Source: Polyangiaceae bacterium (GTDB lineage: Bacteria > Myxococcota_A > Polyangia > Polyangiales > Polyangiaceae). From it: a stretch of DNA of 64,000 nt. The position numbers were made by a program, and so were the translations under genes. The notes under the pieces were generated by a model. The model was not told the DNA's origin, did no database searches, and saw only the letters and a list, made by a program, of their open reading frames with translations. Location: NCBI GenBank assembly GCA_015075635.1, contig JABTUA010000003.1, forward strand, positions 1,302,001-1,366,000. The letters run 5' to 3'. The stretch's first letter is position 1, and every line of letters begins with the position of its first letter. Positions 1-64,000 of the stretch are shown piece after piece.

Positions 1-669
1 GCGCTCGGCACGACCCGCCTGCCGCAGCGCGTGACTCCGGTGGTCGAGACCTTCCTGCGCACCCTCGCCCGCGGCGCGCCCTTCCCGCAGAAGAAGCTCC
101 TGCCGCTGATGCTCGAGCCGCGCCTCGCCGGCTTCCTGCTCGACACCCTGGAGCGGCAGAACCCGGACCAGGCCCGCGGCATCAACGCCATGCTGCGCAA
201 CACCGTCTCGCCCACCATCCTGCGGGCGGGGCGCAAGGTGAACGTGATTCCGTCGGAGGCCCGGGCGGAGCTCGACGGGCGCGTCGTGCCCGGCACCAGC
301 GTCGGTGAGTTCTTGGCGGAGGTGCAGGAGGTCATCGGGCGCGACCTTCGCCTGAACGTCCTCGAGCAGCACGACGGCACGGTCTTCGAGACCCACACGC
401 CGCTCTACGACGCCATCGTGAAGGCGGTCGGGCGCCACGACCCGGGCGGCACCGTGGTGCCGTACATGATCCCGGGCTTCACCGACTCGTTCGCCTACGC
501 GCGCCTCGGCGCCACCTGCTACGGGTTTTCCCCGGTGCGCCTGCCGCCGGATCTGAACTTCACGCGCATGTACCACGGTCACGACGAGCGCATCCCGGTG
601 GACGGCTTCACCTGGGGCTTCGGCGTGCTCTCGGAGCTGGTGCGCGACTTCTGTCTCGAGGAGGGCTGA
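1..669 (+). CDS. M20-family metallopeptidase, C-terminal part (5' end outside window)
   Basis: The frame is open from base 1, so the start codon lies upstream of the window. The visible 222 or so residues hold the dimerisation (lid) domain with NVIPSEARAELDGR, typical of ArgE/DapE/carboxypeptidase-type M20 peptidases. They end in the second metal-site region, MYHGHDERIPV, where the His is the expected zinc ligand. Family members are cytoplasmic di-zinc hydrolases that remove an N-acyl group or a C-terminal amino acid; the substrate cannot be told from this fragment. The stop is 1 base before the next gene, so the two are probably co-transcribed. The family call is firm, the substrate open. 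Confidence 0.85.
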   Translation, partial: ALGTTRLPQRVTPVVETFLRTLARGAPFPQKKLLPLMLEPRLAGFLLDTLERQNPDQARGINAMLRNTVSPTILRAGRKVNVIPSEARAELDGRVVPGTSVGEFLAEVQEVIGRDLRLNVLEQHDGTVFETHTPLYDAIVKAVGRHDPGGTVVPYMIPGFTDSFAYARLGATCYGFSPVRLPPDLNFTRMYHGHDERIPVDGFTWGFGVLSELVRDFCLEEG

Positions 670-670
670 C

Positions 671-1333
671 GTGTCGAACAAGACCCTGGCCGTGACCGAT
701 CGCATCCACGACTACCTGCTCCGAACCACGGTGCGCGAGCCGGCCGTTCTGGCAGAGCTCCGCGAAGAGACGATGCGCCTGCCCATGGCGCGCATGCAGA
801 TCGCGCCGGAGCAAGGCCAGCTCATGGGTCTCTTGGTCGAGCTCTGCTCGGCGAAGCGCGCCATCGAGGTCGGCGTCTTCACCGGCTACAGCGCCATCGC
901 GGTGGCCCTGGCCCTGCCCGACGACGGACGCCTGATCGCCTGCGACGTGAACGAGGAGTGGACCAGCATCGCGCGGCGCTACTTCGGCCGCGCCGGCGTC
1001 GAGCACAAGATCGAGCTCCGTCTCCGGCCCGCGCTCGAGACCCTGGACGAGCTGCTCGCGCGCGGGCAGGCCGGCACCTTCGACTTCGCCTTCATCGACG
1101 CCGACAAGGAGAACTACGCGGAGTACTACGAGCGCTGCCTGAGCTTGCTCCGGGTAGGCGGTCTCGTCGCGGTGGACAACGCGCTCTGGAGCGGCGACGT
1201 CGCAGATCCCGAGAAGGACGACGCCGAGACGCAGGCCATCCGCGCGCTGAACCAGAAGGTGGCGGCCGACCCGCGCGTGACGATGAGCCTCCTGCCCATC
1301 GGGGACGGGCTGCTCTTGGCAAGGAAGAGGTAG
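671..1333 (+). CDS. SAM-dependent O-methyltransferase (caffeoyl-CoA OMT type)
   Basis: A 220-residue protein with the full small-molecule O-methyltransferase pattern. There is an N-terminal helix pair (about 1-40), a SAM-binding loop EVGVFTGYSAIAVALALP (about 58-75), the metal-binding FIDADKENYAEYY (about 140) and VAVDNALWSGDV (about 165). These Asp/Asn residues normally hold the divalent cation that positions a catechol-like hydroxyl. Its length is usual for the family. The start is GTG at 671, 1 base after the peptidase stop, which suggests translational coupling. The acceptor substrate is unknown; in other bacteria members methylate catechols or polyketide intermediates. Confidence 0.9.
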   Translation: MSNKTLAVTDRIHDYLLRTTVREPAVLAELREETMRLPMARMQIAPEQGQLMGLLVELCSAKRAIEVGVFTGYSAIAVALALPDDGRLIACDVNEEWTSIARRYFGRAGVEHKIELRLRPALETLDELLARGQAGTFDFAFIDADKENYAEYYERCLSLLRVGGLVAVDNALWSGDVADPEKDDAETQAIRALNQKVAADPRVTMSLLPIGDGLLLARKR

Positions 1334-1335
1334 GC

Positions 1336-2082
1336 TCAGCTCGCCTTCAGCTCGCTCGGCATCGCCCAGTCGATGAGCTCGAAGTACTGCAAGCGCTGGG
1401 CGTCGCTCACGTCTTTCCAGGCCGCGCCCAAGAACTCGTGGAAGAGCTGCACGGCGAGGGCGCCCGCGCCGTGGCCCTCGGGCGCGCCGGGACGCTCGCT
1501 CTCCCAGCTGGCCTGATCGCAGGCGCTCTGGCGGAGCTCCGACGCGCGAGCCTGCCCGAGCCCCACGAAGCGGTAGGCCACGGCGCCGGCGGCCTGAGCG
1601 GGCACGCGGGCCGCGTCGCGCGGCGCGGCGACGGCGTCGAGGGTGAGCACCGCGCTCGAGGCGGCGTAGTGCGCGCCGAGCGCCGCGAAGCGCACGACCA
1701 CCGCGTCCGCGTGGGCGTCGATGGGGGTGGCTTGGCGCGGCTCGAATTCGAGCGACTGCCGCACGGCGTCCGCGGTGGCGCGCTCCAGCGGTAAGAGCGC
1801 GGAGAACAGCTCGGCGCGGGCTTTCGCCACTGCCGCCGCGTCCGCGCGACCGAGCACGTAGGCGTCGAGCGTCGCGAGCGCGTGCAACACGGGAGCGCGG
1901 GCAGAGGGCGGCGCGCACACGCCGATGGCGTGGGCGCTCACGCTGGCACACAGGTGGAGCAGGCCCTTGTGGGCGGCGCTGCCGGGCGGGGCGCGCCCGA
2001 GCGCGCGCTCGAAGGCCGGCGGCGCCACGCCGGTGAGCTGATCCGAAGGCAGGACCAGCGGGAGCGCGCGGAGCTTCGCCAT
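1336..2082 (-). CDS. Hypothetical protein, Ala-rich, 248 aa
   Basis: No family is recognised. The protein is mostly Ala/Leu-rich helix without a signal peptide, membrane span or obvious catalytic motif. A segment near residues 40-60 (HLCASVSAHAIGVCAPP) and the C-terminal YFELIDWAMPSELKAS are the only distinctive stretches. It is probably cytoplasmic. It starts 12 bases after serB (same strand), so it is likely its downstream operon partner. It converges with the methyltransferase gene, with 2 bases between the stops. Confidence 0.6.
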   Translation of the reverse strand: MAKLRALPLVLPSDQLTGVAPPAFERALGRAPPGSAAHKGLLHLCASVSAHAIGVCAPPSARAPVLHALATLDAYVLGRADAAAVAKARAELFSALLPLERATADAVRQSLEFEPRQATPIDAHADAVVVRFAALGAHYAASSAVLTLDAVAAPRDAARVPAQAAGAVAYRFVGLGQARASELRQSACDQASWESERPGAPEGHGAGALAVQLFHEFLGAAWKDVSDAQRLQYFELIDWAMPSELKAS

Positions 2083-2094
2083 GCGTCTGTCGGC

Positions 2095-3309
2095 TCACTC
2101 CACGCCGCGCAGGTCGCGCGCGTGAAAGCCCATCAGGAACAGCAGCGTGTCCAGCCGCTCGTGGTGGTTCAGGCTCATGTCCGCCACCTCTTGCAGCTTG
2201 GGCTTGGCGCGGAACGCGATGCCCAGGCCGGCCGCCTTGAGCATCAGCATGTCGTTGGCGCCGTCGCCGATGGCGACCGTCTGCTCGAGCCGACAGCCGT
2301 ACACCTTGGACATGTCGCGCAGCACCTGGCACTTGCGCTCGCCGTCCACGATGGAGCCCTGCACGCGCCCGGTGAGCACGCCGTTTTGCACTTCGAGCTC
2401 GTTGGAGAAGGCGAAATCGAGGCCGAAGCGCTGCTTGAGCGGCTCGACGAAGAAGTCGAAGCCGCCGCTCACCAGCCCCACGCGGAAGCCCAGGCTCTTG
2501 AGGATGCGCACGAAGCGCTCGGCGCCGGGCGTGAGCTCGAAGCGCGAGGCCAGCTCCCGGGCGCGGTCCATGCTCAGGCCCTCGAGCAGCTTCACGCGCT
2601 CGGCGAGCGCGCTCTTGAAGTCGAGCTCGCCGCGCATGGCGCGGGCGGTGATGGCCGCCACCTGCTCCTTGACCCCGACCAGGCCCGCGAGCTCGTCGAT
2701 GAACTCGCCCTTCACGAAGGTGGAGTCCACGTCCATGACGACCATCCGCTTGCTTTTCCGGTAGATGTCGTCGCGCTGCACCGCCAGGTCGATGCCCAGC
2801 GAGGCGCCGAGCTCCAGGAACGCGCCCCGGAGCTCCGCCAGCTCCTCGTGTTTGAGCTGGGGACCCGGCGGCAGGTCCGCCAGGAGCTCGAGCCCGTCCA
2901 GATCGTCGTCGCTGAGCGAGCGGATCTCGAGGATGTTCATGCCGCGCGCGGCCATGCTCCGGGTGATGCTCGCGACCGCCTTGCCGTCCGCCAGCTGGCC
3001 CAGCACCGTCACGCACAGGCCGCTCGGGGCCAGCGCCTCGCGGGCGGTCGTGCTGGGCTCGAACTTGGTGACCTCGAGCCGGAGACCGGCCTCGGAGGCG
3101 AAGAACAAGATCTCGCGCAGCGCTGCGGAGCCCGGCGGTGTCTCCACGATCGCCGACAGCGTCAGGTAGCCGTGGAGCACGCTCTGCCCGATGTCCACGA
3201 GCACGGCGTTCTCCTTGGCGACGATCTCCGCGATGCGGGCCGTCACACCCGGACGGTCGGGGCCTGCGACGTGGAACACGATGCGGTCGTTCGGGTGCTT
3301 CTGGGGCAT
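2095..3309 (-). CDS. serB: Phosphoserine phosphatase SerB with N-terminal ACT domains
   Basis: A HAD-superfamily phosphatase that makes L-serine from phosphoserine, the last step of serine synthesis. The N-terminal ~180 residues look like two ACT-type regulatory modules (DRPGVTARIAEIV near the start; ITRSMAARGMNILEIRSL). The catalytic part shows motif I DVDSTFVKGEFIDELA (nucleophile and general-acid Asp, about residue 194), motif II VSGGFDFF and motif III with AIGDGANDMLMLKAAGLG. Its 404 residues match actinobacterial and myxobacterial SerB, which carry extra ACT domains compared with the ~320-residue E. coli enzyme. The ATG at 3309 is the only start that leaves the first ACT domain whole. 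Confidence 0.95.
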   Translation of the reverse strand: MPQKHPNDRIVFHVAGPDRPGVTARIAEIVAKENAVLVDIGQSVLHGYLTLSAIVETPPGSAALREILFFASEAGLRLEVTKFEPSTTAREALAPSGLCVTVLGQLADGKAVASITRSMAARGMNILEIRSLSDDDLDGLELLADLPPGPQLKHEELAELRGAFLELGASLGIDLAVQRDDIYRKSKRMVVMDVDSTFVKGEFIDELAGLVGVKEQVAAITARAMRGELDFKSALAERVKLLEGLSMDRARELASRFELTPGAERFVRILKSLGFRVGLVSGGFDFFVEPLKQRFGLDFAFSNELEVQNGVLTGRVQGSIVDGERKCQVLRDMSKVYGCRLEQTVAIGDGANDMLMLKAAGLGIAFRAKPKLQEVADMSLNHHERLDTLLFLMGFHARDLRGVE

Positions 3310-3411
3310 GGTCTGGCGCGGCAGGTGATAGGACTTCCGCTGCCGGTTGGCAAACGCCTGGCTTGACCCTGCGGCGCCGCTGCTCGAAAGTCCTGCGCGA
3401 AGGGTTCTCCC

Positions 3412-3825
3412 ATGCGCACGACCTGTCTGGCCTCAGTGGTTCTGTTCTCGGCGCTCCTCGCCTGCAAGAAGGACCCGCCGCCGCCGCCGCAGGCCACGGC
3501 GGAAGCGCCGCCGCCGCCGCCCGCGGCGGAGGCTCCGCCGGAGGAGAAGATCGCCGACTTCAAGGGGACCTACGTCTCCAACTGGGGCAAGGCGAAGTGC
3601 ACACAGGTGAAGCGCAACGTGAACTGCCTGTACGCGGGCAAGAGCGGCTCGATGGACTGCAAGGTCATCGGCGAGAAGGACCTGGAGTGCGAGTGGGAGG
3701 AGCCGGGCGCCAGCGGCAAGGCGAAGCTCGCCAAGAAGGACGACGGCAAGATCTCCGGGACCTGGGGCAACGGCTCGAGCGCGACCAACGGCGGGGCGTG
3801 GGTGTTCAAGCCGGTGGCGGAATGA
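3412..3825 (+). CDS. Small lipoprotein with Pro-rich linker
   Basis: A 137-residue exported lipoprotein. The signal peptide ends in the lipobox LLAC (Cys18). A Pro/Ala-rich linker (about 21-45) follows, then a compact ~90-residue beta-rich domain starting at ADFKGTYVSNWGKAKC with two Cys pairs. The repeated 'G-x-W' motifs (YVSNWG, GTWGNG) suggest a lipocalin-like or small beta-barrel fold, but that is a guess. The function is unknown. It converges with the next gene, with 3 bases between the stops. Confidence 0.7.
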   Translation: MRTTCLASVVLFSALLACKKDPPPPPQATAEAPPPPPAAEAPPEEKIADFKGTYVSNWGKAKCTQVKRNVNCLYAGKSGSMDCKVIGEKDLECEWEEPGASGKAKLAKKDDGKISGTWGNGSSATNGGAWVFKPVAE

Positions 3826-3828
3826 GAG

Positions 3829-5025
3829 TCACGGCTTCGGCACTTTCCTGAGCTCGCCGGTGCTGGTCGCGAACACGACGTCGTAAGGCGCGTCCGCCAG
3901 GGCCGACGGGCCCGACTCCTGCGGTGCGATCTGCGTCACCACGCCGCCGCCGGCCGCGACCACGAACACGCCGCCGCCGTCGTAGCCTTGGCTCTCGTCG
4001 CCACGGGCGGCCCAGGCGATGTGGGGGCTCGACTTGAAACGGATCAGCGGGCCGATGCTCTTGAACCCGGAGGCGAGCTGCTTCTCCGCGCTGCCTGCGC
4101 CGTCGCAGCTCGCGCCCGAGAGCGCGCGCGACCAGACGCTGCCTTCGCCGCGGGTGAAGTAGAAGTTGGCCGCGTCCGCCGCCAGGCCCATCGCGTCGGT
4201 GACGGGCGTCAGGAGCGCGCTCGCGCGGGTGCCGCCGCCGGTCGGCATCACCCAGATCGCCCCACCCGTGATCCAGTAGACGCAGGCCCCGCTGGCCACG
4301 ACGGCGCCGCCGGTCTCGGCGTCCGTGTTGGTACCGTTGAAAAGCGGGGTGCCGGTCTGCACGCCGGAGGCGAGCCCGAAGCGCGCGAGGCCCACGCTGT
4401 GGGTGGCGTCCGTGTCGAAGGTCACGTAGGCGAAGCCGTCGGTGGCCGCGTAGAGGCCGCGGGCGCCCAGCAGCGACTGACTCGGGATGGTGATTTCTTC
4501 CTTGGCGCCGCCGGCCTTGGTCGTGCGTACCAGGCTGGCCGAGTCTCCGGTGTTGCGACCGCCGACGACGAACAAGAACGAGGAGGTCGACGGCGCGACG
4601 ATCGCCCGCGGCTTCTCCAGGACCGGTGGCAAGGTCTCCGGCGTGCCGCCGGCGACGCTCACGCGGATCAGCGGCGCGTCCGCCGAGTCGGCGCGAGAGT
4701 GGTAGACGTCCGTCTCGTCCACGCCGAGCACCAGCGGCGGTGTCCCCGACCAGAGCTTCTGGACCGGGAACTTCACCGGGTCGTAGGCGACGTAGCCGGC
4801 GCTTCCTCCGCTGCCGCCGCTTCCTCCTCCGCCGCCTGCGCCGCCGCTTGCGCCGGTTCCGCCGCCTGCGCCGCCGCTGCCGCCGCCGCCACCGCTGCCC
4901 GCGGCCCCGCCGCTGCCGCCCGTCTGATCGATGCGGGACTCGTCCAGCGTCTTCAGGCAGGCCGTTGCCAGCAGGGAGCACGCGGCGAGACAGGCTCCAA
5001 GGCGAGCTCGAGCACCGGCCGACAT
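3829..5025 (-). CDS. Lipoprotein with Gly/Ser linker and beta-propeller-like domain
   Basis: A 398-residue lipoprotein. I take the ATG at 5025 as the start because the next ~20 residues form a clean signal peptide ending in LLATAC; the frame stays open further upstream but reads unlike protein. A long Gly/Ser/Ala linker (about residues 32-72) is typical of myxobacterial surface lipoproteins. The remaining ~320 residues hold repeated strands such as VDETDVYHS, ATDGFAYVTFD, VYWITGGAIWVMPTGGG and ADAANFYFTRGEGSVWS. This is the pattern of a DUF5050-like six-bladed propeller that reports 'property/value' data. It is probably anchored facing the periplasm or surface. The specific role is unknown. 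Confidence 0.75.
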   Translation of the reverse strand: MSAGARARLGACLAACSLLATACLKTLDESRIDQTGGSGGAAGSGGGGGSGGAGGGTGASGGAGGGGGSGGSGGSAGYVAYDPVKFPVQKLWSGTPPLVLGVDETDVYHSRADSADAPLIRVSVAGGTPETLPPVLEKPRAIVAPSTSSFLFVVGGRNTGDSASLVRTTKAGGAKEEITIPSQSLLGARGLYAATDGFAYVTFDTDATHSVGLARFGLASGVQTGTPLFNGTNTDAETGGAVVASGACVYWITGGAIWVMPTGGGTRASALLTPVTDAMGLAADAANFYFTRGEGSVWSRALSGASCDGAGSAEKQLASGFKSIGPLIRFKSSPHIAWAARGDESQGYDGGGVFVVAAGGGVVTQIAPQESGPSALADAPYDVVFATSTGELRKVPKP

Positions 5026-5159
5026 GCTGCCGTCACCATAGCACCCGAGCTCGACGCGGGTCGAGGGGGACCACGAGGCGACAGCGAGCCCGCTGCGGCC
5101 GCGGTTGACGAGCGGTCCGTCTTGCACCCGATGAGGCGGAGTGAAACGATCCGAGGACG

Positions 5160-5885
5160 GTGCCCGGACAGTTTCGCGACCGACTCCTGCGCACGTTGCG
5201 TGCCCTTCAGCCCGTCCTGGATCAGCCAGGGGTGCTGGTGATCGGCTCCGAAGTGCCGAACCTGCTGGAGCAGGACGCGGCGTCTACGCTGGTCGTCTCC
5301 GAGGACGTGGACATCGGCGTCCCCGTTGCCAGTCACGCCAACGTGAAGGCTGCGCTGGCGAGCGTGCGCGACTTCGAACCGTCCCGGGACGAACCTTCGG
5401 TCTGGGTGCCTCGGAGCCAGGATCTGATCGAGATCAATTTCGTGGGGATGAACCCCGAGGGCGACATCGAGCAACCCGCCTTCGTGCTGGAGGACGACAC
5501 GCTCCCGCTCTTGGTTTTCGGCTACCTGAGCTTCCTGCGTCACGGCCGGACGCTCGAAGTGGACGGCGTTCGGATCCCATTGCCGCGACCGGCGGGGCTG
5601 ATGCTGGAGAAGCTCGTGACGGAGCGGACGGGAGAGAAGGGCGACCGCGACCTCTTGGTCGTGTTGGGGCTCTTGCTCACTGCGGGCGCCGAGGACCTGG
5701 ACGAGCTGGCGACGGCCGCCTCGCGCCTGTCCAAGGAGCTGCGACAGGCCGTCCTCTCGAACCTCACGGTCCTCTCCCTGATGTCCCCTCACGCCGACAT
5801 GCCGGATCCAACCCTCCACCGCCGGCGCGTCGCGGAGATCCTCTCGCGACTCGAAGAACCGTCGAACGGCGGTGCTCCGAGATGA
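5160..5885 (+). CDS. Nucleotidyltransferase-like protein (AbiEii/minimal-NTase type)
   Basis: A 241-residue cytoplasmic protein starting at GTG 5160. Near the N-terminus it has VLVIGSEVPNLLEQ followed by SEDVDIGVP. The Gly-Ser and Asp-x-Asp arrangement is that of a nucleotidyltransferase fold, and a third acidic strand, LIEINFVG, follows at about residue 88. The C-terminal half is helical with a LPRPAGLMLEKLVTERTGEKGDRDL segment like that of AbiEii-type transferases. The last 4 bases overlap the next gene (ATGA), so the two are translated as a pair. The pairing recalls two-gene toxin-antitoxin or abortive-infection units, but the partner is not recognisable as an antitoxin. Confidence 0.6.
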   Translation: MPGQFRDRLLRTLRALQPVLDQPGVLVIGSEVPNLLEQDAASTLVVSEDVDIGVPVASHANVKAALASVRDFEPSRDEPSVWVPRSQDLIEINFVGMNPEGDIEQPAFVLEDDTLPLLVFGYLSFLRHGRTLEVDGVRIPLPRPAGLMLEKLVTERTGEKGDRDLLVVLGLLLTAGAEDLDELATAASRLSKELRQAVLSNLTVLSLMSPHADMPDPTLHRRRVAEILSRLEEPSNGGAPR

Positions 5886-6226
5886 GCGCAGCGCTTCACG
5901 AGCGCGCGGCGCGTGTCCGCGCACGGGTGGCGGTCCGGCGCTGGGAGCTGCGCCAGCAGTCCCACGCGAAGGGGGTCTGGTACAGGCTCCGGCGACTGCT
6001 GGCCGGCAGCGCCCGAGTGTTCAGCGTCTCGGATGCGGACATGCAGGTGCTCCTGGCCCGACACGCAGAGCCTCACCCCGCGGGTCTGGAGCTTCACCCC
6101 GAGCGCATCATCGTCGCGGTCACATTGGAGGAGTCGAGCGCACTGCCCAGCGCTCGGGAACATCGCGTCGCGCTGTCCGCGGAGTTGTTGGCGGCCCGCA
6201 ACTGGGTGATCGTGCCTTTCGAGTAG
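5882..6226 (+). CDS. Hypothetical 114-aa partner of the nucleotidyltransferase-like gene
   Basis: The family is not recognised. The start ATG overlaps the preceding stop as ATGA, which gives strong evidence that it is a real, coupled gene. The first ~45 residues are very Arg-rich and helical (ERAARVRARVAVRRWELRQQ), suggesting RNA, DNA or membrane-surface contact. The rest is mixed alpha/beta and ends in NWVIVPFE. Because of the coupling I infer that it acts with the nucleotidyltransferase-like protein. Confidence 0.6.
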   Translation: MSAALHERAARVRARVAVRRWELRQQSHAKGVWYRLRRLLAGSARVFSVSDADMQVLLARHAEPHPAGLELHPERIIVAVTLEESSALPSAREHRVALSAELLAARNWVIVPFE

Positions 6227-6246
6227 CGGAGCCCCGCGAGCCTGAC

Positions 6247-8127
<1,881 letters not shown>

Positions 8128-8155
8128 GCTGTTCTCCGGCTTCTGGTGCGGTGGC

Positions 8156-11785
<3,630 letters not shown>

Positions 11786-11835
11786 GTTTCGCTTTCCGGA
11801 GAAGCCATGCGTCGCGAAATTCCAGCCCCCGGCTG

Positions 11836-11853
11836 ACTGACGCTGGCGTCAGT
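11836..11853. promoter_or_regulatory. Palindromic operator candidate upstream of the activase operon
   Basis: The sequence ACTGACGC-TG-GCGTCAGT is a perfect 8-bp inverted repeat with a 2-bp spacer, in the 283-bp gap between the activase operon and the divergent lipoprotein gene. TetR-family regulators typically bind short-spaced palindromes of this size, and a TetR gene starts 1 kb away. The link between the two is inference. Confidence 0.5.
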
Positions 11854-12068
11854 GTACGGATCGGGACCGGTTGGGCAAGACCCGAAGACCCGGGCTGCGC
11901 CGTCTCGGAACGCAACACCGGCCAAAGCCCTGAGAATGCGCTGGACTTCAGCTCAGGCCTCCGGGCCGGCCGGGACCCGACGTCCCCAACCGGAACCTGA
12001 CGGCGGTGTCACTGCCTGCGCGCGAGGAAGGCGCGGAGGCGGCCCGGGGCCGCGTAGACTCGGCGGGT

Positions 12069-12881
12069 ATGCGACTCGCTCGCGCTGCCCTCCTGGCGCC
12101 GCTCCTGCTGCTCGCGGCTTGCGGCGACGACGACCCGACGTCCCAGGAGGAGTTCGCGTCGCGTTACGCCGATCTGATCTGTCCGCGCCTATCACCCTGC
12201 TGCCAGGCCACGGGCCAGCAGAACGACGTCAGCGCGTGCAAGCGCTTCATCAAGCTGCTCTCGGGGACGTCCAGTGGCACCAAGTTCAACCAGGAGGCCG
12301 CCGACGCCTGCCTCGCCGCGCTGGCCGACTGGAGCTGCGCCGAGCAAGAGCCCGATGTTTGCGACAACGTGCTCTCGGGGACCGTCGCTCCCGGCGGGAG
12401 CTGCGACTCCAACACCGACTGCGCGGCGCCGGTGCAGGGCGGCGTCACTTGCCACCTCGACTACGCGAGCGGGAGCCCGAAGGGCACCTGCAAGGTCGAG
12501 CCCATCCCCGCCGCGGGTCAGCCGTGCGGTGCGGAGTCGAGCACCGCCACCGAGCACTTCGTGTGCGATCAGGATCCCGCCTTCTTCTGCGACTCGGGCA
12601 CTTGCAAGGCGAAGGCCGCGGTGGGACAGGCGTGCGAGGGCTATGGCGCCTGCGTCCCGGACGCTTACTGCGACACCAGCGGCACTTGCGTCGGGCTCTC
12701 CAAGGTGGGCGAGAGCTGCGGAGTCGGGTGCGTCGAGGGCGCCTACTGCGGCCCCGACGGCTGCACGAAGAAGAAGGCCATGGGGGAGCCCTGCCAGAGC
12801 TGGGACGAGTGCCAGGGCAGCTGCGACACCGAGAGCGGCAAGTGCCGGCCCACCTCGACCATCTGCTTCAACGCCGACTGA
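12069..12881 (+). CDS. Cys-rich lipoprotein (EGF-like/disulfide repeats)
   Basis: A 270-residue lipoprotein. The start at 12069 gives a clean signal peptide with lipobox LLAAC (Cys18). After an N-terminal helical region (FASRYADLICPRLSPCCQ) the second half is Cys-rich with spaced motifs such as GGSCDSNTDCAAP, GQPCGAESST, GQACEGYGACVPDAYCDTSG, GESCGVGCVEGAYCG and GEPCQSWDECQGSCDTESG. These are DUF-type Dickkopf/EGF-like disulfide modules often seen in myxobacterial surface proteins. The function is unknown; a structural or binding role at the cell surface is likely. The TetR gene follows after 7 bases, so they may share a transcript. Confidence 0.75.
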   Translation: MRLARAALLAPLLLLAACGDDDPTSQEEFASRYADLICPRLSPCCQATGQQNDVSACKRFIKLLSGTSSGTKFNQEAADACLAALADWSCAEQEPDVCDNVLSGTVAPGGSCDSNTDCAAPVQGGVTCHLDYASGSPKGTCKVEPIPAAGQPCGAESSTATEHFVCDQDPAFFCDSGTCKAKAAVGQACEGYGACVPDAYCDTSGTCVGLSKVGESCGVGCVEGAYCGPDGCTKKKAMGEPCQSWDECQGSCDTESGKCRPTSTICFNAD

Positions 12882-12888
12882 AACGACC

Positions 12889-13578
12889 ATGGCCCGCGCA
12901 CGAGAGAAGAAACGCGACTCCGCCGCGGTCCGCGGGCGTGGCAAGCACCGGACGGCGGCCTCCAAGGCCGAGCGCCGCTCGCACATCCTGGCCGCGGCCC
13001 GCGACGTGTTCGCGAAGCGCGGCTACCACCAGGCCACCATCGACGACATCGTCGCCGAGACCGGGGTCGCCCGCGGCACCTTCTACCTGTACTTCGAGGA
13101 CAAGCGCGCGGTGTTCTCGGATCTGATGGACCGCTTCTTCACCGCGCTGACCATGGCCATCAACCGCATCGACGTCGCGCCCTCGGCGGCGCCCGTCGCC
13201 GAGCAGGCCCGCGCCAACATCCGCGCCATCATCGGCATGTGCCTGTCCGACCGAGCGATGACCAAGATCCTGCTCTCCGACGCGCACGGCGTCGATCCCG
13301 CGTTCGACCGCAAGCTCGCCACCTTCTACGACGCGGTCGTGCAGCTCTTGACCGACAGCCTGCGCGACGGCCAGAAGCTCGGCATCGTGGCCGACGGCGA
13401 GCCTCGTGTCATGGCGTACCTGACCATCGGCGCGCTCAAGGAGCTGCTCTACCAGGCGGTCACGCTGGGGCTCGCCGAAGAGAGCGCGGAGGTCCTGACC
13501 TCGCAGATCTTCGACTTCGTGAGCCAGGGGTACCTGCGGGTCCATCCAAGGGAGCCCCGCGGGCGGAAGGCGCGCTGA
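12889..13578 (+). CDS. TetR-family transcriptional regulator
   Basis: A 229-residue one-component regulator. After a basic N-terminal tail (about 1-25) comes a textbook TetR helix-turn-helix (about 28-75): ILAAARDVFAKRGYHQATID, then ETGVARGTFYLYFEDKRAVF. The C-terminal ligand domain is all-helical (TIGALKELLYQAVTLGL). I chose the ATG at 12889, 7 bases after the lipoprotein stop. TetR proteins of this size near CoA-metabolism genes often sense acyl-CoAs. The divergent activase operon carries a matching palindrome, so control of that operon is a reasonable guess. Confidence 0.9.
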   Translation: MARAREKKRDSAAVRGRGKHRTAASKAERRSHILAAARDVFAKRGYHQATIDDIVAETGVARGTFYLYFEDKRAVFSDLMDRFFTALTMAINRIDVAPSAAPVAEQARANIRAIIGMCLSDRAMTKILLSDAHGVDPAFDRKLATFYDAVVQLLTDSLRDGQKLGIVADGEPRVMAYLTIGALKELLYQAVTLGLAEESAEVLTSQIFDFVSQGYLRVHPREPRGRKAR

Positions 13579-14133
13579 GTGCCCGCCCTCATCTCCGCTC
13601 GCCACCTGGTGGATCGGCTGCGCCATCCCGCGGCGCGCGCGGATCAACTGCGCGAGCTCAGGCTGCGGCTCGAGCGCCAGCGGAGCGCGCCCGACGCGAG
13701 CCGCGAGGAGCGCGCGCTGGCAGAAGAGCTGCGCGAGCTGCGCGAGCGGCTGACTCGCGCGGTGGGCCGCGTTCGCTCGTGCAGCGGCTGCGCGGTCGGG
13801 CACCCCGAGCCCTTCGGTCACTGGGCGGGCGGCCACTGCTGCGGGGGTCGCACCGAAGAGATCTTCAGCGACGCCGAGCTCGCGGCGCTCGCCCTCGCGG
13901 GCACCACGCCGGGACGCCTGACACCGCCCCACGCCGAGGTCGCCGGCTGCGTCTTCCGGGGACCGAGCGGCTGCTCACTCACGGTGCGCGACCGGCCGAA
14001 CGTGTGCGTGAGCCACATCTGCCGCGAGCTCCTGGCCGAGCTCGCCGAGCGCGAGGACCGGCGCGAGATCGCCGCCCTGAAAGCGGAGCTCGTGCGCACG
14101 TTCGAGCGCTTCGCCAGGTTGCGCGGGGGCTGA
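13579..14133 (+). CDS. Coiled-coil protein with YkgJ-like Cys cluster
   Basis: A 184-residue cytoplasmic protein that begins with GTG directly after the TetR stop, so it is likely coupled. Residues 1-65 are a charged coiled coil. The middle carries eight or nine Cys in pairs: SCSGCAVGH, GHCCGGR, GCVFRGPSGCSL and RPNVCVSHICREL. The order Cys-x-phe...Cys-ser-leu...RP-x-x-Cys resembles the YkgJ-type zinc/iron-binding family. A second coiled coil ends the protein. Metal or Fe-S binding is inferred from the Cys spacing; no catalytic role is known. Confidence 0.65.
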   Translation: MPALISARHLVDRLRHPAARADQLRELRLRLERQRSAPDASREERALAEELRELRERLTRAVGRVRSCSGCAVGHPEPFGHWAGGHCCGGRTEEIFSDAELAALALAGTTPGRLTPPHAEVAGCVFRGPSGCSLTVRDRPNVCVSHICRELLAELAEREDRREIAALKAELVRTFERFARLRGG

Positions 14134-14134
14134 C

Positions 14135-15517
14135 TCACGGCTTGGGCGCGAGCTGCACCAGCGCCGGATCGCCTTTTGGCGGAGCCGTGATGCTGAGCAG
14201 GCCCGCGCTCTGTTCCGTCGAACAACCGTCGCAAGTGACCACGACGCCGGCGGGGTAGACGCGGGTCGGAACGCTGACGAGCGTGGGCGCCTTCACGGCA
14301 GCGTCGGCGTGCCAGGACAGCGTGAACACGCGGGTCACCGCATCGAAGTCCCAAGACAGCGGATCGCCGGCGACGAAGACCGGCGCGGGGCGGATCAGCA
14401 CGTCCTCCAAGACCGGCTTCGGGCTCTGGTCGTCGTTCAGCATGCCGTAGCCGCCGCTGTTGGCGTCGTACGCCCAGTAGACGCTCGCGGCGGCGACGGC
14501 AGCGAACCCGTCGTAGCTCGCGTCCATGTACTCGGTGATGCCCGGCGAGCTGCTGGTGCCGCCGTATTCGCCGATCCAGAGCGCGGCGTCGAGCGCGCGG
14601 GCCTCCTCCGCCAGCGACTCGATGTTCTTGATCAGCGCGGCGCGCGCGGCCGGATCGAAGCCGTTCCCCTGCTCGGCGGCCGCGTTGTACGAGTGTGGCG
14701 CGTAGACCACGCCGGCGAACGGGAACGGCGTGAGCCCGGTGGGACTGCCGAGGTTGCGGCTCGCGCCGGGCTCGAGGAAAGCGAGCCAGCCCGGCGCGAC
14801 CTCGCGCACTGCGGGCACGAGCTTCTCGTAGAAGGGCTGGAGCTTGGTCTCCTCGAAGGCGGCCATGGTCGAGCTGCCCCAGTGCGGCTCGTTCATCGGG
14901 TCGAAGCCGACCACGGCGTCGTTGTCGGCGAGCCGCGCGGCCACCCGCCGCCAGGCCTCGATGTAGTGTTCCTGGAGCTCGTCGGAGGCGTAGAAGCCGT
15001 CCACGCAGGCCTGTACCGCGGGATCGAGGTAGTTGAAGAACCACTGCGCGGCCGGCGTGAAGGCCTGGTAGTTGGCCTCGTCGCAGGTCCAGCGCGGGGC
15101 GCCGTCGCCCCCGCCTTTCGCGAAGCCCTCGCCGTAGACGTCCTGGTGCATGTCGAGCACGACGGAGAGCCCGGCATCCCGCGCCCAGCCGACCCGCAGC
15201 GCGAGCTCGTCGAGGTAGGCCTCGTCGTACTGGCCCTTTTCTGGCTCGACCCCGGCCCACAGGACGAGGAAGCGGATGCTGCTCATGCCCCAGTGCTCGC
15301 GCAGCGCGACGTAGTCCGCCGGCTGATGGAAGCTGAAGTAGGGCGACGCCTTGTGTCCGCCGGCCAGGTTCGCTCCGCGCAAGATGGCCCGGCGGCCGTC
15401 CGGCGCGCGCACGAAGCCGTCCTTCACGCGCCAGCCCCGCGCGGGCTCCTCGGCGGGCGGATCGCTGCCGCAACCGGTGAGCGCGAGTGCCGCCAAGAGG
15501 AGCGCGGTGCGAGGCAT
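14135..15517 (-). CDS. GH5 glycoside hydrolase lipoprotein, endoglycoceramidase-like
   Basis: A 460-residue secreted lipoprotein. The start at 15517 gives a signal peptide with lipobox ALTGC. The catalytic TIM barrel (about 35-370) shows LRGANLAGGHK, VVLDMHQDVYGEGF, the acid/base loop FDPMNEPHWG and the nucleophile strand WIGEYGG. These are the two catalytic Glu motifs of clan GH-A family 5, and the DMHQD/DPMNEP wording fits the endoglycoceramidase-related subfamilies. A ~90-residue beta-sandwich C-terminal domain follows. Likely substrates are glycolipids or glycans outside the cell, which would fit a predator or scavenger lifestyle (inference). Confidence 0.88.
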   Translation of the reverse strand: MPRTALLLAALALTGCGSDPPAEEPARGWRVKDGFVRAPDGRRAILRGANLAGGHKASPYFSFHQPADYVALREHWGMSSIRFLVLWAGVEPEKGQYDEAYLDELALRVGWARDAGLSVVLDMHQDVYGEGFAKGGGDGAPRWTCDEANYQAFTPAAQWFFNYLDPAVQACVDGFYASDELQEHYIEAWRRVAARLADNDAVVGFDPMNEPHWGSSTMAAFEETKLQPFYEKLVPAVREVAPGWLAFLEPGASRNLGSPTGLTPFPFAGVVYAPHSYNAAAEQGNGFDPAARAALIKNIESLAEEARALDAALWIGEYGGTSSSPGITEYMDASYDGFAAVAAASVYWAYDANSGGYGMLNDDQSPKPVLEDVLIRPAPVFVAGDPLSWDFDAVTRVFTLSWHADAAVKAPTLVSVPTRVYPAGVVVTCDGCSTEQSAGLLSITAPPKGDPALVQLAPKP

Positions 15518-15599
15518 CGTTCGCGCATTGTGACGCGCTGTGAGCCGAGTCGTCGAGGGCTGATTCACCAGCACCCGGTTGCGGCGGCACTACCGCGAG

Positions 15600-15923
15600 C
15601 GTGGGATAACATCGCGGACCGCCGTCGCCGGTCAGCACCTGCGTCGTCGCGGAAACCGTCGAGGCCACCGAGCCGGAGGCCACCGACGGCGGTCCAGCGT
15701 GGCGTCACCTCTACCGCTGGTACACGAACCCAGAGCGCAGCATCTGGATGTTCGCCGGCATCGATTCTCGACGTTGCTCCAGGGTCGGCCTACCCGCATC
15801 GATTCACGCCGAGCGGCATGACCTTTCCGACCGATGGCTGCTGGGAGATCCTCGCGAAGGCCGGCGAGCGCGAGCTGCGCTTCGTCCGCGCCTCGCGGCG
15901 ACGCGGGGTGAGGGCGGGCCCCG
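15600..15923 (+). pseudogene. Possible remnant of a small exported-protein gene
   Basis: This 400-base gap has no intact gene. Two protein-like pieces lie in different + frames. The first (about 15655-15775) reads GPAWRHLYRWYTNPERSIWM. The second (about 15785-15900) reads YPHRFTPSGMTFPTDGCWEI. The second resembles the C-terminal signature of a widespread family ending in 'F-P-T-x-G-C-W-E-V'. A frameshift between them and no clear start suggest a decayed gene. Low confidence. Confidence 0.35.
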
Positions 15924-16142
15924 CTAGGGGCACAGCCGGCGTCCGAAGATCCCTTCGCCGGGGCTCGGCTCCGTCGGCTTCGGGCAGGGTTTGTTCGCCG
16001 GGGGCTCGTTCGGCTGGTGCGGCTTGGGCTTCGCCGGCCGCGGCTCCGCGGGCTTGCCCTTGTCGGCTGCGCGCGCGGCGTTCGGCGCGAAGCTCACGCT
16101 ACCCAGCGCCATCAGGACCAGAACCAAGAGAACACGCTTCAC
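15924..16142 (-). CDS. Small exported Pro/Lys-rich protein, 72 aa
   Basis: A short gene supported by a strong ribosome site: AGGAGGT sits 5 bases before the GTG start at 16142. The product has a Sec signal peptide (VKRVLLVLVLMALGSVSF, cut near AARA-A) followed by a low-complexity Lys/Pro/Glu tail with two Cys and the end GIFGRRLCP. It is probably periplasmic or cell-wall facing. The function is unknown. Confidence 0.6.
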   Translation of the reverse strand: MKRVLLVLVLMALGSVSFAPNAARAADKGKPAEPRPAKPKPHQPNEPPANKPCPKPTEPSPGEGIFGRRLCP

Positions 16143-16272
16143 GATCGACCTCCTGGCTCGCACGGTTGCAGCGCGCGTGCCGGAGGCCCCGAGCGAGAAC
16201 CAAGCGTGCTTCTCGCTCAGGGCGGCGGGGACCACCCGTCCAGCGGTCGGGTGCAGCCCACCGGCGCGGCGC

Positions 16273-17537
16273 TCAGCGGCGCGCGCTCCAGTCGAAGGCC
16301 CAGATCCCCGCGCACGGGACGTTGACGGGCTTCTCGGCACTGCCGTCGGCTTTGTTGGTGTGGAGCTTGCCGTTGTAGTGGTAGAGCACCGAGGCGCCGT
16401 CGGACGAGACGAGGAGCTTCGCCAAGTCGAACTGGACGAGCGAGGCCAGCCAAGCCACCTCGCCGACCTTCGAGCCGTTCGAGGCATCGACGATGACCAT
16501 CTTGCGGGTCGTGTCGTTGAACTGGACCAGCAGCTGGTTGTCCGCGGTCCAGGGCACGACGCCGCCGATGACCGCCGTGGTGGCGGGTTTCAGGTCGTAG
16601 CCCTGAGCGCTCCCCGCGGTCGCGGGGTTGGCGAGGTAGACCTTGTTCTCGGTACCGGTCGCCGGCCCGTAGGTCACCCACGCCACGCGGTCGCTCCTGA
16701 GCCAGATCGGGTCGCCGGCTGCGGAGTACGACGGGAAGGTCACCTTCTGCGTCGAGTCGGAGAGCAGCGTCACCGTCTGCTCGCCGGTACCACCGCCGCT
16801 ACCGGCGCCGCGCAGCACGACCTTCGTCACATTCGGGTTGAGCGCCCAGCGAGTCTTGCCCAGCATGGTGAAGCCGAGGTCGTTGCCGATCTTGGCGCCG
16901 TTGATGCCGACGACGGCGGGCTTGTACACGTTCCCCGCCGTGGTCCCGAGCTGCGCGAGCAGGGTGGTCTCGTCGATCCAGGCGATGGGCTTGCCGTCGA
17001 AGGTCCCGACGTCTGCTTTGGTGGCGACGTCCACGATGTGAGTCTTCGACGCTCCGGCACCGGTGCCGCTCTCGGTGTGGGCGACGTAGGTCCCCTTGGC
17101 GTTGATGGCGACCTCGCCTGCCTGGGTCGCGTTGAGGAGGAAGCTCGTGTCCGCGCCCACGTCCACGATGTGCAGGCCCGGCGTGCTGCCCCCGAAAGGC
17201 CCGCACGAAACCACGGCCTTCCCCGGCCCGGAAGCGCCGCCGCCACCGGTACCGCCGGCGCCGCCGGTGCTGCCGTCTGAGCCATCGCCCCGCCGCTGCT
17301 GCCCGTCAGCCGCTGGCGCTCTGCGCCGGCGCTCCCGCCTGTTGCGTGCCGCTGTTACGGCGCTGCCGTTCGCCGAGCCACCACTGCCGCTTATGCCGCT
17401 GCTACACCCGCCGCCCCCGAGCCGCCGCTGCCTCCGCCCGAGCTGCCGCCGGACCCGCCGCCGTCGTCGCTGCCACAGCCAATCGCGAGACCCGCGAGCA
17501 CCATCAACGTCCAGCCTGCACCAGTGAATCGAGTCAT
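16273..17537 (-). CDS. Lipoprotein with Gly/Ser linker and WD/propeller-like domain, frameshifted
   Basis: The start at 17537 gives a signal peptide with lipobox AIGC (LMVLAGLAIGC) and a Gly/Ser linker. That frame then hits a stop near 17400. From about 17270 to the stop at 16273 a different frame encodes a good ~300-residue propeller-like domain (LHIVDVGADTSFLLNATQ, GTYVAHTESGTG, WLRSDRVAWVTYGPATG, VLYHYNGKLHTNKADGS). At least one and probably several indels lie in the repetitive linker at 17280-17450. Either the gene is broken or the linker was mis-sequenced. It would be a surface lipoprotein akin to the one at 3829-5025. Confidence 0.65.
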
Positions 17538-17638
17538 CGAGCTTCCTCCAGGTCGTTCCCGAAACCCTTCTCGCTATCACAGGCCCGGCCAGAGGATCAA
17601 CGGGCTCGAGCGCGGCGAATGACACTTCTCAGGCGAGC

Positions 17639-18139
17639 TCAGGCGAGCCGCGTGCCCCAGTCGGCGCGGTCCAAGCGGTAGACCGCGCAGTCGTCCAGCC
17701 CGAAGCGACGCCGCTCGACGAAGCGAAACCCGAGCCGTTCGTAGAACCGGAGCGCTCGGGTGTTGGACGCGAGCGGGTCGATGATCACGGCGTGGACGTC
17801 GGGCGGCTCGAAGCAGCGCTCGAGCGCGAGCTGCATCATGCGCGTGCCGAAGCCCAGGCCGAGGTCTGCCTCGTCCCCGATCCAGATGTCGATGGCGCGG
17901 AGGCCGGCAGGGCAGTCCCCCCAGTAGTGGCTCTCCTCCCGCGCGGGGTCGACGATCTGGACGAAGCCGATGGGACGACCGTCGAGCTCGGCGATCAGCT
18001 GCTCGCGCCAGTCGGGCGCCTTGGCGAGCTCCTGCTCCCAACCCCAGTCGTCGTTGGGATCGGACTCGACCACGTGCGGCTGCTCGTCCCAGTGGCGAAG
18101 CAGCGCGAGGTCGTCGAGCGTGGCGGGTCGCAGGCGCAT
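17639..18139 (-). CDS. GNAT acetyltransferase, AAC(6')-like
   Basis: A 166-residue Gcn5-type N-acetyltransferase. The start at 18139 fits the family length. Its pattern follows aminoglycoside 6'-N-acetyltransferases: LRHWDEQPHV (about 15-24), DGRPIGFVQIVD, IDIWIGDEADLGLGFGTRMM (acetyl-CoA binding, about 100-120), IIDPLASNTRALRFYERLGF. The DPxxxNxRAxxxYExxGF tail is especially like AAC(6')-I enzymes. Such enzymes move an acetyl group from acetyl-CoA to an amine, but chromosomal relatives often act on other amines or on siderophore precursors. No mobile element adjoins it. Confidence 0.8.
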   Translation of the reverse strand: MRLRPATLDDLALLRHWDEQPHVVESDPNDDWGWEQELAKAPDWREQLIAELDGRPIGFVQIVDPAREESHYWGDCPAGLRAIDIWIGDEADLGLGFGTRMMQLALERCFEPPDVHAVIIDPLASNTRALRFYERLGFRFVERRRFGLDDCAVYRLDRADWGTRLA

Positions 18140-18278
18140 GGCTCGCACGGAGGTGTTGGGCGAGCGCGCCGCGAGCGGAAGGGCCTCGAGCGCCCGGTGC
18201 TGCAAGTGTTGCGCGAACGACGCGCCACGAACGGCCTCCGGGCGGGCACGCGATTTGCTGGTTCTTGGGGCAAACGTC

Positions 18279-18770
18279 ATGCGCTTCTCGTTCGGAGCTA
18301 CCCTCGCTCTCCTGCTCTCGGCCTGCGCCGGTGGCGGCGCAGGCGGCGGCGGCAACGGGACGCGCACCGGGTTCGCGGGACTCTGGCAGTACCAGGAAGG
18401 CTCGTTCAGCTTCGTCAATTGCTACACCACCTCGACCACCGTGCCGCTCGCGAAGAACGGCTTCCAGATCGTCGAGGAGGCCGGCAAGCTGGTGCGCGTC
18501 AACCCCGACGGCTGCCGCTTCAGCGTCGTCCAGACCACCGCCTTGCACGCCAGCGGCGTGGCCGGCGAGCAGTGTACCGTGAATGGGACCGACCCCTACG
18601 GCGACCCCCTGGTCACGCGCTACCAGCTCGGCAGCCTGCTGATGGAGCTCCGACCCGACGACCAGTCGGAGATGATCGAGGTGTTCCAGCTCGGCAGCGT
18701 GCAGACCAGCAGCCTGGGCACGTTCAACTGCGAGATCTCGGGCAACAACAGCCTCGATCGCGGACCCTGA
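18279..18770 (+). CDS. Small lipoprotein, unknown function
   Basis: A 163-residue lipoprotein starting at 18279, with lipobox LLLSAC (Cys16) and a short Gly-rich linker. The mature domain is beta-rich with four Cys (FVNCYTTSTT, DGCRFSVVQT, GEQCTVNG, TFNCEISG) that could form two disulfides. There is no recognised family. It is divergent from the GNAT gene across 139 bases. It is probably periplasmic or surface exposed. Confidence 0.65.
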   Translation: MRFSFGATLALLLSACAGGGAGGGGNGTRTGFAGLWQYQEGSFSFVNCYTTSTTVPLAKNGFQIVEEAGKLVRVNPDGCRFSVVQTTALHASGVAGEQCTVNGTDPYGDPLVTRYQLGSLLMELRPDDQSEMIEVFQLGSVQTSSLGTFNCEISGNNSLDRGP

Positions 18771-18884
18771 CCCGCGCACCGGTTGCGGCAAGAGCCGCCC
18801 GACCGGCAGTTCGTGCCGCGGTTCTATAAGCGCCAGTTGTTCGCGTGCCCGGCGGTCGCCAACGTACGATCTCGCCGAGCCGTC

Positions 18885-19874
18885 ATGCCCGATGAGCCGA
18901 GAGGGAGCTGCGTCGTCCGCGCCGTGGCCTTCGACTTCGAGAAGAAGGCCGAGCGCTCCATCGAGCTCTCGGAGATGAAGGCCGAGATGGCCGCGGGGCG
19001 CTTCGTCTGGGTGGACATCGACCTCGCCGACCCCGTGGAGGCCCGCGCGCTCTTGGCCGAGCTGGGGCTCTTCAGCGACGAGATCGTCGAGGACGCGCTG
19101 ACTCGGGAGCCGGCCAGCCAGACCGCGCGCTACGACGGCTACCTGCACTTCGTCGTGTCGGGGTGTCGCTTGATCGGCCGGCACTTCGACCTCGAGCGCG
19201 TGGACTGCGTGATCAGCGAGCGCTTCTTCTTCACCCTCCACCGCGGGTCCGTGGCGTTCCTGGAGGCGCTGAAGAAGGACTACTCCCAGGACTTCGTGTC
19301 CTTCGCCCGCAGCCCGAGCTTCTTGATCTACGAGATCTGGGATCACCTGACCGACAACTACCTGTCGGTCCAGAAGCGCTTCGAGGAGCGCGTGGAGGTC
19401 CTGCAATCGGAGCTGATGCGGGAGGTGGACGACAAGGTGTTCGCCTCCGTCTCCGAGCTGGGCGCGGACCTCCTGCACTTCCGCAAGGTCGTGCTGCCGG
19501 CCCGGGCGGTGCTCACGGATCTGTCCACGCGCCGTTCGCTCTACGTCAGCGAGGCCACTCAGCCCTTCCTGGCCAACATGGTCGGCACGCTCGAGCGCGT
19601 GCTGCAAGATCTGCTGGTGGACCGCGACGTGCTCTCGAACTCGCTGAACCTCTACATGTCCATCGTGCAGCACCGCACGAACGAGGTGATGAAGAAGCTG
19701 ACGGTGGTCAGCGTGATCTTCCTGCCCCTGACCTTCTTGTGCGGCGTCTACGGCATGAACTTCGAGCACCTGCCCGAGCTCAAGTGGACCTACGGCTACG
19801 GGCTGTTCTGGGCGGTGGCCCTCGGCATCGTCGGCTTCATCACGTTCATTTCGCACCGCGCAAAGCTGCTCTGA
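18885..19874 (+). CDS. corA: CorA-family divalent cation transporter
   Basis: A 329-residue CorA-type channel for Mg2+ (or Co2+/Ni2+). The N-terminal cytoplasmic alpha/beta domain runs to about residue 240. A long stalk helix leads into two C-terminal membrane spans: VVSVIFLPLTFLCGVYGMNF, carrying the signature YGMN, and GLFWAVALGIVGFITFIS. The protein ends in a short basic tail, as in CorA. The ATG at 18885 gives the usual length. It is a homopentamer in the inner membrane. It stands alone, with nothing around it on metals. Confidence 0.93.
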   Translation: MPDEPRGSCVVRAVAFDFEKKAERSIELSEMKAEMAAGRFVWVDIDLADPVEARALLAELGLFSDEIVEDALTREPASQTARYDGYLHFVVSGCRLIGRHFDLERVDCVISERFFFTLHRGSVAFLEALKKDYSQDFVSFARSPSFLIYEIWDHLTDNYLSVQKRFEERVEVLQSELMREVDDKVFASVSELGADLLHFRKVVLPARAVLTDLSTRRSLYVSEATQPFLANMVGTLERVLQDLLVDRDVLSNSLNLYMSIVQHRTNEVMKKLTVVSVIFLPLTFLCGVYGMNFEHLPELKWTYGYGLFWAVALGIVGFITFISHRAKLL

Positions 19875-19938
19875 GGGCGCACCTGCTACCACGCTGGGCG
19901 GTTGACGAGGCTCGCGGTCTCTGGTGATCCTCGTCGCC

Positions 19939-21684
19939 ATGCGAACGATCCTCGGTAGTGCGCTCATCGTCGTCGTCTCCCTGCTCGGCTTCGCGTGCTC
20001 GAGCGAAGCCGGCGATCCCGCGCCCGGCGGCGGCAGCGATCGCCAAAAGCCGGTCGGCTGCTCCGGCAAGTGCGACTCGCCAACCGACGTGTTCGTCAGC
20101 CCCTACGTGGCGGACGTCGCCAAGATGAACGCCATCTGGCCGGGCCAGCCGGCGATGACCAAGGTGGAGGACGCCTACACCGTGTTGGTCGATCTGGGGC
20201 AAGCGAAGTTCCCGGCGCCCACGCACCTGTTCGGCGCGCCGGTCAACGTGATCCCGTACTCCAACGAGGACGGCGTCACGGACGCTGCCGGCAAGACCGT
20301 CGAGCGCGGCGACTCCGGCGTGGCGAAGGCGTTCCCGCGCGGCGTGGTGGGCTACGCCATCAAGCACCATCGCCCCGAGCACCGCACGCTCTCGCCCCAG
20401 GACATCGCGGCCAACATGAAGGAGCAGGTGAAGCTCCAGGACACCCACATCGAGATCGTGGTGGGCGTGTCGCGCGACGGGCAGGCGGGGGCGATCACGC
20501 TGAACAACCCCCAGACCTACGAGCAGGGGTTCTTCGGCACGCCGCAGTACTCGATGGTGTTCGTGAAGCCGGACTGGCCGAGCTACCTGAGCGCCGGCCA
20601 GATCAAGGCGTTCAACGACAACGTCCGCACCATGATCGCGGCCTTCAACACCGTGAGCGACTTCCCGGGCGACTACAACGGCGGCGACCCGCTGGCGGCC
20701 CACGACATCCCGCGGCTCCGCGAGCACGTGAAGCAGATGGTCCTGGCCGTGACCGGCGACGCCGCGGCGCAGGACTTCTTCAAGGACAAGGCGAACCTGG
20801 TCTACTGCGCCGAGCTCGCGTTCCTGGGCACCAGCGCCGGGCTGCACTTCCCGCTCAACGACGCCACCATGGTGCCGCTGGTCGGACAGGCGCCGTGGGA
20901 CGCCTTCAAGGCCGAGGTGGAGAAGCACAACGCCGGGCAGACCTCGGCCTTCACCACGCTGAACAAGAACCAGCGGGCGAAATACGTCGATCTGGCGCTG
21001 GCGCCGGCGGACCTCGCGGCCATGCCCAGCTACTCGTCGAACGCCGCCGACGCGCAGAAGTTGGCGTTCAAGCCGATGACGATGGCCGACATCCTGCAAC
21101 ACTTCCTGCGCACCCACGTGCCCCGCGAGCAGCTGGGGGAGCAGATGGCGCCGGTGCAAGGGCAGCTGCTCGAGCAGATGAAGCCGGGCGTGCTGGAGGC
21201 CATGGCCATGGATCAGCTGCCGGCGACGGATCCGAAGCGGGTGGCGGTGGAGCAGCTGTTCGACGCGCTCGTCGCGGTGGTCAAGAAGAGCTACGCCAGC
21301 TACGCGGAGTTCCAGGCGGCCCTCGAGCCGCTGATGGAGCAGGCGCGCAAGGTCACCGGACCGCGCGATGACACCGGCACCGGGTACTTCGTGCCGCCGA
21401 GCCTCCTGCACGTGGTAGCTCAGGGCAAGCACCCGGGCGGCCTGATCGGGCTCAAGTACGTCGGCCACGGCATCCACTGGTCCGCGGTCAGCTTGCCCGC
21501 CGCGCCGCCCCCGGCGGATCCGAACGACAACGGCTCGCTGAACGTGGTGCCGGGGAACAACCCCTACGCCAAGAGCTGCCGCTCGTCCTGCGGCGGCTCG
21601 TCACCGGACGGCTCCTGCTGGTGCGACGCCTCCTGCGCCGAGTACGGCGACTGCTGCGCGGACAAGGCCGAGGTCTGCCAGTAG
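19939..21684 (+). CDS. Lipoprotein with C-terminal somatomedin-B-like domain
   Basis: A 581-residue lipoprotein. Starting at 19939 gives a signal peptide with lipobox LLGFAC. The large central part (about 40-530) is unrecognised: helical and mixed, with NAIWPGQPAMTKVEDAYTVL early and GTGYFVPPSLLHVVAQGKHP late. The last ~35 residues have eight Cys: CRSSCGGSSPDGSCWCDASC, then EYGDCCADKAEVC. This is the somatomedin-B pattern (C-C-CxC-C-CC-C) of vitronectin and related extracellular animal proteins. In animals SMB domains bind protease-inhibitor serpins or other partners. A surface protein-binding role is inferred. Confidence 0.75.
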   Translation: MRTILGSALIVVVSLLGFACSSEAGDPAPGGGSDRQKPVGCSGKCDSPTDVFVSPYVADVAKMNAIWPGQPAMTKVEDAYTVLVDLGQAKFPAPTHLFGAPVNVIPYSNEDGVTDAAGKTVERGDSGVAKAFPRGVVGYAIKHHRPEHRTLSPQDIAANMKEQVKLQDTHIEIVVGVSRDGQAGAITLNNPQTYEQGFFGTPQYSMVFVKPDWPSYLSAGQIKAFNDNVRTMIAAFNTVSDFPGDYNGGDPLAAHDIPRLREHVKQMVLAVTGDAAAQDFFKDKANLVYCAELAFLGTSAGLHFPLNDATMVPLVGQAPWDAFKAEVEKHNAGQTSAFTTLNKNQRAKYVDLALAPADLAAMPSYSSNAADAQKLAFKPMTMADILQHFLRTHVPREQLGEQMAPVQGQLLEQMKPGVLEAMAMDQLPATDPKRVAVEQLFDALVAVVKKSYASYAEFQAALEPLMEQARKVTGPRDDTGTGYFVPPSLLHVVAQGKHPGGLIGLKYVGHGIHWSAVSLPAAPPPADPNDNGSLNVVPGNNPYAKSCRSSCGGSSPDGSCWCDASCAEYGDCCADKAEVCQ

Positions 21685-21693
21685 GTCGAGCGC

Positions 21694-22020
21694 TCAGTCA
21701 CAACCGACGGCCACCGCGAGCGCCCGACAGATCTCGCTCATCTTCTCCGGCCGCACGCTCCCGACGAGCCGGGAGAGATCTTGCTGCCTGACGGTCTGGA
21801 CGTTCGCGAGGTTGGCGCAGCAAGGGCCCTTCAGGCCGTCCTCCACGCCGAGCTCGACCTCGGTCGGCGCGCCGTGAGCCGAGCTGGTGATGGGTACCAG
21901 CGTGGCCGTCTGAAGCACGTCGAGCAAGACCTGGCGACTCAGCACCAGGACCGGGCGCCGTTTGTCCGGGGCGCGAAAGGCGTAGAGGCGAACCTCTCCA
22001 CGTTTCACTTCTCGGGCCAC
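21694..22020 (-). CDS. MazF/PemK-family endoribonuclease toxin
   Basis: A 108-residue toxin of the CcdB/PemK fold. Family marks: VKRGEVRLYAFRAPDKRRPV at the N-terminus, VLVLSRQVLLD, ATLVPITSS with the conserved Thr/Ser, and CCANLANVQTVRQQDLSRLV. MazF-type toxins cut mRNA at short motifs and are silenced by the partner antitoxin. The start overlaps the end of the antitoxin gene by 16 bases, the normal arrangement with the antitoxin first. Confidence 0.9.
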   Translation of the reverse strand: MAREVKRGEVRLYAFRAPDKRRPVLVLSRQVLLDVLQTATLVPITSSAHGAPTEVELGVEDGLKGPCCANLANVQTVRQQDLSRLVGSVRPEKMSEICRALAVAVGCD

Positions 22021-22247
22021 GCCTGTCCTTCCAGCATGCCTTCGACCTCAGCGAGGAGCTCGGGCGCTCGGCCCGAGAACGTCTGGCGGATGCGTTGGTC
22101 CACGTCCCGCCGGCGCTTCGCCTCGAGGTAGAGCAAAACCGCGTCGCGAATGAACGCTGAACGACCCTCTTGCTTGGTCTTGGGGTCCCGATCGATGCGC
22201 GCGAGGAGCTCCCGGTCCATGGAGATCTGAACCGCCTTGGCGCTCAT
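22005..22247 (-). CDS. Ribbon-helix-helix antitoxin of the MazF pair
   Basis: An 80-residue antitoxin. The start at 22247 places the beta-strand AKAVQISMDREL at the N-terminus, followed by two helices (RSAFIRDAVLLYLEAKRRR). This is the ribbon-helix-helix DNA-binding fold, and the C-terminal tail would wrap the toxin. An in-frame ATG at 22265 is an alternative start. Antitoxin-first order and the 16-base overlap with the toxin support a type II toxin-antitoxin operon, likely repressing its own promoter in the 118-base gap before sucA. Confidence 0.85.
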   Translation of the reverse strand: MSAKAVQISMDRELLARIDRDPKTKQEGRSAFIRDAVLLYLEAKRRRDVDQRIRQTFSGRAPELLAEVEGMLEGQAWPEK

Positions 22248-22365
22248 GTTGGGAGTGTCGTACATGAAACGTGTTGTGCCAACCCAACAGCTGGCTACCC
22301 GCTGAAAACACGGAAATCCCCGGCCTCCTCCGGCCCGGCTTGACCGTCGCAGTCGGGGGTAGCAG

Positions 22366-25167
22366 ATGGCAGGGGCCATGGAATTCGGCTCGCGCTGGCC
22401 CAACGCGCTCTCCCTCGCGTTCGTTGAGGAGCTCTACGCGGCTTGGGCCGCCGATCCGAGCTCGGTCTCGGAGGACTGGCGGACCTACTTCGCGTCGCTC
22501 AGAAACGGCGACGCGAGACCGCGCCTGGGACCGAGCTTCTCCCCGCACAGCGTGTTCAACCCAGGCAATGGTGCGAGCACCGGGCCGAGCGACGTCTCCG
22601 AGGCCGTCGTCCGACAGGACCGGCTCGACCAGCTGATCCGCGCGTACCGCGTGCGCGGGCACATGATGGCCAAGCTGGATCCGCTGGGGCTGCCGCGCGC
22701 GCGGCAGCCGGAGCTCGAGCCCGAGTTCTACGGCCTCGGCGCCGACGACCTCGATCGCAAGTTCAGCGTACGCACGCTCACGGCCGCGCCGGTGCTCACC
22801 CTGCGCGAGATCCTCGATCTGCTCCGCAACACCTACTGCCGCTCGATCGGCGCGCAGTTCATGCACATCGACGACCTGGGGGTGAAGAACTGGCTCCAGG
22901 AGCGGATGGAGGGCACGCAGAACCACATCCGACTCGGCCGCGACGAGCAGCTCCGCATCCTGACCAAGCTGACGGACGCGGTGATGTTCGAGGAGTTCGT
23001 GCAGAAGAAGTACCTGGGCGCGAAGAGCTTCTCGCTCGAGGGCTCGGAGAGCCTGATCCCGCTGTTGATGTTCGCCATCGAGCGGGCCAGCGAGCACGGC
23101 GTGGACGAGATCGTGCTCGGCATGGCGCACCGCGGGCGGCTCAACGTGCTCTGCAACATCATGGGCAAGAGCGCGCGGGCCATCTTCCGCGAGTTCGACG
23201 ATCGCGACCCGCAGCTCTTCCTGGGCAGCGGCGACGTCAAGTACCACATGGGCTACAGCAGCGACTGGACCACGGCCGCCGGGCGCAAGGTCCACCTGTC
23301 GCTGTGCTTCAACCCCAGCCACCTGGAGTACGTGAACCCGGTCGTCTTGGGCCGTGTCCGCGCCAAGCAGGATCGCAGCGGAGACGCGGAGCGCGAGCGC
23401 AAGCTGGGCATCCTGATCCACGGGGACGCGGCCTTCGCCGGCGAGGGCGTCGTGCAGGAGACGCTGAACCTGAGCCAGCTCGAGGGTTATCGCACCGGCG
23501 GCACCATCCACGTGATCGTGAACAACCAGATCGGCTTCACCACGCCGCCGGCGCAGAGCCGCTCCACGACCTACGCGACGGACGTCGCCAAGATGTTGCA
23601 GAGCCCGATCTTCCACGTGAACGGCGAGGATCCCGAGGCGGTGGCGCAGGTGGTGCACCTGGCCATGGACTTCCGCAGCGAGTACCAGCGCGACGTCGTC
23701 ATCGACATGTACGGCTACCGGCGACTGGGCCACAACGAGGGCGACGAGCCGGCGTTCACGCAGCCCTTGCTCTACGCCGCCATCGCCGAGCGAAAGAGAG
23801 TGCGGGACGGCTACCTGGAGCACCTGCTGGCGCTCGGCGGGGTGACGCGCGAGGAGGCCGACCGCGTCGAGGTCGAGCGCCGAGAGCACCTGGAGCGAGA
23901 GCTGTCGCAGGCGCGCAAGAGCGACTTCATGCGCCGGGAGGACTGGCTGGGCGGCTACTGGCAGGGCTTCTCCGGCGGCCTGGAAGAAGAGGTGCGCGAG
24001 GTCTCCACCTGCTTCGACCGCGAGCGGCTCGCGGAGCTCTTGGCCGCGCAGACGAAGCTGCCCGCGGGCTTCCACCCGCACAAGAAGATCGAGCGCTTGC
24101 TCGAGCAGCGGCGCGAGATGGCCGAAGGCAAGCGCGCGCTCGACTGGGGCGCGGCCGAGCTCAGCGCCTTCGCGACGTTGGTCACCAGCGGCCTGCGCGT
24201 GCGCTTGACGGGCCAGGACGCCGAGCGCGGCACGTTCAGCCATCGGCACTCGGTGCTGCACGACGTCGAGGACGGCCACACCTTCATGCCGCTCGCGTCC
24301 CTGACCCAGGATCAGGCGCCGATCGAGATCGTGAACAGCGCGCTCTCGGAGGTGGGAGTGCTCGGCTTCGAGTACGGCTACAGCCTGGACTGGCCCGACG
24401 GCCTCACGCTGTGGGAGGCGCAGTTCGGCGACTTCGCCAACGCGGGGCAGGTGATCATCGATCAGTTCCTGGTCAGCGCCGAGGACAAGTGGAAGCGCCT
24501 CTCCGGTCTGGTGCTGCTCCTGCCTCACGGCTTCGAGGGGCAGGGCCCCGAGCACTCGAGCGCGCGCCTGGAGCGATTTCTGGTGCTCGCCGCCGAGGAC
24601 AACATCCAGGTCGTGCAGCCCAGCACGCCCGCCCAGTACTTCCACGTTCTGCGGCGGCAGGTGCTTCGGCCGTGGCGCAAGCCCCTGATCGTGTTCACTC
24701 CGAAGAGCCTGCTCCGGCACCCGCGCTGCGTGAGCTCCCTGGACGACTGCGCGAAGGGCGGATTCTCTCGGGTGATCGGCGATCCCGCCGTCGAGCCGGA
24801 CGGGGTCTCGCGGGTGCTTCTGTGCAGCGGACGCATCTACTACGATCTCTTGCAGCGCCGCGAGGAGCTCGGGCGAAAGGACGTCGCGATCGTGCGCATC
24901 GAGCAGTTCTACCCGCTCTCCGCAGCCTTGGTTCGGGAAGAGCTCGAGCCCTTCCGGGAGGGGACGCCCGTGGTCTGGGTGCAGGACGAGCCGAACAACA
25001 TGGGCGCCTGGCGTCACCTCCGGGCTCGCTTCGGCGAGCGCATGTTCGAGCGTCACCCGTTCTCCGTCCTGTGCCGGGCGGAGTCCGCGAGCCCGGCTAC
25101 CGGGTCTCCGAGCGCGCACAAGCTCGAGCAGCAAGAGATCCTAGAGAAGGCCTTCGCCACTACCTGA
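22366..25167 (+). CDS. sucA: 2-oxoglutarate dehydrogenase E1 component
   Basis: A 933-residue thiamine-diphosphate enzyme that decarboxylates 2-oxoglutarate in the TCA cycle and passes the succinyl group to E2. The N-terminal E2-contact helix ([20 protein letters not shown]) is present. Other marks are [16 protein letters not shown], the ThDP/Mg motif [29 protein letters not shown], and the transketolase-like C-terminal half ([24 protein letters not shown]). The length is standard. It is the first gene of the sucA-sucB-lpdA operon, with 20 bases to sucB. Confidence 0.97.
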
Positions 25168-25187
25168 CCGAGAAAGGCAAGAGCAGG

Positions 25188-26444
25188 ATGCCCGTCGAAC
25201 TGAAGGTGCCCAGCGTGGGCGAGTCGATCACCGACGTGTTGATCGGGGAGTGGTTGAAGTCGGTCGGCGACAACGTGAAGAAGGACGAGATCCTGGTGAT
25301 GATCGAGACCGACAAGGTCACGGTCGAGCTGCCGGCGCCCGTGGCCGGCGTGCTGAGCGAGATCCGCGTGCAGAACGGCCAGGCGGCCCGGGTCGGCGAC
25401 GTGATCGGCGCCATCGACGAGGCCACGATGGTGGCCGAAGCGCCCCCGCCCGCTCCGCCCAGAGCCGCGGTGGCCCCGCCGGTAGCCACCCCGGTCCCGG
25501 TCACGCCCAGCGTGGAGCCCGCCCCGAAGAGCGTGCGCGCCGAGAGCGTGCCGCCGGAGGGCTTCGCACGGGTGATGCCCGCCGCGCGCCGTGCCCTGGC
25601 GGAGAGCGGTGTGGCCGCCTCCGACGTGACGCCGACCGGCCCCGGCGGACGCCTGCTCAAAGAGGACGTGCTCCGCGCCCGGCCGGCGGAGCCCGCGCCC
25701 GCTCCCGCGGCCGCTCGCCAGCCGGCGCCCAGCTCGACCCCCGGTCGAGAAGAGGAGGTCGTCGCAATGACGCCGATGCGCAAGCGCATCGCCGAGCGCC
25801 TGGTGGAGTCGCTGCAAACGAGCGCGCAGCTCACCACCTTCAACGAGGTGGACATGAGCGCCGTGTTCGCGCTGCGCAAGGAGCTCCAGGAGCGCTTCCA
25901 GGCGAAGTACGCCATCAAGCTCGGCATAGTGTCTTTCTTCGTGAAGGCAGCCATCGAAGCGCTGAAGATGGTGCCGGAGGTCAACGCGGAGATCCGCGGC
26001 ACCGACATCGTCTACAAGAACTACTACGACATCGGCGTGGCCGTGGGCAGCGGCAAGGGGTTGGTCGTGCCGATCATCCGCAACGCCGAGCGCCTCTCGT
26101 TCGCCCAGGTCGAGCTCGCCATCGCGGACTATGGCAAGCGCGCGCAGGAGGGCAAGCTCAAGCTGGACGAGCTCCAGGGTGGGACCTTCACCATCTCGAA
26201 CGGCGGCGTCTACGGCAACCTGCTCTCGACGCCGATCATCAACCCGCCGCAGAGCGCGATCCTCGGCCTGCACGCGATCCAGGAGCGCGCAGTGGTCCGC
26301 GACGGGCAGATCGTCGCGCGCCCGATGATGTACGTGGCGATGAGCTACGACCACCGCATCATCGACGGGCGCGAGGCGGTGGGTTTCTTGAAGCGCATCA
26401 AGGAGTGCGTGGAGCAGCCCTCCCGCATCCTGCTCGAGGTGTGA
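25188..26444 (+). CDS. sucB: 2-oxoglutarate dehydrogenase E2 (dihydrolipoyllysine succinyltransferase)
   Basis: A 418-residue acyltransferase core of the 2-oxoglutarate dehydrogenase complex. The lipoyl domain (1-77) has the lipoylated Lys43 in IETDKVTVELPAP. An Ala/Pro-rich hinge (about 83-115) leads to the peripheral-subunit-binding domain (MPAARRALAESGVAASDV). A second Pro/Ala hinge joins the catalytic domain (about 185-418), which ends with the active-site MSYDHRIIDGREAVGF. The order and one lipoyl domain are those of SucB. The start at 25188 follows a GAGCAGG purine stretch, and lpdA begins 1 base after the stop. Confidence 0.97.
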   Translation: MPVELKVPSVGESITDVLIGEWLKSVGDNVKKDEILVMIETDKVTVELPAPVAGVLSEIRVQNGQAARVGDVIGAIDEATMVAEAPPPAPPRAAVAPPVATPVPVTPSVEPAPKSVRAESVPPEGFARVMPAARRALAESGVAASDVTPTGPGGRLLKEDVLRARPAEPAPAPAAARQPAPSSTPGREEEVVAMTPMRKRIAERLVESLQTSAQLTTFNEVDMSAVFALRKELQERFQAKYAIKLGIVSFFVKAAIEALKMVPEVNAEIRGTDIVYKNYYDIGVAVGSGKGLVVPIIRNAERLSFAQVELAIADYGKRAQEGKLKLDELQGGTFTISNGGVYGNLLSTPIINPPQSAILGLHAIQERAVVRDGQIVARPMMYVAMSYDHRIIDGREAVGFLKRIKECVEQPSRILLEV

Positions 26445-26445
26445 C

Positions 26446-27837
26446 GTGGGCGACCGAAGGCATGACCTGATCGTGATCGGCGGGGGGCCCGGCGGCTACG
26501 TGGCGGCGATCCGCGCCGCGCAGCTCGGGCTGGACGTCGGCTGTATCGAGAGAGAACCGGCGCTCGGTGGCACCTGCGTGCGCGTGGGCTGCATCCCCAG
26601 CAAGGTGCTGCTCGAGGCGAGCGAGCGCTACGCGGAGGCCAGGCGCGGCTTCGACGCGTTCGGGGTGAAGCTCGGCGGTGTCGAGCTCGACCTGCCCCGC
26701 ATGCACAAGCGCAAAGACGACACCGTGCGGCAGCTCACCTCCGGCGTCGCGGGTCTGTTCAAGAAGAACAAAATCACCCGCTACTCCGGCAGCGGGACGC
26801 TGCTGTCGCGGGGCCGCGTTCGAGTCGAGTCGAGCGAAGGCACGAGCGAGCTCAGCGCCGAGCACGTGGTCCTCGCCACGGGCAGCAAGGTCGCGCCGCT
26901 CCGCGGCGTGGAGCTCGACGGCGATCGCATCGGTACCAGCACCGAGGCGCTCTCCTACCCGGAGGTGCCCGGCCACCTGGTGGTGATCGGCGCGGGCTTC
27001 ATCGGGCTCGAGCTCGGCTCGGTGTGGCAGCGGCTGGGCGCGAAGGTCACGGTGCTCGAGTACCTGCCGCGCATCCTGCCCGGCATGGACTCGGAGATCG
27101 CGCTCACGGCGCAGAAGATCTTGTCCCGGCAGGGCCTCGAGATCCGCACCGGCACCCGCGTGACGGGCGCGCGCCGCGAGGGCGACGGCGCGCTGGTGGG
27201 CATCGACGGCGCCGAGCCCATCGCCTGCGATCGCGTGCTGCTCTCGGTCGGGCGCGTTCCGAACACGGACGGCCTCGGGCTCGAGAACGTCGGCATCGAG
27301 CTGGACGAGCGCGGGCGCATCCCGGTGGGCGCTGGCTACGTGACCCGAGTGCCGGGCATCTACGCCATCGGAGACGTGATCGCGGGGCCCATGCTCGCCC
27401 ACAAGGCCAGCGAAGAGGGCGTGGCCTGCGTCGAGTACATCGTGAAGGGCTGGGGCCACGTCAACTACGACGCCATCCCGGGCGTCTGCTACACGCACCC
27501 CGAGATCGCCAGCGTCGGCAAGACCGAAGACGAGCTCATCGAGCAGCGCATCCTGTACCGCAAGGGCAGCTTCCCCTTCATGGCGAACGGGCGCGCCAAG
27601 TCCCTGGGCAGCCTCGACGGTCAGGTGAAGATCCTGGCGCATGCGGAGACCGACCGCGTGCTCGGGGTGCACATCATCGGCGCGCGCGCCGGCGAGCTGA
27701 TCGCCGAGGCCGTGGCCGCCATCGAGTTCGGCGCCAGCGCCGAAGACCTCGCCCGCACCTGCCACGCGCACCCGACCTTGTCCGAGGTGATGAAGGAAGC
27801 GGCCCTGGCCGTGGACGGACGGGCGATTCACATTTGA
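26446..27837 (+). CDS. lpdA: Dihydrolipoyl dehydrogenase (E3)
   Basis: A 463-residue FAD flavoprotein that reoxidises the lipoyl group and reduces NAD+. FAD-binding GGGPGGYVAAIRAAQLG at the N-terminus, redox disulfide GGTCVRVGCIPSKVLLEAS (Cys about 43 and 48), NAD-binding GAGFIGLELGSVWQRLG, the second FAD motif YAIGDVIAGPMLAHKA and the C-terminal catalytic HAHPTLSEVMKEAAL are all intact. The start is GTG 1 base after the sucB stop, so the gene is translated with the complex and probably serves it. Confidence 0.97.
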   Translation: MGDRRHDLIVIGGGPGGYVAAIRAAQLGLDVGCIEREPALGGTCVRVGCIPSKVLLEASERYAEARRGFDAFGVKLGGVELDLPRMHKRKDDTVRQLTSGVAGLFKKNKITRYSGSGTLLSRGRVRVESSEGTSELSAEHVVLATGSKVAPLRGVELDGDRIGTSTEALSYPEVPGHLVVIGAGFIGLELGSVWQRLGAKVTVLEYLPRILPGMDSEIALTAQKILSRQGLEIRTGTRVTGARREGDGALVGIDGAEPIACDRVLLSVGRVPNTDGLGLENVGIELDERGRIPVGAGYVTRVPGIYAIGDVIAGPMLAHKASEEGVACVEYIVKGWGHVNYDAIPGVCYTHPEIASVGKTEDELIEQRILYRKGSFPFMANGRAKSLGSLDGQVKILAHAETDRVLGVHIIGARAGELIAEAVAAIEFGASAEDLARTCHAHPTLSEVMKEAALAVDGRAIHI

Positions 27838-28029
27838 ATTCTCGTTTGGGTTCAGGCGCGGCCCCGGGCACGACGCGGTCGCCTGGCGGGTGCTGGACCC
27901 GGGGGCCTGGAAGGCCCAGCGCGACGCGCTCCGTTCTCCGCCGGAGTCGTGAGCGCGTTCTCCGAGAGAACTCGGCTCCGTAGCTTCCTACCTCGCGCCG
28001 AGCGGGGCGGTCGGCTACCCTTCCCGGCG

Positions 28030-28518
28030 ATGCATCGCCGTTCTTTCCTGCTCGGGGGCGTCTCGGTTCTCGTGCTGCCGAGCTGCGTGTCCAAGCCCAA
28101 GATGGAGCTGCACCACGCGGAGGTGCAGACAGCGGGTCCGATGGGCATCGGCATGAACGTGTACTTGCGCGTGAACAACGACAACAGCTTCGACGTGCAA
28201 GTGCGAAATGTGCGCGTCCAGACCACGCTCCAGGGTCGCTGGACCCTGCCGCCCGTCGCTTACAGCCCCAATCAGTGGCTCCCGGCGGACGGCACCACCG
28301 TCGTGCAGGCGCCGGTGATCATCCCCTGGCCGCTGGTAGGACCTCTCCTTGCCGAGACGGCAATGAGTCCCTCGATCAGCTACCGCGTGCGCGGCGAGGC
28401 CGATGTCACCGCGATTCGCTCGATCGGGATCCGCAGCGACAACTATCCGGTGGACGAGACCGGCTCGATCCCGCGCATCGCCGTGGCGCAGGCCGCCCGT
28501 GGCACCCTGCCGTTCTGA
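28030..28518 (+). CDS. LEA type 2 (WHy-like) domain lipoprotein
   Basis: A 162-residue lipoprotein. The start at 28030 gives a signal with twin arginines (MHRRSFLLGGVSVLVLPSC) and a lipobox-like Cys19, so Tat or Sec export is possible. The mature part is one beta-sandwich with NVYLRVNNDNSFDVQVRNVR, the pattern of LEA_2/WHy domains in which a 'V-x-N-P/N-N' strand pair repeats. Such domains occur in plant desiccation proteins and in bacterial outer-surface lipoproteins. The role is probably structural or stress-related (inference). Confidence 0.7.
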   Translation: MHRRSFLLGGVSVLVLPSCVSKPKMELHHAEVQTAGPMGIGMNVYLRVNNDNSFDVQVRNVRVQTTLQGRWTLPPVAYSPNQWLPADGTTVVQAPVIIPWPLVGPLLAETAMSPSISYRVRGEADVTAIRSIGIRSDNYPVDETGSIPRIAVAQAARGTLPF

Positions 28519-28678
28519 TCTTGCCGCCTGCATGGTCAATCGTTGCGTTTTGCAGCGTGGGTCCGGCTCCCACTCATTTCTCCTTGCCGGGTTGACCTCC
28601 GGCGCTAGACCAGAGACCCTGAGGGCTCGCTGGCGCGAACGAGCGCCGCGGGGAGGATGAGATGATGGGGCCGGGGGG

Positions 28679-28705
28679 CCAGATTTCATTGGGCCGCGAA
28701 TCTGG
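28679..28705. promoter_or_regulatory. Inverted repeat CCAGATT-N13-AATCTGG
   Basis: A perfect 7-bp inverted repeat lies in the 259-base gap before the gene at 28778, about 75-100 bases from its start. Spacing of 13 bases suits a dimeric regulator on one DNA face. Nothing else is recognised in this gap. A site for regulation of the following gene is possible but unproven. Confidence 0.35.
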
Positions 28706-28777
28706 AAATGGGTCGGGAATGAACCGGAGGGCCCGGGGTTTCATCGAGAGCGGCGTCGCCCGCTTCGGATCGGGGGT

Positions 28778-29284
28778 ATGACGATGGAACAGAACGATCA
28801 GAGGACGGCGTTGGTCGTCATGGAAGCCGGGGCACGCTGGCCGTCGTACACGCGAGAGCTCGCCGGTCGCGCGTCGAGCGCGGTGGTCGAGTCGCAGCCC
28901 GCGAGCGAGAGCCTGGACGAGTTCGCGACCCGCGTCGTCGGACGCGTGGCGCGCCTGGCCGAGCGTTCGGTCACGGTACCCGTGGCCATCCTGGCGGCAA
29001 GCCAGCGCATCGACCCCGAGGCGCGCAGGGCCCGCTACGAAATCGCCCGCAACGTGGTCGCGCTCATGGCGCAGAATGACGGCGGCGAGCTGCTCATCAT
29101 GGGGGACGAGCACTTCGGCGACGAGGTCCGCCACGAGCTGGTGGCGTTCGCCGGCGCCCTGTGCGACGGGCTGGCGGGGAGCGCGGTCTCGGTGCGAGTG
29201 CGCTTCGGCAGCGGGCAGAGCGGCATGCGCTCGCTCGGCGCGCCGCCGTCTTCACGCAGCTCGGTCGCCGGCGGCTCCGGCTGA
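28778..29284 (+). CDS. Hypothetical protein, 168 aa
   Basis: Not recognised. There is no signal peptide or membrane span. The first half resembles a Rossmann-like strand/helix order (RTALVVMEAGARWPSYTREL; VPVAILAASQRIDPEARRAR), the second is helical with ELLIMGDEHFGDEVRHELV, and the C-terminus is a disordered Ser/Gly tail. The alternation somewhat resembles a universal-stress-like alpha/beta fold, but no ATP motif is present. It precedes fadI by 81 bases on the same strand; a promoter appears in between, so it need not share regulation. Confidence 0.55.
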   Translation: MTMEQNDQRTALVVMEAGARWPSYTRELAGRASSAVVESQPASESLDEFATRVVGRVARLAERSVTVPVAILAASQRIDPEARRARYEIARNVVALMAQNDGGELLIMGDEHFGDEVRHELVAFAGALCDGLAGSAVSVRVRFGSGQSGMRSLGAPPSSRSSVAGGSG

Positions 29285-29304
29285 GCCGGGCTGGGCCCCG
29301 CGCC

Positions 29305-29333
29305 TTGACACGGCGCGTCATGGTGCGTATGGA
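29305..29333 (+). promoter_or_regulatory. Sigma-70-like promoter for fadIJ
   Basis: TTGACA at 29305, then exactly 17 bases, then TATGGA at 29328. This is a good -35 and a fair -10. It ends 32 bases before the fadI start, which has the strong ribosome site AGGAGGT at 29350 with 9-base spacing. The -35 overlaps an imperfect dyad (TGACAC...GCGTCA) that could serve as an operator. Confidence 0.55.
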
Positions 29334-29365
29334 CCTCGGGTTCCCGCCCAGGAGGTCAGAGGTCC

Positions 29366-30660
<1,295 letters not shown>

Positions 30661-30661
<1 letters not shown>

Positions 30662-32925
30662 TGGCAAAGCGAGAGAACGGCAACGGCTCGGGTGACAAGC
30701 GCGTGCTCAGCGTCGAGCAGCGCCCGGACGGAGTGGCGGTCGTGCGCATGGACGTTCCCGGCGAGACGATGAACACGCTCCAGTCGAACTTCGCCGAGGA
30801 GTTCGCCAGGACCTTCGACGATCTCGACAAGTCGAGCGAGGTGCGCGCCGTGGTCTTCACCAGCGGCAAGCCCGACAGCTTCATCGCCGGCGCCGACGTG
30901 CGCATGATCAAACAGGTCAAGAGCGCTGCGGAGGCCGCGGAGCTGTCGCGCATCGGCCAGCGGGCGATGGCCCGCGTCGAATCGTTCCGGGTGCCCGTGG
31001 TGGCCGCCATCCACGGCGCCTGCCTCGGCGGCGGCCTCGAGACGGCGCTGGCCTGCCACGCGCGCGTCGCCAGCGACGACAAGAAGACGAAGCTCGGCCT
31101 GCCGGAGGTGCAGCTCGGCCTGTTGCCGGCGGCGGCGGGCACGCAGCGCTTGCCGCGGCTGGTGGGTGTGCAGGCCGCGCTCGACCTGATGCTCACCGGC
31201 AAGCAGCTGGACGGGCGGCGCGCCAAGAAGCTCGGGCTGGTGGACGACGTCGTGCCGCAGCCGGTGCTGCTCGAGGTCGCGTGCCAGCACGCGCTCACCC
31301 TCGCCGCGAAGGGCAAGCCGAAGCCCAAGGGCCTCTCGCGGCTCGAGTCCTTCTTCAGCAAGAAGGAGCTGACGGAGCTGGCGCTCGCGGACAACCCCCT
31401 CGGGCGCAAGGTCCTGTTCGACCAGGCCAAGAAGCAGCTCCTGGCCAAGACTCGCGGCAACTACCCCGCGGCCGAGCGCATCCTGGAGGTGGTCAAGGCG
31501 GGGCTCGAGGGCGGCTTCGAAAAGGGCCTCGAGGCCGAGGCGCTGGCCTTCGGCGAGCTCGCCGTGAGCCCGGAGGCGGCGCAGCTCATGAACATCTTCA
31601 CGGCCACCGTGGAGCTGAAGAAGGACCGCGGGGTGGACGACCCGAGCGTCGAGCCGAAGCCCGTGCACAAGATCGGCATGCTCGGCGCGGGGCTGATGGG
31701 CGCGGGCATCGCTTACGTCACCGCTCAGCTGGCGAAGACGCCGGTGCGCCTCAAGGACAAGGACGACCCGGGGCTCGCCGCCGGCATGAAATACGTGGCC
31801 GGCATCCTGGACGATCGCGTGAAGAAGAAGCGCCTGACCGCCATGGAGCGGGACGTGCTCCTGGCGCAGATCACGCCGACGCTCGACTACTCCGGCTTCC
31901 ACGACGCGGAGGTCGTCATCGAGGCGGTGTTCGAGGACCTCTCGCTCAAGCACCGGATGCTGAAGGACATCGAGGCGCACGGGCACCCCAAGGCCATCTT
32001 CGCCTCGAACACCTCGAGCCTGCCCATCGCCGAGATCGCCGCCGCGGCCAAGCACCCGGAGCGCGTGATCGGCATGCACTACTTCTCGCCGGTGCACAAG
32101 ATGCCCCTGCTCGAGATCATCGTGACGCCGAAGACGGCGCCGTGGGTCACCGCCACATGCGTGGAGCTAGGCAAGAAGCAGGGCAAGACGGTGATCGTCG
32201 TGAACGACGGCGTCGGCTTCTACACCTCGCGCATCTTGGCGCCGTACATGAACGAAGCGGCGTGGCTGCTCTCCGAGGGCGTGACCGTCGAGGAGCTCGA
32301 CGGCGCGCTGATGGACTGGGGCTACCCCGTCGGGCCCGTGACCCTGCTCGACGAGGTCGGCATCGACGTCGGCGAGAAGGTCGGCAAGATCATGCTGGGG
32401 GCCTTCGGTGATCGCATGCTGCCGCCGCCCGGCATGGACAAGCTGGTCGCCGACAAGCGCTTCGGGCGCAAGAGCGCGCGCGGCTTCTACCTGTACGGCG
32501 ACAAGAAGAAGACCAAGAAGAAGCTGGTGGACGAGAGCGTGTACGCGGTGCTCGGCGTCACGCCGAAGCCGGGCTCGACCCCGAAGCACGAGATCGCCGA
32601 GCGCTGCGCCCTCGCCATGGTCAACGAGGCCGCGCTCTGCTTCGGCGAGGGCATCCTGCGCTCGGCGCGGGACGGCGACATCGGCGCGATCTTCGGCCTG
32701 GGCTTCCCGCCCTTCCGAGGCGGGCCGTTCCGCTACGTGGACGGCGTCGGCGCCCTCGACATCGTGCGCCGGCTGGAGCGCTACGAGAAGCAACACGGCA
32801 AGCGCTTCACTCCGGCTCCGGTGCTGGTGGAGATGGCCCAGAGCGGCGCCAGCTTCCACGGCGAGCGGGCGCTCCGCCCCGGGACCCAAGGCCCGGCGAA
32901 AGAAGCGGCGCGGGTGCGGATCTGA
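30661..32925 (+). CDS. fadJ: Fatty-acid oxidation complex alpha subunit FadJ (enoyl-CoA hydratase / 3-hydroxyacyl-CoA dehydrogenase)
   Basis: A 754-residue bifunctional enzyme. The crotonase domain (about 1-210) shows VDVPGE-like MDVPGETMNTLQ, IAGADVRMIKQVKSA, HGACLGGGLETALACHARV (oxyanion hole) and GLPEVQLGLLPAAAGTQRLP with the catalytic Glu. The NAD-binding dehydrogenase domain starts near residue 335 with KIGMLGAGLMGAGIAYVTAQ and has HYFSPVHKMPLLEII. The 3HCDH C-terminal domains follow (GRKSARGFYLYG). The start at 30661 overlaps the fadI stop, so the subunits are coupled. Confidence 0.96.
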
Positions 32926-33047
32926 GAGCAGGTCCTCTCGGCGTGAGGCACAGCGGATGGAAGTAGCCCGGGCAGTCGCAGCCGGCGAGCTCGCAGGGGG
33001 CGTTCTACACTTCTTCGGGAGAGCCACTCCGGGCGCCCGTTCCTATC

Positions 33048-33208
33048 GCCCGCGTCAACGTGTTCGAGTGGTGCGCGTTCCACCGACATCACGTAGCGTC
33101 ACTCTTGACGCGCCCATCCGCGCCCCGCGACGAGGCGGGGGGGCTGGACCTACCGGGTGGCGCTCGGCTCGCTCCTCTTGCAGCTCCAGTCGCCTTCGAT
33201 GATCGGCA
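33048..33208. repeat. ~160-bp direct repeat, copy 1
   Basis: This stretch matches 39376-39534 almost base for base in the same orientation (offset 6328). It covers the last ~20 codons and the downstream region of the lipoprotein gene ending at 33150. Its outer part forms nested dyads: GCGTCAA (33052) with TTGACGC (33105), CGTG (33059) with CACG (33090), and GTGG (33068) with CCAC (33080). These could act as a terminator or structured element. The pair of repeats brackets a 6.3-kb two-gene operon. Confidence 0.85.
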
Positions 33209-34001
33209 GCCCACCCGAAGTGAACTTCGTGAGGCCGCAATAGACGAAGTGATCCGACTGATACCGGCAGCCGGGTGGCGCATTCGGCTGCACTTTCCCG
33301 CACAAACATGGGCATACCCGTTCCGCCGGCATCGGCATGGGGGCGAGGTACATCCGGTTGATGCCGATTCCGGTCCAGTTGAATTTGCCACCGGTCCTCC
33401 ACGTGGGGGGGAACGGTATGGCGCCGGCGCACGCCGGGTCCAGCCATGGGCTGTCGGTCGATCGGACCCGAGGCGACGACGCGGGAGAGTCCTTCGGGTG
33501 GCGCCCAAGGATGACTAGCCCTTCGCCCCACTGGTCCGCGCGCATTCCCCGCAGGTGCTTCTCGTATCCGGACCAGCGCACGGCCGGGTAGTCAACACCC
33601 GGCTGCGGGGTCGGCCCCTCCCCGCCGGGCGCGATGATGAAGCCCAGTATGCACAGGCCGCAGCGGCACTCGAGCAGGCGCACCCTCACCACGTTCGGGT
33701 CCAGCTCGGTGAGCTGCGCTTTCAGCGTCGTCTCGGTCGGCTTCGCCCAGCCCTCGTCGCTCTCCTCCGCGCGGAATGCCTCGACGTAGCCGTGGAAGAT
33801 CCCGACGTATGGGAATTCGTCGGTGGGCTCGGGCGGCACGGGTCGCGGGTGGCGTGTCGCGACGGGGGCAGGGACGGGTGCGCTCGGCGCGGGTGGTGCG
33901 GAAGGGCTCGGCAGCGACGGAGCGCCACCCGCACACGCCGCCGCGATGCCGCCCGCGAGCAGCAGCGCCCTTGGCCAACGGGTCGCGGCGCGGTGGGTCA
34001 T
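33150..34001 (-). CDS. Cys-rich lipoprotein downstream of the giant protease gene
   Basis: A 283-residue exported protein whose start (34001) overlaps the stop of the 1776-residue gene as ATGA, so the two are coupled. The signal peptide ends at IAAAC, and a Pro/Ala-rich linker follows (about 25-55). The mature domain has LLECRCGLCILGF, WSGYEKHLRGMRADQWGEGL and a C-terminal Cys-rich part (VCPCLCGKVQ, YCGLTKFTSG, DWSCKRSE). No family is recognised. The final ~20 codons are duplicated at 39478-39534, where they form an orphan fragment. It is possibly an accessory or binding partner of the upstream protein. Confidence 0.65.
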   Translation of the reverse strand: MTHRAATRWPRALLLAGGIAAACAGGAPSLPSPSAPPAPSAPVPAPVATRHPRPVPPEPTDEFPYVGIFHGYVEAFRAEESDEGWAKPTETTLKAQLTELDPNVVRVRLLECRCGLCILGFIIAPGGEGPTPQPGVDYPAVRWSGYEKHLRGMRADQWGEGLVILGRHPKDSPASSPRVRSTDSPWLDPACAGAIPFPPTWRTGGKFNWTGIGINRMYLAPMPMPAERVCPCLCGKVQPNAPPGCRYQSDHFVYCGLTKFTSGGLPIIEGDWSCKRSEPSATR

Positions 34002-37000
34002 TCGAGCGGCGCACCCAGGCATTGGACGATGCAGGAGTCCTCCCGACCGTCGGTGCCCAGCATGCAGGTGAGGAGGTCGTTCGTCGCGGCGCTCGGCTTC
34101 GGTCGCGGCTTGCCGCAAGCGCTCGCGCACTCCAGGCGCGCGGCCGCCAGAGGCTGCTCGCTGTAGAAGGCCCGAGCCAGGCAGTCCGTGAGGCAGGCGA
34201 GCTCACCTTCGCCCGACGGGCCACCGAGGCTGCACCGATCGGGCGGGAGGCAGGCTCGAAGCTCGTTGCAGCAGCGCGCTCTGATGCACGCCTGGCAGTC
34301 GTCGATGATGTTCGGCTCCGCCGTGTCGCAGATCCCCTGACCACCGAGATCCGTCGAGTCCCACTGCGCACCAGCATCACCGCACCCGGAGCCACCGTGG
34401 TGCGGGACGCACACCTGCACGTTGCCTCTGCACTCGCGACCTGACGGATCTCGGGCGGTGAAGCCGACGTGATAGACGCGTCCGTCGCCGGTCCCCGAGC
34501 GCTCGGCGCGGAGGCGGACGGGGAAGCCCGAGCCGCCGATGACGGCGTCGGGCCCAGTGTTGCCCTGTCCGGGCGAAGCCTGCGGCTCGTCCTGCTGAAC
34601 GTCAGTGACCTGAAGCTCGAGAGGTCCTGCACCTCCCGAGACTCCGGTGATGTTGACGCCGACCAACGCTCCGCTGGGTGGCCAGACGGTGGCCGGAGAT
34701 GCCACCGCCGCCGAGCAGTCCGGCCCCGCCGCAAACGCGATCGGAATCGCGACGACCTTCGGGTCGGAGTCACCGCCGTCACCGAGCTGCCCGTTGGAGT
34801 CGTCACCCCAGCCCCAGAGGCTCCCGACCGCGTGCGTGTGGTTCGACCCTGCCGCGATGGCCGTCGCATCCCGCAGGAACCCAGTTGGGCTGCACGGTGC
34901 GCGGACCTCGGCGGGCACCGCCCGGGCGGCGAACGTCTCGTCTCCCAGCTGGCCCCGGGAGTTCCCCCCCCATGCGAGCACGCTGCCGAGCTCGGTCAGG
35001 GCCGTCGAGTGCAGAGCGCCCGCGCGCACCGCCTTGACGTTGACCGCGTTCAGCACGGCCGTGGCGACGTCGCGATTCGTGGTCGTTCCGTCGCCAAGCT
35101 GCCCCTCGGAGTTGTCTCCCCACGCGCGGACGGAACCGTCGGCCCGCGCGGCGAGGGAGTGGCGCGCGCCAGCGGCGATCTCGGACGCAGACAGGAACCC
35201 GGTCACATCGACGGGATCGATCACACGCACGGGGACGGTGGACGACGCGGACGCGCCGCTCCCTGCGCCCAGCTGTCCGGAGTCGTTCGCTCCCCAAGCC
35301 CAGACCCGGCCGTCGGCGCGCAGGGCCAGAGCGTGACGACCGCCCGCCGCGATCCGCACCACGCCGGCCTGACCCGAGACGTCGAAGGCCTGCACGCGGT
35401 GCTGCTGGGAGTCCGCGACGAAGATACGGGAGCCCAGCACGGCCGTGCTGATGGGCGCCTGGAATTTCCCGTCTCCGGTGCCTGGTCCTCCGAGCACAGC
35501 GAGGAACGAACCACCTGCGGTGAAGATCTGCGCGCGCTTGTTGCCTGCCTCTGTGACGATCACTCGGCCGAGCTCATCGACATCGACGTCCACCGGCGAG
35601 TCGAGCTGCCCGGGGCCGCTTCCGAACGAGCCCCATTTGCCCAGGAAGGTCCCCTCCTTCGAGAAGCGCTGGAGCCGATGGTTTCCTGTGTCCGCGACGT
35701 AGAGCGCCGAGGTGTCCGGGTCGCAGGCCACGGCCCGCGGCCCCGACAGCTGGCCGTCACCGCTGCCCAGCCCCCCGAAGTACCCCGCCGCACAGGTCCG
35801 CTCCGCCCCGACCGCTGACACCTCCGTGGTGCCCGAGGGGCAGGTCGAAGAGAACGCCACGTGGACGAAGCGCTGAACGCGGTGGTTGCCGGCGTCGGCT
35901 ACGAACACCTCGCCCCCGGTACCGGCCGCGAGCCCGCTCGGGCTGGCCAGCTCTCCGTTGCCGCTGCCGTAGCTGCCCCAGCGGGTCACGAAGCAGACAC
36001 GCGCCCCCGACGAGAGGACCTCCACCGTCGCCGGGGGGCAACTCTGGGACGCCGCGACGATCGCAAACTTCTGGATCTCCATCGCGGCGGGGTCGAGCAC
36101 GTACAGTGCAGTGCCGTCGCGCCGGGCCGCAGCGTGCAAGCCGCTGGATCCGAGGAACTGGCCCGGTCCGGTGCCGGTCGCGCCGAAGACCGCAACGAGC
36201 GTGCCGTCCGGCAGAAATCGCTGCACCCTGTTGGTCTGGTCGGCGACGAAGACGCTGCCGGCGTCAGTGGCCACGCCGCGGGGTTGGTCGAGCTGGCCGT
36301 CGCCAGATCCGAAGCTACCGAAGCCGAGCGCGAACGCGCTGGAGACGCTCTCGAGGCCACGAACCCTGACCGGCGTGAAGCGCGAGGACCGCGTGCCGTC
36401 GCCCAGCTGCCCATCGTCGTTGGCACCCCACGCCCACACGCTTCCATCCTGGCCAAGGGCGAGGGAGAAGTCATCTCCTGCGGCGATGGCGCTCACTGGC
36501 GGCAGGCCCGCAACCTGGGCAGGGACCTCCGTCGCGGTCACGTCGTCACGCCCGAGCTGACCGGCGGAGTTCAGGCCGGCGGCCTTCACGACGCCGGCGT
36601 CGAAGAGCGCGAGCGAGTGACCGGCCCCGATGGCCACCTCCGAGGCCCCGGAATACGCCGGGACCGGCGTGGCCGTCGCGACGTTCGCGCCCGCCGGCAG
36701 GGCGAGCTGCCCGTGCGTGTTGTCGCCCGCGCCACGCACGGTTCCGTCACCCGAAACGAACAGCGTGCTCGAGCCGCCGGCTGCGACTCGAGACACCCCG
36801 CTCTCGCTCACGACGCACTTCGCGGTTGCCGGTGGCTGGCCGCCGAACCCACAGTCCGACGAGCTCACCGGCAAGGCGCGCAGGACTCGCCCGGTGCGCG
36901 ACACCCCCCACACGACGGTCTGGAAGACGGAAGCATAGGTTTTCGTGTCGCACTCGACGTCGTGCAGGTGCAGCGCCTTCTGCCACGGCGTGACCGGGAC

Positions 37001-39328
37001 GCTCGAGATCTCGTTCGAGACCAGCATCGATCGGGAGTCGCGGTACCCGACGCCGAAGCCGCGGCGGTTGCAGGCGATCAGCTCGCCCGCGCCGCTCAGG
37101 ATCAAGGCCGACGGCTCGACGGTCCAGGGCTTCGAGTAGTTTGCCGCACACCGCCGGGAGAGCTTGGTCAGGTATTTGAAGGACCAGGTTCCGGGCGTGC
37201 TCTCGCCGAAGTAGTCGATGCGATCGTCACCGCAGGAATAGCCCGGGGAGAAGCAGCTGTTCGTCACGAGCACGCCGAACTCGCCGCTGACGTCGTCCCA
37301 CGCGACGCCGGTGGCAATCCCGCTCTGGGCGCGCGTGGCCAGGACCGAGGTGGTCGGCGTGCCGGACGACGACAGTCCAATCCGGACCACGTCGTAGTTC
37401 CCCTTCGGATCGTTGGGGCTCCTCAGGCCGATCAGATCCTGCTTCGACGCTCGATAGGCCAGCGCACGCCACTCGGACGTTCCCGTCATGCTGAGGGTCT
37501 TCCGAACTTGCCCCGTGAGCGGATCGAGCAGCTTGAGCTGGTTCGCCTTCGTCGCTCCCGGGCAATCAATGACCAGCAACGTCGGGTCCGACAGCCCGAC
37601 GACGCTTCCAGGAATCACGGCGACCCCGCGCGTAGAGGTGTACGCCGTCAGTGACGGGAACGTCGAGTTGTAGTTGCCGGGGACGATGTACGCGATGCCG
37701 TTGCCACACTCGGCGGGGATCTCGATGCTCGGCGCAAGCCCTCCGGAGAGCGTGGCGCCCTGCCCAGGGTCCGTGGACGGCGTTCCCATGAGCACGTCGG
37801 CATGCGTCCCCGAAGAGCTGAACGCACGAACGTCGTCCAGCCCGTCGGAGTTGAAGTCACCGACCAAGGTCCCGATGTACTGGTCCATCCCGAAGAAGGC
37901 CTGCGAGACCGCCAGCGGATTCTTGAGCTTGGTGAGGTTCACCCCCTCGAGGTAGACCGTCGCGTAGCCAGGGAGCTGGACGATGATGTCGTGCGCGCCG
38001 TCGCCGTTGAAGTCGCCGATGTATGCTGTGGCGGCGACCTGACCAAGGGGCAAGAAGGCCGGAATCGGCGTCGGGATCGGGCAGCCCTCGCACTTCTGTC
38101 CAGACGAGAGCTCGATGTCGAGCGCCCACACCAGGAAGCTGACGACGAAGGTGATCTTGTCCGGCAGGCCATCACCGTCCAGGTCGGCGTACACCGTCGG
38201 GGTCGCCGGCAGGCTGGGCACGTTGCCAATTTCAAGGATGTCTGTGGCGGTGGTGAAGCCAGCCCCGGGACAACCCGTCGAGTCGCTGCACGGCGGCTTC
38301 GGTGCGACTCGCGCGCAGCCTGCGGGCGTGTCCAGGTAGAAGTCCTCCACCGGGACTGTGCCCAGGATCCCCGTCACCAGACCCGTGGCGACATCGATCA
38401 CGGGAGCGCCGCTGTCCCCCTGGAGGGCGTCGCTCGAGAACGTGAACGTGTTTGCGGTCGGGTCGATGAACTTGACCGTTCCGGTGGGCGTGATCTTGAG
38501 CGGGAAGCCCGCGCCGTGGCCAGCGACCGTCGCCTGTTGGTTGACCGCCAGCGTGTTGGTCCGGCGCACGTCCAGCAAATGGCGACCTCGAACCACGCGA
38601 TCGGCCTTGAAGAGCGTGAAGTCCGAGTCGTCGCCTTTCGGATTGGACAGGGGCTCCGCGCGCGAGACGACATCCTTGCACTTGTAGACGTCCCACTTGC
38701 GGCGCAGCGCAAACGGGAGCGCTACGGTCGGGTGCTCCGTCCCGAAGGAGCGGACTTGGTATCCGAACGCGAACTCCACGTCCTTGCACTCGCGCCCTTT
38801 CTCCGACCCGGCGGCGCCCGTTGCCTTGAGGCAGTGGCCTGCGGTGAGGAAGAGCTCTTCGCCGGCGGAGGTCTGAGGTAATCGGAACACGGTGCACGCC
38901 TTCTCCGCGCGGAGCACCGTCTCCTGTGCGAACTTCTCGTCCTGACACAGACCGTAGCCTTTCTCGGGTGCCACGGTCGAGAACACGGGGCCCTTCGTGG
39001 CGAGGGCCGTGTTCAGGTAGCAGGCGTCGGGAAACGTTGACTTCAGGCACAGCGCGTCCTTCGGGAATTTGCCGGAGGTCACACTGTCAGGGGGACCGGC
39101 CATCACGCCGACGGCGTCGGCCCAGGCCCGCGCCGCCGCAGTCACCGTGGGATCGATCGGGTTCTTCCGGTCATCCGTCCCGAAGATGACCGGTTCGCCG
39201 GTGCGGCCCATGGAACCGCGACTATTCGAGCAAGCGATCTGCACGACACCGAACGCCATAAGGAACAACCCCACCAGGTGCTGCGTGCTGCGTGCTGCGT
39301 GCTGCGTGCTGCGTGCTGTGCTGCGCAT
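33998..39328 (-). CDS. Giant secreted trypsin-like protease with FG-GAP, RCC1 and NHL repeats
   Basis: A 1776-residue exported protein. Signal peptide and Cys33 (VVQIAC) are at the N-terminus. An S1 protease domain (about 110-350) has the triad FLTAGHC (His165), GDDSDFTLF (Asp236) and QGDSGAPV (Ser306). FG-GAP/VCBS calcium-type blades follow (ADLDGDGLPDK, GDFNGDGAHDI, GDFNSDGLDDV; about 380-520). RCC1 propeller repeats (e.g. VWAWGANDDGQLGDGTRS) alternate with a block of NHL repeats (e.g. VFVADAGNHRVQRF) through roughly 830-1590. A Cys-rich end finishes the protein. The gene's first codons lie in a heptanucleotide repeat. A surface protease displaying large binding propellers is inferred. Confidence 0.88.
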   Translation of the reverse strand: MRSTARSTQHAARSTQHLVGLFLMAFGVVQIACSNSRGSMGRTGEPVIFGTDDRKNPIDPTVTAAARAWADAVGVMAGPPDSVTSGKFPKDALCLKSTFPDACYLNTALATKGPVFSTVAPEKGYGLCQDEKFAQETVLRAEKACTVFRLPQTSAGEELFLTAGHCLKATGAAGSEKGRECKDVEFAFGYQVRSFGTEHPTVALPFALRRKWDVYKCKDVVSRAEPLSNPKGDDSDFTLFKADRVVRGRHLLDVRRTNTLAVNQQATVAGHGAGFPLKITPTGTVKFIDPTANTFTFSSDALQGDSGAPVIDVATGLVTGILGTVPVEDFYLDTPAGCARVAPKPPCSDSTGCPGAGFTTATDILEIGNVPSLPATPTVYADLDGDGLPDKITFVVSFLVWALDIELSSGQKCEGCPIPTPIPAFLPLGQVAATAYIGDFNGDGAHDIIVQLPGYATVYLEGVNLTKLKNPLAVSQAFFGMDQYIGTLVGDFNSDGLDDVRAFSSSGTHADVLMGTPSTDPGQGATLSGGLAPSIEIPAECGNGIAYIVPGNYNSTFPSLTAYTSTRGVAVIPGSVVGLSDPTLLVIDCPGATKANQLKLLDPLTGQVRKTLSMTGTSEWRALAYRASKQDLIGLRSPNDPKGNYDVVRIGLSSSGTPTTSVLATRAQSGIATGVAWDDVSGEFGVLVTNSCFSPGYSCGDDRIDYFGESTPGTWSFKYLTKLSRRCAANYSKPWTVEPSALILSGAGELIACNRRGFGVGYRDSRSMLVSNEISSVPVTPWQKALHLHDVECDTKTYASVFQTVVWGVSRTGRVLRALPVSSSDCGFGGQPPATAKCVVSESGVSRVAAGGSSTLFVSGDGTVRGAGDNTHGQLALPAGANVATATPVPAYSGASEVAIGAGHSLALFDAGVVKAAGLNSAGQLGRDDVTATEVPAQVAGLPPVSAIAAGDDFSLALGQDGSVWAWGANDDGQLGDGTRSSRFTPVRVRGLESVSSAFALGFGSFGSGDGQLDQPRGVATDAGSVFVADQTNRVQRFLPDGTLVAVFGATGTGPGQFLGSSGLHAAARRDGTALYVLDPAAMEIQKFAIVAASQSCPPATVEVLSSGARVCFVTRWGSYGSGNGELASPSGLAAGTGGEVFVADAGNHRVQRFVHVAFSSTCPSGTTEVSAVGAERTCAAGYFGGLGSGDGQLSGPRAVACDPDTSALYVADTGNHRLQRFSKEGTFLGKWGSFGSGPGQLDSPVDVDVDELGRVIVTEAGNKRAQIFTAGGSFLAVLGGPGTGDGKFQAPISTAVLGSRIFVADSQQHRVQAFDVSGQAGVVRIAAGGRHALALRADGRVWAWGANDSGQLGAGSGASASSTVPVRVIDPVDVTGFLSASEIAAGARHSLAARADGSVRAWGDNSEGQLGDGTTTNRDVATAVLNAVNVKAVRAGALHSTALTELGSVLAWGGNSRGQLGDETFAARAVPAEVRAPCSPTGFLRDATAIAAGSNHTHAVGSLWGWGDDSNGQLGDGGDSDPKVVAIPIAFAAGPDCSAAVASPATVWPPSGALVGVNITGVSGGAGPLELQVTDVQQDEPQASPGQGNTGPDAVIGGSGFPVRLRAERSGTGDGRVYHVGFTARDPSGRECRGNVQVCVPHHGGSGCGDAGAQWDSTDLGGQGICDTAEPNIIDDCQACIRARCCNELRACLPPDRCSLGGPSGEGELACLTDCLARAFYSEQPLAAARLECASACGKPRPKPSAATNDLLTCMLGTDGREDSCIVQCLGAPLE
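39278..39319. repeat. Heptanucleotide tandem repeat (GTGCTGC)n inside the signal-peptide coding region
   Basis: Five perfect copies of GTGCTGC (39278-39312) and a sixth with one change (39313-39319), directly inside the start of the 1776-codon gene. On the coding strand they encode the basic n-region of the signal peptide (ARSTQHAARSTQH). A unit of 7 is not a multiple of 3, so gain or loss of one copy would put the gene out of frame. Confidence 0.9.
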
Positions 39329-39375
39329 GAGCCGACCCTCCCGGTAGGTGTGATCGACGCTACGGTGTCGCCCTC

Positions 39376-39534
39376 ACCCGCGTCAACGTGTTCGAGTGGT
39401 GCGCGTTCCACCGACATCACGTGGCGTCACTCTTGACGCGCCCATCCGCGCCCCGCGACGAGGCGGGGGGGCTGCACCTACCGGGTGGCGCTCGGCTCGC
39501 TCCTCTTGCAGCTCCAGTGGCCTTCGATGATGGG
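39376..39534. repeat. ~160-bp direct repeat, copy 2, with orphan gene tail
   Basis: Near-identical to 33048-33208. On the minus strand it encodes SGLPIIEGHWSCKRSEPSAT and stop, matching the end of the lipoprotein at 33150, but no gene body precedes it. It is therefore the tail of a lost paralogue or a copied cassette end. The same nested dyads are present. The remaining bases up to 39687 hold nothing I recognise. Confidence 0.8.
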
Positions 39535-39687
39535 GAGGCCGCTACCTGCCGTTTCCCCAAGGCGCGGCGGTCGTTCGACGTCGGCGTCGAACAAATGAAT
39601 TCGCGGACGTGCAGCTGCCGCGAGCGGCGGCCCGAAAGCGCTAACTCCAGCCATGCCTTCTCGGTCCCGTTTCCCGAGCGGCGCAGC

Positions 39688-40185
39688 TCACGGGTTCCAG
39701 GTTTCGCCGACCGTCTCCGCGAGCACGCGTCGAACCAGCTCGTCGTCCAGGTAGAAGCCGGCTTCGCGCAGCGCACGCAGCACCGACGATGCGGATGGGA
39801 TCCTGCCCGCCAGTCGCGCGAGCACGACCACGCCCAGCGTCCCGATGACCGCGATCCCGAGGACTCGTGCCGCGGCGCGTGCCTCCCCGTCGTCCACGAC
39901 GGCTCGCGCACTACGTTGCCTTGCGAGCGACAGGACGGCTGATTCGCCTGGCCCAAGCCCCCACTCCAGCACCTCCGTGACCGGGGACACAGCGATGGCC
40001 GCCCCGCCGAAGCCGCGTTCGATAGCCATCCGCGCGGCGTCTCCGGCTGGGCCGGCAACTATCTCGGCGACGACAGCTTCGGGGATCGCGACGGCCCGAT
40101 CCGAGCCTTCGAGAAGCTGAAGCTGACCGACCTTCGCCAGCGTGATCAAAGGCGAGGCGTTGACCGCCCACAGCTCACGGCTCAT
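39688..40185 (-). CDS. PIN-domain toxin (DUF3368 type)
   Basis: A 165-residue PIN-like nuclease. It has VNASPLITLAKVGQLQLLEG at the N-terminus (first acidic/Ser site), GLGPGESAVLSLA (acidic Glu) and VVDDGEARAAARVLGIAVIG (paired Asp). The tail is LARLAGRIPSASSVLRALRE, as in DUF3368 proteins. PIN toxins cut RNA with Mg2+. The gene starts inside the end of the antitoxin gene (11-base overlap). The antitoxin family is the usual partner of DUF3368 toxins. Confidence 0.85.
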   Translation of the reverse strand: MSRELWAVNASPLITLAKVGQLQLLEGSDRAVAIPEAVVAEIVAGPAGDAARMAIERGFGGAAIAVSPVTEVLEWGLGPGESAVLSLARQRSARAVVDDGEARAAARVLGIAVIGTLGVVVLARLAGRIPSASSVLRALREAGFYLDDELVRRVLAETVGETWNP

Positions 40186-40432
40186 GTGAACGAACCGACT
40201 CGATCAGCTCGTCTTCCGTTTCCTGGAACGGAGAGACGCCATGCCGGCCAAGCGCGTCGATGAACTCGGCCCGCGATACCCCAGCGATCTCGGCCGCCCT
40301 CCCTTGGCTCACGCGCCGCATCTCGTACCACTTGATGGCCGCAGCCAGACGCAGCTCGCGGGTGAACGCCTCAGGGTCGCGACGAACGCTGGCCAAGGTT
40401 CCTTCGTGAAGCTCGAACGAGATGTGGATCAT
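40175..40432 (-). CDS. UPF0175-family antitoxin
   Basis: An 85-residue protein with the UPF0175 pattern: ELRLAAAIKWYEMRRVSQGR (about 26-45), AAEIAGVSRAEFIDALGRHG (helix-turn-helix, about 46-65), and a short C-terminal tail (SPFQETEDEL). It both binds DNA and neutralises the PIN toxin that overlaps its 3' end. Its own ATG overlaps the stop of a 59-codon reading frame just upstream (ATGA), which suggests a three-gene transcript. Confidence 0.85.
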   Translation of the reverse strand: MIHISFELHEGTLASVRRDPEAFTRELRLAAAIKWYEMRRVSQGRAAEIAGVSRAEFIDALGRHGVSPFQETEDELIESVRSHEP

Positions 40433-40608
40433 GAGGCGGTTCCTGACGGGGGTCGCTCTGGATCAGGCGATGACGCCAGCCACGGGGCAAGCTCATCGTC
40501 GAGGTCGCTCTCGTCCCAAGATCCCCAAGAGTCGCGCGCACGCAGACGAGCCAGATCCCCCGGCCCCAACGGGGCGTCCTCGGGTGGTGGCGGCTTGGTG
40601 GGATTCAT
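40429..40608 (-). CDS. Small ORF upstream of and coupled to the antitoxin
   Basis: A 59-codon frame, Pro- and Asp-rich (MNPTKPPPPEDAPLGPGDLA; ESDLDDELAPWL), whose stop overlaps the antitoxin ATG. The product is acidic and probably disordered. The overlap favours expression, but the frame could also be the end of a longer open frame that begins at 41007. Function unknown. Confidence 0.4.
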   Translation of the reverse strand: MNPTKPPPPEDAPLGPGDLARLRARDSWGSWDESDLDDELAPWLASSPDPERPPSGTAS

Positions 40609-41013
40609 CGCGATCAAGGTACCACAGCACGGCGAAGCGCGCTCCCGAGGTGAGCAGGTGGGGCGCGGCAAGAAGACGTGCGGCGTCGTGGACAACGAGG
40701 TCGTGCGGCGAGTGAGCGACCACGGGCCACTGGTGCCGTAGCTGGACGTGTGACGCGCTCCCCGAAGACGCTCCGCTCGACGCATTGCTGGTCCAGCGTC
40801 GATCGCGTCCCCAACGACCTCGCCACTATCTGGCGCTGGATCGACTCCGGGGCAGAGCTTCAGCAGCTCTGCCTCCACGCCCGCTCGCACTCCGCCGCCG
40901 AAGACGTTTGCTCCGTCGACCTGCTCCCAGCCGTTCTGGAGGTACGCGTTGTCGCAGCGCGCGATGACGTCGAAGAACGCGCCGACGCGCGCCGACGCAC
41001 GCGCCATGGGGCT
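40609..41013 (-). other. Region without a clear gene; possible gene remnant
   Basis: A frame open from an ATG at 41007 runs into the small ORF above. Its first ~60 codons look protein-like (FFDVIARCDNAYLQNGWEQV), then it degrades. Another minus frame at 40493-40723 contains APHLLTSGARFAVLWYLDRD, also protein-like. Two short good pieces in two frames suggest a decayed gene. No intact gene is called here. Confidence 0.35.
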
Positions 41014-41733
41014 CTAAGGCGCGGCCTTCTCGCGCTGCATCTCGCTCTTCGCGCCGCTCACGCCCCAGGTCAAAAGCTCCGTCTTGTTCGGCTTGCCGAT
41101 CTCTTCGGACTTCACCACTCCGCTGATCGGCACCGCGGGGTGGATCCACACCCACTGGTCCGACGAAGCCTGTTTCGTCTCGACCTTCTGCTCGCGTTTG
41201 TAGGCGCCGCGGAAGGTGGCGGCGGGCACCGTCACGTCCTCCTGGGGCGCGCCGGCCAGGCTCGGGACGAAGATGTCGGCGAGCGCCCGCTTGTAGCCCT
41301 CGGCGCTGACCTTCAGGGTCTCGTCGCGCAGCTCGCGGATCTGGTCGTTCGGCATGCGGATGCGCGCGGCCTGGATGTCCAGGCCGCTCGGATCGCTGCG
41401 GCTCTTCAGCTTGACCAGGAGCTGCATCACGGTCCCGGCGTTGGCGGCGCCCCGCACGATCTCCAGCCAGTGCGCACCCTGTTCCTCGCCGACGATCTTG
41501 TAGGTGATCTCAGTGGTCGCGCCGTCGTCCATGGTGACCCGGTACTTCGACCACTGCCCGACCGCGAAGGGCGCGAGCTCCGTCGCCGCCGGGCGCGCCA
41601 CCTCGCCGCCCTGCGCCGGAGGCTCCGCCACGCTGGTGCCGGCGGTGGAGGCCGGCCCCGCGCCGTCGCCGGACGTCTTGCCGCAGGCAGCGAGCGCGAG
41701 CACCAAGCCGAGCGAGTACGGGGAGCGGGACAT
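41014..41733 (-). CDS. Lipoprotein, unknown beta-rich domain
   Basis: A 239-residue lipoprotein with lipobox VLALAAC (Cys17), then a Gly/Ala/Pro linker to about residue 55. The mature domain begins FAVGQWSKYRVTMDDGATTE, a strand pattern seen in LolA/DUF3108-type periplasmic beta-sheet proteins, and continues IVGEEQGAHWLEIVRG. The C-terminal half has SSDQWVWIHPAVPISGVVKS. I cannot assign a family firmly. It is probably periplasmic, anchored to a membrane. Confidence 0.7.
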   Translation of the reverse strand: MSRSPYSLGLVLALAACGKTSGDGAGPASTAGTSVAEPPAQGGEVARPAATELAPFAVGQWSKYRVTMDDGATTEITYKIVGEEQGAHWLEIVRGAANAGTVMQLLVKLKSRSDPSGLDIQAARIRMPNDQIRELRDETLKVSAEGYKRALADIFVPSLAGAPQEDVTVPAATFRGAYKREQKVETKQASSDQWVWIHPAVPISGVVKSEEIGKPNKTELLTWGVSGAKSEMQREKAAP

Positions 41734-42003
41734 GGCCGCCTTTTTAAGTCAGGACGACGCCTCGCGCCACTCCACGCCTCGGGTTTCGCCCTTTGGCGCC
41801 CCGTGGCTGCCGCCGCGCCCTGCCTTCATCGAGGTCGTCGTCGAGACCCACTCGGGAGACGCCAGGCGGAAGTTCCCACCTAGCGCCGGGAGTGCGCCGG
41901 CCCCGCCGGTGCTCTCGTGAGTCTCGGCCTCAGTGGCGGATCGCGATCCGCTCGTGCCAAGACAGCGGAAGTCGAGACCGGTACAATCCGCCGCGGAGGC
42001 CCC
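41734..42003. other. Intergenic region upstream of the acyl-CoA dehydrogenase
   Basis: 270 bases with no convincing gene. A 62-codon plus-strand frame (41732-41920) starts opposite the lipoprotein start and contains APWLPPRPAFIEVVVETHSG, but it has no ribosome site and stops abruptly. The GGAGG ribosome site for the next gene is at about 41994. Confidence 0.4.
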
Positions 42004-43148
<1,145 letters not shown>

Positions 43149-43279
43149 CGTTGCCTCAGCCATGTGCCTGAGGTCATGGCGCGGAGGCGAGCGATCCAGT
43201 AATCTCGTCCGTATGACGGGAAGGGGACGCCCGCAGCAATCCGAGACGCCCGCCGGGCGCCCATCACTGGTGATGGCGA

Positions 43280-43912
43280 TTGGACTCCAGCCGCCCGAGC
43301 TGGCAACCGTCGAAGCATGGTGCGGCGCGGGCGATTGCAGACGCACTTGGCGACGTCCCCCCGCCCGAATTGGTCGAGCTAGTCGTCTTGGACGTCCTGG
43401 CATCGCCTGGGCTGCTCAGCGAGGAGACTTGCCATCGCACGCGCGTGGTGTGTGTGGGCGGCACCGGGGCCACGCCGTGTGCCGCCCGCGCGCTTCGCGC
43501 AGGCGCCCTGGACTACGTCTTGCGCTCTTGTGACTCCGACGAGCTGGCGGCGCGGCTGGACGCGGCGATGTCGCGAGCCAGTCCGCTGCTCGCGACCTGC
43601 GGCGCGCGAGTCCAACTGAACGAGGATCGATGCTCCGTCTCGGCGCATGGGGACGAGCTCCTGCTGCGCCCGGCCGAATACGAGATTCTGCGCGCGCTGG
43701 TGACCGCCGACCAGAGCGCACAGTCCGCGCACGCTCTCCAGAAGCGGTGCCTCCGTGTCGCGGGCGACGGGGCCAGCGTCCGCAATCACGTCTACGAGAT
43801 CCGCGAGAGGTTCCGTCGCGCGGGATGGCCGGATCCCATCGATACTCGACGTGGCGTCGGATATCGCATCACCGGCGGCCTGTTCTTCGTGCCCGGTGAG
43901 GTCGCGCGATGA
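43280..43912 (+). CDS. OmpR/PhoB-type winged-helix regulator with incomplete receiver
   Basis: A 210-residue regulator. Residues ~30-105 look like the second half of a receiver domain (LVVLDVLASPGLLSEE; AARALRAGALDYVLRSCDSD), with an Asp after beta-3 but without the usual N-terminal acidic pair. Residues ~115-205 are an OmpR-type winged helix: LLLRPAEYEILRALVTADQS, GASVRNHVYEIRERFRRAGW, DTRRGVGYRITGG. The TTG start at 43280 is weak. The missing beta-1/alpha-1 appears to lie in another frame from ATG 43213 (PSLVMAIGLQPPELATVEAW), so a frameshift is likely. The stop overlaps the serpin ATG (ATGA), tying the regulator to the serpin. Confidence 0.75.
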   Translation: MDSSRPSWQPSKHGAARAIADALGDVPPPELVELVVLDVLASPGLLSEETCHRTRVVCVGGTGATPCAARALRAGALDYVLRSCDSDELAARLDAAMSRASPLLATCGARVQLNEDRCSVSAHGDELLLRPAEYEILRALVTADQSAQSAHALQKRCLRVAGDGASVRNHVYEIRERFRRAGWPDPIDTRRGVGYRITGGLFFVPGEVAR

Positions 43913-45258
43913 GCTCGCTCTCCCGCGCGGTGTCTCTTGTGCTGCTCGCCGGCGCCGTGGCCGCGACGTGCAGCCCTCCGCCGAACGAGCCCGCGCACCC
44001 GGCACGTCCCGCGAACGCCGACCCGGAGGCCGGAACGCCGCTGGATTCCAGCGCCGATGTCGGCGCGGCGGGATCGGGCGACGCCTCGGTCGATGCGGCC
44101 GAAGGGTCACCCGCGGAACCCGTCGTTCCGGCCTCCCTCGCGGACTCCGTCAACGCCTTCGCCCGCGACCTCCATCGCGAGCTCTCCGCAAAGGAAAAGG
44201 GGAACCTCATCTACTCTCCCCTGAGCATCTCCGTGGCGCTCACCATGACCTACGCGGGCGCGCGAGGAGAGACGGCGGAGGAGATGGCGAAGGTGCTGCA
44301 CCTCGGGCGGGACGCAACGGAGACCCACGCCGAGTACGCCAAGCTGATCCGGAAGCTGGGCTCGGAGCCGCTCCGGGGAGCGCCGGAGGTTCGGCTGGCG
44401 AATCGGCTCTGGCCGCAGAAGGGCATGGAGCTCCTGCCGGAGTTCGCGGAGGTCACCCGCCTGCACTACCGCGCGCCGCTGGAGCAGCTCGATTTCCAGA
44501 GCCAACCGGAGGCGTCGAGGCAGAGGATCAACTCCTGGGTGGAGCACGAGACCAAGGAACGAATTGCCGAGCTGCTCCCGAAGGGCAGCATCCATGAGGA
44601 GGTGCGCCTGGTCCTGACGAACGCCGTCTACTTCCACGGCCGATGGGCGACTCCCTTTGCCGAGGCTGCGACTCGCGACGAGCGCTTCTTCGTCAACGGC
44701 GTGACGCCGCGCTCGCTCCCGACCATGCGAGGAACGGTCGAGGCGCGCTACGCGGCGCTCGCGGACGCCCAGGTGGTCGAGCTCCCGTACGCGCGAGGCA
44801 ACGGACCGGAGTTGGCCATGGTCATCGTCCTGCCCAAGACGCGGAACGGGTTGCCCGACCTGGAGAAGCGCTTCGGCCGCGAGGGGGTCGGCGCGTACGT
44901 GCCGGAGCTCAGGCCGACGCGGGTGAGCCTCTGGCTGCCGCGCTTCACGGCGACTCGGCACTACGAGCTCAGTTTGATCCTGAAGAAGCTCGGCATGACA
45001 TTGGCCTTTTCGGAGGCGGACTTCTCAGGCATCACCGGGCGCCCCGGTCTGCACATCGACCAAGTATTCCACAAGGCCTTCGTCGAGACGACGGAGCGGG
45101 GAACTACCGCAGCCGCAGCGACGGCCGTTGTGATGGTCGGTATCAGCGAGTCCCCGACACCAGAGATGCGGGTCGACCACCCCTTCCTCTTCTTTGTCCG
45201 AGACCGCCGCTCCGGCGCCGTGCTGTTTGCGGGCCGCATCGTGGCACCAGGTGGTTGA
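43909..45258 (+). CDS. Serpin (serine protease inhibitor) lipoprotein 1
   Basis: A 449-residue serpin with an export signal ending at Cys21 (GAVAATC) and a low-complexity linker to about residue 72. The serpin fold follows at full length: NLIYSPLSISVALTMTYAGA, RINSWVEHETKERIAELLPK (helix F region), TNAVYFHGRWATPF, and the C-terminal signature VDHPFLFFVRDRRSGAVLFA. The reactive loop hinge is ERGTTAAAATA (396-406), the small-residue pattern of inhibitory serpins. By spacing from P17 Glu396, P1 would be Ile412, suggesting an elastase- or chymotrypsin-like target. It is coupled to the regulator by ATGA overlap. The likely target is a neighbouring or foreign protease. Confidence 0.92.
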   Translation: MSSLSRAVSLVLLAGAVAATCSPPPNEPAHPARPANADPEAGTPLDSSADVGAAGSGDASVDAAEGSPAEPVVPASLADSVNAFARDLHRELSAKEKGNLIYSPLSISVALTMTYAGARGETAEEMAKVLHLGRDATETHAEYAKLIRKLGSEPLRGAPEVRLANRLWPQKGMELLPEFAEVTRLHYRAPLEQLDFQSQPEASRQRINSWVEHETKERIAELLPKGSIHEEVRLVLTNAVYFHGRWATPFAEAATRDERFFVNGVTPRSLPTMRGTVEARYAALADAQVVELPYARGNGPELAMVIVLPKTRNGLPDLEKRFGREGVGAYVPELRPTRVSLWLPRFTATRHYELSLILKKLGMTLAFSEADFSGITGRPGLHIDQVFHKAFVETTERGTTAAAATAVVMVGISESPTPEMRVDHPFLFFVRDRRSGAVLFAGRIVAPGG

Positions 45259-45292
45259 AGGTACGGTCGCGTCGGATCGTTCGGCACAGCGA

Positions 45293-45311
45293 GATCTGAC
45301 GTGGATCTGAC
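45293..45311 (+). promoter_or_regulatory. OmpR/PhoB-type direct repeat before serpin 2
   Basis: GATCTGAC at 45293 and 45304, an exact direct repeat with an 11-bp period. This is the spacing used by tandem OmpR/PhoB winged-helix subunits. A -10-like TACACT lies at 45332, placing the second repeat over the -35 position, as at activator-dependent promoters. The regulator encoded at 43280 is the obvious candidate. The same layout recurs before the protease. Confidence 0.6.
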
Positions 45312-45409
45312 GGCTACGTGGACTCGCCCGGTACACTCTCGAGGCTCGGAGGACTGCCATGTCGAAAGCCCGCTGTCCGCCTGTTCTTCGTGCCCTGCGA
45401 GGTCGCGCG

Positions 45410-46765
45410 ATGAGCTCGCCCTCCCGCGCGGTGTCTCTTCTGCTGTTCGCCGGCGCCGTGGCCGCGACGTGCAGCCCTCCGCCGAACGAGCCCGCGCACC
45501 CGGCACGTCCCGCGAACGCCGACCCGGAGGCCGGAACGCCGCTGGATTCCAGCGCCGATGTCGGCGCGGCGGGATCGGGCGACGCCTCGGTCGATGCGGC
45601 CGAAGGGTCACCCGCGGAACCCGTCGTTCCGGCCTCCCTCGCGGACTCCGTCAACGCCTTCGCCCGCGACCTCCATCGCGAGCTCTCCGCAAAGGAAAAG
45701 GGGAACCTCATCTACTCTCCCCTGAGCATCTCCGTGGCGCTCACCATGACCTACGCGGGCGCGCGAGGAGAGACGGCGGAGGAGATGGCGAAGGTGCTGC
45801 ACCTCGGGCGGGACGCAACGGAGACCCACGCCGGGTACGCCAAGCTGATCCAGAAGCTGGGCTCGGAGCCGCTCCGGGGAGCGCCGGAGGTTCGGCTGGC
45901 GAATCGGCTCTGGCCGCAGAAGGGCATGGAGCTCGTGCCGGAGTTCGCGGAGGTCACTCGCCTGCACTACCGCGCGCCGCTGGAGCAGCTCGATTTCCAG
46001 AGCCAACCGGAGGCGTCGAGGCAGAGGATCAACTCCTGCGGAGTTGGACGAGACCATGAACGACCGCGACGCCCGAAGGGCAGCATCCACGAGCTCGTGC
46101 AGTTGGTCTTGACCAATGCCATCTACTTCCACGGCCGCTGGGCGACTCCCTTCTCCGAAGCTGCGACTCGCGACGAGCGCTTCTTCGTCAACGGCGTGAC
46201 GCCGCGCTCGCTCCCGACCATGCGAGGAACGGTCGAGGCGCGCTACGCGGCGCTCGCGGACGCCCAGGTGGTCGAGCTCCCGTACGCGCGAGGCAACGGA
46301 CCGGAGTTGGCCATGGTCATCGTCCTGCCCAAGACGCGGAACGGGTTGCCCGACCTGGAGAAGCGCTTCGGCCGCGAGGGGGTCGGCGCGTACGTGCCGG
46401 AGCTCAGGCCGACGCGGGTGAGCCTCTGGCTGCCGCGCTTCACGGCTACGGTGCGATTCAAGCTCAAGTCGCCACTCGAGAAGCTCGGCATGCTGCTGGC
46501 TTTCACGACCAGCGCGGACTTCTCCGGCATCACCAGGCGCCCCCCGACACTGTACATCGAGGACGTGTATCACAAGGCATTCGTCGAGACCTCGGAGAAG
46601 GGTACAGAGGCGTCAGCGGGTACTGCAGTTGTCATGAGGACCATCGTGAGCGACTCCCCTCCGCCGCCCGAGGTCAAAGTCGACCACCCGTTCCTGTTCT
46701 TCATCCACGACCGCCGCTCCGGCGCCGTGCTGTTCGCGGGCCGCATCGTCGCACCAGGTGGTTGA
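45410..46765 (+). CDS. Serpin (serine protease inhibitor) lipoprotein 2
   Basis: A 451-residue paralogue of the upstream serpin, from ATG 45410. The frame is also open from ATG 45359, which would add 17 residues (MSKARCPPVL...) taken from the duplicated protease start; Cys21 and the signal favour 45410. The first ~208 residues differ from serpin 1 at only about six places. Then RINSCGVGRDHERPRRPKGS replaces the helix F region and looks like a short compensated frameshift. The hinge is SEKGTEASAGTAVVM and the loop is two residues longer, ending RTIVSDSPPPPEV, with Arg near P3. It should therefore recognise a different protease, if it still folds. Confidence 0.88.
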   Translation: MSSPSRAVSLLLFAGAVAATCSPPPNEPAHPARPANADPEAGTPLDSSADVGAAGSGDASVDAAEGSPAEPVVPASLADSVNAFARDLHRELSAKEKGNLIYSPLSISVALTMTYAGARGETAEEMAKVLHLGRDATETHAGYAKLIQKLGSEPLRGAPEVRLANRLWPQKGMELVPEFAEVTRLHYRAPLEQLDFQSQPEASRQRINSCGVGRDHERPRRPKGSIHELVQLVLTNAIYFHGRWATPFSEAATRDERFFVNGVTPRSLPTMRGTVEARYAALADAQVVELPYARGNGPELAMVIVLPKTRNGLPDLEKRFGREGVGAYVPELRPTRVSLWLPRFTATVRFKLKSPLEKLGMLLAFTTSADFSGITRRPPTLYIEDVYHKAFVETSEKGTEASAGTAVVMRTIVSDSPPPPEVKVDHPFLFFIHDRRSGAVLFAGRIVAPGG

Positions 46766-46799
46766 AGGTACCGCTGCGTCGGATCTTTCAGTACAGCGA

Positions 46800-46818
46800 G
46801 ATCTGACATAGATCTGAC
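46800..46818 (+). promoter_or_regulatory. OmpR/PhoB-type direct repeat before the FG-GAP protease gene
   Basis: GATCTGAC at 46800 and 46811, again with an 11-bp period, and TACACC at 46839 the same 21 bases beyond the last repeat as in the upstream copy. Bases between the repeats differ (GTG versus ATA) while the repeats themselves are unchanged, which argues that they are functional sites. GGAGGAGTGCC precedes the protease ATG. Confidence 0.6.
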
Positions 46819-46863
46819 GGCCACGGCTGCTCGCCCAGTACACCCTCGACTCGGAGGAGTGCC

Positions 46864-48402
46864 ATGTCGAAAGCCGCGCGAGCATCTGCGGGTCTCTGTG
46901 TCGTCATCGCCGTGATCGCGTGTGCCTCCGTCGAGGACCGCGCCGAGCCGATCGGCGACCGCGGCGACGCGATCATCAACGGCACCGCGATCACCGATCC
47001 CGTGCAAGTCGAGGTCTCGAAGAACGTTCATCTCCGCACGATTCAGGGCGGCGCCCAATGTTCGCAAGGTAGCGGCACGCTGTTGACGAACGAGTGGGTC
47101 CTCACCGCGTGGCACGTGGTCAGCAACGCTTGCGGGGGCGCTTGCGCGGCGGTCCAGCCGAACGAGGTCGATGTCACGCTCGGCGACATCACTTTGGGTC
47201 ACCAGTCCCGAAAGGCGGATCGCTTCGTCTTCCATCCTCGGGTCGGAGCACACAATTGCTTCGGCAATCCCGATACCGACATCGCGCTGGTGCATCTGGC
47301 GAGCCCGTTCAACCTCGCCGGGAGCACCACCGGGCACTTCCGGCCCATCTCCGATCTGGACACGCCGAACCTCTTCCTGAAACCGACGACCTGCTTTGGC
47401 TACGGGCGCTCCGCGCTCTGCGGCTCGGCGGGGCCGCCGCTGCGATTCGCCGACTTCGTCGTTCGACCCTACCCGGCCCCGTTCCCGTACACCACCCAGC
47501 CGCCAGCCTCCGTGGGCTTCACGGTCATGAAGGGTGGCGGCGTCACCCACGACGACCTAGGGACAGGTGTCATGCCGTACAGCGGCGACTCTGGTGGGCC
47601 GTGCATCGACCCCAACGACCCTATCAAGGGCAAGGAGGACGTGCTCGGGGTGATTCAGTCCGTCGATGGCGACCGAGGGTTCACCTGCCCCTCGGGTGCC
47701 TCGGAGCTCGATCCACGCTTCACGAGGATCGTCGCCGCCTCCGCCTTTCGCGACTTCGCGCGAGCAGTCCTCGCGTCCGCGATGCCGCCGGTCCAGATGG
47801 ACATCAACTTCGACGGACACCTCGACACCTTCTTCATCAAGGAGCTCGCGGGTCACCTCTTCGTCGAGGTCCAGCTGGGCGGGCCAGGTGGCGTGGTGTT
47901 CACTCTCCCTCCAACCGGCATCCCGAAGATCCTGCCTGCTGGCTCCGACCGCGCGATGATCCAGCACGGCGACTTCGACAAGGACGGGATCCAGGATCTC
48001 TTCGCCTACATCAACGGAGTCCCGCTGTACCTCCCCGGCGTCATCGGGTTCAACCCCGCAACGCCCGTCCCGACGAACCTGAGCCTCGTCTCGAGCTACC
48101 AGTACGTCGCGCCGCGCGACGTGAACAAGGACGGCACCGACGACCTTGTCGCCGTACAGAGCGACGGAACCGAGCACATCTACCTCGGTCAGGCCGGGAA
48201 GGGTCTCACCTCGGCCGCTCACCTGTTCCCGCGTGGTTTCAGGTTCTTCGAGCCCGATGACGAGGAGTCGTTCGCCATCTCCGCGCCGAGCTTCAGCAAG
48301 AGTCGTTCTCCACGCCCGGCTCGATCAAGGCCACCAAAGGCCTCGTGTACCTGGTGTCGAAGGACGCGGACGGGACCCTCTACAAGGACGAGCTCGACCT
48401 GA
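46864..48402 (+). CDS. Secreted trypsin-like protease with FG-GAP repeats, N-terminal part (frameshifted)
   Basis: Starts ATG 46864 with a signal and lipobox AVIAC (Cys20). AIINGTAITDP (about 36-46) resembles the activation site of trypsin-like zymogens. The S1 domain has NEWVLTAWHVV (His84), NPDTDIALVHL (Asp139) and PYSGDSGGPC (Ser243), so the triad is complete. FG-GAP-type strands begin at about 310 (MDINFDGHLDTFF, HGDFDKDGIQDLFAY, PRDVNKDGTDDLVAV). The good frame ends near 48300, and the last ~35 codons to the stop are out of frame. It follows the serpins directly and is a likely target of at least one of them (inference). Confidence 0.88.
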   Translation: MSKAARASAGLCVVIAVIACASVEDRAEPIGDRGDAIINGTAITDPVQVEVSKNVHLRTIQGGAQCSQGSGTLLTNEWVLTAWHVVSNACGGACAAVQPNEVDVTLGDITLGHQSRKADRFVFHPRVGAHNCFGNPDTDIALVHLASPFNLAGSTTGHFRPISDLDTPNLFLKPTTCFGYGRSALCGSAGPPLRFADFVVRPYPAPFPYTTQPPASVGFTVMKGGGVTHDDLGTGVMPYSGDSGGPCIDPNDPIKGKEDVLGVIQSVDGDRGFTCPSGASELDPRFTRIVAASAFRDFARAVLASAMPPVQMDINFDGHLDTFFIKELAGHLFVEVQLGGPGGVVFTLPPTGIPKILPAGSDRAMIQHGDFDKDGIQDLFAYINGVPLYLPGVIGFNPATPVPTNLSLVSSYQYVAPRDVNKDGTDDLVAVQSDGTEHIYLGQAGKGLTSAAHLFPRGFRFFEPDDEESFAISAPSFSKSRSPRPARSRPPKASCTWCRRTRTGPSTRTSST

Positions 48403-49841
48403 ACCTCGACGGGGAGGCGGGGCTTCCAACTCCGGAGGCCGCTGACGCTTACGGTTTCGCCATGGCATGGGGCAACTTCAGCAAGAGCGCGAGCGGGCTG
48501 GCGGAGCTCGTCACCGGCGCGCCCGGCAGGGCCGTGGGAACCGTGAAGAACGCCGGCGTGGTGCAGTGGATGCGGTACAACCCTGCCAAGAGCACCGCGC
48601 CCTTCGTTGACTCCAAATCGGTCGATCGCGCGACGTTCGGCGAGAAGCCGTCCCAGTGGGGCTACTTTGGCGGCGCCCTCTCTGCCGGCGACTTCGACGG
48701 GGACGGCGCGGATGACCTGGCGATTGGACGCACCGGTGGCGTTCACGTGATGACGGGTGGCGGCACTGGTGCTTTCCCGCTCACGGCGAAGCAGACCCTC
48801 ACCGCGTCCACGTTCGGCGTCAGCGGGTCCGCCTTCCCTTCTTCCTTGACGTCCGGCGATTTCAACTGCGACGGCTTCGAGGACCTGGCGATCGGAATGG
48901 GCGGAGCCGAGGTCCAGGGAATCGAGGCCGGAGCGGTGATCGTCGCGTATGGTGGCTCTTCCGGCTTGGCGCTCCCGGTGGCAGGGCAAGGTGGCGCCTG
49001 GCAGCGGATCGACAAGTCAATGGCGCTTGGCGCGGGCTCACCCAAGGCAGCCGATCACTTCGGCTACGTGCTCGCGGCGGGGAACTTCAACGGAGACAGC
49101 TACAACGGCAGGCCGTGCATCGACCTCGCGGTAGCCTCGGAGCCCAGGGGCGGGCTCACGTTCGGGAAGGGCGGGAAGATCACGAAGGTCTTGAACGTGG
49201 GGGCGGTGACCATCGTCCGCGGCGGACCCGGTGGGTTGACCACTGCCGGGGCCCAACACCTGAAACAGGGCAGCATGGCGGGGGGCACGGCGATCAAGGA
49301 TCTCTCGGAGGTTCGCGATCAGTTTGGCCAAGGGCTGGCAATCACCGCGGCGGACACCGACGGGTTCGACGACCTCGTCGTGGGTGCGTGGGGAGAGGAC
49401 GACGCTGCCGGCGCGGCGCATGTTCTTCGTGGAAGCGCGCAAGGGCTCACCGGAGTCGGTCAAGCTCTCTGGCGAGAGAGCGACTTGCAGGGCACGTCCA
49501 AGGCGGGCAACGCCTTCGGGCAGACCGTCGGCGGGACCGCCAATGGCGTGCTCATCCTCAGCGCCCCGAACGAGACCTTTCCGGGCCCCGAGATCGGCAA
49601 GGCCGACATCCGCGAGGCTGGATGGGTCGCGCTCGTACGGCTCTCGGACTCTTCGCCCATCTCGGCGTCAACCGTCTCGCCGGCGACTCAGGCGACCGTC
49701 GGCGGAACACTCACCGAGGGCGGACATTTCGGGCGCGCGGTGACCGCAGCCAGGCCGGCGTTCGTTCCCGCGAGCGCCGCGCAGGTCCGCTTCGACGGGA
49801 CGGTCATCTCGGCTGGACCCGCACCACGCCTGCTTCGCTGA
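48345..49841 (+). CDS. FG-GAP repeat C-terminal part of the preceding protease (after frameshift)
   Basis: Protein sense resumes at about 48300 in another frame (SFSTPGSIKATKGLVYLVSK) and continues for ~500 residues. It has integrin-like FG-GAP blades: AGDFDGDGADDLAIGRTGGV, SGDFNCDGFEDLAIGMGGA, AAGNFNGDSYNGRPCIDLAV and ITAADTDGFDDLVVGAWGED. These Asp-rich loops bind calcium in the integrin-type propeller. There is no signal or ribosome site before GTG 48345, so I read it as the second half of one ~990-residue protein broken by a single-base shift near 48300. Confidence 0.8.
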   Translation: MYLVSKDADGTLYKDELDLNLDGEAGLPTPEAADAYGFAMAWGNFSKSASGLAELVTGAPGRAVGTVKNAGVVQWMRYNPAKSTAPFVDSKSVDRATFGEKPSQWGYFGGALSAGDFDGDGADDLAIGRTGGVHVMTGGGTGAFPLTAKQTLTASTFGVSGSAFPSSLTSGDFNCDGFEDLAIGMGGAEVQGIEAGAVIVAYGGSSGLALPVAGQGGAWQRIDKSMALGAGSPKAADHFGYVLAAGNFNGDSYNGRPCIDLAVASEPRGGLTFGKGGKITKVLNVGAVTIVRGGPGGLTTAGAQHLKQGSMAGGTAIKDLSEVRDQFGQGLAITAADTDGFDDLVVGAWGEDDAAGAAHVLRGSAQGLTGVGQALWRESDLQGTSKAGNAFGQTVGGTANGVLILSAPNETFPGPEIGKADIREAGWVALVRLSDSSPISASTVSPATQATVGGTLTEGGHFGRAVTAARPAFVPASAAQVRFDGTVISAGPAPRLLR

Positions 49842-49849
49842 CGCAACGG

Positions 49850-50353
49850 TCAGATCGTCAAGCCGGCACCCCGGAGCACCAGCCCGAGCCCGAGCGACAG
49901 CGCGTTCGCGAGCGCGCTCACGGCGATGGCCTGCCGCCACGGCTGCGTCGGGAACACCAGGCGGTAGAGCAGCGCTTCGGAGCCGAAGGCCCAGAGCTCG
50001 GCCACGATCAGCATCGGCGTGTAGGTCAGCCCGAGCTCCGGGAAGACGAACCAAACGGCGGGGTGGCTGAGCACGTTGGCCGCCGCGACCGCCGCGATGC
50101 GCCGCCGGCGGGGTTCCGAGCTGTCGAGGAGCCAGGGCGCCAGCGCGAGCTCGCTCCCCAGCGTCAGCAGAAACGCCCGGGCCCACAGGTCGACGTAGGT
50201 CAAGCGCGACCTCCTGCCCGGACGTGCAGCATCGCCCGGACGATACTCGCCGTCCTCCTCCCAAGGCCAGCCGGAGTCGGTTGTCTCACCGGGGTGGTGA
50301 CCCCCGGGCTCGGGCGGAGCGGTCACGGAGGTCTCCCGGATGGCGTCGCGCAA
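49850..50353 (-). CDS. Four-span membrane protein, unknown function
   Basis: Up to 167 residues. A charged, Pro/Gly-rich N-terminal ~50 residues precede four hydrophobic spans: AFLLTLGSELALAPWLL, IAAVAAANVLSHPAVWFVF, MLIVAELWAFGSEALLYRLV and AIAVSALANALSLGLGLVL. The ATG at 50353 overlaps the divergent next gene by 14 bases, so the true start may be downstream; a TTG just before the first span (LTYVDLW) is possible. No family is recognised. Confidence 0.65.
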   Translation of the reverse strand: MRDAIRETSVTAPPEPGGHHPGETTDSGWPWEEDGEYRPGDAARPGRRSRLTYVDLWARAFLLTLGSELALAPWLLDSSEPRRRRIAAVAAANVLSHPAVWFVFPELGLTYTPMLIVAELWAFGSEALLYRLVFPTQPWRQAIAVSALANALSLGLGLVLRGAGLTI

Positions 50354-50948
50354 GGACGATTCGATGCTTCACCCGTTGAACGGGCTCTTCGGCGCCGCCG
50401 AGGGTCGCGGCGAACGCGAGCTGCGGGAGCACCGGCTGGCGGCCGAGGCAGCCCTCGACCGCGCACAGGCGAAGAAGCGCGCCGAACAAGAGGCCGCGCT
50501 GCTCGCCAGTCAGGAGGCCCTGCGCGAGGCCCAGCGCCGCAAGGAAGAGGAGATCCGCCTGGCCGCCGCGTCTCAGGCCGCGCTCGAGACCGCGCGCGCC
50601 GAGGCCGCCGCGCAGGCCAGGGTCGAGCTCCTGGAGAAGCAGCACGAGCACGAGCGACGCATGCTCCTCCTCCGCGCCCAGGGACAGCGCGGCAGTCAGC
50701 TCGCGGTGGCGGGGCTCCTGGCTCTGCTGGTGTGCCTGGCGGGGTCGCTGGGGATCTACTTCGGCAAGGTGCGCCCGGACAATCAGCGCATGCAGCGCGC
50801 GTACGACGAGCTGGTCCGGGTCGAGCGTGCGCGTGCCGAGGAGACCAAGCGCCTGCTGGACAAGAGCGAGAGTCGCCGCGCGACGCTCGGCGCGGAGCTC
50901 GAGGAGGCGCGTCGCCGCATCATTGCGCTGGAGAAGGGGACGAAGTGA
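50340..50948 (+). CDS. Coiled-coil single-span membrane protein
   Basis: A 202-residue protein. A long charged coiled coil (about 20-115) is followed by one membrane span (LAVAGLLALLVCLAGSLGIYF, about 121-141) and a second coiled coil (about 150-200). The second ATG (50364, MLHPLNGLFG) is an alternative start that removes the overlap with the divergent gene. The layout suggests a scaffold or tether with coiled coils on both sides of the membrane. It converges with the kinase-like gene 1 base away. Confidence 0.65.
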   Translation: MASRKDDSMLHPLNGLFGAAEGRGERELREHRLAAEAALDRAQAKKRAEQEAALLASQEALREAQRRKEEEIRLAAASQAALETARAEAAAQARVELLEKQHEHERRMLLLRAQGQRGSQLAVAGLLALLVCLAGSLGIYFGKVRPDNQRMQRAYDELVRVERARAEETKRLLDKSESRRATLGAELEEARRRIIALEKGTK

Positions 50949-50949
50949 C

Positions 50950-52095
50950 TCACAGCGACAGCACGAGCTCTTCCCCGAGCTCCGTCGTGCAGCGCTCCAC
51001 GTGCTCGAGCAGCCGCTCGACGCGGGTGTCCACGGCCCTGAGCTGAGCCTTGCCGAGCACCGGGGCCAGGGGGTCACCGGCCAGGGAGCGCTCGAGCCGC
51101 GCGCCCAGGCGCGCCTCGGGGGCCGCGGCGGGACCGAGCGCACGCAGCGCCTCCACGGTGGCGCGCCGGAACCTGCAAATGGGCTCGAGGCGGCTCTGGT
51201 TCGTCTCGCCGCGTGAAGCGCGCCAGGACGCGAAGCCCGCGGCGTTGTCCAGGAAGATCAGGCCACCGCCACCCAGCGACAGCACGTTCCCCCCCGACCA
51301 GCGATCCGTGTTGTCGATCAGGAAGTCGAAGACGATCAGGTCGCTCCACTCCGGCATTCGTCGTGCGAGCTCCTCGCGGACCGGCTCCTTGGAGCGCAGC
51401 CCTTCGGTCCAGCCCTTGGGCGGCTCGGCGCTCACGAGCTTGCCGGCGTGCCAGGCGATCATCGCGCCCGCGATGCGGCCGTCGCGCGCGGGCACCTCGG
51501 CGCGGAAGCGCTCGATGAACTCCGGGTCGGCGTTCGACGCCTCGAGGTGCTCGAGCACGTGCGGGTAACCCAGGGATCGCCCCACCACCGCCGCGGTGCG
51601 CGAGAAGCCGACGATGCGATCCAGGTGGTAGGCGGCGATCTCGGAGCGGAAGTTCGAGGCCGAGTGCTTCTGCTCCGGCTTCCACACCGCGCGGTTGCCG
51701 TCGCCGAAGCGGACCCTGATGGTGATGGTCGCGCCGCCCGGGTTCCGGGTGATCTCGGTGATGGGCGCGCTGGCCAGGCGCTCGAGCCACTGCTTGTCAC
51801 GGCTCGCGTCCACGGGCCCCGGGAGGCCCGCGTGCTCCGCGCCGCTGGGGCGCGGCAAGGCTTCGAGCAGCGAGGTCGGGAGCGGCGGCGCGCGCTCCGG
51901 CGGAGGCTTGACCCGAACCGCGGAACTGGCGGAGGCGGACGGCGCCGGGACCCTCACGCTGGCGACGGGCGCGGCGCTGGCCATGGTCACGCTCGGTTCG
52001 GCGCGCACGCTGGTCGCCGCCGGCTCGGCGCTCGGCGGCGGCCGCCGCTCGCACGCGAGCGACGCTGCCGCGATCAGGGCCCAGTACCGGCGCAT
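50950..52095 (-). CDS. Lipoprotein resembling FAM20/Four-jointed secretory kinases
   Basis: A 381-residue lipoprotein from ATG 52095, with lipobox AASLAC (Cys15) and an Ala/Pro/Ser linker to about residue 85. The catalytic-like domain has a strand lysine in NRAVWKPEQKH (Lys139), RSEIAAYHLDRIVGFSRTAA (Glu152) followed by VVGRSLGYP, then FDFLIDNTDRWSGGNVL (Asp264, Asn270), LIFLDNAAGF (Asp283) and CRFRRATVEALRAL. This order closely follows animal FAM20/Fjx1 kinases (EIAAFHLDRIL..., FDFL-GN-DRH, HLDNGRGF). If active it would phosphorylate exported proteins or glycans using ATP outside the cytoplasm. The homology is convincing; the activity is inferred. Confidence 0.8.
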   Translation of the reverse strand: MRRYWALIAAASLACERRPPPSAEPAATSVRAEPSVTMASAAPVASVRVPAPSASASSAVRVKPPPERAPPLPTSLLEALPRPSGAEHAGLPGPVDASRDKQWLERLASAPITEITRNPGGATITIRVRFGDGNRAVWKPEQKHSASNFRSEIAAYHLDRIVGFSRTAAVVGRSLGYPHVLEHLEASNADPEFIERFRAEVPARDGRIAGAMIAWHAGKLVSAEPPKGWTEGLRSKEPVREELARRMPEWSDLIVFDFLIDNTDRWSGGNVLSLGGGGLIFLDNAAGFASWRASRGETNQSRLEPICRFRRATVEALRALGPAAAPEARLGARLERSLAGDPLAPVLGKAQLRAVDTRVERLLEHVERCTTELGEELVLSL

Positions 52096-52153
52096 GGGAG
52101 CTGTGATGCTCCGCTGTTGCTGCGCGCTTCGCAACTCTTCTACCCTGAGGCCC

Positions 52154-53216
52154 GTGCGAAGACTGGCTCGGGTCCTGGCGCTCTCGGCGGTGGCGGTGGC
52201 GCTGCCGCAGGCGAGCGCGCGCTCCGCGCCCGGGCCTGTCGCCCTGGCGCCGATCGCAGAGCGCGCCCCCTCGGGCGGCGAGCCCGCGGCCGCCCCCGCT
52301 CCCGTACCGCGCGTGGTCGACGTGGCTCCCGCCGGAGAGCGCGTGGCGCTGGAGGCGCCGGTCATCGTGCGCTTCGATGCGGCAGTCACACCGGGAGCGG
52401 TCGCCGTCGAGCTCCTCCCCGACGTCGCCGGCGACGCCCGCTGGCTCGACGACCGCACCTTCTCGTTCACGCCGAAGCGCTGGCGCCAGGGACGACCGCA
52501 GCGGGTGAAGGTCACGACGGCCGGCGCCGAGCCCGTGGAGTGGACGTTTCGTGCCCGAGTGCCGATGCCGCTGGCGCCCGCGCCCGGCGAAGGCTCACGC
52601 CTGATCCTCAGCTTCGACGACGGCCCGAACGACCGGCGCCAGGCCGATCGCCTGCTCGACCGACTGAAGGAGCTGTCGATCCGCGCGCTCTTCTTCCCCT
52701 CCGGTCGCTGGGCGAAGACGCGCCCGGACTGGGTGGCGCGCGCGCGCGACGAGGGGCACCGCGTCTGCAACCACACCTACAGTCACGTGAACCTGACGGC
52801 GCCGTGGATGACCGAGGCGCGCATCACGGACGAGATCGCGCGGGGCGCGGGGGACGGGGACTGCAAGCTATTCCGCCCGCCGCTGATGGGCGTGGACGCG
52901 CGGGTCGAGCGCACGCCAGCCTGCCGCACGGCGCCGAGGTCCGGCGGAGGACCTGCTCGCCACCGTCCTCGGTCGCGCGAAGCCCGAGGCGGTGGTGCTG
53001 TTCCACATCCACGCGAGCGCCACCTTCGAGGTGCTGCCCCTGATGGCGGAGAAGCTCCGGGAGGCGGGGTACGTACTTTCCTGGGATCCGGCCGACGCCC
53101 CGAACGGACGTGTAGGCCCGAGTAGGAGGCCTGAATGGGGGGCGCTTTCGGACCGTCCTAGTGATGCGGAGGCCCCTTGGGCCGATGCGGACGGGCCCGG
53201 GCTTGGCCCACCCTGA
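52154..53216 (+). pseudogene. Polysaccharide deacetylase (NodB family), frameshifted and shortened
   Basis: GTG 52154 begins a typical signal peptide (VRRLARVLALSAVAVALPQA); ATG 52106 is an alternative. A beta-sandwich (about 45-130) precedes the NodB domain with LILSFDDGPNDRRQADRLLD, VCNHTYSHVNL and KLFRPPLMGVD, the metal-binding and catalytic motifs. After 52900 the good frame is lost. It resumes in another frame as EDLLATVLGRAKPEAVVLFH. Only ~33 residues separate the RPP motif from the LxH motif, fewer than usual, so a small deletion plus frameshift is likely. It would have removed acetyl groups from a cell-wall or capsular glycan. Confidence 0.75.
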
Positions 53217-53336
53217 CGACGGGCTGCTACACTGCGTTGCCCGAGAATCGATGGAAGGTTCTGGGCACTTCCCCGTAGGAGTATGGGGGCGCCCGCCGCC
53301 TGCTTCACTGCTTAGGGAACAAGGAGAGACTCGAAC

Positions 53337-54236
53337 ATGCACAAACTCATCGCACCCTTCCTGATCGGCGCGGCCGCGTTCGCGGTGCCCATGCTCGTCC
53401 CGTCCACCGCCCACGCCGGGCTCGAAGCGTGCGGGGACATCCACGTCGAAGCCAGCGCCAAGTGCGAAGCCGTCGCCAAGGGCGGCTGCGACGTCGAGTG
53501 CACGAACCTGAGCTTCGAGGCCGCTTGCCATGCCGAGGGCCAGGTGAGCTGCTCGGGGCAGTGCAACCTCGAGGCGGATGCTTCGTGCACCGGCGCGTGC
53601 GACATCAAGGGCTGTGAGACGAAGTGCACTGGCGACGAGGTCAAGTTCGACTGCGCCGCCAACTGCACGGCGGGCTGCGACGCGGATTGCGCGGGCAGCT
53701 GCGAGAGCAAGTGTGGCACCGATTCGGAGTGCAAGTCGAGCTGCCAGGGGTCCTGCAAGGCCACCTGTCAGGGCGAGTGCAAGGGCAGCTGCACCGGTGA
53801 GTTCCCCGACTGCAAGACCAAGTGCGAGGCCAGCTGCAAGGGTCAGTGCAAGGCGAAGATCAACACGAGCTGCCAGGTGGACTGCCAAAGCAACCTGCAG
53901 GCGAGCTGCACCGCCCAGTTGCAGGGCGGCTGCAAGGCGCAGTGCGAGAGCCCCGAAGGCGCCGTGAAGTGCGACGGCGAGTACGTGGATCACGCCGGCA
54001 ACGCGCAGGAGTGCCTCAACGCCCTGACCGCCTGGACGGCGTCGATCAACGCCAGCGCCAGCGGCAGCGCCACGGCGAGCTGTAAGAACGGCAAGTGCGA
54101 GGCCAGCGCCGAAGGCGAAGCCGAAGCCAGCTGCGCCACCGCCCCCGGACCGCGTGCCGGCGGCGCGGCGTTCGCGCTCGGCGCGTTCGGCCTGATCGCC
54201 GCCTGGGCGATGGGTCGCCGCCGTCGCGAGAGCTGA
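53337..54236 (+). CDS. Exported CxxxC-repeat protein with MYXO-CTERM-like tail
   Basis: A 299-residue protein with a good ribosome site (AAGGAGA) and a Sec signal peptide cut near AHA-G (residue 27). About 30-215 is built of Cys every fourth residue, e.g. CQGSCKATCQGECKGSC, giving over 40 Cys. The C-terminus is a Gly/Pro linker, the hydrophobic helix GGAAFALGAFGLIAAWAM and the basic end GRRRRES. This matches the MYXO-CTERM sorting-tail layout (Cys-linker-hydrophobic-Arg) that is processed for surface display. A disulfide-rich surface rod is inferred. It is followed by a strong terminator. Confidence 0.85.
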   Translation: MHKLIAPFLIGAAAFAVPMLVPSTAHAGLEACGDIHVEASAKCEAVAKGGCDVECTNLSFEAACHAEGQVSCSGQCNLEADASCTGACDIKGCETKCTGDEVKFDCAANCTAGCDADCAGSCESKCGTDSECKSSCQGSCKATCQGECKGSCTGEFPDCKTKCEASCKGQCKAKINTSCQVDCQSNLQASCTAQLQGGCKAQCESPEGAVKCDGEYVDHAGNAQECLNALTAWTASINASASGSATASCKNGKCEASAEGEAEASCATAPGPRAGGAAFALGAFGLIAAWAMGRRRRES

Positions 54237-54260
54237 GCCGAAGCTCCACGGTCAACGAGC

Positions 54261-54293
54261 GAGGGCGCCGACAGCCGGCGCCCTCGGCGTTTT
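54261..54293. terminator. Intrinsic terminator between convergent genes
   Basis: GAGGGCGCC and GGCGCCCTC form a perfect 9-bp stem with a 7-base loop (54261-54285), followed by GGCGTTTT. It lies between the CxxxC protein gene and the convergent Cys-rich lipoprotein gene, ending the first with a T-run on the plus strand. Confidence 0.85.
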
Positions 54294-54299
54294 GTGCGC

Positions 54300-55022
54300 C
54301 TACTTCTTCCCCGGCTTCTCGCACCGAATGCTGCCCTCGGCGTTGCAGCTGGTGCCGCTCTTGCACTCTTCGTCGATCACGAATTTTCCGCCCTTGCACA
54401 CCACGATGCTGCTCTTGTCGAGGTTGCAGGCGTGTTTGCCCTCCATCTCGGCGGTGCAGGGGTCCTTGTCGCGGGCGACCGACATGTCGCACGAGAGCTT
54501 ACCGCCGTCGGACTTGCAGCCGTTCGGGCCCAGGCACTGGAACTCGAGGGTCATCTTCCCGGCCTTGCAGGCCAGGTACTGCTTGCCGTCCACGCTACAG
54601 GCCTTGGTCTTGTCGGCCTCCCGGCAGGCGTCGCCCGGCTCGGCGATGGACAGATCGCACAGCGGTCGCCCGTCTTGGGTCTCGCAGCCCTTCGGGCCGC
54701 GGCAGCTCGTGGCCACGAACTTCCCGTCCGTGCACACGATCTTGGTCTTCGGATCGAGGCAGGCGGAGGCGCCCTCCTCGTCCGTCGAGCACACGTCGCC
54801 CGGCTGATTGCCGGTGATGTCGCAGGACACGCCGCTCGGCGTCAGGCTGCAGCCCCGCGGTCCCTTGCAGGGCGCCTGGATGTAGCTGCCCTTCTGGCAG
54901 ACGAGCTGGCTCTTCTTGTCGACGCAGCGCGCTTCGCCCTTGTCGCAGGAGCTGCCCGGGCCGGGCTTGCAGCTGTACAGGAAGGCGAGGACGAGGACCG
55001 AGACGGAGGTGGGCAGGCGCAT
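54300..55022 (-). CDS. Cys-rich repeat lipoprotein
   Basis: A 240-residue lipoprotein with the lipobox-like LAFLYSC (Cys18). The mature protein is about five repeats of ~45 residues, each with the order 'G-D-x-C ... C ... C-x-x-G-K ... C-x-G-P-x-G-C ... L/S-C-D', e.g. PCKGPRGCSLTPSGVSCD and SCRGPKGCETQDGRPLCD. Six Cys per repeat suggest three disulfides. It is convergent with the CxxxC protein, and both probably end up on the cell surface. Function unknown. Confidence 0.75.
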   Translation of the reverse strand: MRLPTSVSVLVLAFLYSCKPGPGSSCDKGEARCVDKKSQLVCQKGSYIQAPCKGPRGCSLTPSGVSCDITGNQPGDVCSTDEEGASACLDPKTKIVCTDGKFVATSCRGPKGCETQDGRPLCDLSIAEPGDACREADKTKACSVDGKQYLACKAGKMTLEFQCLGPNGCKSDGGKLSCDMSVARDKDPCTAEMEGKHACNLDKSSIVVCKGGKFVIDEECKSGTSCNAEGSIRCEKPGKK

Positions 55023-55056
55023 GAGGGGCGCACTCTACCCCAGCCGCACGAGTGAG

Positions 55057-55464
55057 TCAGCGGCGTACCACGCGCACGAACGATGCCCGGGCGGTGGCGC
55101 AGCGACGCGCGGCCTGAGCCAGCTCGTGCGCGCGCTCGTGCGCGACGCCGAGCAGGTAGCGATGGCGGCGACCCTGCTGGACGTCGCGTGAGCTCGCGAG
55201 CAGTCGCGCTTGCTGTTCCGCCAAACGCAGCTGGGCGTGGACCTCGGAGAGCTTCGCGCTCACACAGCGCGTCCGCGCCGGATCGTTGGCGTCGCGAGCG
55301 GCGCGCAGCTCCACGCGCACGCTGGCCGCAGCTTGCTCGACTTCGCGCACCAGCGCCGTGGCACCGGGCTGGTTCGAGGCGGCGGCAGGTGCTGCCACGA
55401 GCGCGACCAAGCTCAGCGCGACAGCGGCCCCGCGGCTCCGGCGGCTTCCGTGAGGTTTCAGCAT
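55057..55464 (-). CDS. Small exported helical protein
   Basis: A 135-residue protein from ATG 55464 with a signal peptide (AAVALSLVALVAAPAAA). The mature part is one or two long Ala/Arg/Glu-rich helices (LVREVEQAAASVRVELRAAR; SEVHAQLRLAEQQARLLASS) with two Cys that could pair. It is probably a periplasmic coiled-coil protein. No family is recognised. It lies 79 bases beyond the oxidoreductase gene on the same strand. Confidence 0.6.
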   Translation of the reverse strand: MLKPHGSRRSRGAAVALSLVALVAAPAAASNQPGATALVREVEQAAASVRVELRAARDANDPARTRCVSAKLSEVHAQLRLAEQQARLLASSRDVQQGRRHRYLLGVAHERAHELAQAARRCATARASFVRVVRR

Positions 55465-55543
55465 CTTCTGGCGATGAGATGCCGGACCGCCGACCGGCAT
55501 TCAGCGCGCAGCCTCGACCTTGCCGTGAGGCGGCAAACGCGCC

Positions 55544-56566
55544 TCAGCGCCGCGCCGCGATGTCGATGCAGATCTTGCCGAAGTGGTTGCCCGAGGCCAT
55601 GTGCTCGAGAGCCTTGCCCACTTCGTCGAAGCCGAACACTCGATCGACCACGGGGTGAAGCTCGTTCTGCGCCACCGCGCGCACGAGCGCCTCGAACGAC
55701 TCGCGATGCCCGACGATCACGCCTTGCAGGCGGATGTTCTGCATCAGCACGCCGAGCAAGTTGAGCTCCGTGGAGCCGCCGCCCAGGTTCCCGATGATGC
55801 TGATGGTGCCCCCGGGGCGCACGGCCTTGAGCGAGTGGCCGAAGGTGGCGGCGCCGCCGACCTCGAGCACGTGATCGACGCCTCGACCATCGGTCAGGTC
55901 GCGCGCCGCTCTTCCCCACTCCGGATCGCGCCGGTAGTTGATCAGCGCGTCTGCGCCGAGCTCTCGGGCCCGCTCCAGCTTGTCGTCGCTGGAGCTCGTG
56001 ATCAGCACCCGCGCGCCCAGGGTCTTGGCGAGCTGTAGCCCGAAGATCGACACACCGCCGGTCCCGAGCGCGAGCAGCGTGTCGCCGGCAGACAGCGCGC
56101 CGTGGGTGACCAGCGCGCTCCACGCCGTCACCCCCGCGCACGGCAAGCAGGCGGCCTCGACGTCGGAGAGGAAAGCCGGGATCTTCACCACGGCCTCCGC
56201 GCCCACCTTGAACAGCTCCGCCAGGGTGCCGTCCAGGGGACCGCCCAGCGTGGTTCGGAGCTTGTCGCGGGCAGGCTCGCCGGCGAGCCAGCCGGTGGCG
56301 AAGATCGGGCAGACCCGATCGCCGACCTTGACACGCGTCACGCCCGCTCCGGCCGCGACCACGGTCCCGACGCCATCCGAAGCGGGCACGAGCGGCAACG
56401 GCTGCCGCGGGTTGTAGCTGCCGCGCACCATCAGCAAATCGCGGTAGTTGAGCGACACCGCGCCCATGCGCAGCACCACCTCGCCGGGCCCCGGCTCGGG
56501 ATCGGGCCGCTCCTCCACGCGCAGGTTCTCGAGCCCGAAGCCACCGGAGACGACGACCGCTTTCAT
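55544..56566 (-). CDS. Medium-chain dehydrogenase/reductase (zinc-type alcohol dehydrogenase / quinone reductase-like)
   Basis: A 340-residue NAD(P)-dependent MDR enzyme. The GroES-like N-terminal domain has EVVLRMGAVSLNYRDLLMVR and VPASDGVGTVVAAGAGV. The Rossmann domain has LLALGTGGVSIFGLQLAKTL and VLITSSSDDKLERARELGAD. The usual catalytic-zinc Cys/His set is not obvious (NYRD replaces the C-x-x-D start), so it is more like the zinc-free quinone reductase or ADH-like subgroup. The C-terminal HPVVDRVFGFDEVGKALEHM closes the fold. The substrate is unknown. Confidence 0.88.
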   Translation of the reverse strand: MKAVVVSGGFGLENLRVEERPDPEPGPGEVVLRMGAVSLNYRDLLMVRGSYNPRQPLPLVPASDGVGTVVAAGAGVTRVKVGDRVCPIFATGWLAGEPARDKLRTTLGGPLDGTLAELFKVGAEAVVKIPAFLSDVEAACLPCAGVTAWSALVTHGALSAGDTLLALGTGGVSIFGLQLAKTLGARVLITSSSDDKLERARELGADALINYRRDPEWGRAARDLTDGRGVDHVLEVGGAATFGHSLKAVRPGGTISIIGNLGGGSTELNLLGVLMQNIRLQGVIVGHRESFEALVRAVAQNELHPVVDRVFGFDEVGKALEHMASGNHFGKICIDIAARR

Positions 56567-56598
56567 CGGCGCCGAACTTACCGGATAAGCTCCTCAAC

Positions 56599-57442
56599 GT
56601 GTTGCGTTCGTTCACGTCGGCGCTGGCTCGCGCGCCCGCGCTCTCGCTCGGGCTGCTCGGCCTGGCCGCCGTGACGTTCGGCGCGTGCCCTAGGGCGCAG
56701 CCGGCCCGCTTCGTCTCCGACGAGCGCGGAGGGGTACGCCTCGAGGTGCTGTCGGCGAAGCTCGCTCCGTCGGGGCCGCGCGCTCAGGGCCGGCCCGGTG
56801 ACTTCCTCCTGTCGAGCGCCGAGCTTCGGCTGGTGATCGCGCGGACGGGACCCCTCGCGGGGGCGGTGGTGGACGCGACCGCGGGGGAGTGGGTGGACGA
56901 TCAGCTGACCGGAGTCTTGCCAGTGGTCGAGCTCGACGGGAGAGAGGTCCCGAGCGTCGTGCGCAGCGTGGAGCCGGACCTGTCGGGCCCCACCCCGCGC
57001 GTGGCGGTCGTGCGGGAGAGCGCCTCCGTGCGGGTGACCACCGAGATCGCCATCGTTCCAGCGCGAAGTTCCATCGAGCTCGCCTCACGGATCGAAAACC
57101 GCGGAACCGTGACCCGACGCCTGCGCCTGGGCGACCGTGTGGCGTGGTTCGGGGAAGACTCCTTTGCGCCGGGCTTCGGCTTCGTGAGCGACGCGCGGGA
57201 GCTCGTCGTTCCCTGGTTCTCGCACTCGGGCCGGAGGCAGTCCTACGCGCTCGCGTTTCCGGAGCGGCCCGCGAGCGTGCGCTTCCGACGGCGCGAGATG
57301 GGAGCGCACGAGCAGACGGCGTTCGGTGCGGAGCTCAGCCTGCCTGGCGGCGCGGCACGCCTGGCGCGTTTGCTGGTCATATCGGCGGATGATGACGACG
57401 CTGACGGCGCCGTCGCCCTGGCCTATGGCGCGATCCGCCTGA
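56599..57442 (+). CDS. CehA/McbA-like PHP-domain protein, N-terminal part (frameshifted)
   Basis: GTG 56599 starts a signal peptide (ALSLGLLGLAAVTFGAC) with a lipobox-like Cys30. About 250 residues of beta-sandwich follow (GDFLLSSAELRLVIARTGPL, STEIAIVP-like TTEIAIVPARSSIEL, WFGEDSFAPGFGFVSD). Protein sense in this frame ends at about 57440 and continues in the next entry in another frame. Together they make one ~740-residue protein, as in related PHP lipoproteins whose N-terminal sandwich precedes the hydrolase. Confidence 0.7.
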
Positions 57443-58828
57443 TTGACCGCCGAGTATCGCGTCAGCGACGAGCACGACGCTCCGATGCCCGCGCGGCTGG
57501 TGGTGCGGGGAGTGGCGCCGACGGTGAACCCGGACCTCGGCCCCTACCACCTGGCGGCAGGCGCAGCGAACGTGGCTTGCACGGCGACCGGCACGGGCTC
57601 GCTCGAGCTCCCACCCGGGCGCTACTCGGTGCTCGCGACGCGAGGACCCGAGTTCGACTTGGTCGAGTCGGTGATGGACGTCTCGGCCACCGAGGGAGCC
57701 ACCTTCCGCGCGCGTCTGTCCCGGGTCGTCGACACCCGCGGTTGGATCGCGGCGGATCTGCACCTGCACGCCGACCCGAGCGGCGACTCGGAGGTGCCCC
57801 TGCCGGATAGGGTCACGTCGCTCCTCGCGGAGGGCATCGAGCTAGCGGCTGCCACGGACCACAACCACGTCACGGACTACGCGCCGGCGGTGCGAGAGCT
57901 CGGCGCCGACAAGCAACTCTCGACGCTCACCGGCATCGAGGTCACGACCCGCGACTGGGGTCACTTCAACGCCTACCCGTATCCGCCGAGCGCTTCGCTC
58001 CCACCGGCGAGCGAGGCGGCGCCGCGGGAGCTGCTCGCCTGGCTCCGGGCCACGGCGCCCGGAGCGTTGCTCCAGGTAAACCACCCGCGCATGGGGGACA
58101 TCGGCTACTTCAACCAGATCGCGCTCGACCCGAGCGGGAATTCCTCGAAGTCGAGCGCCTCCCTCGACTTCGATCTGATCGAGGTCTGGAACGGCTTCGA
58201 TCTGGCGAACCTCTCGGTGCTGGACGACGTGCTCGGGGAGTGGATGCGGCTGATCGCGAACGGACGGCGCTTCACCGCGGTGGGCAACTCGGACTCGCAC
58301 CGCATCGTCTACCAGTGGGCGGGCTACCCGCGCACCTACGTGCTCGGTGACGATCAGCGGCCCGGCGGTGTGGACTGGAACGAGGCGGCGGCGTCGCTGC
58401 GGGCGGGACGCGCGCTGGTGACGAGCGGACCGTTCATCGAGCTGAAGGTGAACGGCGAGCCCCTCGGCGCGCTGGTGAAGGCCGACCAAGGGAGCGTCGG
58501 CATCGAGCTCGAGGTGCGCGCTCCGCCCTGGATCGAGGTCGAGCGAGCGGAGCTCTTGCTCGACGGCCAGCTCGCGTTGCACGTGGACAAGAGCTCACCC
58601 GAGCAGGCGGTCAGCACCACCCCACGCGCGCGGCTGCGCTTCGTCGGCAGCTTGCCTGTCAGTCGGGACTCGTTCCTCGTGGTGGTGGTGCGCGGAACCT
58701 CGACGCTGGAGCGCGTGCTGCCGGGGACGAACGTCGTGCCCGTCGCCTTCACCAACCCGGTCTTCGTCGACGCCGACGGCGATGGAAGCTTCGCGCCTCA
58801 GCCCTCGAGCCGCGACAAGAAGGAGTAG
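57443..58828 (+). CDS. CehA/McbA-like PHP metallohydrolase part (after frameshift)
   Basis: This ~461-residue stretch starts with a carboxypeptidase-regulatory-like strand set (YRVSDEHDAPMPARLVVRGV). The PHP hydrolase follows with WIAADLHLHADPSGDSE (His-x-His metal pair), AAATDHNHVTDYAP, LTGIEVTTRDWGHFNAYPY and FTAVGNSDSHRI, all typical metal ligands of the CehA/McbA PHP subfamily. The C-terminal domain ends FVDADGDGSFAPQ. The L/TTG start at 57443 has no ribosome site, so it belongs to the preceding frame. PHP proteins hydrolyse phosphoesters or related bonds; the substrate is unknown. The 3' end overlaps the convergent gene by 31 bases. Confidence 0.8.
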   Translation: MTAEYRVSDEHDAPMPARLVVRGVAPTVNPDLGPYHLAAGAANVACTATGTGSLELPPGRYSVLATRGPEFDLVESVMDVSATEGATFRARLSRVVDTRGWIAADLHLHADPSGDSEVPLPDRVTSLLAEGIELAAATDHNHVTDYAPAVRELGADKQLSTLTGIEVTTRDWGHFNAYPYPPSASLPPASEAAPRELLAWLRATAPGALLQVNHPRMGDIGYFNQIALDPSGNSSKSSASLDFDLIEVWNGFDLANLSVLDDVLGEWMRLIANGRRFTAVGNSDSHRIVYQWAGYPRTYVLGDDQRPGGVDWNEAAASLRAGRALVTSGPFIELKVNGEPLGALVKADQGSVGIELEVRAPPWIEVERAELLLDGQLALHVDKSSPEQAVSTTPRARLRFVGSLPVSRDSFLVVVVRGTSTLERVLPGTNVVPVAFTNPVFVDADGDGSFAPQPSSRDKKE

Positions 58829-61278
58829 GCCGCGCGCCAGCCGGGATCGCGCGCGCGCACCACGGCGTGGAGCCACTCTCTGAGCGCGTCCCGAGCCGGA
58901 GACGCGAGCCTGCCTTTGGCTTCGCACTCGGCGAGCGCTTCGAGCACGGGCTCGAGCTCTTCCGCCGGCCGAGCCGCGACGACGCTCTCGACGTCTCCTG
59001 CTCGCGCGTCTAAGAGGAGGCGCTCGCGGGCAGCCGCGGGGTGGCGCTGCTTCACGAAGGCCCTGAGCGCCGGCCGCGCGAGCCAGCGCTCCACCCAGAC
59101 GTCCGGCAGCTGCTCGGCGAGCGCGGCGAGCAACTCGGGATCCCCGGGCGGCGCCTCCGAGACCAGGCGCCAGGCCTCGTCGCCGAGGAGCGGCACGAGC
59201 CGGGCGCGGTCCTCGCTCTTGGAGAGCAGGCGCAGGCGGAGCTCCGCTGGGGCGTGCGCGAAGAAGGTCCGTCCGGCGTTCGCGCTCGGATCCAGCACCG
59301 TGCCCTCGGGATCAGGGAAGCCCGCGCGCTCCCAGGCGCGATACAGCGCCGTTGCCAGCGGCGCCATCTCGGCCGAACCCCGCGAGCGCCACAGTGCGCG
59401 GAGCACGTCGGGATCCGCCGCCGCGACCGCGCCCTCCCACGCGAGCTCGGCGCTGCCGATCCGATCGAGCAAGAGCCCGGGAGCTTCCAGCGCGTGGTCG
59501 ACGCTGCCCTGGGAGCGTCGCCGGCGATCGATCAACGCGTGGGCGCCGTCGAACCAGGGCGCCCCCTTGCCGTGCGCGAGCACTTCGGAGATCGCATCGT
59601 AGACCCGAACCGCTCCGACGCTTGGCCACGAAGACCCCCGCGCCTCGGCGATGGCCAGCGCCGCCAGGTAGAAGGCGCCGCGCTGGAGGAGCGGACCGAG
59701 CTCCGGCGGGTGCTCGACCCGGGGCACAGGTGGCGAGTCGCCGAGCTTCAGCCACAGCTCCGCCGCGGCGTCCCACAAATCGCCGAGCTCTCCTCCGTCG
59801 AGCTCCGCGCCGGCGCACAGCGAAAGTCCTGCGCAGCGGAACGCGGTCTCGACGGCGACGGCGTAGGCTGGGCTCTCTCGGGCCTCGAGCTCCACGACGT
59901 CCGAGAGGACGCCGGACTCGCCCGCACGGAGCGAGTCGAACAGGCGGGCGGCGATGCGTGGCGCTGCGTGCGGTCTGAGCAGCGCCTCGCCCCACTCGAA
60001 CGGGGATGCCAGGGAGAGCTGGCGCTCCGCCTCCAGCTCGATGGCGCGGCACAGCCAGCGCGGCCCGGGCCTGAGCCTGTCGTCGGAGGTCGCGTTGAGC
60101 AGGCCCGCTCCCGAGAGCGCCCGGACGATGCGGAATGCCCCGGGTGAGAGCTTGCGCGCGGCACGCTCGACGTCTCCGGGGCGGATCGACGAGTCCACAC
60201 GGCTGAGCGAGACGCGGAGCCACTCCACGTCGAGTCCGGACTTGTGCTCGTCGGGGACCAGCGCGGTCCACTCCTCCAACGTGCGCGGTGAGTCGAAGGG
60301 CTCCGTGTCATCGGTCAGTGCGCGGCGCGCCATGGCGACCATGACGTCCACCGCGTTCCGGCGTTGCCACGCCACCTCGCGGGCGTCCGGCCCGAAGGCT
60401 TCGTCGAAGCGTCGTCGACAATCCAAGCGCGCGAGCTCGAGCACGCTCTTGCCGCGCGCGCGCCCGAGCCCGACCCGATCGAGCACGCCGGCCAGCCCCA
60501 ACACCGCTCCGAACCCGTCAGCCTCGCCCTTCGGGATCGGCCCGCTCGAGAGCCACTCGATGAGGGAGCCCTCGTCCAGCGCGCTGTCGCTGGGGAAGCG
60601 CCCGAGGAGCCAGCGCACGAGCTCCGGCAGACACGCTTCGATGGCTGGCGACTTCACCACGCGCCACCCGTCGTGAGCAGGCGGCGCGACGGCACCGGCG
60701 ACGCAGATCCGTCGCACTGGCGGAGCGCGCCCGACCGCGGCGCGACTCGAGGTGAGCTCGACGAACAGCGCTGCGTCCTCGCCGCGCGGCGCGTCGTCGA
60801 GTCGCTCCAGACGGTGGAAGTGCGCGAGCCCGCGCGCCGCGAGCCACTGACCCGTCAGGCTGCGTCCGGCGCCGCTCGGGGCCAGCCAGAACGTCCGGTC
60901 CCAGCGGGCGGGGTCCGCCACTTCGGCCGGCACCGTCGGCGGCAGGCGCTCCTCGGTCAGGTCGAAGCTCCGGGCGTAGGGCAGGTCGGTCCAGCGCACC
61001 TTGCGGGCGGAGCCCTCCGGTTCGGCGCTCGGCGGCCGGGCTAGCTCGCGCACTGAGCATTGGAGCAGCCTGGCCAGGACAGCCTGAACGTCCGGTCGGT
61101 CAGCGAGCCAGGTGAGATCTTGGTCGCGGTCGAGCTTGCTGAGCAGCGTGGCGAGCGACCGCTCCCGGATCTTCATGTCGGAGGGCCAAGCCGGGTCCGA
61201 CAGGACGGCTCGCGACAGCTGGCCAAAGCTCCGGAATCGCCCCGGAGGTCCGAGCATCAAGTCGCGAAGCCAGCCCAA
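58798..61278 (-). CDS. Large hypothetical protein with degenerate P-loop, 826 aa
   Basis: Not recognised. An N-terminal ~80-residue helical module (SDMKIRERSLATLLSKLDRD; RPDVQAVLARLLQCSVRELA) could be an effector-associated or helix-turn-helix type domain. At 131-148, FWLAPSGAGRSLTGQWL looks like a Walker A loop with the usual G and K replaced (A-P-S-G-A-G-R-S), and ALFVEL may be a degenerate Walker B. The remaining ~600 residues are alpha-helical, like the repeat regions of STAND-type NTPases. There is no signal or membrane span. The 290-base region upstream has clustered ACACTA motifs. Confidence 0.6.
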   Translation of the reverse strand: MGWLRDLMLGPPGRFRSFGQLSRAVLSDPAWPSDMKIRERSLATLLSKLDRDQDLTWLADRPDVQAVLARLLQCSVRELARPPSAEPEGSARKVRWTDLPYARSFDLTEERLPPTVPAEVADPARWDRTFWLAPSGAGRSLTGQWLAARGLAHFHRLERLDDAPRGEDAALFVELTSSRAAVGRAPPVRRICVAGAVAPPAHDGWRVVKSPAIEACLPELVRWLLGRFPSDSALDEGSLIEWLSSGPIPKGEADGFGAVLGLAGVLDRVGLGRARGKSVLELARLDCRRRFDEAFGPDAREVAWQRRNAVDVMVAMARRALTDDTEPFDSPRTLEEWTALVPDEHKSGLDVEWLRVSLSRVDSSIRPGDVERAARKLSPGAFRIVRALSGAGLLNATSDDRLRPGPRWLCRAIELEAERQLSLASPFEWGEALLRPHAAPRIAARLFDSLRAGESGVLSDVVELEARESPAYAVAVETAFRCAGLSLCAGAELDGGELGDLWDAAAELWLKLGDSPPVPRVEHPPELGPLLQRGAFYLAALAIAEARGSSWPSVGAVRVYDAISEVLAHGKGAPWFDGAHALIDRRRRSQGSVDHALEAPGLLLDRIGSAELAWEGAVAAADPDVLRALWRSRGSAEMAPLATALYRAWERAGFPDPEGTVLDPSANAGRTFFAHAPAELRLRLLSKSEDRARLVPLLGDEAWRLVSEAPPGDPELLAALAEQLPDVWVERWLARPALRAFVKQRHPAAARERLLLDARAGDVESVVAARPAEELEPVLEALAECEAKGRLASPARDALREWLHAVVRARDPGWRAAYSFLSRLEG

Positions 61279-61568
61279 TATAGCCCTCGGTTGCAGCAGA
61301 GCATAGGATGCATGAGTTTCGCATACTTGATGCAGGATGTAAAATCATGCAAAAGACGCTACGAACACTACGGTGTTTGTTGTCTGAAAATCACCCACCA
61401 CTGGCAGATTCGCTGGCTTCCACAACATCCAGCAGCGGAGCTTAAGTCTAGTAGGACACTAACTGCACTCATAGTGTCTGAGCAACCGCGAAGTCACCTG
61501 CTCATGATCCAAGTACGACACTATCCCAGCGCGCCTCGAGGCCACGCCAGCTTAGTGTAGAATTTGGA
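61279..61568. promoter_or_regulatory. AT-richer intergenic region with repeated ACACTA/TAGTGT motifs
   Basis: A gene-free 290 bases clearly lower in GC than its surroundings. ACACTA or its complement occurs at 61365, 61456, 61472, 61518 and 61553. Three are the longer GACACTA, and two of these (61455 and 61472) form an inverted pair with a 10-base gap. The region lies upstream of the 826-residue gene (minus strand), so it probably holds its promoter and operators. Confidence 0.5.
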
Positions 61569-61991
61569 CTATCTCGGGGCGCGCCAGCCGCCCTCTTCGA
61601 GCTCCAGGACGTAGCGGCCTCCGGCAGCCAGGCGGAGATTGGCCACGTGCTGCTCCCGACCGTCTCGATCGACGGCGCGCACGTCGTAGCTCCCGGGCTT
61701 CGGGATGGTCACCCGGACTTTGCCGCCCGACTCCAGCCCAGACCTGAGGCGGTCGTCGCCCCACAGCGCGGCCTGCTCCGCCGTCCCGGCTTGGAGCGCC
61801 TCCCGACTGGCGCTGCGGACGCGTTCGCTCTCCGTCACGTAGAGGTTGTTCACGATCGCCGCAGTGCGGTTCTCGACCTGGAAATCCACCTCTCCCGTCC
61901 CTTTGGGCTTGCCCAGCGTGTGCAGGCGCGAGGGCGCGCCCCCGCCGCAACCGAGCAGAGCCAGGGCCAACAAGACGCTGCGTCGCTGCAT
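61569..61991 (-). CDS. Small lipoprotein
   Basis: About 140 residues from ATG 61991 (ATG 62000 is an alternative). Lipobox LALALLGC (Cys15) is followed by a short Gly linker. The mature domain starts GEVDFQVENRTAAIVNNLYV and ends VRVTIPKPGSYDVRAVDRDG and RYVLELEEG. This beta-sandwich layout is common in periplasmic and surface lipoproteins of myxobacteria. Function unknown. Confidence 0.7.
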   Translation of the reverse strand: MQRRSVLLALALLGCGGGAPSRLHTLGKPKGTGEVDFQVENRTAAIVNNLYVTESERVRSASREALQAGTAEQAALWGDDRLRSGLESGGKVRVTIPKPGSYDVRAVDRDGREQHVANLRLAAGGRYVLELEEGGWRAPR

Positions 61992-62107
61992 GCCCCGCAT
62001 CGTACCCCAACGGTCCGGCGCCTTGCGCCGTGATACACCTCGCGGAACGTGCCCCCGTGGGCCTCGGCGGGAAGCCGGGCGGTTCGGCGGCGTAGGAAGG
62101 TCCCCGC

Positions 62108-64000
62108 ATGTTTCTCGTCGGTTCTCGGCGCTCCTGGCTCCCCCGCACGCGCCTCGCGCTCGTCGCTCTCGTGCTCTCCGCCTGTGGTGGCGGCTCCGCG
62201 CCGGCGGGCCCTCGGACGGCCAACGACTCGTCCCAGAAGGCCAAGACCGGCGACGAGAAGCCCGGCGCGGGCGGGCGTCACGTCATTCCGAAGGGCGAGC
62301 GCGTGCCGAGCGACAAACTCGTCGATCGGCGCACCAGCCGGGCGGTCGCGGACGACACCATCGGTGTGGTCACCAACAAGCGGGCCAAGCCGCCGAAGAC
62401 CTCCGCCGAGGTCTACAAGGCGGCCGCCCCCGCAACGGTGATCATCCGCGCCGGCGGGGGTCTCGGCAGCGGCGTCATCATCGATCCCGACGGTTGGGTG
62501 CTCACCAACCACCACGTCGTCGCCCAGGGCGAGCAGTCGGAGTTCAAGACCAAGGTCACCGTCGTGCTCGGCAAGCTCAGCGCGACGAGCGGCGGCATGA
62601 TCCGGCAGAAGAAGGAGTACGAGGCCTTCGTTCACAAGTCGGACAAGCTGCGCGACATCGCGCTGCTCAAGATCGTGGACCCGCCCGGGAAGCTGCCCAC
62701 GATCAGCCTGGCCAAGGACAACCCGCAGCCCGGACAGCAGGTGATCGCCCTCGGGCACGCCGGCGCCGGCATGCTCTGGGCGCTGAAGGCCGGGGAGATC
62801 TCCGCGATGGGCAAGCTGAGCGAGCAGCTCGCCACCCTGGCTCAGTTCAAGGACGACAAGGCCGGGCACGAGGCCGAGGACAAGTTCAAGAAGTACCTGG
62901 ACGAGCGCAACCTCGGCCTGGTGATCCAGTCCACCTGCAACATCTTGCCGGGTGACAGCGGTGGGCCGTTGCTCACGAAGAGCGGCGAGCTGATCGGCCT
63001 GAACGCCTTCAGCAACCAGGACCCGCGCACCGGCGGTCTGCTCAGCTTCCACGTGCACAAGTCCGAGCTCGCTGCGTTCATGAAGGACCGCCCGGCGCGG
63101 CCCGCGCGGCTGGTGCCCGACCCCTGGAAGGACGGCGGCGGCGACGCGAGCTACGAGGACGTGGACCTCGACGGGCGCGTGGACGCTTTGGTGCTCGAGG
63201 GCCGGCGCGCCTGCAGCTTCTGTCCGCGCCAGAGCGTCGCGGTGTTCTTCGACGTCGATCAGGACACGTACCGCGGGGTCACCAACCTGCCGCCGCTGAG
63301 CGAGACCTACCAGAAGCAGAAGTTCGACGCGGAGCTGGTGTACCTACAGGTCGAGCGCGACACCTTCCTCTGGTACGACACGGACAACGACGGGAAGCTC
63401 GACCTGCTGATCCACGACCCGGGCTCGACCGGGCGCTCGGCGGGGGCCTACCGCATCAAGAAGGACGGCGACTTCGAGAAGGACGACGCGGCGAGCGCGG
63501 GACGCGACGTGCGCAGCGCGCTGCTCAAGGACGGCGCGCTCCAAGCCAGCCTTCAGCGCATCGCCAACGCCGCCTTCCCTCAGCACTACGTCGAGGCCGG
63601 CTCCGCTGCCAACGACACGCTCCCGGAGCCCGTCGGCCGTACCGGCAAGGCGTCGCTCAGCGATCTCGACTACGACGGACAGATCGACTCCGTGCGCGTG
63701 GACTCCGCGTTCAGCTACCGGCTGCTCTTGGACGTGGACAGAAACAGCGTCGGGGCGCTGCCCAAGGAGTTCAACCTGGCGACCTCGACCTCCAAGATCG
63801 ACGCCGAGGTCGCCGTCGTGTCCCAGGCGAACCACATGTGGACCTGGTACGACACGGACGACGACGGCCGCTTCGACCTCGTCCTGCACTCTCCGGGCGC
63901 GCGGCTCTACGTCGCGACGGACGCCTGGCGGGTGGACGCGAGCGGCGCGAGGACCCCGGCGCCCGAGCAGGTGGGTCGCAAGCTCGTTCGCGCCGATTTG
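62108..64000 (+). CDS. HtrA-like trypsin-family protease lipoprotein with DxDxDG repeats (3' end outside window)
   Basis: Open from ATG 62108 to the end of the window (631 codons seen), with the ribosome site AGGAAGG 7 bases upstream. Lipobox LVLSAC (Cys26). The S1C protease domain has DGWVLTNHHVV (catalytic His136), LRDIALLKI (Asp183) and ILPGDSGGPLL (Ser284). After about 345 come repeated Asp-rich strands: EDVDLDGRVDALVLEG, WYDTDNDGKLDLLIHD, SDLDYDGQIDSVRVD and WYDTDDDGRFDLVLHS. These resemble FG-GAP/EF-hand-like calcium loops. It is likely a periplasmic or surface quality-control or digestive protease. Third protease of this theme in the window. Confidence 0.88.
   Translation, partial: MFLVGSRRSWLPRTRLALVALVLSACGGGSAPAGPRTANDSSQKAKTGDEKPGAGGRHVIPKGERVPSDKLVDRRTSRAVADDTIGVVTNKRAKPPKTSAEVYKAAAPATVIIRAGGGLGSGVIIDPDGWVLTNHHVVAQGEQSEFKTKVTVVLGKLSATSGGMIRQKKEYEAFVHKSDKLRDIALLKIVDPPGKLPTISLAKDNPQPGQQVIALGHAGAGMLWALKAGEISAMGKLSEQLATLAQFKDDKAGHEAEDKFKKYLDERNLGLVIQSTCNILPGDSGGPLLTKSGELIGLNAFSNQDPRTGGLLSFHVHKSELAAFMKDRPARPARLVPDPWKDGGGDASYEDVDLDGRVDALVLEGRRACSFCPRQSVAVFFDVDQDTYRGVTNLPPLSETYQKQKFDAELVYLQVERDTFLWYDTDNDGKLDLLIHDPGSTGRSAGAYRIKKDGDFEKDDAASAGRDVRSALLKDGALQASLQRIANAAFPQHYVEAGSAANDTLPEPVGRTGKASLSDLDYDGQIDSVRVDSAFSYRLLLDVDRNSVGALPKEFNLATSTSKIDAEVAVVSQANHMWTWYDTDDDGRFDLVLHSPGARLYVATDAWRVDASGARTPAPEQVGRKLVRADL

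Follow-up and report, generated by a model that had tools for sequence, protein, structure and literature searches.

Two serpin genes lie side by side in the genome of a Polyangiaceae bacterium and are nearly the same over most of their length, but differ strongly around the reactive-centre loop. Such a pair raises the question of whether the loop has been driven apart by diversifying selection or whether the remainder of the genes has been kept alike by gene conversion. The window analysed here, by which is meant the whole stretch of 64,000 nucleotides, is part of a 2.53 Mb contig in a genome of 9.47 Mb assembled in five contigs.

Gene layout and serpin identity

The two serpin genes, A and B, are flanked by a regulator-like gene and a protease-like gene, and the repeat that contains them has the following parts:

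43280-43912, + strand: OmpR-type winged-helix (Trans_reg_C) gene, upstream; its stop overlaps the start of A (ATGA)
43909-45258, + strand: serpin A, 449 aa; signal/lipoprotein-like leader (Cys21), Pro/Ala-rich linker, serpin domain at residues ~80-447
45359-46765, + strand: serpin B, 468 aa, or 451 aa from an internal ATG at 45410; domain near full length, helix F damaged
46864-49841, + strand: trypsin-like protease (GDSGGP) with FG-GAP repeats, downstream; split over two frames near 48300
43878-45378, + strand: tandem duplication unit 1; serpin A, intergenic DNA and the first codons (ATGTCGAAAGC) of the next gene
45379-46875, + strand: tandem duplication unit 2; serpin B, intergenic DNA and the start of the trypsin-like gene
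45259-45378, + strand: intergenic repeat copy 1, upstream of B; GGAGGA, then ATGTCGAAAGC
46766-46875, + strand: intergenic repeat copy 2, upstream of the trypsin-like gene; 84% identity to copy 1

The duplicated unit thus exceeds the genes, spanning about 1501 bp with some 110 bp of intergenic DNA at 84% identity. Because this repeat extends as far as ATGTCGAAAGC, with which the coding sequence of the 46864 gene opens, a copy of the leader of the trypsin-like gene stands ahead of B, together with a Shine-Dalgarno-like GGAGGA; the internal ATG of B at 45410 is the counterpart of the start codon of A. We infer that A is translationally coupled to the winged-helix regulator-like gene and that B is expressed under control common to the trypsin-like gene; a scan for sigma-70 promoters and terminators between 43200 and 47000 found none. 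No homologous locus that would polarise the ancestral states was found in relatives. Full-length matches of the trypsin-like neighbour elsewhere reach 34% at best, and the response-regulator-like neighbour has only weak matches, 38% at best. No GDSGG was detected in the other serpin flanks checked by a crude motif test for trypsin-like neighbours.

Serpins are suicide protease inhibitors. Both proteins had been described from the outset as serpins with the full fold, and this is confirmed: the reading frames lie where they had been placed, and both match PF00079 (Pfam Serpin) over positions 2-370 of the 370-position profile, with 357 bits for A and 324 bits for B against a curated cut-off of 27 bits. 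AF2 models of the two copies (mean pLDDT 84 and 82) have the serpin fold. The best matches of A among solved structures are serpins (E 2.5e-75), the closest being serpins B3 and B4 and a chain named proteinase inhibitor I4 serpin (8gxv), and the B model likewise matches serpins in Foldseek (E 1.4e-35). Each N-terminus consists of a hydrophobic leader to Cys21 followed by an extended linker rich in Pro and Ala. When 27 family serpins are aligned, the consensus has a Cys near the N-terminus, which makes export of A and B with lipid anchoring plausible.

A mosaic of near-identical and diverged tracts

Within the aligned genes, two near-identical tracts alternate with two diverged patches:

43951-44537, + strand: near-identical tract 1 in A (partner 45452-46038 in B); 4 mismatches in 587 nt
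44538-44660, + strand: diverged patch 1 in A, helix F and the next strand (partner 46039-46155); 29% mismatch, 6 gap columns
44661-44948, + strand: near-identical tract 2 in A (partner 46156-46443 in B); 1 mismatch in 288 nt
44949-45180, + strand: diverged patch 2 in A, with the reactive-centre loop (partner 46444-46687); 33% mismatch, 12 gap columns

With block boundaries set by eye, mismatches amount to 0/382 at 43951-44332 and 4/205 at 44333-44537, rise to 34/117 at 44538-44660, fall to 1/288 at 44661-44948 and rise again to 76/232 at 44949-45180, followed by 8/78 in the tail (45181-45258) and 16/98 in the intergenic DNA (45259-45358). At the protein level, much of the preliminary description of this pattern stands, namely six differing sites in residues 1-208 (positions 4, 11, 13, 142, 148 and 176), an identical middle block (codons 253-347) and identical C-terminal residues. 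The strong divergence that it reported for residues ~348-431 is also evident; the length difference there is four residues and not the two given, the net excess of two in B resulting from an offset by the helix F patch, where B is two residues shorter. That patch, at A residues 210-252 (B SCGVGRDHERPRRPKG versus A SWVEHETKERIAELLPKG), had been missed.

Silent differences are clustered. They affect 36 of 314 silent codons, and the longest silently identical run, of 100 codons, was reached in 0 of 5000 permutations (p <= 2e-4), which is the clustering expected from gene conversion. At synonymous sites the copies differ by 0.01 in residues 80-208 and by 0.03 in residues 259-352, as against 0.40 in residues 209-258, 0.48 in residues 353-396 and 0.75 in residues 397-431. 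The corresponding nonsynonymous differences in the three diverged segments are 0.23, 0.25 and 0.29, the first of these being inflated by an out-of-frame stretch of B. In the loop patch pN/pS is about 0.4-0.5, and not the dN/dS > 1 that would indicate diversifying selection.

Of the two causes originally offered for this pattern, diversifying selection or gene conversion, the second is upheld by flank pS of about 0; the first is rejected because silent and replacement divergence climb together, with pN/pS below 1. Selection driven by replacements would not lift silent divergence from 0 to 0.75 over a sharp boundary. We therefore take the pattern to be that of conversion, not DIVERSIFYING selection, with homogenised flanks around retained old divergence, and it fits an ordinary mosaic of duplicate genes under purifying selection overall. 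Mismatch in the tail (10%) and in the intergenic DNA (16%) lies below the silent divergence of the loop patch, so that an older third homogenised tract, or constraint, is needed in addition.

Reactive-centre loops and the damaged helix F

The reactive-centre loops are located as follows, P1 being counted from the hinge Gly as P15; loop lengths vary, and the scissile bond may be one residue off:

45094-45183, + strand: reactive-centre loop of A, ERGTTAAAATAVVMVGI/SESPTPEMRVDHP; P15 = G398, P1 = I412 by counting
46595-46690, + strand: reactive-centre loop of B, EKGTEASAGTAVVMRTI/VSDSPPPPEVKVDHP; P1 = Ile by counting

In inhibitory serpins the hinge from P17 to P9 resembles ExGTEAAAA, with Gly at P15, Thr or Ser at P14 and small residues at P12-P9. 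The inhibitory hinge previously ascribed to both proteins is indeed found in both, with small deviations: A (ERGTTAAAA) has Thr at P13, where 102 of 104 relatives have Glu, and B (EKGTEASAG) has Ser at P11 and Gly at P9, while P15 Gly, P14 Thr, P12 Ala and P10 Ala are common to the two. The loop cores read MVGI/SES in A and MRTI/VSD in B. An Ile at this P1 count occurs in only 2 of 104 relatives, yet in both A and B. By count, the two proteins would have a common primary specificity residue and their loops would differ mainly on the primed side and at P3 and P2. A and B may thus differ in specificity.

At the other diverged patch, copy B as sequenced has a damaged stretch:

46037-46072, + strand: out-of-frame stretch in B, 12 codons in place of the helix F W-x(4)-T-x(3)-I motif

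Over this stretch B reads CGVGRDHERPRR and A reads WVEHETKERIAELL. The helix F residues W210, T215 and I219 (A numbering), which are kept in 101, 104 and 100 of 104 relatives, respectively, are all present in A and all missing from B as sequenced. Another frame of B resembles the serpin motif over these same positions, which makes the break in helix F look like two frame changes that compensate each other. Helix F is modelled over residues 200-214 in A, with block 211-220 at pLDDT 98, and over only 200-208 in B, at pLDDT 64; the remainder of B models as a serpin. With helix F broken, B as sequenced is probably impaired. Two single-base frameshifts occur within 6 kb, one near 42588 in an acyl-CoA dehydrogenase gene and the other near 48300 in the trypsin/FG-GAP gene. 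It is hence quite possible that B contains a sequencing or assembly error, in which case part of the mosaic could be artefactual as well.

Taken together, we assign a probability of about two thirds to an old tandem duplication followed by a gene-conversion mosaic of the framework that left the loop end unconverted, with A a standard inhibitor and B probably impaired. A unit of about 1.5 kb, comprising one serpin and the intergenic leader of the trypsin-like neighbour, would have been duplicated in tandem to give two paralogous serpins, presumably secreted or lipid-anchored. The copies would have diverged for long, as suggested by silent sites that are far apart in the unconverted parts, until at least one recent conversion, of a direction and number unreadable from one pair, produced the two near-identical framework tracts and spared the patch at helix F as well as the reactive loop and the rest of the C-terminal quarter. 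Most likely A would act as a standard inhibitory serpin: a target serine protease would cut the loop at about I412-S413 and remain acyl-linked, trapped as the hinge inserts into sheet A. B would combine an inhibitory-type hinge and a different loop with a broken helix F. Likely clients would be proteases secreted by the bacterium, its prey or its competitors, with the adjacent trypsin-like protein as a candidate.

Serpin arrays in the class and competing explanations

Bacterial serpins had been thought uncommon, a view that fails in this family, where they are common (78 of 108 genomes carry one) and often multiple, and tandem arrays recur. In the class as a whole, serpins were detected in 188 of 318 genomes (E <= 1e-40), and neighbouring serpins occur on at least seven other contigs (five copies in L041, three in L042, and two each in L043, L151, L152, L153 and L154). 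These arrays resemble A and B in consisting of neighbouring paralogues, and long silent-identity tracts are also present in L042 (p = 2e-4) and L153 (p = 4e-4; 19 pair tests, uncorrected). The loop core lies outside the converted tracts of L042 and L153, three informative arrays having no power on general avoidance. In none of the arrays do zero-divergence tracts of such length adjoin patches as diverged as those of A and B. Loop-core pN equals or exceeds pS in several L041 pairs.

The mosaic could be an assembly or consensus artefact, in which divergent tandem serpins were partly collapsed or mis-polished, so that the identical tracts and the scrambled stretch are absent from the cell; an assembly chimera had been named in the preliminary description as an outcome that would refute it. 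We regard this as unlikely but to be taken seriously, given that the frameshifts at ~42588 and ~48300 are indel errors or lesions close by, that the out-of-frame stretch of B coincides with a tract boundary, where an assembly error might also fall, and that long tracts carry only 0-1 mismatches. On the other hand, patches of ~30% mismatch within the copies and distinct flanks indicate that the assembler kept the two apart, the near-identical N-terminal part retains six amino acid differences, and similar patchy tracts occur in the independent assemblies of L042 and L153.

An imported loop is a more improbable explanation. Here recombination with a third, divergent serpin would have supplied a fresh duplicate with its loop end and its helix F patch, consistent with the greater divergence of the patch than of both flanks, including the 3' tail and intergenic DNA, and with the A patch being about equally near to L013/L014 of another genus (61%) and to B (62%). 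Nevertheless, the C-terminal patches of A and B are sisters among 109 family serpins, with moderate support (SH-aLRT 95.7 in a quick tree of 89 columns), so that an outside donor is unneeded. A DNA search of 108 family genomes, that is the genome itself and 107 relatives, found no donor nearer to the B patch than A (73%). The other serpins of the same genome are a 35% homologue and a fragment, a scan of genome contigs found only a 37% relative, and the two other species of the genus have only a 34-35% serpin. The swapped loops of the preliminary description are not supported, given the sister grouping of the two patches.

That the loop instead evolved fast under diversifying selection in recent duplicates, whose framework had no time to change, is scarcely credible: the reactive loop does lie in a diverged patch, and the L041 pairs are at least compatible with such selection, but silent sites in the patch differ by 0.48-0.75, as in old paralogues, beside 0-0.03 in the flanks, a contrast that protein-level selection does not produce, pN/pS is below 1, and the copies have also diverged at a distance from the loop, in the helix F patch.

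To our knowledge, the functions of bacterial serpins are largely unknown. The bacterial inhibitory serpins of Groups T/U (miropin, tengpin, siropins and thermopin; PMC8233489) are similar to A and B in their serpin domain, inhibitory-type hinge and N-terminal export signal, and differ in that the present genes form a tandem pair with a homogenised framework, with the helix F motif of B broken. Metazoan tandem serpin clusters, such as SERPINB3/B4 (PMC4136820), likewise have a common framework and differing reactive loops; recombination or gene conversion is implicated in some, and breakpoints were detected by GARD in the SERPINA3-like cluster (PMC12646145). Such clusters with variable reactive loops are also the subject of Hill and Hastie 1987, as cited in PMC3966226. 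In contrast to these clusters, A and B are bacterial, and amino acid change is not in excess of silent change. An insect serpin whose gene has alternative exons for the reactive loop (Jiang 1994, cited in PMC3966226) also joins a constant framework to variable C-terminal loop segments, but in the cited account does so by alternative splicing of one gene, whereas here there are two whole genes without a switching mechanism. Among the papers searched, none joined gene conversion, reactive center loop and tandem serpins, and none of those listed in connection with serpins and Myxococcota deals with serpins of this kind.

The locus has the appearance of a genuine tandem serpin pair with a gene-conversion mosaic, without support for diversifying selection. 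The pair is weak evidence of adaptive diversification: duplication and gene conversion explain the pattern, and B may be damaged. It is quite unlikely that gene conversion keeps the framework uniform while selection removes loop-erasing conversions, so as to maintain several target specificities on one scaffold; just as doubtfully, this scaffold-keeping conversion with loop-protecting selection would be a bacterial counterpart of the reactive-loop diversification of animals. If real, one framework with two loops would offer a convenient natural comparison of loop targets.

Probable recurrence of patchy gene conversion in tandem serpins

Significant tracts of silent identity are present in the tandem serpin pairs of two arrays elsewhere in the class (L153 and L042), and patchy gene conversion is therefore recurrent in such genes. 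For diversifying selection, a better test site than the serpin A/B pair is offered by a third array, in which nonsynonymous difference (pN) at the loop core at least equals synonymous difference (pS) in several pairs.

G009 C1:8718000-8734000, array of five serpins (L041)

Other serpin loci of the genome and genus

C1:2400537-2401694, separate serpin (L003/L044)
C3:2501492-2501677, orphan serpin fragment (L004)

The separate serpin has conserved counterparts in the other two of the genus's three species (L006 and L007), and its degenerate hinge (VDEGATAERSGDA; VDEGATAEGTGGG) suggests that it is non-inhibitory. A groEL-like gene adjoins it in this genome and was not found in the examined flanks of L006 or L007. 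The fragment, probably a gene remnant, codes for the reactive-loop end of a serpin only (VNEAGTEAAAATAV...).

Other genes of the window

41917-43148, acyl-CoA dehydrogenase gene, two frames, break near 42588
46864-49841, trypsin-like FG-GAP protein gene, two frames, break near 48300
62096-64000, second trypsin-like protein (GDSGGP), extending past the window end

An apparent single-base indel divides the acyl-CoA dehydrogenase ORF, likely a sequencing error or recent lesion, and the FG-GAP gene directly downstream of serpin B is divided in the same manner. The C-terminal part of the second trypsin-like protein is aspartate-rich and repeat-like (DVDLDGRVDAL, DTDNDGKLDLL).
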